Source of the DNA: a virus
IMG/VR virus record: IMGVR_UViG_3300046660_000538
Span: 1 to 36,736 of that record
Reading direction: 5' to 3' (one strand)
Length of the DNA: 36,736 nucleotides
In this document: positions 1-36,736 of the stretch, piece after piece
How the letters are laid out: every line of letters starts with the position of its first letter
How positions within the stretch are numbered: the first letter of the stretch is position 1
Notes under the pieces: generated by a model
What the model was told of the DNA's origin: nothing
What the model saw: only the letters and a program-made list of their open reading frames with translations
The model's database searches: none
Program-made: the position numbers and the translations under genes

Positions 1-226
1 CCGCCGCGCACGCCGCCTCGGCCGACCAGGTCCTTCAGCGCCGGCGGCGGCCGAGTCGCCCCAGGGCTCTTCGGGGAAGAGCTTGGGTCGAGGTTTTGAG
101 AGATCCGGCCGACACCGAGGCCGCCAGACGCGCCGTAGCGGGGCAGGGGAGGGGCGCTGAGCCTAGATCTCTGTCTAGCCGGGGCGCGGCCGCTGCCCGA
201 TGGGGGCGGGCGCGGGCGGGCCAGAA
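1..226. other. left edge, no supportable gene
   Basis: GC-rich sequence with short open stretches in several frames but none with a convincing start, ribosome site or family motif. A frame reading in from the left edge closes with TGA at 97-99 and could be the tail of an upstream gene. The phage left end and the intact tRNA-Phe expected there are not seen. Confidence 0.4.
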
Positions 227-269
227 TATCGCTAAAGCGATAATTGTGTTTGTCTCCCGGATGACAAAC
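227..269. promoter_or_regulatory. two palindromes before the XRE gene
   Basis: Two inverted repeats lie in an AT-rich patch just upstream of the regulator gene at 286: TATCGCT-aa-AGCGATA (227-242) and GTTTGTC (248-254) facing GACAAAC (263-269). The second contains TGTCTCC, the half-site repeated at 589-640. The AT-rich patch is a likely promoter. An autoregulatory operator is inference. Confidence 0.45.
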
Positions 270-285
270 AGGCCAAGCTACGACC

Positions 286-585
286 ATGGACACCGCCGCC
301 GCCGACGACCAGGTCGTCATCACCCGGGCCGAGTATGACGAGCTGCTGGCGCACCGCGCCGCGCGGACCCGGCCGCCCGAGGTGCGCGCGATGATGCGGG
401 CTGGCGACACCGCGCTGCGCGCCTGGCGCCGTTATCGCGGGATGACGCAAACCCAGCTGGCGGCGAAGGGCGGCGTGGCCCAGGGCCACCTGTCCGAACT
501 GGAATCGTCGAGCGGCAAAGGGATGAGCCTGCTGACGGCGCGCTTCCTGGCCCGGGCGCTGGGCGTCTCGACCGACGTGCTTTGA
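286..585 (+). CDS. XRE-family helix-turn-helix regulator
   Basis: A 99-residue DNA-binding protein. Residues about 50-75 form a Cro/CI-type helix-turn-helix (RGMTQTQLAAKGGVAQGHLSELES), followed by a short helical end. The N-terminal part (VITRAEYDELLAHR) is typical of antitoxin-like XRE proteins. The next gene is a RelE/HigB-like toxin that has its own antitoxin at 1000, so this protein may be a third regulator of the cassette or a phage regulator. TGTCTCC palindromes lie before it and directly after it, which fits autoregulation and control of the toxin gene. It is short for a CI repressor. Family is clear; role is inferred. Confidence 0.75.
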   Translation: MDTAAADDQVVITRAEYDELLAHRAARTRPPEVRAMMRAGDTALRAWRRYRGMTQTQLAAKGGVAQGHLSELESSSGKGMSLLTARFLARALGVSTDVL

Positions 586-588
586 AAC

Positions 589-640
589 TGTCTCCCACAG
601 GAGACAAATAGCTTGCGCCGATGTGTCTCCTGTGGGATAC
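589..640. promoter_or_regulatory. tandem TGTCTCC operator palindromes
   Basis: TGTCTCC (589-595) and GGAGACA (600-606) form a perfect 7-bp inverted repeat with a 4-bp spacer. A second, imperfect copy starts with TGTCTCC at 624-630 and ends GGGATACA at 633-640. Both sit between the XRE gene and the toxin start at 648 and resemble the palindrome at 248-269. They are likely binding sites of the XRE protein or of the antitoxin complex. Confidence 0.55.
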
Positions 641-647
641 ATATTGC

Positions 648-938
648 ATGATCGAAGTTCGTAAAACTCCGGAATTTGATTCTTGGCTGAGCGGGTTGAA
701 GGATCCGATCGGCCGGCAACGGGTGTCGTCCCGGGTTCGCCAGCTGGCCTTTGGCTTGATGGGCGACATCGCCCCGGTTGGCGAAGGCGTCAGCGAACTT
801 CGGATCCATGTTGGCCCGGGATACCGGGTTTACATCACCCAGCGGGGTCCGGTTGTCATCGTCGTGCTCTGCGGCGGGGACAAGAGAACTCAAGCGCGGG
901 ACATCGAAAGAGCTAAGGCCTTAGCGAGGGGTCTCTAA
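648..938 (+). CDS. HigB/RelE-like toxin (addiction module killer)
   Basis: A 96-residue protein starting MIEVRKTPEFDSWL, with the sequence of the phage Gp49-like / HI1419-type toxin family: an N-terminal strand, two helices rich in R and L, then the strands ELRIHVGPGYRVYI and VIVVLCGGDK and a final helix RDIERAKALA. Members are usually ribosome-dependent mRNA interferases, or toxins assumed to be. The ATG at 648 is preferred over 621 because family members begin this close to the TPEF motif and 621 lies inside the operator. The antitoxin follows after 61 bp. This toxin-first order is usual for the family. Confidence 0.8.
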   Translation: MIEVRKTPEFDSWLSGLKDPIGRQRVSSRVRQLAFGLMGDIAPVGEGVSELRIHVGPGYRVYITQRGPVVIVVLCGGDKRTQARDIERAKALARGL

Positions 939-999
939 TCCTCGCCTGTAACTTCACCTCCAGTCGGCGACGGGGTCGCCCTGTAACTAGGTGTCAAAA

Positions 1000-1299
1000 A
1001 TGACTATTCACACTACGCCGTTCGACCCGGCCGATTATATCGATAGCGTCGAAGCCGCCGTTGCTTACATGGATGAGGCGCTAGCCACGGGAAATCCAGC
1101 GTTCATCGCCGATGCCCTTGGCGTAATCGCTCGGGCCAAAGGCATGACGGAAGTAGCCGCGACTGCAGGCCTGGGGCGATCGAGCCTCTATAAGTCGCTG
1201 GCGGAGGGCGCGAGCCCAAAGTTTGAGACCGTCCTTAAGGTCATGCAGGCGCTTGGGATGAGGTTGGGTGCTCTTCCTGCAGAACCTATAGCCGCCTGA
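1000..1299 (+). CDS. HigA-like antitoxin (HI1420 type)
   Basis: A 99-residue antidote of the HI1420 type. The N-terminus has the family signature FDPADYIDSVEAAVAYMDEA, where the antitoxin wraps the toxin. Residues about 40-90 form a helix-turn-helix (GMTEVAATAGLGRSSLYKSL) ending ALGMRLGAL. ATG at 1000 was chosen; a GTG at 991 is in frame. It pairs with the toxin at 648. The gap of 61 bp holds an inverted repeat GGCGAC-ggg-GTCGCC (966-980). The stop is followed within 4 bp by the first GTGCACNN array, so a stability module sits next to a candidate partition site. Confidence 0.8.
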   Translation: MTIHTTPFDPADYIDSVEAAVAYMDEALATGNPAFIADALGVIARAKGMTEVAATAGLGRSSLYKSLAEGASPKFETVLKVMQALGMRLGALPAEPIAA

Positions 1300-1302
1300 C
1301 CT

Positions 1303-1342
1303 GTGCACGTGTGCACGTGTGCAGTTGTGCACAGGTGCACAA
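1303..1342. repeat. octamer array 1 (GTGCACNN x5)
   Basis: Five repeats start exactly 8 bp apart at 1303, 1311, 1319, 1327 and 1335. Four are GTGCAC and one is GTGCAG, each followed by two variable bases. The core hexamer is palindromic. Arrays with the same period and number occur at 1397, 34836 and 35495, the last two at the parA locus. This suggests a centromere or operator bound by the ribbon-helix-helix protein encoded at 34564. Confidence 0.85.
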
Positions 1343-1396
1343 CCGGAGCGCGGCGCTGACGGCGTCATCTGAGGCCGGTAGGCAGCGTCAAATGAC

Positions 1397-1436
1397 GTGC
1401 CGCTGTGCACGTGTGCACAATTGCACGGGTGCACTA
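1397..1436. repeat. octamer array 2 (GTGCACNN x5)
   Basis: Five 8-bp units start at 1397 (degenerate, GTGCCG), 1405, 1413, 1421 (TTGCAC) and 1429. Counting spacer bases, about 30 of 32 bases match the reverse complement of array 4 upstream of parA, so the two arrays are diverged copies in opposite orientation. It lies just before a possible promoter for the gene at 1508. Confidence 0.85.
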
Positions 1437-1454
1437 GAACAACCTTCACCGTCG

Positions 1455-1483
1455 TTGCGACACCCTGCCGCATGGCTTAGGTT
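1455..1483 (+). promoter_or_regulatory. possible sigma-70-like promoter
   Basis: TTGCGA (1455-1460) and TAGGTT (1478-1483) are separated by 17 bp and lie 25 bp before the ATG at 1508 and 18 bp after array 2. A partition protein bound to the array would sit next to the -35 box. Weak evidence from sequence alone. Confidence 0.25.
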
Positions 1484-1507
1484 GAGCGATGTTCTAGGGG
1501 TGTTCTC

Positions 1508-2047
1508 ATGGCGTCTGTGGCTGAGAAGAAGCGGCGGAAGAAAACGGCTATCTCGATGGGCCGCGCCGGACCTCGGCCCGAAGCGTCACCGGCTCCCCGC
1601 GTCACGATCCGATCCAAGAACTATATCCGCCGGCAGACCGGCCTCGAAGCCTTGGCCAGCAAGGGCAAGATCAACGGCGCCCAGCGCTTCAACCTCGAAC
1701 GGTACGGCCGGCTCTACCGGATCTCCGCCATCGAGGACGGCGCCGCGCTGCGATCGAGCCTGGCGGATCTGGAGTCGGCGCGCGGATCCGTCGGCGGCGG
1801 GCTCCCCACGATGGACAACTACGCCAGCGTCATCGCCCAGGGCCGCGCGGACCTGCTCGCCGCGCGGGCGGCATTGAGCTTCATCGACTACCTGATCCTC
1901 GCCTGCGACATGGTGTGCGGGCGGGGGATGACCCCCCAGGAAGTCACGGCTGTTCGCACGGAGATGGTCGAGCTGGAGACGAGCCTGCGCACGGCCGGCG
2001 ACATTCTGGCGAAGCACTTTGACGCAGTCGGTTGGGAGTGGTCTTGA
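1508..2047 (+). CDS. hypothetical phage protein, DUF6456-like
   Basis: A 179-residue soluble protein with a basic N-terminus (KKRRKK at residues 8-13), a segment RRQTGLEALASKGKINGAQRFNLERYGRLYR and a helical C-terminal half. The layout, a basic linker then a long helical domain ending near LAKHF, resembles the alphaproteobacterial DUF6456 domain, which in phages sits in the early region. The match is by eye and distant. A ribosome site (AGGGG) lies about 8 bp before ATG 1508. It is the first gene after octamer arrays 1 and 2, so it may be under partition-protein control. Function unknown. Confidence 0.6.
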   Translation: MASVAEKKRRKKTAISMGRAGPRPEASPAPRVTIRSKNYIRRQTGLEALASKGKINGAQRFNLERYGRLYRISAIEDGAALRSSLADLESARGSVGGGLPTMDNYASVIAQGRADLLAARAALSFIDYLILACDMVCGRGMTPQEVTAVRTEMVELETSLRTAGDILAKHFDAVGWEWS

Positions 2048-2113
2048 AAACTGCGACGGAAAGTGTAGTGCTCTCGCTTGTGTCGAGAGGTCCGCCGGAC
2101 CCGGCCGACCTCC

Positions 2114-2146
2114 CGCCCCGTGGCTCAGCCCGGGGCGTTTGCATTT
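2114..2146 (+). terminator. possible intrinsic terminator
   Basis: CGCCCCG (2114-2120) and CGGGGCG (2131-2137) pair over 7 bp with a 10-nt loop, followed by a T-rich stretch ending at 2146. It comes 67 bp after the stop of the gene at 1508. Confidence 0.4.
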
Positions 2147-2158
2147 CCGGACATCGTC

Positions 2159-2302
2159 ATGACCCCCACGCTTCAGCAGAAGCTGCGCGCCTGCGCGGCT
2201 GGCCTTAACGCGCCTGGCCGGCCGGTGCCGCCGGCGCCGCCAAAGACGTCGGCCGCGACAAGGTCGTGGCCCGCCGGCGCGCAGCTGCAGCCCGGGCGCT
2301 GA
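2159..2302 (+). CDS. possible 47-residue peptide
   Basis: An open frame of 47 codons (MTPTLQQKLRACAAG..., Pro/Ala-rich C-terminus) fills the gap before the gene at 2304 and ends directly beside it. There is no clear ribosome site and no recognised domain. It may be a small phage gene or chance coding in GC-rich DNA. Confidence 0.2.
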   Translation: MTPTLQQKLRACAAGLNAPGRPVPPAPPKTSAATRSWPAGAQLQPGR

Positions 2303-2303
2303 C

Positions 2304-2582
2304 ATGCGGATCGGGATCATCGCCGGCGCAACGCGCACCTTCCTCGCCCCGCCTGATTGGGACGAAGCCGTCTCTGGGCCCTGCGACCCGTTGCGGATCC
2401 GCGACGACGTCTTCGACGGCTTGCCGTGCATGACCTCGGCCTGGTTTCCGACGGAGGAGGAACTGCAGCGCATGTGCGAAGGCGCTCCGGTCTACTTCAC
2501 TGAAGCGGGCCGAGAGCATTCGGCCGTATCGATCGGCGTCGGTCCCGTCGACCACCAAGACGTAAGACCGGATCCGCACTAG
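2304..2582 (+). CDS. small hypothetical phage protein
   Basis: A 92-residue protein that matches a type of small protein common in alphaproteobacterial phages. It has PPDWDEAVSGPCDPLRIRD near residue 16, PCMTSAWFPTEEELQRM in the middle and then a strand VYFTEAGREHSAVSIGVG. The conserved Asp-Trp, the two Pro-Cys positions and the SAW motif make it a real gene. Its function is not known. It has no membrane segment or signal peptide. It is the last + strand gene before a lower-GC island on the - strand. Confidence 0.65.
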   Translation: MRIGIIAGATRTFLAPPDWDEAVSGPCDPLRIRDDVFDGLPCMTSAWFPTEEELQRMCEGAPVYFTEAGREHSAVSIGVGPVDHQDVRPDPH

Positions 2583-2612
2583 GTCACTGCATCTGCGGCG
2601 AACACGCTGGGC

Positions 2613-3362
2613 CTATAGAGCTGGAAATCTCAGAGTATCCAGCTTGGCGTTTCCACCCAAGCGGTAGTGCAAAAACCTGTCCATGATGGTCCAGGCCCGC
2701 ATCGTAATCTCTTTGGAGACCGCTCCGTCTTTGTAAGTCGGCTTGCCATGCCGATGATCCAAAGAATGCTCCATAATCAACTCGACGTATTCGCGAGAAA
2801 TGTTCAACTGGTCGCGGAAAATTGGCCACTGCTGACCGGGCGTTAGGTCGTAGCCCGCTACCATCTGTCGGATGGCCTCTACTGAGCGCGCGCAGTTTAT
2901 CGTCGTGTTGTCCTCGAAGCTGATAGAGGTAACCAGATCCTCTAGCGCTTTGATTATCGGCTGCTCGCTCATAACTAAGGCGAGGGCCTCGTTGAATCCG
3001 ACGCTGTCAGAAAACGCCGTACATAGCGGCGGCAGCTGCGGGTCATGTGTCACCAATCGGTCGACCACGCCGTTCTCCCGCCAATGATCGAGCACGATCG
3101 TGGGGCCCACGGCCATCTGGAATGCGGCTAGGTTTACCTGAGCACGCAGCAGTTTGACGGCGTGCATCCACAGGATCAGGAGCCAGTTATCGACCTTGGT
3201 GTTGAAGCTCACGGTGACTTCAATCTCAGAATTGACCACCGAGAATTCAAACCTCGCGATCAATGGAACGTTCGCGTCGGTATAAACCACGTTGGGAACG
3301 TTGCTCAGCGTTAGCGTCCACCCCGCAGGATAAACCCGGCCTAGGAATTCGATCTGGTGCAT
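2613..3362 (-). CDS. hypothetical cargo protein, lower GC
   Basis: A 249-residue soluble protein of unknown family. It opens MHQIEFLGRVYPAGW, has a beta-rich first third (FEFSVVNSEIEVTVSFNTKVDNW) and a helical remainder ending in an MDRFLHYRLGGN segment. It has no signal peptide or membrane segment. Base composition is visibly less GC-rich than the virion genes, and it points against the surrounding phage genes. It is divergent from the membrane-protein gene at 3537 with about 170 bp between the starts. These are marks of a moron, a separately transcribed lysogen cargo gene. Defence or superinfection exclusion is possible, but the sequence does not show it. Confidence 0.65.
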   Translation of the reverse strand: MHQIEFLGRVYPAGWTLTLSNVPNVVYTDANVPLIARFEFSVVNSEIEVTVSFNTKVDNWLLILWMHAVKLLRAQVNLAAFQMAVGPTIVLDHWRENGVVDRLVTHDPQLPPLCTAFSDSVGFNEALALVMSEQPIIKALEDLVTSISFEDNTTINCARSVEAIRQMVAGYDLTPGQQWPIFRDQLNISREYVELIMEHSLDHRHGKPTYKDGAVSKEITMRAWTIMDRFLHYRLGGNAKLDTLRFPAL

Positions 3363-3509
3363 GGCTTCCCCTAGTCTTGAACCGCAACGCTCTCCCGAGT
3401 CGGCGCTCTCGGCGTAGCGCTAGTTGGCCTTCGTAAAGAGCCTTCTCGACCTCACAGACTCGGCCCAGCATCTGATCATGGGCGCTATTCGGTCAGCGAC
3501 GCTGTGACG

Positions 3510-3526
3510 GGAGGAGCGTCTCCTCC
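3510..3526 (+). promoter_or_regulatory. hairpin over the ribosome site
   Basis: GGAGGAG (3510-3516) pairs perfectly with CTCCTCC (3520-3526) around a 3-nt loop. The left arm is the only good Shine-Dalgarno sequence near the membrane-protein gene, so the hairpin would hide it. Its distance to ATG 3537 is longer than usual, about 20 nt. Confidence 0.35.
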
Positions 3527-3536
3527 TCGCCCACCT

Positions 3537-4070
3537 ATGCCTCCCGTCGCTGTTACGGAGGTGTTCCAAGATCATGGCCTGGCGCTCGCCATTGCGACGG
3601 TGGGCTGCGCCCTAGCGCTCGTTACCTTGCGCAGTAGTTGGGTACTCACCGGTAAAACGGAGTCCCAGATCCAGCGCCGCCTGATGCAGGTGTTGCTCGC
3701 AGTATCAACTGCCACTGGCATCTATGCTGGCGGGGCCGCCACCTATGCCGGTGCCGCAACGTTCATCGAATTCTTCAAAACACTGCCTCCAGCGGTGATT
3801 GGCGTGCTCGGCGGACTTGCTGCTGTCTTCCTTTTTCGCTTCCGCGGGCGACATCCTTTCGCCTACGGCGTCGGTGAAGTGTTGGTCGGGGCCGCGACCC
3901 TTTGGTCGCTATCGGCAGTGGGGCCGCAGATCAGCGAATGGGCGCTAAAGTTCGCGGCCGCCATCTATGTGATGATCCGGGGCTTCGTGAACATGCAGCC
4001 TGCAGCGCCCGCTTGGTTGCAACGTCACATGGACCGCTGGACGTCACCGCCCGGCGCTGACCTCCGATAA
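3537..4070 (+). CDS. hypothetical membrane protein
   Basis: A 177-residue protein with about four membrane segments: GLALAIATVGCALALVTL, a stretch around VLLAVSTATGIYAGGAATYAG, PPAVIGVLGGLAAVFLF and GVGEVLVGAATLWSLSAV, then a possible amphipathic end. It has no known catalytic motif. GTG 3504 is an in-frame alternative start adding 11 residues. The gene is divergent from the cargo gene at 2613 and may form a two-gene cargo unit with it. Phage-borne small membrane proteins often act in superinfection exclusion or as effectors of abortive systems; here that is only a possibility. Confidence 0.6.
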   Translation: MPPVAVTEVFQDHGLALAIATVGCALALVTLRSSWVLTGKTESQIQRRLMQVLLAVSTATGIYAGGAATYAGAATFIEFFKTLPPAVIGVLGGLAAVFLFRFRGRHPFAYGVGEVLVGAATLWSLSAVGPQISEWALKFAAAIYVMIRGFVNMQPAAPAWLQRHMDRWTSPPGADLR

Positions 4071-4131
4071 TCACCCTTCTCGGAAGTCAGAACGGCCTAT
4101 TTGGGCCTCTAGACCCCCTTCTAGCGTAGGA

Positions 4132-4156
4132 GAAACCGGCCAAAACGGCCGATTTC
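4132..4156. repeat. inverted repeat before the integrase
   Basis: GAAA-c-CGGCC (4132-4141) faces GGCCG-a-TTTC (4147-4156) with a 5-nt loop; one pair is mismatched. It lies 20 bp upstream of the integrase start. It could be an operator or a recombinase-related site. There is no T-run, so a terminator is unlikely. Confidence 0.4.
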
Positions 4157-4175
4157 GCGAACCACGCGAATCCAG

Positions 4176-5201
4176 GTGTTCCCCATGCCCGGCACGGACG
4201 TCACTACGACGCCGCCGGCGCGCGACCTCGCTCTCACGGCCGCCGGGCCCGAGGCCGCAAGGCTCGCCGCCGCGGCGGCCGCTTACGCCGACGCCCAAAT
4301 GGCCTCGGCGACGCGGCGAGCCTACCAATCCGACTGGGCGGACTTCTCCGCCTGGTGCGAGGCCCATCCGCCGGCGACGCCGCTCCCGGCGACCGGCCGC
4401 GTTGTCGCCCTGTACCTCGCCGATCGCGCCCAGGGTGGGCTGGCGGTTTCGACCCTTTCGCGGCGCCTCGCGGCGATCCGCACCATCCACAAGCTGGAAG
4501 ATCAGCCTACGCCGGCGGGGAGCGATCTCCGCGCCGTGTGGGCCGGCATCCGGCGAACCCATGGCCGGCCGCCCCGTCAGAAGCGGGCCCTCATCACCGA
4601 AGACTTGCGCCGCATAGTGGCGCGGTTGCCGGCCACCCCCATCGGCGTGCGTGACCGTGCGCTGATCCTGACCAGCTACGCCGCCGCGTTGCGCCGGAGC
4701 GAGACCGCCGCCCTCGTCCTGGACGACGGCAAATCCGTAGGTCGCGCGATCCGGCTCCGTTTCGTGGCCCGGGGCTTCCGCATCGAGCTCGACAGCAGCA
4801 AGGCCGACCAGGAAGGCGAGGGCGCTGTGGTCGCCGTGCCCTACGGCAAGACCAAGCTCTGCGCCGGCGTCGCGCTCAGCGCCTGGCTCGAGCTGGCGAA
4901 GATCTCCTCCGGCCCGGTGTTCCGACCTGTCGATCGACACGGGCGGATCGCACCGCGCGCGATGAGCGACAAGGCCGTCAACGACGCCATCAAGCGCGCC
5001 GCCGCGCGCGCCAAGATCGATCCCGCCCTGATCGGCGGCCACAGCCTGCGCTCCGGCATGGTGACCCAGGCGATCATGAACGAGGTGGCCGTGCCGGTGA
5101 TCATGAAGCAGACGCGCCATGCCAAGGTCGACACGCTCAACCGGTACATCCGGATGGCCGGCGACATGGACAAGTCGGCCGGCGGGAAGCTGGGCCTGTG
5201 A
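4176..5201 (+). CDS. tyrosine recombinase (phage integrase)
   Basis: A 341-residue site-specific recombinase that would insert and, with a directionality factor, excise the phage. An N-terminal SAM-like core-binding domain covers residues about 35-125 (SATRRAYQSDWADFSAWC). The catalytic domain has the expected residues: R173 in ALRRSE, K209 in the beta hairpin, H289 and R292 in HSLRSG, H315 in TRHAKVDT and the nucleophile Y324 in NRYIR. It therefore looks active. GTG 4176 or ATG 4185 could be the start. It lies about 31 kb from the att-like tRNA fragment at 35669, so the phage left end is probably not far left of the window. A small gene overlaps its stop by 4 bp. Confidence 0.92.
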   Translation: MFPMPGTDVTTTPPARDLALTAAGPEAARLAAAAAAYADAQMASATRRAYQSDWADFSAWCEAHPPATPLPATGRVVALYLADRAQGGLAVSTLSRRLAAIRTIHKLEDQPTPAGSDLRAVWAGIRRTHGRPPRQKRALITEDLRRIVARLPATPIGVRDRALILTSYAAALRRSETAALVLDDGKSVGRAIRLRFVARGFRIELDSSKADQEGEGAVVAVPYGKTKLCAGVALSAWLELAKISSGPVFRPVDRHGRIAPRAMSDKAVNDAIKRAAARAKIDPALIGGHSLRSGMVTQAIMNEVAVPVIMKQTRHAKVDTLNRYIRMAGDMDKSAGGKLGL

Positions 5202-5449
5202 CCGGCGGCCGGGACGAGGACGCGCTGTTGCTTCTCGACCAAGCCGCCAACGACGACCAGCTGGCCCGCATGTGCGCCCTCGGCTTCCATCGCAGCGAGA
5301 TGGTCACGCTCCGGGTCAAGCTGGCGTTCTGGTTCTATCCGGCCTGGTGGCTCGTCTGCCTGGCTGCCCGCGTAGGCCTTCCGTTCACCTGGTGCTCTCC
5401 CTTGGCGGCCTTCATCGTCGCCAACGCGGTCTCGGTGACTGTCCGATGA
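5198..5449 (+). CDS. small hypothetical membrane-associated protein
   Basis: An 83-residue protein starting with GTG in a 4-bp GTGA overlap with the integrase stop. The first 45 residues are soluble and acidic/helical. The C-terminal half (LAFWFYPAWWLVCLAARVGLPF, then LAAFIVANAVSVTV) is hydrophobic enough for one or two membrane segments. Translational coupling to the integrase suggests co-expression. No family recognised. Confidence 0.5.
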   Translation: MTGGRDEDALLLLDQAANDDQLARMCALGFHRSEMVTLRVKLAFWFYPAWWLVCLAARVGLPFTWCSPLAAFIVANAVSVTVR

Positions 5450-5652
5450 GCGAGCGGGACGAGGCGGCCGAGGCCGACGCCCTGGCCGACCTGGTCAACG
5501 GTTGGACCCTCCGCCGGATGGATCCCGAACAATTCCACGTCCTGAAGGACGAACTGGTCCGCCGGCTTCGGCGGCTAGGTGGTCGCCTCCGCCGGCGGCC
5601 GATCGACAAACCCACGACGACCTGGAGGGCGCCCGATGTCCGACGCCGCTGA
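5446..5652 (+). CDS. small hypothetical protein
   Basis: A 68-residue, strongly charged protein (MSERDEAAEADALADLVNG, later a run of Arg: RRLRRLGGRLRRRP). It starts with ATG in a 4-bp ATGA overlap with the previous stop and overlaps the DUF3164 gene by 17 bp. An acidic head with a basic tail suggests nucleic-acid or protein binding; that is a guess. The longer open frame upstream of 5446 is a shadow of the integrase end and of the gene at 5198. Confidence 0.5.
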   Translation: MSERDEAAEADALADLVNGWTLRRMDPEQFHVLKDELVRRLRRLGGRLRRRPIDKPTTTWRAPDVRRR

Positions 5653-6292
5653 ACTACCTCCGGGCCACATCGAAGGCCCGGGCGGGATCATCTACATGAT
5701 CGGCGCCAAGGGCGAGCTGGTCCCGCCCGCCCAGGTCAAGGCGCAGAAGCGCCTGCAGGACGACACGACCAGGTCGTTGCTCACGCGAGCCGACGAGCTG
5801 GCCGCGCAGATCCTGGCCTTCAAGACCTGGGCTTTCGCCGAGGTCGACGCCTACGTCGCCCTGCTGTCCGACAAGTACGGCGCGCCCCCCAAGGGCGAGA
5901 AGGGCAACATGACCCTCTATTCGTTCGACGGCATGCTGCGGGTGACCGTGCAGACCGCCGACCGCTTGGCGTTCGGGCCCGAGATCCAGATCGCCAAGGA
6001 CATCATCGTCGACCAGCTGGTGCCCGAATGGGCGGTCGGCTCGAACGCCAACCTAGTCGCCATGGTGCAGAACGCTTTCCGCACCGATCGGGAAGGGCAG
6101 CTGAACCGCTACTCGATCCTGAACCTCCGCCAGCTGGAGTGCGAGGATCCTCGCTGGGCCCGGGCGATGGAAGCCATCGAGGACAGCGAGCGCGTGATCG
6201 CCTCGGCCCGGTACATCCGGTTCCACCGGAAGGCCGACGGCCGCCAGGATGGGCCGTGGATCTCCGTATCGCTTAACCTAGCCACGGCGTAG
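5636..6292 (+). CDS. DUF3164 family phage protein
   Basis: A 218-residue protein of the DUF3164 family, known from Mu-like and other phages. It shows the family features: a Gly/Pro-rich opening, LVPPAQVKAQKRLQDD, a helix with AFKTWAFAEVDAYVALL, the motif GEKGNMTLYSFDGMLRVTV, and a C-terminal MEAIEDSERVIASARYIRFH region with GPWISVSLNLA at the end. It acts in the cytoplasm and its exact role is unsettled. ATG 5636 begins the conserved part. Its 3' end overlaps the convergent gene at 6278 by 15 bp. Confidence 0.85.
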   Translation: MSDAAELPPGHIEGPGGIIYMIGAKGELVPPAQVKAQKRLQDDTTRSLLTRADELAAQILAFKTWAFAEVDAYVALLSDKYGAPPKGEKGNMTLYSFDGMLRVTVQTADRLAFGPEIQIAKDIIVDQLVPEWAVGSNANLVAMVQNAFRTDREGQLNRYSILNLRQLECEDPRWARAMEAIEDSERVIASARYIRFHRKADGRQDGPWISVSLNLATA

Positions 6293-6805
6293 GCGCCACC
6301 GCGCACGGACGGGGCTTTCTAACGCGGACAACGCATCGTCCACCTTCCTAAGCACCTTGGCGTTGATCCCGCCCACCGTCGTCACGTGCGCTCGCTCGAC
6401 ATGGACGTGCAGCCAGCTTTCGACCCGAATGAACCGCCCGGTGAAGACGAGCCATTCGGGGATAGCCTTAAGGTGAGCGTAGGCGTCGACTACCGGCCCG
6501 ATTTCCCGGTCCTCTAAGCATCCGAGGTCTTTCAAGAACTGTTCGTAAATCGGGTAGTGTTCCGCGATCGGGATCATAAAGCCCTCATCGCTACCCAGTT
6601 CGAGATTGCAGGATTCAATCCCTCCCTCGGCGGTCCGTTTGGCCGCGCGGAGCTCTTGGATTAGGGCTTTCCGGACCAGCCGGCCGGTTCGATCGTCGCT
6701 CAGCTGCTGCTTCCACCACTCCAGGAAGGTATTGCCGATCGTGGCAATGGTGACGGCACCGAGCCCAACCATGAGAGGCTGGTAGACAGTCCAGCTGGTC
6801 GACAT
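6278..6805 (-). CDS. membrane-anchored cargo protein, unknown
   Basis: A 175-residue protein with one N-terminal membrane segment (LMVGLGAVTIATIGNTFLEWW, residues about 11-31) followed by a helical cytoplasmic domain (LVRKALIQELRAAKRT ... HYPIYEQFLKDLGCLEDREIG). This shape, a short anchor and a helical body, is common among accessory genes of unknown role. The ribosome site GGGGGAA precedes the ATG. It lies 24 bp downstream of the gene at 6830 and is probably co-transcribed with it, against the phage early genes. Candidate moron; defence or exclusion role unproven. Confidence 0.6.
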   Translation of the reverse strand: MSTSWTVYQPLMVGLGAVTIATIGNTFLEWWKQQLSDDRTGRLVRKALIQELRAAKRTAEGGIESCNLELGSDEGFMIPIAEHYPIYEQFLKDLGCLEDREIGPVVDAYAHLKAIPEWLVFTGRFIRVESWLHVHVERAHVTTVGGINAKVLRKVDDALSALESPVRARWRLRRG

Positions 6806-6829
6806 CGAGTTCCCCCCGGGGACAGGCTT

Positions 6830-7288
6830 CTAGGAAAGCGTCGCCTCGACGAAGCCGTAAACAACGTCCGTCAGATCGTCAGCAGTCACCTCGGGCATCG
6901 CCTTCTTGTCGGTCTTCTTGGCCTGCCCAGTGCGGCCGACCATCTCGTAGGACAGGTTACCGTCCTCGCACACCGAGAAGGTCAGTTTCCCAAATCGGGC
7001 AGTGCTCGCCGTTATGATCACCTGCCTCGTGTGGATCATGGCAGGAGGAGGGACGTCGACGTAGGTCGCGCTGAGCAGGTAGTTCTGCTCGGCCAGCTCC
7101 GTGTTGATCTTGGAAATGATCGTCCTAAGTTCGTGCTCTAGCTCGGTGCGCCACTTCGCTTCGGCGAGACGTAATCTCTCGGCGTTCGCCGCCAAGAGCT
7201 GGGCGCGGCGGGCCTCCTGCTCAGCCTTATCGTTTTGCTGGTCGATCAGGGTTTGCTTGATTGCCTTCAGCCGATCATCAGTCATCAT
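6830..7288 (-). CDS. coiled-coil cargo protein, unknown
   Basis: About 152 residues. The first half is a charged coiled coil (DRLKAIKQTLIDQQNDKAEQ onward, through ERLRLAEAKWRTELEHELRTIISKI). The second half is a beta-rich domain (IHTRQVIITASTARFGKLTF, NLSYEMVGRTG) ending DLTDVVYGFVEATLS. There is no membrane segment. GTG 7291, ATG 7288 and ATG 7285 are in frame; the GAGGG ribosome site best fits 7285 or 7288. It is the first gene of the - strand pair with the gene at 6278 and is divergent from the Com-like gene. Family not recognised. Confidence 0.6.
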   Translation of the reverse strand: MMTDDRLKAIKQTLIDQQNDKAEQEARRAQLLAANAERLRLAEAKWRTELEHELRTIISKINTELAEQNYLLSATYVDVPPPAMIHTRQVIITASTARFGKLTFSVCEDGNLSYEMVGRTGQAKKTDKKAMPEVTADDLTDVVYGFVEATLS

Positions 7289-7310
7289 CACCCTCGCTTG
7301 TTTCGGCGGG

Positions 7311-7408
7311 GGTTAGGGCGCGCCAACGCCCTAACCGCGGGAGTGGAGCCCGCACGTCGGGGCGCTAGCAGCCCGTCAGTTCCCGCCACCGGTCCGACCG
7401 GCGGGAAC
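7311..7408. promoter_or_regulatory. two large inverted repeats in the com leader
   Basis: GGTTAGGGCG (7311-7320) pairs perfectly with CGCCCTAACC (7327-7336) around 6 nt. GTTCCCGCC (7379-7387) pairs perfectly with GGCGGGAAC (7400-7408) around 12 nt. Neither is followed by T's. They fill the divergent gap between the cargo gene at 6830 and com at 7430. They may be operators on DNA or structure in the com leader RNA. Confidence 0.5.
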
Positions 7409-7429
7409 CCTTCCACGTTGAGTCTACCC

Positions 7430-7729
7430 ATGGAGTCCATCCGCTGCGTGTCTTGCGACGCGCTTCTTTTGCGTGCCGATCGCCAGGCCCTGGCCGGCAA
7501 GATCGAGATCCGTTGCCGCCGTTGTGGCGTCGACAACCACCCGAGGCCTCCGAGCCCGTCAGCCGCGAAGTCGGCAGAAGGGAAGGGGGCTCATGCCCTA
7601 CGTCAGCATATCCGGCCTTCAGGCCGTCACACCGGTTCGGCCAGTCGCCCCGTACATCGGTGGCAAGCGCAACCTGGCCCGGCGCCTGGTCACCCTGATC
7701 GGCGAGACGCCCCACCTGGTCTACGCTGA
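7430..7729 (+). CDS. Com-like zinc-finger translational regulator
   Basis: A 99-residue protein whose first half matches Mu Com, the small zinc protein that binds mom mRNA and opens its translation start: ESIRCVSCDALLLRADRQAL then IEIRCRRCGVDNHP. Zinc ligands are the two CxxC pairs (C6/C9 and about C29/C32). Mu Com has about 62 residues; here the frame continues 46 codons beyond the start of the adenine methyltransferase gene at 7593, and this extra Pro/His/Arg-rich tail may be little more than overlap. Com-like genes directly before a DNA methyltransferase are known in other phages. A duplicated leader element before both following methyltransferase genes is its candidate target. Confidence 0.75.
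   Translation: MESIRCVSCDALLLRADRQALAGKIEIRCRRCGVDNHPRPPSPSAAKSAEGKGAHALRQHIRPSGRHTGSASRPVHRWQAQPGPAPGHPDRRDAPPGLR
7535..7583 (+). promoter_or_regulatory. leader element copy 1 (before adenine MTase)
   Basis: A 49-nt element closely similar to 8401-8446. It begins AACCACCCGAGGCC and ends with a small hairpin, GCCG (7562-7565) with CGGC (7572-7575), then CAGAAGGGA, which serves as part of the ribosome site. Its end is 9 nt before ATG 7593, the same spacing as copy 2. It lies inside the Com-like coding frame. Candidate Com-responsive RNA element (inference). Confidence 0.55.
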
Positions 7730-8402
7730 ACCCTTTGTCGGGATGGGCGGGATCTTCCTTCGTCGGAAGGTCCGGCCGTCCGGCGAGATAATAAACGACT
7801 GGAGTCGCGACGTTTCGAACCTCTACCGGGTGCTGCAGGCCCACTACGGCCCGCTCCTGGACGTGTTGCGATTCCAGATCACGGGCCGGGCGGAGTTCGA
7901 CCGCCAGCAGGCCGTGGATCCCGAGACCCTGACGGATCTGCAGCGCGCGGCCCGGTTCTTCTATCTGCAGCGCGTCGCCTTCGGCGGGAAGGTTGCCGGC
8001 CGAAACTTCGGCGTGAGCCTGCGCGGCGGCAGCATCGACACCACGAAGGTCGAGCAGCTGCTCGAGGCGCTTCACCGGCGCCTGGCCGGCGTCGTCATCG
8101 AGCGTCTGCCCTGGGCGAAGTTCATCGAGCGGTACGACCGGCCGGAAACGCTGTTCTACCTGGATCCGCCTTACTTCGGGTGCGAGGGCGACTATGGCCC
8201 TGGCCTCTTCAGCCGAGAGGAGTTTGTCGAAATGGCGCAGATCCTCGCCGGCCTGAAGGGCCGCTTCATCCTGTCGCTGAACGACCGCCCCGAGGTCCGC
8301 CAGATATTCAGCGGCTTCGAGATCCTCGAGGCCGACACGACCTATTCCGTTGGGGGCGCTCCCCAAAAGGCCCACGAGGTGATCATCACCGGGGGCAAAT
8401 AA
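7593..8402 (+). CDS. D12-class DNA adenine N6-methyltransferase
   Basis: A 269-residue enzyme that transfers a methyl group from S-adenosylmethionine to adenine N6 in DNA. The Dam/D12 motif order is clear: motif X YIGGKRNLAR (residues 21-30), motif I EPFVGMGG (46-53) for SAM, and catalytic motif IV DPPY (191-194). Length fits a phage Dam-like enzyme. ATG 7593 has a strong ribosome site (AAGGGGG) and starts just before the conserved region; longer in-frame starts lie inside com. It follows com as mom does in Mu and may protect phage DNA from host restriction or mark it for regulation. Target site cannot be read from the sequence. Confidence 0.92.
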   Translation: MPYVSISGLQAVTPVRPVAPYIGGKRNLARRLVTLIGETPHLVYAEPFVGMGGIFLRRKVRPSGEIINDWSRDVSNLYRVLQAHYGPLLDVLRFQITGRAEFDRQQAVDPETLTDLQRAARFFYLQRVAFGGKVAGRNFGVSLRGGSIDTTKVEQLLEALHRRLAGVVIERLPWAKFIERYDRPETLFYLDPPYFGCEGDYGPGLFSREEFVEMAQILAGLKGRFILSLNDRPEVRQIFSGFEILEADTTYSVGGAPQKAHEVIITGGK

Positions 8403-8446
8403 CCACCGAGGCCGTCGAGCCCTAAGCCGCGTAGCGGCAGAAGGGA
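8401..8446 (+). promoter_or_regulatory. leader element copy 2 (before cytosine MTase)
   Basis: A 46-nt copy of the element at 7535-7583, beginning at the stop codon of the adenine methyltransferase gene. GCCGC (8426-8430) pairs with GCGGC (8434-8438) around GTA, a stronger hairpin than in copy 1, and CAGAAGGGA follows with 9 nt to GTG 8456. Unlike copy 1 this copy lies between genes, so its conservation is not explained by coding. Confidence 0.6.
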
Positions 8447-8455
8447 CGACGCCTT

Positions 8456-9382
8456 GTGGCTCTATGTTCCCAATTCCAACCCGAGCCCGACGACTTCCTC
8501 GGGCTCTCCCTGTGCGCCGGCTATGCCGGCCTTGACCTCGGCCTGCACATCGCAGAGCCAGCCTATCGAACTGTTTGTTTCGTCGAGCGGGAAAGCCACG
8601 CTGCGGCCACTCTCGTGGCTCGGATGGCGGACCAAGCCCTGGATCAAGCGCCTATCTGGGGTGACCTTAGATCCTTCGACGGCCTCCCTTGGCGTGGCCG
8701 CGTTCGTGTCCTCACTGCCGGTTATCCCTGCCAGCCGTTCAGCCTGGCCGGCCGCCGACGAGGCGCTGACGACCCCCGCCACCTATGGCCCGTTGTCGCT
8801 CGGATCATCGACCAGGTCCGACCCGAGTGGGTGTTCCTCGAGAACGTCGAGGGTCACGTCGATCTGGGACTGGCCGACGTCGTCGGAGACCTTGCCGGCC
8901 TGGACTACACGTCAAAGGTCGGCCTGTTTACGGCGCGAGAAGCGGGCGCAAGCCATCGCCGGCGGCGCCTCTTCATCCTGGCCCACGCCAACGGCGCGGG
9001 ACAGCGGCTACCAGACGGAGCTGCTGGTCCAGGGCGAGACGATCAAGCTGGTTGCGCCGGCGGACATCGACACGGAGAGCGGGGGTCAGTTCCCGGTCTC
9101 ATGGTCAGCCCGGGTCTGGACGATGCTGTTCCTGATCCTGCAGGCGATGGGGATCCCGTTGTCGGCGGCGAGGCCGAACTCTTCGCCCCTGGCCCGGGTG
9201 AGCTTCAAAGGTGGGAGCGGCTCCTTGCTGTCCGACCTGAGACCCAACCCGCTGTTCTACGAAATGCTGATGGGCTGGCCGACGTCCTGGACCGCACCAG
9301 GGGCGTCGGTAACGGAGTTTGCAGCATGGCTGCAGCGCTCGCGTGGTCGGTTCTCAAGACTGCTCACCGACTTCCAACCTGA
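8456..9382 (+). CDS. C5-cytosine DNA methyltransferase
   Basis: A 308-residue enzyme that methylates cytosine C5 in DNA. Motif I is LGLSLCAGYAGLDLGL (residues about 15-30), motif IV is PCQPFS with catalytic C92, motif VI is ENV (129-131), motif VIII is RRRRLFILA (168-176) and motif X is near GNGV (285-288). The C-terminal text (LFAPGPG, then NADGLADVLDRTRGVGNGV) also fits phage members. The variable target-recognition part is short. It starts with GTG after a duplicated leader element. The +1 frame is open over the same DNA and also reads as a plausible methyltransferase C-terminus (see 8979-9389). The host or phage target is unknown. Confidence 0.88.
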   Translation: MALCSQFQPEPDDFLGLSLCAGYAGLDLGLHIAEPAYRTVCFVERESHAAATLVARMADQALDQAPIWGDLRSFDGLPWRGRVRVLTAGYPCQPFSLAGRRRGADDPRHLWPVVARIIDQVRPEWVFLENVEGHVDLGLADVVGDLAGLDYTSKVGLFTAREAGASHRRRRLFILAHANGAGQRLPDGAAGPGRDDQAGCAGGHRHGERGSVPGLMVSPGLDDAVPDPAGDGDPVVGGEAELFAPGPGELQRWERLLAVRPETQPAVLRNADGLADVLDRTRGVGNGVCSMAAALAWSVLKTAHRLPT

Positions 9383-9389
9383 GGGCTAG
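8979..9389 (+). other. second family-like frame over the MTase 3' part
   Basis: In the +1 frame relative to the cytosine methyltransferase, the DNA reads WPTPTARDSG from 8979 and, near 9246-9330, NPLFYEMLMGWPTSWT then VTEFAAWLQRSRG. These are also recognisable C-terminal motifs of phage-type C5 methyltransferases. The frame stays open to a stop at 9389, seven bases after the main stop. It could be an old frameshifted ending, dual coding, a product of frameshifting or a separate overlapping gene (internal ATG at 9123). Confidence 0.4.
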
Positions 9390-9728
9390 ATGAGCAGCAC
9401 CGCCCGCAGTCCGGAGGCTGAAGCCTACAGGCGGATGTACTGGACTGCGGAGTGGCGGGCCCTGAAGAAGGCCCAGCTGCTCGCCGAGCCCTGGTGTCGC
9501 CGCGTGATCCACGGCCAGGTCCTCGTGCCGGCGACGGTGGCCAACCACAAGCAGCCGCACCGAGGGTGTCGCAAGTTGTTCTTCGACCCGCTCAACCTCG
9601 AGAGCGTCTGCAAGCCCTGCCATGACGGGCCGATCCAGAGCGAAGAGCGCCGAGGCTTCAGCAAGGCCGTAGACGCCAGCGGGTGGCCGACCGACCCAAG
9701 GCACCGCGCGAACCGAACCCGGCCCTGA
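9390..9728 (+). CDS. HNH endonuclease
   Basis: A 112-residue HNH nuclease of the type that sits beside terminase in cos phages and assists DNA cutting during packaging. Visible features: YWTAEWRALKKAQLLAEPWC, the core VANHKQPHRGCRKLFFDPLN with the metal/catalytic His, and LESVCKPCHDGPIQSEE with the CxxCH end. The first CxxC of the usual zinc knuckle is CRRV, and the usual Asp before the central His is Asn (NH), so activity may differ from the standard. It begins directly after the methyltransferase stop and precedes the small terminase gene. Confidence 0.85.
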   Translation: MSSTARSPEAEAYRRMYWTAEWRALKKAQLLAEPWCRRVIHGQVLVPATVANHKQPHRGCRKLFFDPLNLESVCKPCHDGPIQSEERRGFSKAVDASGWPTDPRHRANRTRP

Positions 9729-9845
9729 GCGGCCGCGGGGAGGGCAGGGCGACCCCACCCCCGGGGGTAAAAGTCTGGGGGATTATCGGCCGTCACCGGC
9801 TGCTACCCAACGCACACGCATCCACAATTGAGAATCGGGGGGTCG
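9729..9845 (+). other. non-coding gap before terminase, candidate cos region
   Basis: A 117-bp gap between the HNH and small terminase genes. It contains the palindrome CCCCCGGGGG (about 9762-9771), runs of G, and an AT-richer patch. In HK97-like phages with an HNH beside terminase the cohesive-end site often lies here. Position alone supports this. GGGGGG shortly before ATG 9846 is the ribosome site for the next gene. Confidence 0.3.
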
Positions 9846-10244
9846 ATGGCTCGGCCTAGGACGCCGGTGGCGAAGGCGAAGGCCTCCGGCGCCGACGTGA
9901 AGAACCCCGGGCGCCACACCGGCCGGACAACGCCCAAGGGCATCCCGCCGATCGGCGCGCCGCCGGCGTGGATGGATCCCATGCAGAAGAAGGCGTGGGC
10001 CGCCGTCGTGCGCGAACTGCCCTGGCTGAAGGAATCGCACCGCATGCTGGTGACGATGACCACGATGCTCCGGACCGACCTCGAGCTCGGCTCGATCTCC
10101 ATGGCGAAGATGCAGGAGCTGCGGCGCTGCCTCTCGCAGCTGGGCGCCACCCCCGCCGATGAGTCGAAGGTGTCGCTGCCGGATGACGACGACGACGAAG
10201 ACGAGGGCCTCTTCACGCCGCCGCCCGGCGGAAAGCCAAACTGA
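9846..10244 (+). CDS. terminase small subunit
   Basis: A 132-residue protein with a basic Pro/Gly-rich N-terminus, a helical core (PAWMDPMQKKAWAAVVRELP, LKESHRMLVTMTTMLRTDLE, MAKMQELRRCLSQLGATPAD) and an acidic tail (DDDDDEDE). The pattern is that of P27-family small terminases, which recognise phage DNA at the packaging site and recruit the large subunit. ATG 9846 follows a G-rich ribosome site; the in-frame TTG at 9828 is less likely. The large-subunit frame overlaps its end. Confidence 0.8.
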   Translation: MARPRTPVAKAKASGADVKNPGRHTGRTTPKGIPPIGAPPAWMDPMQKKAWAAVVRELPWLKESHRMLVTMTTMLRTDLELGSISMAKMQELRRCLSQLGATPADESKVSLPDDDDDEDEGLFTPPPGGKPN

Positions 10245-12108
10245 TCTCGTCCAGGACCTGATCGCCAAAGGCGATCGGGCGACGGCATGGGCGGTGGAGG
10301 TCGTCAGCGGCCGCGTCGTCCAGGGCCCACACGTTCGCAACGCCTGCAGGCGGCATCTCGACGACCTGGTGCACGGACCTGGTCGCAATCTCTACTGGGA
10401 TCTCGATCGGGCCAAGCACGCCTGGCACTGGTTCGAAACCGTCCTGAAGCTGTCGGAAGGGCAGTTCGAAGGGATCCCTTTCCTGCTGCACGGCAGCCAG
10501 GCCTTCCGGGTCGGCTGCATCTTCGGATGGAAGAAGGCGGCCACCGGGCTACGCCGCTTCCGCCGGTTCTACGACGAGGAAGGCAAGGGCAACGGCAAGT
10601 CGCCGCTCGCCGCCGGCATCGGCCTCTACATGATGACGGCAGACGGCGAGGCCGGCGCCCAGATCTACGCGATCGGCGCGAAGAAGGAACAGGCCGGGAT
10701 CCTGTTCGCCGACGCCGTGAAGATGGTCAAGAAAGCCCCGCGGCTAGCCAAACGGCTGAAGTTCAGCGGCGGCGAGGGCAAAGAGTACAACATCGCGCAC
10801 CACGCGACGGCCTCGTTCATGCGGCCGATCTCGAAGGACGCCGGCAAGAAGGGCTCGGGCCCGCGCCCGCACTGCGGCCTGGCCGACGAGGTGCACGAAT
10901 ATCCCAACCGCGACGCCGTCGAGATGGTCGAGCGCGGTTTCAAGTTCCGCCTGCAGCCGCTGCTGGCGATGTTCACCAACTCCGGATCCGACCGGAACAG
11001 CTACTGCTACGAGGAGCACGAGCACGGCATTCGCGTCGTCGCCGGCACCCGGACCCCTGACGCCAAGTTCACCTATGTCGGCGAGATCATCGACGACGAC
11101 ACCTTTGTCTTCATCTGCGCGCTGGATCCGGGCGACGACCCGCTGAGCGACCCCAGCTGCTGGTGCAAGGCCAACCCGCTGCTCGGCGTGATCCTGAGCG
11201 AAGAGTATCTGGCCGGCGTCGTCGCCCAGGCGAAGGCCATGCCCGGCAAGCTCAACGGGATCCTGCGCCTGCACTTCTGCGTCTGGACCGACTCCGACGA
11301 GGCGTGGATCAGCCGCGACACCCTCGAGAAGGTCTTGGCCGACTTCGACCCGGCCGAGCATCACGGCAAGAAGATCAGCCTAGGCCTCGACCTTTCCGGC
11401 ACCCGCGACCTGACCGCACTGGCGGCTGTCGTCGAGACCGGCACCAAGACCATGATCCGAGAGGACGGCAGCGAGGTCGAGCTCCCCACCTTCGACGCCT
11501 GGATCGAGGCGTGGACCCCTGGTGAGACGCTCGCCGCCCGGGCCCTGGCCGACAGCGCGCCATACGAAGAGTGGGTGCGCTCGGGCGACCTTCGCTCGAT
11601 CGACGGGCCACGGGTGCGTTTCGACCACGTCGCCGTCCACGTCGCCGCGCTGGACCTGGACTTCATCATCAAGGCCCTGGCCTACGACCGCTACAGCTAT
11701 CGCCAGTTCCAGGACGAGCTCGACAACATCGGCCTGGACGTCCTTCAGGTCGAACATCCGCAGGCCGGTCGAAAGAAGGGCGCGGCCCACGAGGTGCAGC
11801 TGAAGGCGGCCAAGATGGCCAAGCAGCCAGCGCCTGAAGGGCTCTGGATGCCGGGCTCTCTGCTCGCCCTCGAGCAAGCCATCATCGACGAGCGCATCCG
11901 CTTGAAGATCAGCCCGGTGCTGATCAGCGCCTGCATGTCCGCCGCGACCGACAAGGACGCGCTGGAGAACCGGTGGCTCTCCAAACAGAAGGCGACGCAG
12001 CGGATCGACCCCGCCGTCGCGCTCTGCATGGCCATGGGCGCGGCGCTCGCGCCGTACCTCGAGCCCCTGAAATCCATCTACGAAAGCCGCGGCGTGCGGC
12101 GTCTCTGA
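10159..12108 (+). CDS. terminase large subunit
   Basis: The packaging motor, up to 649 residues, with an N-terminal ATPase and C-terminal nuclease. The Walker A motif is GKGNGKS (residues 142-148), Walker B is in LADEVHEY (241-248) and the first nuclease acidic residue is in GLDLSGTRDL (D411). The family part starts near ATAWAVEVVSGRVVQGPHVR, about residue 41. The true start is unsure: ATG 10159 and ATG 10183 both lie inside the small-subunit gene, without good ribosome sites, so translation is probably coupled. The last codon is followed after 9 bp by the portal gene. Confidence 0.93.
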   Translation: MSRRCRCRMTTTTKTRASSRRRPAESQTDLVQDLIAKGDRATAWAVEVVSGRVVQGPHVRNACRRHLDDLVHGPGRNLYWDLDRAKHAWHWFETVLKLSEGQFEGIPFLLHGSQAFRVGCIFGWKKAATGLRRFRRFYDEEGKGNGKSPLAAGIGLYMMTADGEAGAQIYAIGAKKEQAGILFADAVKMVKKAPRLAKRLKFSGGEGKEYNIAHHATASFMRPISKDAGKKGSGPRPHCGLADEVHEYPNRDAVEMVERGFKFRLQPLLAMFTNSGSDRNSYCYEEHEHGIRVVAGTRTPDAKFTYVGEIIDDDTFVFICALDPGDDPLSDPSCWCKANPLLGVILSEEYLAGVVAQAKAMPGKLNGILRLHFCVWTDSDEAWISRDTLEKVLADFDPAEHHGKKISLGLDLSGTRDLTALAAVVETGTKTMIREDGSEVELPTFDAWIEAWTPGETLAARALADSAPYEEWVRSGDLRSIDGPRVRFDHVAVHVAALDLDFIIKALAYDRYSYRQFQDELDNIGLDVLQVEHPQAGRKKGAAHEVQLKAAKMAKQPAPEGLWMPGSLLALEQAIIDERIRLKISPVLISACMSAATDKDALENRWLSKQKATQRIDPAVALCMAMGAALAPYLEPLKSIYESRGVRRL

Positions 12109-12117
12109 GGAGGCCGC

Positions 12118-13431
12118 ATGGGCATTCGCGACATGTTCAACTTTGGTCGCGGGCGCCCGGCTTCCTCCGGCGCCCGGGTGCGCGCCGAAGGCACGGCGAT
12201 CAACATCACCGATCTCAACGACGTCCAGCTGGAGCAAGTCTTGCGTGGCGGCAGCGTCGCCAGTTCGGGCGCGGTCGTGAACATGGCTTCAGCCATGGGT
12301 ATCTCGACGGCCTGGCGCTGCACGCTCCTCCTGGCGGGGATTTGCGGCAACTTCCCGGCCGACGTCATGAAACGGGTGAGCGAGACCGTTCGCGTCCCCG
12401 CTGAAGGACACCCGCTCCGCACGGTGATGACCGAACGGCCGAACGGCTGGCAGACCCCTTCCGAGTTCCGGAAGATGCTCACCGCCCACGTCGTCAACAA
12501 AGGCGACGGCTTCGCCCTGAAGATCACGTCGATGGGGCGGGTGATCGAGCTCTGGCCCCTCGACGATCCGGACCGGATGGAGGTCGTCCAGAACGACGAC
12601 ATGACGCTGAGCTACACCTTCACGACCCGCAAGGGCCGCAGGGTGCAGCTGGGCCAGGCCGACGTCCTGCACCTTCGCGGCTTCTCGACAGACGGAATCC
12701 GGGGCATCGGCGTGCTTCGCGCCGCCCGCGACGCGCTCGGGCTGTCGATGACCATGCAGGCCGCCGGCGGCCGCATGTTCAAGAACGGCGTCCTGGCCGG
12801 CGGCGCCGTGAAGTTGCCTCAGGGCAGCACGCTCAGCGACGAAGCCTACGAACGGCTGAAGGCCGACCTCGACCAGAACAACGCGGGCCCAGAGAACGCT
12901 GGCAAGCTGCTCATCCTGGAGGACGGGCTCGACTACGCGACGGGCATGTTCTCGGCGGCGGACATGCAGTTCCTGGAGGGGCGTCGCTTCTCGCGGACCG
13001 ACATCGCCATGTTCTACGGCGTGCCGCCGTTCCTCCTGGGCGACACCGAGAAGTCGACCAGCTGGGGCACCGGGCTAGAACAGCAGAACACCGGCTTCAT
13101 CCAGTACACCGGCCTGGACCTCCACGTGATGTGGGAGGAGGCCTGCCGGCGGGACCTGTTGACCGACGCCGACCGCAAAGCCGGCCTCTACATCAAGATC
13201 GATCCGCGCGTGCTGCTGCGCGGCGACTCCAAGACCAGGAACGAGAACTACGCCCGGGCCCTCGGCTCTGGCGGCGGCCAGCCCTGGATGACCGTCAACG
13301 AAGTCCGCGCGCTCGAGGACCTGCCGCCGATCGAGGGCGGCGAAAAGCTCCCGACCCGTCAGGCCGCGCCGCTGGCGCTCCCGCCCCCCAAGGATGATCC
13401 GAATGCTGAACAGCCGGCCGATGCGGCCTGA
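12118..13431 (+). CDS. HK97-family portal protein
   Basis: The 437-residue dodecameric ring protein at the head vertex through which DNA passes. Family features are ISTAWRCTLLLAGICGNFP near residue 62, WPLDDPDRMEVV, the middle ADVLHLRGFSTDGIRGIGVL and the C-terminal VPPFLLGDTEKSTSWGTGLEQQN. A GAGGAGG ribosome site overlaps the terminase stop. The last 38 bp overlap the protease gene. The length is normal for the family. Confidence 0.95.
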   Translation: MGIRDMFNFGRGRPASSGARVRAEGTAINITDLNDVQLEQVLRGGSVASSGAVVNMASAMGISTAWRCTLLLAGICGNFPADVMKRVSETVRVPAEGHPLRTVMTERPNGWQTPSEFRKMLTAHVVNKGDGFALKITSMGRVIELWPLDDPDRMEVVQNDDMTLSYTFTTRKGRRVQLGQADVLHLRGFSTDGIRGIGVLRAARDALGLSMTMQAAGGRMFKNGVLAGGAVKLPQGSTLSDEAYERLKADLDQNNAGPENAGKLLILEDGLDYATGMFSAADMQFLEGRRFSRTDIAMFYGVPPFLLGDTEKSTSWGTGLEQQNTGFIQYTGLDLHVMWEEACRRDLLTDADRKAGLYIKIDPRVLLRGDSKTRNENYARALGSGGGQPWMTVNEVRALEDLPPIEGGEKLPTRQAAPLALPPPKDDPNAEQPADAA

Positions 13432-14305
13432 TATGCGCGTGTTCGCCAAGGCGCGCCCGGGCGCGATGCCGCTGCCGGCGCGCCAAGACGTCCAGGCGCT
13501 CACCAAGCCCCAGGTCTTCGAGCGCTGGTCGGCCGACGCCGCCGGCGTCCGCCCGGTCGCCGTCGCCCAGGGCGACAACGTCATCACCATGTTCGACGTC
13601 ATCGGCGAGGATTTTTGGACCGGCGGCGGGGTCACGGCCAAGAAGGTCGCCTCGCAGCTGCGCGCGATCGGCGACCGCCCCGTCGAGGTGCAGGTCAATT
13701 CGCCCGGCGGCGACATGTTCGAGGGCATCGCGATCTACAACGTGCTGCGCGAGCACCCCCAGCCGGTGACCATCAAGGTCATGGGAATGGCTGCTTCCGC
13801 CGCGTCGATCCTGGCCATGGCCGGCGACACGATCGAGATCGGGGCCGCCTCCTTCCTGATGATCCACAACTGCTGGGTCGTCGCCGTCGGCAACCGCCAT
13901 GACATGCGCGAGACGGCCGACTTCTTGGAGCCGTTCGACGCGGCCATGGTCGACGTCTACGCCCAGCGATCCACCAGCGACGGCAAGACGATCGCCAAGT
14001 GGATGGACGCCGAAACCTACATGTCGGGTTCGATGGCCATCGAGCGCGGCTTCGCCGACGCCCTGCTGTCGGCCGACACCGTCGCCGTCGACGAGCAGGC
14101 CAAGGCGACCGACCGACAATTCAACGAGCTGCGATGCCTCGAGCTGCAGCTGGTCGCCGCCGGCGCGACGCGCACCGAAGCGCGGGCCCGCATCAACAAG
14201 ATCAAGGGCACGCCAGGCGCTGCCCTCGAAAACCCCACGCCCGGCGCTGGGGACCTGTCGTGGCTCGGCGCTGCTGTCGGGCTCTCGGAACTCCTCCGCT
14301 CCTAA
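13394..14305 (+). CDS. ClpP-like prohead protease
   Basis: A 303-residue serine protease of the ClpP/S14 family that matures the capsid after assembly. The substrate-strand motif NSPGGDMFEGIAIYN is at residues 102-116, the nucleophile S135 in GMAASAAS, catalytic H158 in FLMIHN and the likely acid D205 in WMDAETY. A C-terminal extension of about 70 residues follows the protease core. It starts inside the portal gene; ATG 13394 is preferred, and later in-frame ATGs lie within the first 14 codons. It directly precedes the capsid gene, as usual. Confidence 0.93.
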   Translation: MIRMLNSRPMRPDMRVFAKARPGAMPLPARQDVQALTKPQVFERWSADAAGVRPVAVAQGDNVITMFDVIGEDFWTGGGVTAKKVASQLRAIGDRPVEVQVNSPGGDMFEGIAIYNVLREHPQPVTIKVMGMAASAASILAMAGDTIEIGAASFLMIHNCWVVAVGNRHDMRETADFLEPFDAAMVDVYAQRSTSDGKTIAKWMDAETYMSGSMAIERGFADALLSADTVAVDEQAKATDRQFNELRCLELQLVAAGATRTEARARINKIKGTPGAALENPTPGAGDLSWLGAAVGLSELLRS

Positions 14306-14318
14306 GGGAAACCCCACC

Positions 14319-15641
14319 ATGAAACATACCCCCAAGCGCGCCATCCTGGCGGGCTCGATCGCGCTCGCCTCGGCCTCGGCCGCCGCGCTGGCGTCCCCCC
14401 TGCCTCGCGCCATCCAGGCGTTCCCGCGTCCCAAGGCCGACGGACAGGACCCGGCCAAGATCCTCACCCAGCTGCAGACCGATTTTGCCGCCTACAAGCA
14501 GGCGAACGACGAGAAGCTGAGCGGCAAGGCCGACGTCGTGGTCGACGAGAAGATCGCCAAGATCGACGCTTCGGTGACCAACCTGCAGGCCGCCATCGAC
14601 GAGATGTCCAAGAGGGCCGCCGCTGCCCAGCTCGCCGGCGGCGGCAATGGCACCTCGCCCGAGGCCAAGGCCTACTCCGAGAAGTTCAACGCCTGGTTCC
14701 GCCGCGGTGATCTGTCGGCTCACGCCGAACTCCCCGAGCTGGCGGTGAAGGCCGCCCTGACCCGGACGTCGGATCCGGACGGGGGCATCTTCGTCCCCTC
14801 GGAGATGGAAACCACCATCGATCGCGTGCTCGGCAAGACCTCCGCCGTTCGCGAGCTGGCCACCGTCCGCACGGTTGGCGGCGGCGGCTACAAGAAGCCG
14901 GTGAACCTGGGCGGCACCAGCTCGGGCTGGACCGACAACGAGACCGACGCGCCGACCCAGACCAGCACCCCCAAGCTGTCGATCCTGGACTTCGGGGCCA
15001 AGACCCTGTGGGCCCAACCCGCCATCACGCAGTCGATGCTCGAGGACGCCTATTTCGACATCGCCGGCTGGCTGGCCGACGAGGTGAGCATCGAGTTCGC
15101 CGAGCAGGAAGGCGCTGCCTTCATCAACGGTGACGGCCTCAAGTCGCCCAAGGGCATCCTGGCCTACAAGACCGTCGCCGATGCCAACTACAAGTGGGGT
15201 TCGCTGGGCTACATCAGCACCGGCGCCGCCGGCGCTCTGGGCGTGGCCTTCGACGCCCTGCAGGACCTGGTCTATGCGCCCAAGTCCGCCTACCGCAACA
15301 ACGCCCGGTTCCTGATGAACCGCAAGTCGATCTCGACCGTGCGCAAGGTCAAGGACGGCGAGGGCAACTACATGTGGGAGCCGTCGAACAAGGTCGGCGA
15401 GCCGGCTCAGTTCATGGGCTACGCCGTCAGCGACGACGACAACATGCCCGACTTCGCCCCGAACGCCTTCCCGATCGCGTTCGGCGATTTCGCGCGCGGC
15501 TACCTGGTTGCCGATCGTCGCGGCGTGCAGGTCCTGCGCGACCCCTACAGCGCCAAGCCCTATGTCCTGTTCTGGACGACCAAGCGGGTCGGCGGCGGGG
15601 TCCAGGACTTCGCGGCCATCAAGCTGCTGAAGGCCGCCTAG
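14319..15641 (+). CDS. major capsid protein (HK97 fold)
   Basis: The 440-residue shell protein. Residues about 45-105 form the coiled-coil delta/scaffold region (ILTQLQTDFAAYKQANDEKL and onward), followed by the HK97 core: TSDPDGGIFVPSEMETTIDRVL, a WTDNETDAPTQTSTPKLSIL strand region, QSMLEDAYFDIAGWLADE, the E-loop/A-domain text AAFINGDGLKSPKGILAYK and the C-terminal strand YVLFWTTKRVGG. The first about 30 residues (KHTPKRAILAGSIALASASAAALAS) look like a signal peptide, unusual for a capsid protein; no later in-frame start precedes the delta domain. Ribosome site AAGGGA lies before ATG 14319. Confidence 0.95.
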   Translation: MKHTPKRAILAGSIALASASAAALASPLPRAIQAFPRPKADGQDPAKILTQLQTDFAAYKQANDEKLSGKADVVVDEKIAKIDASVTNLQAAIDEMSKRAAAAQLAGGGNGTSPEAKAYSEKFNAWFRRGDLSAHAELPELAVKAALTRTSDPDGGIFVPSEMETTIDRVLGKTSAVRELATVRTVGGGGYKKPVNLGGTSSGWTDNETDAPTQTSTPKLSILDFGAKTLWAQPAITQSMLEDAYFDIAGWLADEVSIEFAEQEGAAFINGDGLKSPKGILAYKTVADANYKWGSLGYISTGAAGALGVAFDALQDLVYAPKSAYRNNARFLMNRKSISTVRKVKDGEGNYMWEPSNKVGEPAQFMGYAVSDDDNMPDFAPNAFPIAFGDFARGYLVADRRGVQVLRDPYSAKPYVLFWTTKRVGGGVQDFAAIKLLKAA

Positions 15642-15696
15642 GCCCGACGACCAGCCGAAAGGCGCGGGGCGGCCTCGAGGGCGAGCCGTCCCGCCA

Positions 15697-15710
15697 GCCG
15701 GCTAGCCGGC
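15697..15710. repeat. 14-bp perfect palindrome after capsid
   Basis: GCCGGCTAGCCGGC is self-complementary and lies in the 106-bp gap after the capsid stop. As RNA it could fold or slow polymerase or nucleases and help set the high capsid transcript level. There is no T-run, so it is not a plain terminator. Confidence 0.4.
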
Positions 15711-15747
15711 AGCCCTCTTCCAACATCATCGAAAGGGGATCTCGCCC

Positions 15748-16179
15748 ATGCCCATGCGCGACTCCATGAACCGAATCCATCCGCTGCGGGTGATCAGCCC
15801 CGGCGCCGCCGTCACCGACAACACCCCGTGGGTCGGCCAGATCATCGACCGGGCGGGCTATAACAGCCTGACCTATGTCATCCTGACCGGCACCGAGGCC
15901 GACGCCGATGCCACCTTCGTCGTGCTGCTCGAGCACGGCGACCTGGTCGGCGGCGGCGACATGGTCGCCGTGCCGGACAAGGATCTGCTCGGCCTCGAGG
16001 CCCTGGCCGGCTTCCAGTTCGACGACGACAACGAAACCCGCAAGCTGGGCTACGTCGGCGGCAAGCAATACACCCGCCTCACGATCACGCCGGCGGCCAA
16101 CACCGGCGCGGCCTATGTCGCCGCCTTCGCGCAGCTGGGTCACCCCGAGCTGTTCCCGACGCCGAACCCGCCGGTCTAG
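15748..16179 (+). CDS. hypothetical virion protein, possible decoration protein
   Basis: A 143-residue beta-rich protein of a type often found right after the capsid gene in alphaproteobacterial siphophages. Typical text: ISPGAAVTDNTPWVGQIIDR, GYNSLTYVILTGTEADADAT, FVVLLEHGDL, then KLGYVGGKQYTRLTITPAAN and AQLGHPELFPTPNPPV. No enzyme motif. Position suggests head decoration or stabilisation, not shown by the sequence. ATG 15748 is in frame with another Met at codon 3. Its fold may be shared with the N-terminal domain of the tailspike at 26494 (ETYVMGIELSNSATFASG). Confidence 0.7.
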   Translation: MPMRDSMNRIHPLRVISPGAAVTDNTPWVGQIIDRAGYNSLTYVILTGTEADADATFVVLLEHGDLVGGGDMVAVPDKDLLGLEALAGFQFDDDNETRKLGYVGGKQYTRLTITPAANTGAAYVAAFAQLGHPELFPTPNPPV

Positions 16180-16188
16180 GGCGCGACC

Positions 16189-16743
16189 ATGCACGTCGTC
16201 GTCGCCACGTATCCCCAGCCGATCGTCACCCTCGAGCAAGCCAAGGCGCAGCTGCGCGTTGATTTCGACGATGATGACGTCCTGATCCAGGGGCACGTGG
16301 CGGCGGCGACGGAAGCACTGGACGGGCCTGACGGCCACCTCCGGCGCTCGATCGGGCCGCAGAGCCTGGTGGCCACCATCGAGGGCTTCCCTCGCCAGCC
16401 ACTGCGCCTGCGTTATCCGCCGATCACTGCGGTGACACGCGTCGCCTACGTCGATCCCGCCGGCGACCAAGCGGACGTGGATCCGGCCGCCTACCGTCTG
16501 CGTCCGGACGGTTCCCTTCTACTCGCCTACGGGCAGGCCTGGCCGATCGCGCGCAGTCGCTGCGACCCGGTCGAGGTCCACTACGCCGCCGGCTACACCA
16601 ACATCCCGGCGGTGATCACTCAGGCAATCCTGATGATCACCGCTGAGCTCTACGCCAACCGCGGGGAGGCGATCGCCGTCGACCTGGTCGAGTCGCCCTT
16701 CATCAAAAAGCTGCTGCGGAACATCCGCATCCCACGCGGCTAG
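16189..16743 (+). CDS. head-tail connector protein (gp6-like)
   Basis: A 184-residue protein of the HK97 gp6 / phage gp6-like connector family, which forms the ring below the portal. The hallmark opening is PIVTLEQAKAQLRVDFDDDDVLIQGHVAAATEAL, followed by LRLRYPPITAVTRVAYVD and the C-terminal VEVHYAAGYTNIPAVITQAI and helix LMITAELYANRGEAI. The length is normal. It lies 9 bp after the previous gene, as expected in the head-completion cluster. Confidence 0.88.
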   Translation: MHVVVATYPQPIVTLEQAKAQLRVDFDDDDVLIQGHVAAATEALDGPDGHLRRSIGPQSLVATIEGFPRQPLRLRYPPITAVTRVAYVDPAGDQADVDPAAYRLRPDGSLLLAYGQAWPIARSRCDPVEVHYAAGYTNIPAVITQAILMITAELYANRGEAIAVDLVESPFIKKLLRNIRIPRG

Positions 16744-16766
16744 CCCTTCCTTCTCCGGAGATCCAC

Positions 16767-17357
16767 ATGAACAGGTTCAACCGCCTGGTCGGCGCCCTCG
16801 TGGCCGCGACCCTCGCCCTCGTTGGCTCGATGTCGCCGGCGTTCGCCGCCAGCCCGGGCGTCAGCGCCGGCCTGCAGGTCCAAGCTTCGGGCCGCTACTA
16901 CGGCGCCCAGGGCGTGATCTTGCCGATCATCCCGTTCGACATCTCCTCGCTGCTGACGCTCACCCCGGGCACCACGGCCGGCAAGGCCGACAAGCTCTAC
17001 GTCGCGCAGCGAACGATCGCCGCCTCGAGCTCGGAGAACCTCGACCTGGTCGGCGTTCTGACCGATCCGCTAGGCGCGAGCCTGACCTTCGTGAAGGTCA
17101 AGGCCATCCTGGTCATCGCCTCCTCGGCCAACACCAACAACCTGGTCGTCGGCGCGACCGGCACGAACGCCTTCGTCGGCCCATTCGTCGACGCGACAGA
17201 CGGCCTTTCGATTCCTCCCGGCGGCGCCGTGATGATCACCCATCCCGGCGCCGGCTGGAGCGTCACCGCCACGACCGCCGATCTGCTGAAGGTGGCCAAC
17301 GGCGGCGCGGGCACGGGCGTGACCTACAAGATCATCATCATCGGCACGTCGGCCTAG
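16767..17357 (+). CDS. hypothetical structural protein with signal peptide
   Basis: A 196-residue protein. Residues 1-28 form a clear Sec-type signal peptide (basic NRFNR, hydrophobic LVAATLALVGSM, cleavage near AFAAS). The rest is beta-rich with ENLDLVGVLTDPLGASLTFVKVKAI, NTNNLVVGATGTN, PGGAVMITHPGAGWSVTATT and LLKVANGGAGTGVTYKIIIIGTS. This body is common in alphaproteobacterial phages without known function. A signal peptide on a protein encoded among the head-completion genes is odd; it may be exported, or the segment may play a structural role. Confidence 0.7.
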   Translation: MNRFNRLVGALVAATLALVGSMSPAFAASPGVSAGLQVQASGRYYGAQGVILPIIPFDISSLLTLTPGTTAGKADKLYVAQRTIAASSSENLDLVGVLTDPLGASLTFVKVKAILVIASSANTNNLVVGATGTNAFVGPFVDATDGLSIPPGGAVMITHPGAGWSVTATTADLLKVANGGAGTGVTYKIIIIGTSA

Positions 17358-17360
17358 TTC

Positions 17361-17702
17361 ATGCCGGCGGCGGGGACGTACCGCGACCGGGTGCTCTTCC
17401 AGCAGCGGTCGCTCGACGGCTATGGCCAGCCGGCCGGCCCATGGCCGGAAGGGGGCGGCGCTTCCTTCCGGGTCGATCTGCTGCCGTTGCGGGCCACCGA
17501 GACGGTCATGGCGCAACGCCTGCAGGGCAAGCAGCCGGTGATCATCAAGGCCCGCCGCTGCCGCCTGACCGTGTCGATCGACAACACCTGGCGCGCCGTC
17601 AATGCGCGCACCGACGAGATCTACGACATCGTCAGCACGTCGCCCGCCGATGACCTCGGTGAGATCGACATCCTGGCCGTCAGCGGGGGCACCGATGGCT
17701 AG
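17361..17702 (+). CDS. head-tail adaptor / head closure protein
   Basis: A 113-residue protein of the phage head-tail joining family (SPP1 gp16 / HK97 gp7 type). The typical opening is GTYRDRVLFQQRSLDGYGQPAGPW, followed by strands FRVDLLPLRATETVMAQRLQ and RCRLTVSIDN, and the end YDIVSTSPADDLGEIDILAV. It closes the head after packaging and joins the tail. The ATG lies 4 bp after the previous stop, and the next gene overlaps by 8 bp. Confidence 0.82.
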   Translation: MPAAGTYRDRVLFQQRSLDGYGQPAGPWPEGGGASFRVDLLPLRATETVMAQRLQGKQPVIIKARRCRLTVSIDNTWRAVNARTDEIYDIVSTSPADDLGEIDILAVSGGTDG

Positions 17703-18162
17703 GCGCGCGAAGAAGGCCCTCTACCTGAGCAACGGCGGTCAGCTCGCCAGCATCGAGGGCCTCGAGAAGGCCCTGCAGCGGGCGGCCTCCGTCCCGGACG
17801 CTGTGGTCGCCCGGGTTGCGCCCGTCGCCCGGAAGATCGGGCAGGAGATCGTGGATGGCGCGCGCGCGATCGCGCCCGTCAGCGAGCTCACCAAGGACCC
17901 AGGCGCGTTCCGCGACAGCATCCACCTCGAGGACGGCCTGACCGAACTGTCGGTCAAGGTGGTCTCCGACGTCCGGGACGAAAAAGACCAGATCGTCGCC
18001 AAGCACATCGAGCACGGCCACAAGGCGGCCGACGGCTCGCACGTCGCGGCGGTGCCGACGATCTGGCCCGTCGTCCGCGTCAAGCTGAAGTCGATGCGGT
18101 CCAGGATGAACCGGGCCGTGAACCTCGGCTGCAAGGAAGCCATGGCGGGCGACGCGTCGTGA
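17695..18162 (+). CDS. HK97 gp10-like tail component
   Basis: A 155-residue protein of the HK97 gp10 family. Features are IEGLEKALQRAASVPDAVV, a helix IGQEIVDGARAIAPV, the conserved AIAPVSE...GAFRDSIHLED segment, SVKVVSDVRD and the C-terminal IWPVVRVKLKSMRSRMN. These proteins act in tail assembly or tail-neck joining. ATG 17695 overlaps the previous gene. It ends in a 4-bp GTGA overlap with the next. Confidence 0.85.
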   Translation: MARRAKKALYLSNGGQLASIEGLEKALQRAASVPDAVVARVAPVARKIGQEIVDGARAIAPVSELTKDPGAFRDSIHLEDGLTELSVKVVSDVRDEKDQIVAKHIEHGHKAADGSHVAAVPTIWPVVRVKLKSMRSRMNRAVNLGCKEAMAGDAS

Positions 18163-18590
18163 GCGATCCGAGCTTGGCCCTGCAGGTGGCCATCAAGCCG
18201 GCGCTGGACAATGACGCCGGCGTCGAGGCCGCCTTCGCTACGACTCCGGTGCGGATCTACGACACCGCGCCCACCGGCAAGGCCGGCACGCTGCCGTCCG
18301 ACTACATCGTCATCGGCGAAGACCTGGTGCTCCCCGACCTTGCCGAGGGCTTGGACGCGGCCGAGACCGAGACAACCTTTCACATCTGGTCGCTGACCGA
18401 TCCCCCGTCCAAGGCGAAAGCCAAGGCGATCGGCGCGGCGGCCACCGAGGCGGTACTGGCGATCGAGGCCCTCGATGGCCACCGGATCACCTCGAGCTGG
18501 CTGCTGCGCGCCAGCTACCTGACCGACCCCAGCGACGGAAAGACCGCGCACGGCGTCGTCGTCATCCGCTTCGCCACCGAACCCCTTTAG
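18159..18590 (+). CDS. tail completion protein (DUF3168)
   Basis: A 143-residue protein of the DUF3168 family, the tail terminator/completion proteins (SPP1 gp17-like). It starts SDPSLALQVAIKPALDND, has PVRIYDTAPTGKAGTLPSDYIVIGED, then TFHIWSLTDPPSKAKAKAIGAAATEAV and ends in the typical strand HGVVVIRFATEPL. GTG start overlapping the previous stop. It caps the tail tube at the end nearest the head. Confidence 0.85.
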   Translation: MSDPSLALQVAIKPALDNDAGVEAAFATTPVRIYDTAPTGKAGTLPSDYIVIGEDLVLPDLAEGLDAAETETTFHIWSLTDPPSKAKAKAIGAAATEAVLAIEALDGHRITSSWLLRASYLTDPSDGKTAHGVVVIRFATEPL

Positions 18591-18591
18591 C

Positions 18592-18616
18592 CCCCGCGCC
18601 CCTTCGCGGGGCCTTT
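18592..18616 (+). terminator. hairpin terminator inside the late operon
   Basis: CCCCGCG (18592-18598) pairs with CGCGGGG (18605-18611) around CCCCTT, then CCTTT. It follows the tail-completion gene and precedes the tail tube. The short T-run suggests partial termination or an attenuator that sets the tail gene level. Confidence 0.5.
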
Positions 18617-18634
18617 CTCCCAGGAGCAGGTCCA

Positions 18635-19087
18635 GTGACCCAACCCACTACCAAGAGCTTCAAGACCTTCTTCGTCGAAGTCGGCGACCCCGCCAACCCG
18701 AGCGCCTACTTCGCCCCGGTCGGTTTCGTCTCGAAGTCGCTGACCATGTCCAAGGCGACCAGCGATTCCAACGTGCCCAGCATCGAGGATCCCGAGAGCT
18801 CCTGGGCCGAGCGCGCCGGCGGCGCCAAGACCGGCCAGGTCCAGGGCAACGGCGTGATGACCGTCGAGGATGCGCCCTTCTGGGAAACCTGGTTCGACAA
18901 CGGCGGCGGCGACGAGTCGCGGCCGATCCGGATCCGCTTCCCCGGCCTGGGCTATCGCGCCGGCAACGGCATCCTGACGAACCTGGGCGCGACGGCCGCG
19001 ATCGGCTCCGATGCCAACAAGGTGCAGCGCTCGGTCACCATCGACAGCGATGGCCCGTGGCTGTGGACCGCGGGCGATCCCGCCTGA
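18635..19087 (+). CDS. major tail tube protein
   Basis: A 150-residue tube subunit of siphoviruses. Visible features are SKSLTMSKATSDSNVPSIEDPESSWAER, VQGNGVMTVEDAPFWETWFD, then PIRIRFPGLGYRAGNGILTNL and a C-terminal Ig-like strand QRSVTIDSDGPWLWT. No sheath gene is next to it, which fits a non-contractile tail. GTG start 18635 with ribosome site CAGGAG. The stop overlaps the next start. Confidence 0.85.
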   Translation: MTQPTTKSFKTFFVEVGDPANPSAYFAPVGFVSKSLTMSKATSDSNVPSIEDPESSWAERAGGAKTGQVQGNGVMTVEDAPFWETWFDNGGGDESRPIRIRFPGLGYRAGNGILTNLGATAAIGSDANKVQRSVTIDSDGPWLWTAGDPA

Positions 19088-19587
19088 TGAGCCGCACCGC
19101 TCAGATCCGCGAGTTCTTCGGCGACGGCTACTACGACTTCAAGATCGGGGTCGCCCAGGCCGAGGAACTGCAGGACCTGTTCGACTGCGGCCTGATGGTC
19201 CTGCTCGATCGGGTCGCATCGCTCTGCACCAAAGAGATCCGGCAGACGCTGCGCGTCGGTCTGGTCGGCGGGGGCATGCGAAAGGAAGACGCCTATCGCC
19301 TGGTCGAGACCCACGCCATCGAGGCCTATTGGCTCGACTGCGCGGCCACTGCCGGCGAAGCCATCCGCGCGGCCCTGAAGGGAGCCCCGGACGAACCGCT
19401 GGGGGAGCGCAAGGGGGAGACGGCCCCGCGCCGCTCCCCCGCGGCAAGATCCGCTACAAAGAGCTCTTCGGCTTCGCCTGCGCCGCAGGCATCGGCCGAC
19501 GCGACTTCCTCGAAAGCTCGTTCTGGGAACTCGGGGCGCAGCTCGAAGGCTGGCTCAAAGCCAACGGCGTCGGCGAAGACCGCCTGA
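19087..19587 (+). CDS. tail assembly chaperone (G-like)
   Basis: 166 residues in the unshifted frame. The first about 100 residues fit the tail chaperone / gene transfer agent family: REFFGDGYYDFKIGVAQAEELQDLF, LLDRVASLCTKEIRQTLRVGLVGGGM, AYRLVETHAIEAYWLDCAATAGEAI. From about residue 115 it is a low-complexity Ser/Ala/Lys stretch because the DNA there also encodes, in the -1 frame, the second chaperone domain. As in lambda G and G-T, the long form is expected from ribosomal frameshifting. It helps tape measure folding and tail assembly and is absent from the virion. Confidence 0.8.
   Translation: MSRTAQIREFFGDGYYDFKIGVAQAEELQDLFDCGLMVLLDRVASLCTKEIRQTLRVGLVGGGMRKEDAYRLVETHAIEAYWLDCAATAGEAIRAALKGAPDEPLGERKGETAPRRSPAARSATKSSSASPAPQASADATSSKARSGNSGRSSKAGSKPTASAKTA
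19401..19419 (+). promoter_or_regulatory. candidate -1 frameshift site
   Basis: Two copies of GGGGGAG lie at 19401-19407 and 19413-19419, in the unshifted frame as GGG GAG preceded by G. The P-site codon GGG can slip one base back onto GGG. The site is not a perfect canonical heptamer, so which copy is used, or whether a C-run near 19436 serves, is open. Confidence 0.35.
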
Positions 19588-19637
19588 CTGATGAAGATGC
19601 TGCCGAGCTCGCGGCGCTCCTCGACTCCATTCCGTAA
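19419..19637 (+). CDS. tail chaperone T-domain by -1 frameshift
   Basis: An open stretch in the -1 frame relative to the G-like gene. It encodes KIRYKELFGFACAAGIG, DFLESSFWELGAQLEGWLKANG and LTDEDAAELAALLDSIP, which matches the small second tail chaperone of alphaproteobacterial phages. The frame has no ATG, GTG or TTG codon near the conserved start, so it cannot easily be made alone. A -1 shift from the gene at 19087 would fuse it, as in many siphoviruses. The start given here is only the region of the slip. Confidence 0.65.
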   Translation, partial: DGPAPLPRGKIRYKELFGFACAAGIGRRDFLESSFWELGAQLEGWLKANGVGEDRLTDEDAAELAALLDSIP

Positions 19638-19651
19638 AATCGAGGTCGCCC

Positions 19652-21937
19652 ATGTCCGATGAAGCGCGGATCGAGATCGTTATCGGCGCGCGCCTTGATC
19701 GGATCGACGAGCGGATGGCCAAGCTGCAGAGCCAGGTCGGCGGCGCGATGCGAAAGGTCCAGCGGGATCTCGATATCGCCGACAGCCGCTGGCAGAAGCT
19801 CTTCGGCAAGGGCAACCCGGGCAAGGCTCTCGACGACATCTTCTCGCACTCGCGCCTGGCCGCCATCGATGCGGGCTCGGCGCGGATCCCGATCTTCGGA
19901 TCGGCCTTGGCTGAGCTTGGGCCGGTCGGCCTGATCGCGGCCGCCGGCGTCGGCGCCGCCGCGCTCGCGTTCACCCAGGCCAAGGCGGCGATGTCGTTCG
20001 CCGACGAGCTGGGCGACACCGCCAACCGCCTGCACGTCACGACCGACGCCCTGCAGGAGTATCGCTACGCCATCCGTCTGGCCGGCGGAGAGGAGAAGGG
20101 TGCGGACGACGCCCTTGAAGGGTTTAGCGAAACCCTCGGCAAGGCGCAGGCTGGGTTCGCCAAGGCGCAGAAGGGCTTCAAGCTCCTGGGCTTCACCAAG
20201 GAGCAGATCGACAGTTTCGGCACCGTCGAGGAGGGCCTGGACGCCGTCACCGAGAAGATCGGCAAGCTGACCAGCAATCCGCAGAAGGACGCGGTGATCA
20301 GCCAGCTGGGGCTGACCGGCATGAAGCCCCTCCTCGAGGAGGGGATCGACGCGCTGCAGCGCCTGAAGGCGGAGGCCCACGAGGTCGGCGCCGTAATGGA
20401 CGCCAACCTGATCGACCGGGCAGGCAAGGCCCAGGACGAATACGAGACCCTGAGCAAGGTCATCGATATCCAGCTGAAGTCGGCCTTCGTCGACCTGGGG
20501 CCGGTTCTGATCGACCTGCTGACCTTGGCGGCCAAGCTGGCCCGCGCCTTCAACGACGTGGCCGCGAGTTTCAAGGACGTCCAGGACCGCTCCACCCTGG
20601 CCCTCGAGCGGAAGCGCGACCAGCTGGCGGCGTCGATCGCCTCCGACAAGAAAGACTCCGCGTTCCTGCCAGGGGCGAAAGAGTACATCGCCTACAAGCA
20701 GGGCAAGCTCGACAAGATCAACGCCGAGCTGGGTAAAAGGGCGGAGACCAAGCCGGACGGCCCGGGCGTTCCCAAGCCCCCCAACGAACTGGCCGACATC
20801 TCGACGCATACCGGGCCAACAGCGGCCGAGAAGACCGCCCGTGGCCGTCAGGCCGTCGACGACGCCATGCGCTCGGAGATGCAGGCCCAGGCCGCGTTGA
20901 CCGAAGACATCGACAAGCTGGCCAAGCTGCGGTCGGACGAGGTCGACCTGGCGCTGAAGAAGAAGACCGACGCGCTGCGGGCAGAAGTCGCGGCCGGCCG
21001 GATCGACGCCGGCCTGGCAGACGAGGCCATCGCCATCGAGGGCCGCGCCGCCGTGGCGGCCAAGCAGAAGATCGAAGACGACCGGATCTACGACGCCAAG
21101 CAGCGTGAGCTGCGAAACTGGCAGGACCTGGCCAAGTACTCGGACGAGCTGTCGACGATCCAGGCCGCGATGGCGACCACGACGCGAGCCCGCTACGAGA
21201 TTGAAAAGCGGGCGCTGATCAACCGGCAGAAGGCCGAGATGGCCGAAGCCAAGCTTCGGCTCTACGAGGATGAGCGCACCGGGAAAAAGACCACCGACCA
21301 GGTCGACGACACCGTCGGCGCGCTCGAGCAGAAACAGGCGGCCGAGCGCGGCCAGCTGCGCCGCCAGGAAGTCGACGAATACAAGGCCGGCCTCCTCGAG
21401 GCGGCCGACGCCCTGAAGGGCGGACTGGGCAACGCAGCCGAGTACTTTGTCGAGAAACTTCGCACGCGCCTGCTCGATCGCGTCGCCGACGTCCTCGCCC
21501 AGATGATCGCCGACGCATCGGCCGCAGGTGAAACCGGCGGTCCGAACGGCGGCAGCATCTGGTCGTCGGTCGGCCAGGCCGCCGCCTCCATCTTCGGCCA
21601 CAACGACGCCGGCACCGACAGCTGGCGCGGCGGGCTGACGATGACGGGCGAGAGCGGCCCCGAGCTGATCAACCTGCCGAAGGGCGCTCAGGTCATTCCC
21701 AACCACGTGTTGCGCGCGCTCGGCTCGATGAACCCGGGCGCCGCCGGCGCGCGGGTGGCGAGCAACACCACGATCGATCTTCGCGGCGCCTACGTGGCCG
21801 AAGAGGTCTGGTCGCGGGTCAGCGCCCAGCTCGCCGCGTCCGAGAACCGAGCGACCATCAACGGGGCCCGGCTTGGCCAGGCCCAGATGGCCACCGCGCT
21901 CCGCTCGAGCCAGGTCAACAAGTTGGGGCTCGGATGA
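19652..21937 (+). CDS. tail tape measure protein
   Basis: A 761-residue protein that sets tail length. Residues about 15-60 are coiled coil, 80-110 hydrophobic (LGPVGLIAAAGVGAAALAF), then the tape-measure text MSFADELGDTANRLHVTTDALQEYRYAIR and long helical regions to about residue 620. The C-terminal signature GLTMTGESGPELINLPKGAQ is that of lambda-type tape measures. At about 0.15 nm per residue the tail would be roughly 110 nm (known scaling, rough). The next gene overlaps the stop by 4 bp. Confidence 0.92.
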   Translation: MSDEARIEIVIGARLDRIDERMAKLQSQVGGAMRKVQRDLDIADSRWQKLFGKGNPGKALDDIFSHSRLAAIDAGSARIPIFGSALAELGPVGLIAAAGVGAAALAFTQAKAAMSFADELGDTANRLHVTTDALQEYRYAIRLAGGEEKGADDALEGFSETLGKAQAGFAKAQKGFKLLGFTKEQIDSFGTVEEGLDAVTEKIGKLTSNPQKDAVISQLGLTGMKPLLEEGIDALQRLKAEAHEVGAVMDANLIDRAGKAQDEYETLSKVIDIQLKSAFVDLGPVLIDLLTLAAKLARAFNDVAASFKDVQDRSTLALERKRDQLAASIASDKKDSAFLPGAKEYIAYKQGKLDKINAELGKRAETKPDGPGVPKPPNELADISTHTGPTAAEKTARGRQAVDDAMRSEMQAQAALTEDIDKLAKLRSDEVDLALKKKTDALRAEVAAGRIDAGLADEAIAIEGRAAVAAKQKIEDDRIYDAKQRELRNWQDLAKYSDELSTIQAAMATTTRARYEIEKRALINRQKAEMAEAKLRLYEDERTGKKTTDQVDDTVGALEQKQAAERGQLRRQEVDEYKAGLLEAADALKGGLGNAAEYFVEKLRTRLLDRVADVLAQMIADASAAGETGGPNGGSIWSSVGQAAASIFGHNDAGTDSWRGGLTMTGESGPELINLPKGAQVIPNHVLRALGSMNPGAAGARVASNTTIDLRGAYVAEEVWSRVSAQLAASENRATINGARLGQAQMATALRSSQVNKLGLG

Positions 21938-22527
21938 CCGTCTTGCTTCCTGACGTTCCGCTTCAGAGCGAGATCTCCGAGCAGCTGCTCGACAACGGCG
22001 CGATGCTGGATCCTACCCTGGGCGGGCCAAGCCAGAGCATCAGCCGCCTCGGCGATCGGTACGCCGTCACGGTCAACCTGCCCGCCCTGGGCGAGGCGGC
22101 CGAGGACTGGATCGCTGATCGCCTGCGGGCCCGGGCGGAGGGGCAGACGCTCTCCCTGGCCTGGCCTCAGCGCCGGCGCGACGGCCTGCCTACGACGGCG
22201 GTCGTCGACGGAGCCGGCCAGCTGGGAACGTTCCTCGCCGTGCGCGGCCTATCGCCCGGGTCGCTCGTGCCGAAGCTGGCGTTCTTCAGCTTCGCCGGCG
22301 GCGGCCGCACCTTCCTCCACACCACCACGACCCGGGTCACGGCGGACGGCGCAGGCAAGGCGATCGTCTCCCTCAGCCCGATGCTTCGCCGATCGCCCGC
22401 CAATGGCGCGGCCCTCAACTTCGTCGCGCCGATCATCGAGGGCTTCCTCGATCAAGGCTCGGTCGAATGGAAGCTCCAGCAGCTGCGCTGGATCGGCACC
22501 TCCTTCACGCTGATCGAGAACGAATAA
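21934..22527 (+). CDS. tail tip protein, possible distal tail protein
   Basis: A 197-residue beta-rich protein directly after the tape measure, where distal tail or first tip proteins are encoded. Text: QSISRLGDRYAVTVNLPALGEAAEDWIADRL, LSLAWPQRRRDGLP, LAVRGLSPGSLVPKLAFFSF and a C-terminal SVEWKLQQLRWIGTSFTLIENE. The even strand pattern and position suggest a ring protein at the tail end. No enzyme motif. Family membership is by context. Confidence 0.65.
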   Translation: MTVLLPDVPLQSEISEQLLDNGAMLDPTLGGPSQSISRLGDRYAVTVNLPALGEAAEDWIADRLRARAEGQTLSLAWPQRRRDGLPTTAVVDGAGQLGTFLAVRGLSPGSLVPKLAFFSFAGGGRTFLHTTTTRVTADGAGKAIVSLSPMLRRSPANGAALNFVAPIIEGFLDQGSVEWKLQQLRWIGTSFTLIENE

Positions 22528-22530
22528 TTC

Positions 22531-23184
22531 ATGCCGCTACCGACGCCGTTGGCGACCGACCTGGAAAGGCCGGCCGTCCTGATGTTCTGCGCCCTGCAGG
22601 TGGATTTGCCGGACGGCCCTTTGCGGCTGCTGGACGGGTCCGGCGTGCTGGCCTTCGAGGTCGATGGCGAGACGGCCGTCTTCGTGGGTCGCGACGACGT
22701 CTACGGCACGCTTGGCGCTTTGACTGAGATCGCCGACGGCGTGGCCAGCGAGGCCCCCACCGAAACTCTGACCCTGTTGCCGAAGACGAACGCCGCCATG
22801 GCCGCCTTGGCCGCGCCCGCCGCTCAACGCTCGCGCGTGCGGATCTGGGTCGGCAGCGTCGATCGGCCGACCGGCCTGGTCACCGACGTCGACGAGCCTT
22901 GGTTTGATGGCGAGACCAACGTCCCCACTCAAGCTGTCGGCAAGAAGTCTCGGGCCCTGACGATCGAGTGCAACTCGGCGCTCACCAACTTCCTGCAGGC
23001 CGACCAGGGCGCGCGGCTCAACACCGGCTTCCTGCAGAAGGCCTGGCCGGGGGCGAAGGGCCTGCAGTTCACCAACAGTGTCCTGCAGTACGACGCCTGG
23101 GGCGCGGAAACGCAGGCGCACGCCGCCGACTACGCAGCCCAGCAACGTCGGATCCTCGCGGCCCTGGGGGTGAAGGTGTCATGA
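22531..23184 (+). CDS. tail tip / baseplate hub-like protein
   Basis: A 217-residue protein with two beta domains: FCALQVDLPDGPLRLLDGSGVLAF ... VDGETAVFVGRDDVYGTLGALTEI and RSRVRIWVGSVDRPTGLVTDVDEPWFDGETN, followed by ALTIECNSALTNFLQADQGARLN and QFTNSVLQYDAWGAE. This layout is that of tip proteins found between the tape measure and the peptidase-like tip gene in siphophages of Proteobacteria. It overlaps the next gene by 4 bp. Confidence 0.65.
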   Translation: MPLPTPLATDLERPAVLMFCALQVDLPDGPLRLLDGSGVLAFEVDGETAVFVGRDDVYGTLGALTEIADGVASEAPTETLTLLPKTNAAMAALAAPAAQRSRVRIWVGSVDRPTGLVTDVDEPWFDGETNVPTQAVGKKSRALTIECNSALTNFLQADQGARLNTGFLQKAWPGAKGLQFTNSVLQYDAWGAETQAHAADYAAQQRRILAALGVKVS

Positions 23185-23609
23185 AACGCCACCATCCCAC
23201 CGTACATCGCGTCATCGCGACCGAGCTCACCAAGACTCGATATCTCGGACGGACCTTCAAGTTCGCCACGGTCGACTGCGGCAAGATGGTCGGCTTCCAG
23301 CTCCGGAAGTTGGGCCACAAGCTCGAGCTCCCGAAGATCGGCGCCTATTCGACGCCGGCCGGGGCCTTGGCTTGGCTGCGTGAGCGGGGTTTCGAGAGCC
23401 TCGAGGCGCGCCTGGATGCACTCGGCCTACGCCGGATCGCGGCGGCCGAGGCGCTGGTCGGCGACGTAGTCGCCCTCGAGAGCGTCGACGCGCTAGCCGC
23501 CCTCTGCATCTACCTCGGCGACGGGCGCTACCTCGGCTTCCACGAGGACTCCGATGTCGCGGTGATGATGAAGCCGACCAGCTTCAGCGCCGCCTGGAGA
23601 ACGCTCTGA
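23181..23609 (+). CDS. NlpC/P60-like tail tip protein (DUF6950)
   Basis: A 142-residue protein matching DUF6950, a group near NlpC/P60 peptidases. The likely nucleophile is C33 in FATVDCGKMVGFQL, followed by YSTPAGALAWLRERG, VGDVVALE and a C-terminal LGDGRYLGFHEDSDVAVM. In lambda-type tails this position holds a cell-wall peptidase (gpK-like) that may open peptidoglycan at infection. The His partner is not obvious, so activity is unproven. ATG 23181; the longer upstream frame is a shadow of the previous gene. Confidence 0.72.
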   Translation: MKRHHPTVHRVIATELTKTRYLGRTFKFATVDCGKMVGFQLRKLGHKLELPKIGAYSTPAGALAWLRERGFESLEARLDALGLRRIAAAEALVGDVVALESVDALAALCIYLGDGRYLGFHEDSDVAVMMKPTSFSAAWRTL

Positions 23610-26311
23610 TGTCGAAGGCAGCGAAAATCGTCGCGGCCGTCGTCCTCACGGTCGCCGCGGTCGTCACCCTGAACCCGCAGCTGATGCAGGCCGCGATCGC
23701 GATGGACCTGAGCGTCGCGTCGGATCTGCTGGCCAAGAAGCCGAAGGCCACCTCGGCGGGTTCGGAGACGTCCTGGAACCAGGATCCGCGCGCCGGCGTG
23801 CCGTACCTGGTCGGCCGCTGCGCCTCCGCCGGCGACATGGTCTTCCAGCGCTCAGCGCCGGCGGCCGCGTCGAACAAGTACAAGAATTTCGCCACCGTCT
23901 ACACGGTCGGCCCGATCGACGCCTACGAAGGCTTCTACGCCAACGACACGCTCGTCCCGTTTACGGCCGATAGCGGGGAGGGGGCCAGTGGCTACTACCT
24001 CAACCGCATGTGGCTCAAGCGGCAGCTCGGAGCCGCCGGCGAGCCGTATCTGCACTGGACCGCCACCGGGTCGAAGGACACGCCCGCAAACCACGGCGGC
24101 CTGCCGCCCGAGTGGACGTCTCAGCACACCCTGCCCGGGTACGCCGCGTCGCTCTGGGCGCTAGAATTCGACACCGGCAAATACTCCGGCGGGATCCCGC
24201 AGCCCAAGATGGTCGCGCGATGGGTCAAAGTCTACGACCCCCGGAAGGACAGCACGTATCCAGGCGGGGCCGGTGGCCAGCGTTACGCAGATCCCTCCAA
24301 CAAAGCGGCGTATCTCGCGGCCCAAGCCACCTGGACCTGGTCGGCCAATCCCTATCTCCACGCCCTGATGTGGTGCCTGGGTCGCTGGACCGGCGACCCC
24401 TCGTTGCCGGACCTGCCGCTCGTGCGGACCCACGGCCCCGGCGTGCCGATCGCCAAGGTCGAGGTCTCCCAGTTCGTCGAAGGAGCGAACGTCGCCGACG
24501 CCAACAGCTGGACGCTGGGCGGCAAGGTCACCTCGACCGACGACAAATGGGAGGTCCTGAAGACCTTCCTCGAGACCGGCGCCGGCGAACCCATCCTGAT
24601 GGGCGCCAAGATCGGCTGCATGGTCAACACGCCCAAGGTCAGCCTGGCGACGCTGACCAAGGCCGACGTCATCGGCGACGCGCAGATCGCGGGCGCCGTG
24701 GCGATCGAGAACAGGCTCAACACCCTGTGGCCAAGCTACACCGAGGAGGCCCTGAACTGGGAGGTGGTCCCCTTCGATCAGCCCGTCCAGGTCGCCGCCT
24801 ATCTGGGCCCCGATCGCGGAGAACGCTCCGACGAAATGGCGCTGCCGATGGTGCAGAGCGCGGTCCAGGCCGCGCAGCTGGCCCGCTATCGGATCGAGGA
24901 CAGCCGCGAGCTGAACCCGATCATGCTGCCCGCCAAGCCCAAGCATATGTGGCTCAAGCCCGGCGACTGCATCACGGCCGACGAGCCTGAGTGGGGGCTG
25001 AACGGTCAGAAGCTGCTGATCCGCCGGCGACTGCGCGACCCGATGACGATGAAGGTCACCTTCATCTGTCGGACCGAGACCGACGGCAAGCATCCGTTCG
25101 CCCTGGGCCAGACCTCTTCGCCCCCGGATACGCCGGCGCTGACCGGCATCGACCCGAACTACGTGGCCGCTCCGGCCGGCGACGCCTGGGAAGTGGTCGG
25201 CGGCGTCGTCGCTGGCGCATCGGGCTCGCTGCCGGCGATCGTCATCTCAGGCGAGGCGGAGCTCTACGAAGCAGTCACCATCGTGGTCGACTACCGGGAG
25301 GTCTTACCGACGCTGCCCGTCACCTATGGCGAGTGGGCTTCGGCGTCGTTCCCGGCCAAGTCCAAGACTCTGGTCGTCCAGGGCGTGAAGGCCGGGGCCA
25401 AGTACCAGGTCCGCGTCCGCTACATCACCGCTCGAGGGGCGGAAAATCCCGACGCTAACACCGACCTGGGCGAGATCGTCGTCGGCGGCGTGGGCGCGGG
25501 TTCGCTCGCCGGCCGACCGGGCCAGGAGATCATCGATGATCTCGACCAGGCCAGCCTGAACAACGCCGCCACCGACCTGCGCAACCAGGTTTGGCGGGCC
25601 CAGAAAGAGGAACTGATCAACGGCATCGCGTCGTTGGTCGACCAGCTGGGCATCAAGTCGGAAGAGCACGAGGTCTACATCACCTTCCTGCGGGAGGTTG
25701 ATGGGGTCACCGGCGCGGCGAAGGTGGTGCTGTCGACGAATGTCGACGGCCACATCACCGGCACGGTGCAGACCAACGACGGGACCGAAGGCGAGTTCGC
25801 CGTGGTCGATGACGTCTTCAGCGTCGTCGCCGCGACCGGCGCGCCGATCAAGGTGTTCACCGTCAACACCGTCACGGGAAAGGTCGAGTTCCGGGCCGAC
25901 GTGACGATCAACGGCAACCTGATCGTCATCGGCTCGATCAGCACGCCGCAGCTGGCGCCTCAGAGCGTCAACGTCCCGGTGATCACGGTCGGCTCGTCGA
26001 CGATCAACTGCGACGGTACCAACAAGCTGATCACCAGCCACACCGTCACCTTGGACGAAGACGCTCCGGTCTTTGTCACCTGCTTCCTGTCGACCCACTT
26101 CCCCGGCGGCGACAAGCCCTGGAACGCGGACCTCTACATCGACGGCGTTTCGATGTTCCCGATCGGCGGCGCCAACGGCGAAGCCACCATGACCCTCGGC
26201 GGCTCCAAGTACTGCTCCGCCGGCGACGTCCTGGTCGAGGTGCGCCTCAACTCTCACAGCAGCGTCAACGTCACCGCGCGGACGCTCAGCAGCCTGGGGC
26301 CGATGCGATGA
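23609..26311 (+). CDS. central tail protein, host specificity (J-like)
   Basis: A 900-residue tail tip protein, start overlapping the previous stop. A hydrophobic segment (residues about 5-22) opens it, then GSETSWNQDPRAGVPYLVGRC, as in J-like proteins of alphaproteobacterial phages. The first half has the hub text (YNW-type positions, LIRRRLRDPMTMKVTFICRTE). Residues about 570-620 look like a fibronectin type III domain (GAKYQVRVRYITARG). A central DUF1983-like coiled segment follows (EELINGIASLVDQLGIKSEEHEVYIT) and a beta C-terminal domain. It makes the tail tip cone and contacts the cell surface. Confidence 0.82.
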   Translation: MSKAAKIVAAVVLTVAAVVTLNPQLMQAAIAMDLSVASDLLAKKPKATSAGSETSWNQDPRAGVPYLVGRCASAGDMVFQRSAPAAASNKYKNFATVYTVGPIDAYEGFYANDTLVPFTADSGEGASGYYLNRMWLKRQLGAAGEPYLHWTATGSKDTPANHGGLPPEWTSQHTLPGYAASLWALEFDTGKYSGGIPQPKMVARWVKVYDPRKDSTYPGGAGGQRYADPSNKAAYLAAQATWTWSANPYLHALMWCLGRWTGDPSLPDLPLVRTHGPGVPIAKVEVSQFVEGANVADANSWTLGGKVTSTDDKWEVLKTFLETGAGEPILMGAKIGCMVNTPKVSLATLTKADVIGDAQIAGAVAIENRLNTLWPSYTEEALNWEVVPFDQPVQVAAYLGPDRGERSDEMALPMVQSAVQAAQLARYRIEDSRELNPIMLPAKPKHMWLKPGDCITADEPEWGLNGQKLLIRRRLRDPMTMKVTFICRTETDGKHPFALGQTSSPPDTPALTGIDPNYVAAPAGDAWEVVGGVVAGASGSLPAIVISGEAELYEAVTIVVDYREVLPTLPVTYGEWASASFPAKSKTLVVQGVKAGAKYQVRVRYITARGAENPDANTDLGEIVVGGVGAGSLAGRPGQEIIDDLDQASLNNAATDLRNQVWRAQKEELINGIASLVDQLGIKSEEHEVYITFLREVDGVTGAAKVVLSTNVDGHITGTVQTNDGTEGEFAVVDDVFSVVAATGAPIKVFTVNTVTGKVEFRADVTINGNLIVIGSISTPQLAPQSVNVPVITVGSSTINCDGTNKLITSHTVTLDEDAPVFVTCFLSTHFPGGDKPWNADLYIDGVSMFPIGGANGEATMTLGGSKYCSAGDVLVEVRLNSHSSVNVTARTLSSLGPMR

Positions 26312-26490
26312 TCGCGACCGTAGCCTTCTACGACCAGGACACCGGTGACATCATCGACATCACGCAGGGGCCCATGGCCTCGCTGATCGCCGATCGCCGC
26401 CCCTACGTCATCCTGCCGGAGTTCCGGCGGGACTGGGACGTCACCCACCGGGTCGCGGTCGAAACCGACCACGAGCTGGTCGAGCGCTAG
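26308..26490 (+). CDS. small hypothetical tail-region protein
   Basis: A 60-residue protein in a 4-bp overlap with the tail tip gene: IATVAFYDQDTGDIIDITQGPMASLIADRRPYVILPEF. Short beta-rich proteins of this kind lie between the J-like gene and fibres in related phages. Function unknown; the spacing and overlap argue that it is real. The spike gene starts 3 bp after its stop. Confidence 0.55.
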   Translation: MIATVAFYDQDTGDIIDITQGPMASLIADRRPYVILPEFRRDWDVTHRVAVETDHELVER

Positions 26491-26493
26491 AGC

Positions 26494-28623
26494 GTGACGA
26501 CCTACCCCTTTGACCCCGCCCTCATCCTGGATGACGGCGGGACGACAGCGCTCGCCTCGGGCTACGGCCTGAAGGTCGGCGCCACCGCGATCTACGATTT
26601 TGGAACGTCGGGCGTGGAGTGGGTCGGCTACCTGGTGGCCACGGTCTCGGCCCTGGACCACGCCAGCGGCAACGAAACCTATGTCATGGGGATCGAGCTC
26701 TCCAACAGCGCGACCTTCGCCAGCGGCGTCGTCTCCACGGCGACCCTGCCGTTGACGGCCGTAACCGTTGGCGATCCGCCGGCCCTTCTGTTCAGCAACA
26801 AGGTCGGGGCGACGGTCTATCGCTACGCCCGGATGCGCAAGACGCTGGGCGGCACGACGCCGGCGCTGACCCTGACCGCGTTCCTCGCCAAGCAGTCGTC
26901 GGTCGAGGGCCTGTCGCTCGCCGAGCTGGTGGCGCAGTTCGGGGCTTATCTCGACGAATGGTTCGCCGGCGGCGGCGCTAGTCTTTCGGCCGATAGCATC
27001 ACCTCGCTGCCGACCGCCACGCTCGCTAATGGCGAGCCGCTCGTCCCGGCCGTGATGTCGGCCGACGGCGTCCTGCGCAAGCTGTACGTCATGCGTCGGA
27101 CCAGCGATCTGGCCAGCAGGACTGTGGTGATGGCCACGGACATGCTGCAGGCGATGGCGGTCGACGGCACCGCCTTCAAGATCCCCGCCTCGGCGTTCTT
27201 CGTGGGCGTCACCGGCAAGATCAACGCGAAGGCCCCGCCCTACAATTGCAAGGGCGACGTGCAGCGCGTCCGCGACGGCGTGTCGACGAACGGCAGCACC
27301 ATCCTGCGCAGCGCCACCAATCCCTGGACCGCCCAGGACAAGAACAAGCTGATCTATATCGGCAACAAGAACGCCGGCCGGGCGACCGCGCAACGGACGA
27401 TCGCCAACGTCAACTCCGCCGGCGAGATCGTTCTCAGCTCGAGCATGCCCTACAGCGCCACCGGCTTGGACATTGAGTGGGGCACTGACGACAACGCGGG
27501 CATTCGGGCGGCGCTTCTCGACATCGCCGCACAGACCCCTGGTGGGTACGGCGGCGTGCTCGAGCTACCCCCCGGCCGCTACTTCGTCGACGACCTGCAG
27601 CAGCCGGCCCGCTCGTGCATCTACGGCTACGGCGGCGGCGCGTCGGTCTTCGTCCGCAAGCCGTCGGCCGCGAACACGCCGACCCTGACGAACACGGATC
27701 AGTCCGATGACTTCCCGATGCTGCTTAACATCGGGATCGACGGGAACAAGAATCTGCAGTCGGGCTCGCAGCGCGGCTACTACTTCCCGGCCGAGCCTGG
27801 CGGCTATCCCTATCCGGAATTCGGGGTCTATCCCTACTGGTCGGGCGTGTGGATCTGGGACACTACGGGCGACGCCCTGGTCACCAGCGGCAACGGCAAC
27901 GGGGTGCTGGCTGGCGTTCAGATCCGCAACTGCGTCGGCTATGGCCTCAAGCAGGCCGGCTACGATCTGAACGTTTCCGACTTCTACATCAGCGCCTGCT
28001 CGCTGGGCGGGCTCTACTGTCACGCCGAGAACGCCAACAACAACTACGCCAACGGCAAGGTGTCGTTCTGCGGCCAGACGCCGAGCTCCCACACGGCGGT
28101 CGACACTGGCTGCAACATCTATGTCGGCGGCACCGGCGACAGCTTCACCAACGTCCGGGGCCAAGAAAGCCTCTACGACAACTGGGTGGTCGCCGGGCCG
28201 ATGAACATCATCCGGGGTTGCCGCTCCGAGGACACGGGCAACATTCGGGTCGCGCACGCCCTGGGCGCGGTTCCCGCCGCCACCCGGGTGCGGTCCGCTC
28301 TTCGCCTGCATGGCCCGGCCGCCAAGGACAACGACATCGAGCTGTTCATTCAGTACGCGATCCCGTTCTCGGCCCCGGTCAACGCCGCCACCCATGGCGT
28401 CTACTTCTCGGGCGGGGCGTCGCAGCCGACCTATAACGCCGCCCGCATCCGCACCATCCACACCATGCGAGCCGACGCCGACTACTATCATGGCGGTACC
28501 GACCCGAACGGCGTGGCCATCCCGATCACCACGGGCGTCGCGGCTCCCGCCCTGGTCGGCTGTGACGGCACGATCAGCGCTCTGAACGACGACTTCAAGG
28601 TCAACGGCACTCAGGTCGCCTAG
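26494..28623 (+). CDS. tailspike, pectate-lyase-like beta-helix
   Basis: A 709-residue receptor-binding protein. Residues 1-130 form a beta domain (ILDDGGTTALASGYGLKVGATA, ETYVMGIELSNSATFASGVVS) that likely attaches it to the tail and resembles the gene product at 15748. From about residue 250 there is a parallel beta-helix of the pectate-lyase superfamily: GTDDNAGIRAALLDIAAQ, GVLELPPGRYFVDDLQQP, IYGYGGGASVFV, then many short strand repeats with Asn ladders. Such spikes bind and often cut capsule or other surface sugars. Catalytic residues cannot be assigned. GTG start. Confidence 0.78.
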   Translation: MTTYPFDPALILDDGGTTALASGYGLKVGATAIYDFGTSGVEWVGYLVATVSALDHASGNETYVMGIELSNSATFASGVVSTATLPLTAVTVGDPPALLFSNKVGATVYRYARMRKTLGGTTPALTLTAFLAKQSSVEGLSLAELVAQFGAYLDEWFAGGGASLSADSITSLPTATLANGEPLVPAVMSADGVLRKLYVMRRTSDLASRTVVMATDMLQAMAVDGTAFKIPASAFFVGVTGKINAKAPPYNCKGDVQRVRDGVSTNGSTILRSATNPWTAQDKNKLIYIGNKNAGRATAQRTIANVNSAGEIVLSSSMPYSATGLDIEWGTDDNAGIRAALLDIAAQTPGGYGGVLELPPGRYFVDDLQQPARSCIYGYGGGASVFVRKPSAANTPTLTNTDQSDDFPMLLNIGIDGNKNLQSGSQRGYYFPAEPGGYPYPEFGVYPYWSGVWIWDTTGDALVTSGNGNGVLAGVQIRNCVGYGLKQAGYDLNVSDFYISACSLGGLYCHAENANNNYANGKVSFCGQTPSSHTAVDTGCNIYVGGTGDSFTNVRGQESLYDNWVVAGPMNIIRGCRSEDTGNIRVAHALGAVPAATRVRSALRLHGPAAKDNDIELFIQYAIPFSAPVNAATHGVYFSGGASQPTYNAARIRTIHTMRADADYYHGGTDPNGVAIPITTGVAAPALVGCDGTISALNDDFKVNGTQVA

Positions 28624-28628
28624 ACCGC

Positions 28629-28646
28629 GCGGCCGCCTACGGCCGC
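28629..28646 (+). terminator. hairpin after tailspike gene
   Basis: GCGGCCG (28629-28635) pairs with CGGCCGC (28640-28646) around CCTA. There is no T-run. It may be a weak terminator or an RNA-stability hairpin between the spike and the gene at 28692. Confidence 0.35.
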
Positions 28647-28691
28647 CGCTCACCTCCTCCCCAGCATCGCCTAGTCCCCAAGGAGCAGCCC

Positions 28692-29003
28692 ATGGCCGCC
28701 ACCGTTCACGTCTGCCTGTCCGTCGTCCAGGACCGCGCCAATACCGGTTCCACGCTGCCGGTTGCGCCCGCTAAGCCGCGCGCCGCGGAAACCCTGACCT
28801 CGGGGGCCTCCAGTGCGGCCGGGAACCTCGTCGCGGACGAAGGCGACGTCTGGGAGCTGACCGTCACGGGCGGCAACGTCTGGGTCAAAATGGACACCGG
28901 CAACCCGAACGCTGACAGCGGCTTGCGCCGGCTCCTGCTCGACGGGGCGGTCGTCGCGTACGGCGCCGACGCCGGTCAGAAGCTCGCCTACAAGGACGCC
29001 TAG
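28692..29003 (+). CDS. hypothetical small structural protein
   Basis: A 103-residue Ala/Gly/Val-rich protein: AATVHVCLSVVQDRANTGS, then ASSAAGNLVADEGDVWELTVTGGNVWVKM and RRLLLDGAVVAYGADAGQKLAY. The middle resembles small beta-sandwich domains of phage surface proteins. Ribosome site AAGGAG lies 7 bp before the ATG. It is followed at once by the SGNH-like fibre gene and may be its partner. Function not known. Confidence 0.55.
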   Translation: MAATVHVCLSVVQDRANTGSTLPVAPAKPRAAETLTSGASSAAGNLVADEGDVWELTVTGGNVWVKMDTGNPNADSGLRRLLLDGAVVAYGADAGQKLAYKDA

Positions 29004-29004
29004 C

Positions 29005-31365
29005 GTGCCGGGGTTGTCTCTGGGCCTTGGCCTGGGCCTTCAGCGGTCGTCGAGGCGCGCGATCGCGCGACCGCTGGCGCTCAGCGGCTCGCCCTACACC
29101 GCCGGCGTCGTCGGCACGCCGTTCGGCGGCCAGGTGCTGCAGCCGTCGGGCGGCAAGAGCCCCTACGTGTTCTCGCTCGCGCCCAGCTCGGCCGCGCTGC
29201 CGGCCGGCGCGACCGGCATCGAGCCTGCGACCGGCTTGCCGCTCGGCTCGCCGACGACGCCCGGCGCAACGACCGGCCTGATCATCCGCGTCACCGATGC
29301 GAACGGCGACCACGTCGACACCGATCCGTTCTCGATCACCGTCTACCAGTCGGGCAGCGACACGACCCCGCGGGTCATCGACACCTTGGCCTTCACCGGG
29401 GACGTCTGGTACGCGCAGCTCTCCAGCTTCCTCTGGACCGACACCGTCACGGCGGCCGTGCATGGCGAGCCGTCGACCACGGTCGTCTTCGACGGCAACA
29501 TCGCCGGCAATCAGCCAGGCTGGATCCACACCACCTTCGCGACGCCGGGGACGAAGGTCATCCTGGTCACCAAGGGCGGCGTGACCACGGCGACGCAGAT
29601 CAGCGTCGTCAACACCCCGGCCGCGCCGGCGGCGTCGCAGTTCCTCAACGCCGCCACGCGCGTGAAAGCGTTCATGGACGCCGCCGTCGATCCGACGGTC
29701 CTGGTGACGCCGCCGACGATCACCGTGGGCGCGGTCAATGCGGCCACGTCGATCAGCCCGTCGCAGACCATCGCGGCCGCCTCGATGCCGGCCGGCTTCA
29801 CGCCCAAGATCACCGGCTCGCCGGCGAACAACATCCTGGCCAACCTCAAGACCGGGGCCAAGAAGGGCTCCCAGGGACAGACCTGGGCGTTCAAGAGCGA
29901 CGCCCGCTATGTGGAAATCCGGGTCGGCCTCAACTCGGGCGGCGCCTACGGCCAGGTCAACTGGCGCTGGCTCGTCTCGGACGATCCGCTCGGCGCGCCC
30001 GGCTCCTGGCGCTGGCTGACCAAGTACGACGAAGGCTTGACCACCGGTTCGGGCGCCCGCCGCGTCAAGTACGACCGGGGAAGCGCGGCGACCCGCCTGT
30101 ACTGCCTGATCGGCAGCGAGGGGTTCACCGCGACTGAGCTGGTGGTCGAGGCGGGCGCGACGGTCAGCCCGATCGGCATCGACCAGCTGCAGATCCTGGC
30201 CACGCTGGACAGCAACTGCTTCAGCGAAAACTCGCTCGGCTACACTCACGGCGTCGTCTCGCGGATCGTTCAGAAGCTGGGCTCGCCGCTCTCGGGCTAC
30301 AACCAGGGCTTCCCGACCGCCAGCGAGGGCCGCTACGCCGGCAGCGTAGGCACAGGGACCAGCCTGGCTGCCCGCCTCGGCGGCAACGTCTACGGCTTCA
30401 GCGAGCTGAACCAGTACGGCGTGACGATGGACCTGATCCCGCACATCGGGTCGGTCAACGACGTCACCACCGACCCGACGCGCCTCTACTGGACCCACGT
30501 CCACTGCCTCAAGAAGTACCGCTACTTCCAGCCCAACGCCCTGGTCCTGGACATCGTCGAGGTCGCTGGTCCGGACGGGCAGTACGACTCCAACCGCACG
30601 GCCTCGAAGACGACCGCCTTCGCCTACGCGGCCGGCAACGACCCGGGCATGCTGCTGATCGACAGCCGGGCCGAGAACTGGTTCCCGCCCGGCGCCATCG
30701 GCTCGACGACGGGCTTCCCGGCCGCCGGCGCTTCGGTGATCGGCAGCTGCGTCGACACCACCCTGACGATCTCGTCGAAGACCTCCGGCTCGATCCAGCT
30801 CGGCATGACGCTCGCCGCGGTTCAGGGGATCGCCTCGATCACCTGGTCGGGCGCCGTGGCCACGGTGACCACCACCGAAGCGCACGGCATGACCACCGGC
30901 GACACGGCGGGGATCACGATCTCCGGCGCAACCCCGGGCGGTTACAACGGCAGCTTCACCGGCACGGCGACCGGCGCGAACACGCTCACCTATCCGCTGG
31001 CCGCCAATCCGGGCGCGAACACCGTGCCTGGTTCGCTGACGCTGCCGGTCGCCGGCATCAATACGTTTGTTCGCTTGCTCGACCAGCTGAGCGGATCGAC
31101 CGGCGGGCCCGGTGACTACCTGATCAACCTGCCCCTGACCCATCCGGCCGGGACGGTGTTCACGCTCGTCGGCAACCCGCCGCACTTGAACAACGACGGC
31201 GCCGAGAACGTCGCCACCCGGGTTGTCGCCAAGGTCCCCGCCTTCTGCGCCGGGATCATCGCGGCCGCCGGCGGCGGCGGCGGCCCGCCAGCCGGATCCC
31301 TGCTCGCCGGCGACGGCTCCCAACTCCTCGCCGGCGACGGCAGCTACCTCAAGGAAAACGCGTAA
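29005..31365 (+). CDS. tail fibre with SGNH-hydrolase-like domain
   Basis: A 786-residue protein. Residues about 25-113 look like a putative Ig domain (SGSPYTAGVVGTPFGGQVLQ ... IIRVTDANGDHVDTDPFSITV). Residues about 390-750 have the order of an SGNH hydrolase: ILATLDSNCFSEN (LDS, 401-403, for GDS), IPHIGSVND (481-486, block III) and PPHLNNDGAENVA (His 727, block V). A domain at about 580-680 (TWSGAVATVTTTEAHGMTTGD, YNGSFTGTATG) appears inserted before block V. The end has LLAGDG twice. It may remove acyl groups from surface sugars. Block I Gly and block V Asp are changed. GTG start. Confidence 0.55.
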   Translation: MPGLSLGLGLGLQRSSRRAIARPLALSGSPYTAGVVGTPFGGQVLQPSGGKSPYVFSLAPSSAALPAGATGIEPATGLPLGSPTTPGATTGLIIRVTDANGDHVDTDPFSITVYQSGSDTTPRVIDTLAFTGDVWYAQLSSFLWTDTVTAAVHGEPSTTVVFDGNIAGNQPGWIHTTFATPGTKVILVTKGGVTTATQISVVNTPAAPAASQFLNAATRVKAFMDAAVDPTVLVTPPTITVGAVNAATSISPSQTIAAASMPAGFTPKITGSPANNILANLKTGAKKGSQGQTWAFKSDARYVEIRVGLNSGGAYGQVNWRWLVSDDPLGAPGSWRWLTKYDEGLTTGSGARRVKYDRGSAATRLYCLIGSEGFTATELVVEAGATVSPIGIDQLQILATLDSNCFSENSLGYTHGVVSRIVQKLGSPLSGYNQGFPTASEGRYAGSVGTGTSLAARLGGNVYGFSELNQYGVTMDLIPHIGSVNDVTTDPTRLYWTHVHCLKKYRYFQPNALVLDIVEVAGPDGQYDSNRTASKTTAFAYAAGNDPGMLLIDSRAENWFPPGAIGSTTGFPAAGASVIGSCVDTTLTISSKTSGSIQLGMTLAAVQGIASITWSGAVATVTTTEAHGMTTGDTAGITISGATPGGYNGSFTGTATGANTLTYPLAANPGANTVPGSLTLPVAGINTFVRLLDQLSGSTGGPGDYLINLPLTHPAGTVFTLVGNPPHLNNDGAENVATRVVAKVPAFCAGIIAAAGGGGGPPAGSLLAGDGSQLLAGDGSYLKENA

Positions 31366-32252
31366 TGAAGTTCCGTCACCTCATCGCGGCGGCGCTGGCG
31401 CTCGTCAGCCTGTCGGCCGCCGGGCTCAGCTACGCCCAGTCCACCTATATCGAGAACCTGCCGCTCACGAGCTCGATGACGGGCGCGGAGAAGCTGGTCT
31501 GCACCCAGGGCACGGGCGCCTCGTCCTCGCACAACTGCCCGGTGGGTCAATTCCGGGACAACATCCTGGCCGACGCCGCCACGGCGGAGATGGTTCGCGA
31601 TACGGCGGCCGCCTTCGCGGTCGGCGGCACCGGGATCAGCATCACCCACAACGACGCCGCCAACACGCTGACGTTTGCCTACACGGGCGGCGGCGGGGGC
31701 GGCGGCCCGTCGACCAACCTCGGCTGGGTCAGCGGCAAGTGGTACGGCCCGCGCCGCACCAGCTCGGGGACCCTGGTCGCGTCGGCTGATCTCTTCACCG
31801 CCGTGCCGATCTTCTTCTCGGCGGACGCCACGGTCGCCTCGTTGGGCGTCCGGGTCACGGCGCTGGTGGCCAGCACCAACGGCATCGCCTGCGTCTACGC
31901 CAACAGCAGCGGCCGGCCGGGCGCCCTGGAGTATGCGCCGGCCGCTCCGTTCTCGACGGCGGCGGTGGCCAACGTCGAAGCCGCCTTCTCGTCCGCGCCG
32001 ACGATCACCGCCGGTTGGCATTGGTTCGCGACCCACTTCAACGGCGCGCCGACCGTCCAGGCGACCGGGATCACCGACCAATATCTTTCGGGGATTATCG
32101 GCGGGGCGGCCATGGCCGACGCGCTGAACGCCTCCAACCAGGTCAATGGCGTCACCGGCACCGCGACCTACACCGGGACCTGCCCGTCGACCTTTGGGAC
32201 GGCCACCGAGCGCACCCTCGCCACCCCCCTGGTGGGCTTCAAGATCCAATAG
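31365..32252 (+). CDS. hypothetical fibre-region protein with signal peptide
   Basis: A 295-residue protein. Residues 1-24 are a signal peptide (KFRHLIAAALALVSLSAAGLSYAQ, cut after AQ). The region up to about 105 is like phage fibre stems (TYIENLPLTSSMTGAEKLVCTQG, VGGTGISITHNDAANTLTFAYTG), then Gly-rich GGGGGGGPS and a C-terminal beta domain that may bind a receptor. It starts at the last base of the fibre stop. A signal peptide on a protein from the fibre cluster is unusual, since virions are built in the cytoplasm. Product could be exported to the envelope or the segment may be an anchor. Confidence 0.6.
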   Translation: MKFRHLIAAALALVSLSAAGLSYAQSTYIENLPLTSSMTGAEKLVCTQGTGASSSHNCPVGQFRDNILADAATAEMVRDTAAAFAVGGTGISITHNDAANTLTFAYTGGGGGGGPSTNLGWVSGKWYGPRRTSSGTLVASADLFTAVPIFFSADATVASLGVRVTALVASTNGIACVYANSSGRPGALEYAPAAPFSTAAVANVEAAFSSAPTITAGWHWFATHFNGAPTVQATGITDQYLSGIIGGAAMADALNASNQVNGVTGTATYTGTCPSTFGTATERTLATPLVGFKIQ

Positions 32253-32314
32253 CCCGCTCGGGCTTCGACGCCGGCCGCCGTAGCGCCGTCCCCCACAATC
32301 AAAGGAGTCCGGCC

Positions 32315-32683
32315 ATGCTGGATAAAGACCGGCTCACGGCCGGCCTCGCGGCGCTGTTTGTCAGCCTGCTGGTGGCGTCGCACGCCCTACTGCCGGTCGT
32401 CTTCGCCGATCCGCCGACGACCCCGCGCCAGCTGCGTCGCGCCTACGCCGAAAAGGCGCTCGCCGCCGTGGCCTCGTGCTTCGCGGGCATTGTCTCGGGG
32501 CCCTGGGCGGCCGGCCTAGTCAACCAGGCGATCGAGAAGTTCAGCCCGCTGCACCTGCAGGTCGACACCATGTCGGCCGGCGTCGTGGTCGGCGTGGTGG
32601 TGGCCACCCTCGTGGCCGACCCGACGGCCCGCGACCGCCTGCGGTCCTGGCTGGCGGCCAAGATCAAGGGAGATCCCAAATGA
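32315..32683 (+). CDS. holin-like membrane protein
   Basis: A 122-residue protein with two or three membrane segments (LAALFVSLLVASHALLPVVF; LAAVASCFAGIVSGPWAAGLV; VVVGVVVATLVADPTARD) and a charged C-terminal tail (LRSWLAAKIKGDPK). It is the first gene of the lysis cassette, with ribosome site AAAGGAG before ATG 32315. Segments, tail and position fit a holin, which would open the inner membrane at lysis. The next membrane gene overlaps by 4 bp and may be the partner antiholin. Confidence 0.65.
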   Translation: MLDKDRLTAGLAALFVSLLVASHALLPVVFADPPTTPRQLRRAYAEKALAAVASCFAGIVSGPWAAGLVNQAIEKFSPLHLQVDTMSAGVVVGVVVATLVADPTARDRLRSWLAAKIKGDPK

Positions 32684-32985
32684 ACTGGCTTAGCCTCGCG
32701 ATCGCGGCCGTGTGCCTGGTCGCCATGTCCGCCTTCCTCGTGCGGGCCCGCCTGCTTGGCGACGAGGGCACGGGTTTCCCGACGGCGTCCTTCAGGACCC
32801 TTGCCCTCCTCGACCTCGGGGCGGCCGGCCTGGCCGCTGTCGGAGTGCCGGCGATCTTCGGCCACCTGGTGCTGCCGCCCTGGGCGGCCGCCTTGGCGAT
32901 CGGCGCGGCGGTCTACGGGATCCACCAGCTGGTGGTGCTCGCCCGGGCCCGGGCCCAGCTCCTCGGCCGGGGGCATCGTCGATGA
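32680..32985 (+). CDS. small membrane protein of the lysis cassette
   Basis: A 101-residue protein: an N-terminal membrane segment (NWLSLAIAAVCLVAMSAFLV), then LALLDLGAAGLAAVGVPAIFGHLV and PWAAALAIGAAVYGIHQLVVL, and a basic tail. ATGA overlap with the previous gene and with the next. It could be a second holin, an antiholin or an accessory lysis protein. No family named. Confidence 0.6.
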   Translation: MNWLSLAIAAVCLVAMSAFLVRARLLGDEGTGFPTASFRTLALLDLGAAGLAAVGVPAIFGHLVLPPWAAALAIGAAVYGIHQLVVLARARAQLLGRGHRR

Positions 32986-33350
32986 CCTGGACCTGGTCGC
33001 AGAGCACCGGCGAGCTGCGCTTCGCCGGCCGTGTCGTTGCCCGCGGCTATTCCGGCGCCGGCCACACCCGGGCTGAAGGCCGGAACAATCCCGACATGGA
33101 AGCCGTGCAGGCCAAGGGGCCCATTCCCCGCGGCCTCTGGCGGATCGGCCGCGCCTACAAGCACGACAACCTAGGCCCGATCTGCATGAACCTAGATCCG
33201 GTCGACCATGACGCCCTGGGCCGGACGCTGTTCCGGATCCACGGCAACAACCGGGCCGACGACGCCAGCCATGGCTGCATCATCCTCGATCGGCCGACGC
33301 GCACGATGATCGCCATGAGCGCCGATCGTCTCCTCGAGGTCGTGAAATGA
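32982..33350 (+). CDS. L,D-transpeptidase-like lysis enzyme (DUF2778/Tlde1-like)
   Basis: A 122-residue protein with the DUF2778/Tlde1 pattern: WSQSTGELRF start, GYSGAGHTRAEGRNNP, GPIPRGLWRIG, then FRIHGNN (H87) and ASHGCIIL (catalytic C99 in SHGC). This HG...SHGC motif is that of L,D-transpeptidases/carboxypeptidases and of type VI secretion effectors that attack peptidoglycan. It sits between two membrane genes and Rz/Rz1-like genes, the endolysin slot, and is the only wall enzyme in the cassette. It has no signal peptide, so it would need the holin. ATG start overlaps the previous gene. Confidence 0.75.
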   Translation: MTWTWSQSTGELRFAGRVVARGYSGAGHTRAEGRNNPDMEAVQAKGPIPRGLWRIGRAYKHDNLGPICMNLDPVDHDALGRTLFRIHGNNRADDASHGCIILDRPTRTMIAMSADRLLEVVK

Positions 33351-33739
33351 AGAACCTGATCTACGGCGCCCTGGGCGCGGTGCTGCTCCTGCTCCTGGTC
33401 GGCCTTGCAAATTTGCATGGCCAGGTCGGGCGGCTGACGACCGACCGGGACAACTGGCGGTCCAGCGCCGGCGACTACCTGAAGGCCGCCGGCGCGTGGG
33501 AGGCCAGCTATCGCGACGACGCCGGTAAGCGGGCGAAGGAAGGCCGCGACGCCGTCACCGCCACCAACGAAGCGGCCAAGGCCTGCGACGCCCGCCTGGC
33601 GGCCGCCCGCCGATCGGCGACCGCCATCCAGACGATCATCACGAAGGAAACGGTCTATGACCAAGCACATTGCCCTGTGCGTCGCGCTGTTGGCTTTGAC
33701 CTGCTGCGCGACGCGGCCGGCGCCGCCCCGGCCGGCTGA
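33347..33739 (+). CDS. Rz-like inner membrane spanin
   Basis: A 130-residue protein with an N-terminal membrane anchor (LIYGALGAVLLLLLVGLAN, residues 4-22) and a long periplasmic helical part (HGQVGRLTTDRDNWRSSAG through EAAKACDARLAAARRSATA). Topology and position match Rz, the inner-membrane spanin subunit that joins an outer-membrane lipoprotein to fuse the membranes. The Rz1-like gene begins inside it at 33657 in another frame, the usual overlapped arrangement. Confidence 0.78.
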   Translation: MKNLIYGALGAVLLLLLVGLANLHGQVGRLTTDRDNWRSSAGDYLKAAGAWEASYRDDAGKRAKEGRDAVTATNEAAKACDARLAAARRSATAIQTIITKETVYDQAHCPVRRAVGFDLLRDAAGAAPAG

Positions 33740-33959
33740 GATCCCCAAGCCCAAGGCGGTTGACGTCCGGATCTGCGCGGAGGTGCCGGCGTCGCCGGGC
33801 ATGCCGCGCTCGGCCGACCTGGTGCAGCCAGAGACCCCGGCCGAGAAGGTCGCGTTCGACGCGTTCATGACCTGGGTCGCCAAGCTGGTCGACCACGACA
33901 CCGTGGTCACCGATCGCGCGGTCCTGGCCAAGAAGGAAAGCTGCCCACCGAAAGCTTGA
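33657..33959 (+). CDS. Rz1-like outer membrane spanin lipoprotein
   Basis: A 100-residue protein with a lipoprotein signal (MTKHIALCVALLALTCC, lipobox LTCC with the last Cys modified) and a Pro-rich early part (TRPAPPRPAEIPKP). It overlaps the Rz-like gene by 83 bp in a shifted frame. It would sit in the outer membrane and bind Rz. It is longer than lambda Rz1 and has a helical C-terminus (EKVAFDAFMTWVAKLV). It is the last late gene before the terminator. Confidence 0.75.
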   Translation: MTKHIALCVALLALTCCATRPAPPRPAEIPKPKAVDVRICAEVPASPGMPRSADLVQPETPAEKVAFDAFMTWVAKLVDHDTVVTDRAVLAKKESCPPKA

Positions 33960-34009
33960 CCCTTCTGCTCAAACTGAGACTATGTGTCGTCTCCGACCCT
34001 GATCCTGAG

Positions 34010-34048
34010 AGCGCCCCCTGGCTTCGGCCGGGGGGCGCTTTTCGTTTT
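34010..34048 (+). terminator. intrinsic terminator of the late operon
   Basis: AGCGCCCCC (34010-34018) pairs with GGGGGCGCT (34031-34039), 9 bp, with a 12-nt loop, followed by TTTTCGTTTT. It ends the long + strand virion and lysis transcript and faces the end of the - strand gene at 34047. Confidence 0.85.
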
Positions 34049-34337
34049 AGGGCACAGCTGGTCGACGCTCGGGGATCCCCGGCGGGATGTTGTTGATGTA
34101 GTCGGGCCGAGTATTCCAGATGCGCTTCCCGCACCGAGGGCAAGGAGTCTGGACGTGGTGCTTGGCGTGGCAGATGCCGATCAGCGGGCCGTTGACGCCG
34201 CGCGCTAGTAGCCGGTCGACTATCTTCTGCAGATCATAGGTTTCCCGCCACATGCACTCGTTGCAGGTCAGCAGCAGGTTGGCCTTGCCGAGGAGCTGGC
34301 CTAGCGGGACGCCGGCGGGATCAGGGTCGCGGTACAT
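34047..34337 (-). CDS. zinc-ribbon-like hypothetical protein
   Basis: A 96-residue protein with two CxxC pairs, C25/C28 in LLTCNECMW and C66/C69 in TPCPRCGKR, enough for one zinc ribbon. It opens MYRDPDPAGVPLGQLLGKAN, as in small proteins common in alphaproteobacterial genomes and phages. Role unknown; nucleic-acid or protein binding is likely for a zinc ribbon. It is the last of the - strand genes at the right end, separated from the next upstream gene by about 47 bp. Confidence 0.6.
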   Translation of the reverse strand: MYRDPDPAGVPLGQLLGKANLLLTCNECMWRETYDLQKIVDRLLARGVNGPLIGICHAKHHVQTPCPRCGKRIWNTRPDYINNIPPGIPERRPAVP

Positions 34338-34384
34338 GTTCCGTCAATGTTCTCGGTCTGAGATCCCGGCGAGTCAATGCGGCT

Positions 34385-34567
34385 TCACTGCCTCGCTCGC
34401 CAGTGCGTGGGTTTGAAATCCGACGGCGCCCAGGCCCACGCCATCCGGCCATGGGGGCCTATGTCGCAGAGCGACCAGCTCGAACCGCTGACCTCTCTTT
34501 CGTCGTCCTTCAGATCGACCCTCGTTCCATCACGCGGGGCCGTCTCGATCGGTTGCCACTCGGTCAC
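34385..34567 (-). CDS. small WQPIETAPRDG-type protein
   Basis: A 60-residue protein starting GTG: TEWQPIETAPRDGTRVDLKDD, ending AWAWAPSDFKPTHWRARQ. The W-Q-P-I-x-T-A-P-x-D-G opening is frequent in phage and prophage small proteins of unknown function. Its start overlaps the stop of the ribbon-helix-helix gene by 4 bp (GTGA), so it is the third gene of a coupled parA-RHH unit. The longer open frame upstream is a shadow. Confidence 0.55.
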   Translation of the reverse strand: MTEWQPIETAPRDGTRVDLKDDEREVSGSSWSLCDIGPHGRMAWAWAPSDFKPTHWRARQ

Positions 34568-34818
34568 CCGCCGAATGCCCGCTTCGCGGTCTCCCTGGCA
34601 AACAGCTCCTCGATGGCGCGCCTGAGCAGCTGGTTGTTGTCGAGGTCGAGCCTGGCTCGGAGGATCGCGACCTTCTCGACCAGGTCCTGGTCGAAGTGAC
34701 CGCCGATGTGCTTGCCGCGCGGCTTGGGCTTGGCGGCCGCCCTCGTAGCCGGCGGCGGCTCGGGCTCGTCCAGGGCGAGGGCCGCCAGGAAGCGATCCGC
34801 CTTGGCCTGGCCGGTCAT
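34564..34818 (-). CDS. ribbon-helix-helix partition/regulatory protein
   Basis: An 84-residue protein. Residues 1-35 are a flexible, partly basic tail (LDEPEPPPATRAAAKPKPRG). Residues 36-75 form a ribbon-helix-helix: strand KHIGGHFD, helix LVEKVAILRARLD, turn, helix NNQLLRRAIEELFAR. This is the size and layout of centromere-binding partners of small ParA ATPases (as ParG or omega). Its ATG overlaps the parA stop (ATGA). Octamer array 3 lies 18-57 bp upstream of its start. It most likely binds the GTGCACNN arrays, by analogy with omega and its heptad repeats; this is inference. Confidence 0.75.
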   Translation of the reverse strand: MTGQAKADRFLAALALDEPEPPPATRAAAKPKPRGKHIGGHFDQDLVEKVAILRARLDLDNNQLLRRAIEELFARETAKRAFGG

Positions 34819-35480
34819 CGTCCGCCCTCCGCCATGTGCACCTGTGCACCTGTGCACACGTTCAACTGTGCGGCCAGGCCGTCCCAGAGCGCCGAGATCT
34901 CGCCGGATCCCTTGCTGATGACCGTGACCTCCTGGGCCGATCGCCCCTTCAGGCTGGCGTCCTTGTGGATCTTCAGTCGGTGCAGGACCTGGTCGGCCAT
35001 CCGGACGCCGATCTTGGCGAAGGCCGCGCGCGCGATCGAGATCTCGCCGGCGCTATTTGGGGTGACCATGTTGAGCACCGCCAGGGCTTTGGTCCCAAGG
35101 GCCTTGGCCACCTGGACCGTGCGCGGCAGTTGCTCGAACGATTCGATATCTGGGGTGCAGGGGATCAGCACCAGGTCGGCGGCCTCGATGGCGGCCAGCG
35201 CCTCGGTGCTGCGCGCCGGCGGCGTGTCGATGAAGATGACGTCGCAGCCGGCCGCCCGGGCCATTTCGATGTGGAGCGGCAGATCCAGCTCGGTCGAGAA
35301 GCGCACGGCCGGCAACTGGCCGTCGCCGCGCCGGCGGCTCCAGGCCGTCGTCGTCTGCTGCGGATCCATGTCCAGGGCGAAGACCATCAGGCCGGCCCGG
35401 GCAGAGGCGACGGACAACGACCTGGTCAGCGTCGATTTGCCGACGCCGCCCTTCTGCATGGCGATGGCGATAATGATCAT
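34815..35480 (-). CDS. parA: ParA-family partition ATPase
   Basis: A 221-residue small ParA without an N-terminal DNA-binding domain (type Ib). The deviant Walker A is KGGVGKST (residues 10-17), Walker A' is ALDMDPQQT (D37, D39) and Walker B is VIFIDTPP. ATG 35480 has ribosome site AGGAG and begins just before the P-loop. It would sort the element in plasmid form or regulate its own operon. The last residues (VCTGAQVHMAEGG) are encoded by octamer array 3. Array 4 lies 15-54 bp upstream of its start and likely covers the promoter. Partner is the RHH gene. Confidence 0.9.
   Translation of the reverse strand: MIIIAIAMQKGGVGKSTLTRSLSVASARAGLMVFALDMDPQQTTTAWSRRRGDGQLPAVRFSTELDLPLHIEMARAAGCDVIFIDTPPARSTEALAAIEAADLVLIPCTPDIESFEQLPRTVQVAKALGTKALAVLNMVTPNSAGEISIARAAFAKIGVRMADQVLHRLKIHKDASLKGRSAQEVTVISKGSGEISALWDGLAAQLNVCTGAQVHMAEGGR
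34836..34875. repeat. octamer array 3 inside the parA 3' end
   Basis: Units start at 34836, 34844 and 34852 (all GTGCAC), 34860 (GTTCAA) and 34868 (GTGCGG), 8 bp apart. The array is inside the parA coding end and just upstream of the RHH start, so the bases serve as protein code and as a probable binding site. Confidence 0.75.
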
Positions 35481-35494
35481 CGGGCGGCTCCTAA

Positions 35495-35534
35495 GTGCAG
35501 GCGTGCACCCGTGCCGTTGTGCACACGTGCACAC
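35495..35534. repeat. octamer array 4 upstream of parA
   Basis: Units start at 35495 (GTGCAG), 35503, 35511 (GTGCCG), 35519 and 35527, 8 bp apart. It lies just upstream of the parA ribosome site, where an autoregulatory operator would be. Its reverse complement nearly repeats array 2. Confidence 0.85.
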
Positions 35535-35572
35535 CGGGGGACGGGCAGGGGAGAGGGGGAACGGGAGCGCCG

Positions 35573-35663
35573 GGCGGTTTCCAACGGCGCGGGAAAGCCT
35601 TGTGGCGCTTGGGGGCGGTTTCCAATCCCGCTGGCGCTAAGGGCCTGAAAAGGCGGGTTCAAA
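35573..35663. repeat. three direct repeats beside the att site
   Basis: GGCGGTTTCCAA occurs at 35573-35584 and 35614-35625, and a variant, GGCGGGTTCAAA, at 35652-35663, spaced about 40 bp. They lead up to the tRNA fragment at 35669. Evenly spaced repeats beside an att core are what integrase arm-binding sites look like. Confidence 0.45.
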
Positions 35664-35668
35664 CCGGC

Positions 35669-35715
35669 GATTGAAAATCCGCGTGTCGGTGGTTCGAATC
35701 CGCCCCCAGGCACCA
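35669..35715 (+). other. 3' part of tRNA-Phe(GAA), probable right att site
   Basis: The sequence runs from the anticodon arm to CCA: loop TTGAAAA (35671-35677, anticodon GAA at 35673-35675), variable region, T arm GGTGG-TTCGAAT-CCGCC, acceptor CCCAGGC, A73 and CCA (35713-35715). The 5' half is missing: upstream bases do not pair with the anticodon stem beyond two positions and there is no GCCTGGG. A tRNA cut at the anticodon loop is the usual scar of integration. The intact tRNA would lie left of the window. A T-run follows at 35720-35726. Confidence 0.8.
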
Positions 35716-36693
35716 CTTCTTTTTTCAAGACGAACCGTCGATCCGATCGCTCGCGATGGCGGCGGCTCGCCCGCCTTTTCGCGGATGATCCGGCACGGTG
35801 CGCCCGGTTGGCGGGTTGCTCGGCGCCGCGACTTTGATCACCAGCGCTCTGCGCGGGGCAGACGTGAAATTTTAGCCGGCGAAAGCCTCGGTGTGAACGC
35901 GGCCATCAGTTGCGCCTCGGCCCAGACCGAACGCGGTCCAGGCGACGGCTGTTCACGCGGTCCAATGGCGGCCGCGGAGGTGGAGCGGGCCTCGACATTG
36001 CCCTCGACGGGATGCGTCGCGCCGTCCGCTCCGGAGACGGCGACTTCGAGCTTGGAAGGGGCGGATCGATCTCCCGGCCGCGCGGCGAACGCTCCATTTG
36101 CTTCACAAGACAGCGGATCGGCGGGGCTCGAAGGAAGAAAAGTTCCAAATTCGGCGGGTGCGCCCGCGTCGAGCAGTCGACGGAGGTCAGACCTCGTTGG
36201 CTTGTCTTTCGCGGCAGGATTGCGCCGTGCGGTAATGCGCGCCGAAGTCAGCTTTGCAAGATCGGTGTTTTGTAAGCATGCTGCAACGCAACATCGGTAT
36301 TCCCTTTGATAGGGAAAAACCGCCCTCAAATCGTCATTTCTCATTTGTGCGGTGCGGCAACGGCAGTGGGTGCTTCAAAGGGACGGTAAATTTATGCCCT
36401 CCGTCACCCCTTGACGGTGCGAAAAGGGGTTGCCAAAGGACCCCTGCCGCAATTCTAACATTGCGGTAAGATCAGCACCTCATAAGAGGCGGTGATCACA
36501 CGCGCTTCGAAACGATCCTTCTTGATGGGCATGAGCCCGGCTTGGGGGGCGTAACGGGTCGAGCGCTGCGAAGCGGGTCTGCAAAGCGTCCGAGCGATCG
36601 GCCACTGTGCAGGCTATTCAAGTTAGGGTGGAGACGCTCTCGCGCGACGACCCTCGGTCCAAACGTGCTAGACCAATCAGGAACTGGCGACAG
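35716..36693. other. about 980 bp without a clear gene, probable host DNA
   Basis: Open frames on both strands (to 212 codons) show only low-complexity Arg/Ser/Ala text and no family motif or good ribosome site, so they look like GC-rich chance. The first part is GC-rich; from about 36240 it is less so, with several short inverted repeats before the gene at 36694. By the att reading this is chromosomal DNA beyond the phage. Confidence 0.5.
36300..36466. repeat. cluster of short inverted repeats
   Basis: TTCCCT with AGGGAA (36300-36316), CCGTCA with TGACGG (36401-36417) and CCGCAAT with ATTGCGG (36447-36466). None has a T-run. They may be operators or leader RNA structure for the gene starting at 36694. 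Confidence 0.35.
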
Positions 36694-36736
36694 ATGCTCG
36701 ACATTAAACGGAAAACCCCCCTCATCGCTCTCGTCG
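36694..36736 (+). CDS. start of a gene cut by the window edge
   Basis: ATG at 36694 followed by 13 further codons (MLDIKRKTPLIALV) running off the edge. A basic stretch followed by hydrophobic residues could open a membrane or exported protein. Ribosome site is weak. Too short to name. Confidence 0.4.
   Translation, partial: MLDIKRKTPLIALV

Follow-up and report, generated by a model that had tools for sequence, protein, structure and literature searches.

Downstream of a com-like gene in a 36.7-kb virus record, nearly the same short leader precedes two DNA methyltransferase genes, raising the question of whether a single Com protein governs both. Work on Mu has already described Com, the RNA hairpin involved and the activation of a single gene at the level of translation, and has established a structure able to hide the start codon (the TIS). 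To our knowledge, and as far as the open-access literature goes, Com has so far been a one-protein, one-mRNA regulator. We refer below to the whole 36.7-kb stretch as the window.

The com, dam and dcm genes occupy positions 7430 to 9382 on the forward strand of the window. com (7430-7729) encodes a 99-amino-acid zinc-ribbon translational regulator with a CX2C...CX2C pattern (phrog_6417/phrog_13819). It matched the Com family PF10122 with an E value of 4.5e-6 and 26.5 bits, above the curated cut-off of 22.9, and so confirmed the earlier suggestion, made from the letters alone, of a Com-like gene upstream of both methyltransferase genes. The two enzymes do differ in chemistry, as that sequence-only reading had also claimed: dam (7593-8402, ATG start at 7593) encodes a D12-class N6-adenine methyltransferase (PF02086, E 1.7e-19; phrog_56, E 7e-70), and dcm (8456-9382, GTG start at 8456) encodes a C5-cytosine methyltransferase (PF00145, E 4.8e-29; phrog_363, E 4e-52). 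As in the Com family, com lies directly upstream of a DNA modification gene, and its 3' part overlaps the start of dam by 137 nt. The Com protein of one relative, L002, is 93% identical to that of the window. A block containing several GC hairpins lies upstream of com (7300-7428) and is near-identical in L002; a hairpin resembling it precedes dam in L060, and no further copy of the block was found within the window. Elsewhere in the window, an HTH open reading frame, a RelE/HigB-looking one and a second, adjacent HTH-looking one (286-1299) seem toxin-antitoxin-like when judged by eye only.

When the 70-nt stretches preceding dam and dcm were aligned locally, leader 1 (7535-7583) paired with leader 2 (8402-8446) at a score of 60. 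The highest control scores were 35, from 703 pairings of other upstream regions of the window, and 33, among 5000 dinucleotide shuffles; outside the region, leader 1 had no other match above 28. The two leaders are thus near copies, as first proposed, with single-base gaps in their alignment. In each, the last letters are CAGAAGGGA, which stop exactly 9 nt short of the start codon and so agree with the spacing originally noted. Leader 1 lies within the com reading frame (..NHPRPPSPSAAKSAEG..) and forms the 3' end of com. Leader 2 (8401-8446) is non-coding and sits in the 53-nt gap between dam and dcm, after the dam stop codon. The putative ribosome-binding sequence of dam is AGAAGGGA (7576-7583; from sequence and fold), and that of dcm is GAAGGGA (8440-8446; from the fold). 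We set aside a reading of the repeat as a promoter or operator because it contains a Com RNA motif and stands at a fixed distance from the start codons.

In vitro selection with the Com zinc finger yielded the target NGAGNNCC(N)2-3GAGNNCC, whose core, CC(N)2-3GAG, occupies a hairpin loop with a C-G closing pair and whose GA dinucleotides were footprinted; the structure of the Com-RNA complex was unsolved at the time of that study (PMC6483171). Each leader in the window carries a GAGGCC-N3-GAGCCC core, and the pattern GAGGCCN{2,3}GAGCCC occurs exactly twice in the 36.7 kb, where 0.05 occurrences are expected. The core coincides with the first hairpin of each leader, HP1 (GAGGCCNNNGAGCCC), at 7543-7557 and 8408-8422, which is predicted to be foldable as GA, GGC, a CNNNGA loop, GCC and C. 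The two versions, GA-GGC-CUCCGA-GCC-C in leader 1 and GA-GGC-CGUCGA-GCC-C in leader 2, both agree with the selected motif, in its CC(N)2-3GAG core as well as in the GAG/CC flanks. The hairpin of Mu com-mom, GAATGCCTGCGAGCATC (taken from the Mu record), follows the same plan. By sequence, then, a candidate Com-recognized hairpin stands upstream of both start codons. A second hairpin, HP2, is predicted in each leader, GCCG-CGAAGU-CGGC at 7562-7575 and GCCGC-GUA-GCGGC at 8426-8438. The small GC hairpin originally described for each leader is indeed present by the ribosome site, but each leader has two, and the Com-like site is the first.

We gathered relatives by scanning for Dam, Com and Dcm as well as for the leader, which provided about 116 non-redundant com genes. 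For pattern scanning, a tighter Com alignment (A3) was used in place of one (A2) that proved too divergent. The window Com gave no tblastn match to named phages at E 0.01; a one-residue variant of the L002 Com, searched at E up to 10, reached Mu, B3 and others. The HP1 motif was present at the com 3' end in most of the 116 relatives, and the strict Com hairpin lay there in 74 of 93 non-redundant loci, with 42 occurrences elsewhere in the remaining 1.09 Mb. Since the HP1 stem hardly varies, we tested its constraint through codon usage in 102 com genes with an RPx[SE]P tail (RPxSP or RPxEP). These genes are related to one another, and the counts below should not be taken as independent. The rare arginine codon AGG was used in 99 of the 102, compared with 4.6% of arginine codons in the neighboring methyltransferase genes. 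The tail serine was AGC in 49 of 49 genes (background, 33%), each time preceded by a G, and the tail glutamate was GAG in 53 of 53. The letters GAGCCC are read as SP in the first 49 genes and as EP in the other 53, so they are kept across two reading frames. This fixation points to selection on the RNA and not on the Com protein, and HP1 at the com 3' end is constrained as RNA.

The leaders of most relatives carry both HP1 (GAGGCC N3-4 GAGCCC) and HP2 (GANNGC-C..GA-GCNN). The outer stem pair of HP2 is AU, GU, UA, CG or GC, with 98.5% of cells paired and a covariation of 0.179 against 0.055 in shuffles (reached in 0 of 500). A second measure gave 92.7% paired and 0.301 against 0.080 (again 0 of 500). 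Covariation in the leaders of related phages, suggested earlier as a check, was therefore found for HP2 but is uninformative for HP1, whose stem is nearly invariant. HP2 of leader 1 sits where the HP2 of relatives covaries, yet its sequence departs from their consensus. A covariance model (R1) built without the window found leader 2 as its top match there (16.8 bits, E 0.019) and leader 1 as its second best (15.5 bits, E 0.036); these scores are modest, as the window leaders deviate from the Com-like consensus in HP2. A covariance match in L048 (27.7 bits) was dropped because it fell within an integrase-like coding region. Across 398 Caulobacterales genomes, R1 returned com-linked matches as well as low-scoring ones with no com, dam or dcm nearby.

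Gene order among the relatives is variable: com-dcm, com-dam, com-dcm-dam, com-dam-dcm and dam-com-dcm all occur, the last, a further reshuffling of the three genes, in L172 (3501-4000) and L336 (minus strand, near 8408). With two covariance models, one leader was found per com locus searched, at the com end. A second, non-coding copy, which gives both modification genes of one operon a preceding Com hairpin, occurred only in com-dam-dcm operons, namely those of the window and of L058 and L126, both of a Brevundimonas lineage. The double leader is thus rare, being confined to three records from two lineages. HP1 was absent before dam in 14 of 14 com-dcm-dam loci, and the second copy was also missing from L064, where the distal dcm belongs to a divergent type. 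Com hairpins also precede genes of other kinds at com loci without a downstream dam or dcm, which include L171, L190, L170 and L218: N6_N4 methyltransferase genes (L171 and L190 groups), mom (L138, which is Mu, and L218, which clusters with it) and an ABC-ATPase/GNAT-like gene (L170 group).

Three sister phages bear on the origin of the second copy. L061 (com-dam), L154 (com-dcm) and L058 (com-dam-dcm) share genes that are 98 to 100% (Com), 96% (Dam) and 97% (Dcm) identical. Between L154 and L058, in which Com is 98% and Dcm 97% identical, clean continuous homology before dcm begins at GAGGCC. Judged from this alignment, the region before dcm in L058 is one from which the com gene was lost while the hairpin module was retained. 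The L058 and L126 modules differ at three positions, all in loops or linkers. The closest counterpart of the window dam is in L002 (com-dam, 72%), and the L058 genes have theirs within the Brevundimonas lineage; two separate origins of the double leader are therefore possible. A terminator-like hairpin with a T-rich tail lies between dam and leader 2 in L058 (about 3180-3232), which suggests that dcm in that phage may rely on read-through or on a promoter of its own.

Structure prediction pointed to two alternative states of the leaders. In an isolated 40-nt fragment, both HP1 and HP2 are predicted to form. In a 91-nt context, HP1 is predicted to be replaced in both window leaders by a long-range fold of the same topology. 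In leader 1, GGCCUCC would pair with GGGGGCU, and the CCC of HP1 would pair with the GGG of the ribosome site. In leader 2, CGAGGC..GUCG would pair with CGAC..GCCUUG and so reach the first base of the GUG start codon, the predicted pairs including CCCU of HP1 (8420-8423) with the AGGG of the dcm ribosome-binding sequence and CGAGGC (8407-8412) with GCCUUG (8451-8456). The loop and spacer sequences differ between the two leaders, and the complementarity is retained. Relative to shuffled sequences, the fold of leader 2 was stable (z = -3.1); that of leader 1 was no more stable than its shuffles (z = -0.4). In 48 leaders located before dcm, pairing of HP1 with the start region came to 10.3 expected pairs, compared with 4.0 when the tails were shuffled, and 44 of the 48 scored higher than their shuffles. 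Some of this pairing involves letters of the start codon, which the protein also constrains. The competing pairing was weaker before dam (7.7 versus 4.6; higher in 9 of 14).

We weighed three other explanations for the two leaders. The most serious is that leader 2 is a scar: as dam entered between com and dcm, the com 3' end would have been duplicated with it and had no time to decay, so that it would give dcm a ribosome site without Com control. The lineage-specific letters that the two leaders have in common (AACCACC and CAGAAGGGA) fit such an origin, and the L061, L154 and L058 sisters show that reshuffling of this sort is recent. A decaying scar would not be expected, however, to keep the HP1 core intact in non-coding copies of two lineages or to confine all three L058/L126 differences to loops or linkers, nor would leader 2 of the window be expected to retain the predicted competing pairing with its own, different spacer. 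We consider a scar unlikely.

A strong common ribosome-binding region, giving equal basal translation of the two enzymes, with a factor other than Com as the regulator, would account for the identical 9-nt spacing and the shared terminal letters. The likeness nevertheless spans 46 nt and includes the Com motif, and HP1 is kept in L058 and L126 even though the letters of their ribosome site are not the same as in the window. The sequence-only reading would have been undermined had the likeness been confined to the ribosome site in relatives; instead, the non-coding copy before dcm in the second lineage retains both hairpins. We regard this explanation as very improbable. Least credible of all, to the point that we give it almost no weight, is that the element is a protein-level feature of the Com tail with the hairpin as a by-product. 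In the relatives the motif does lie inside the com frame and encodes RPxSP or RPxEP, but the codons themselves are fixed and the same letters serve two frames. The non-coding leader 2 keeps those letters as well, and for that leader the explanation is already refuted.

The reading that we prefer, and judge to be quite likely, is that the leaders are two copies of a Mu-type, Com-responsive translational switch for two enzymes. A duplicated Com target, at first guessed from position and similarity, now draws support from the selected motif, the Mu hairpin, the RNA-level constraint in relatives and the covariation of HP2, and one Com probably switches on both dam and dcm. Without Com, HP1 would be opened and its strands would pair with the Shine-Dalgarno sequence and start region of the leader's own gene, holding translation down. 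As Com accumulated, it would bind HP1 through the C-G-closed CNNNGA loop and the GA and C flanks, favoring the local hairpin and freeing the ribosome site. Leader 1, at the com 3' end, would serve dam. Leader 2 would be a non-coding copy that places the distal dcm, too distant from dam for tight coupling, under the same Com. The two enzymes would then be made late and in coordination, methylating adenine and cytosine in phage DNA, presumably to counter host restriction. For binding by the window Com and its translational effect, we draw on the Mu precedent, and the switch, the activation and the anti-restriction role are likewise inferred.

A second open frame of 311 amino acids (8454-9389, TTG start; phrog_1008, E 5.5e-16) covers all of dcm. 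It starts at 8454, 2 nt before dcm, behind leader 2. Both frames are open for about 300 codons in about 44 of 53 related dcm loci, and the third usually closes within about 10 codons. In stretches with little conservation of the Dcm frame, the other frame has conserved residues of its own (WPTPT..., NPxF....MGWPigWt...), and the two fully overlapping frames of about 300 amino acids look like dual coding. It is conceivable, if rather doubtful, that Com controls three products through the two RNA switch copies: Dam, Dcm and the other-frame protein of about 311 amino acids.

The proposal that no Com regulon with two targets had been described stands uncontradicted: targeted searches of the open-access literature turned up no such description. 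As far as searched, two things are new, a further target gene equipped with a separate copy of the element and a Com target that is a conserved two-hairpin module at the com end across the family. If our reading is correct, the Com target is a 45-nt module that can be moved in front of other genes, forming a small post-transcriptional regulon for phage DNA modification enzymes. The set of more than 100 com loci, in which hairpins covary and the element is read in two frames, amounts to a natural mutagenesis of the Com-RNA contact.

The window resembles Mu com-mom in having a zinc-ribbon com gene that overlaps the start of a DNA modification gene, a hairpin with GA, a C-G closing pair and a CNNNGA loop just upstream of the ribosome site, and a possible start-hiding structure, which in the window is predicted only. 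It differs from Mu, where mom is the only target, in having two targets of different chemistry, a non-coding second target copy and an HP2 that separates the Com hairpin from the ribosome site. The predicted resting fold of the window also uses HP1 itself as the anti-ribosome-site strand. Pseudomonas phage B3 and its relatives (L139 and L140) share with the window a com gene that overlaps an adenine methyltransferase gene and carries the Com hairpin at its 3' end; these phages, in contrast, have a single target and lack a distal dcm with a leader of its own. The motif selected with Haemophilus sputorum Com has the same bipartite GAG..CC / CC(N)2-3GAG layout, 3- to 4-bp stem and C-G closing pair (PMC6483171), but whereas that motif came from in vitro selection, the window presents it in natural leaders and in duplicate.
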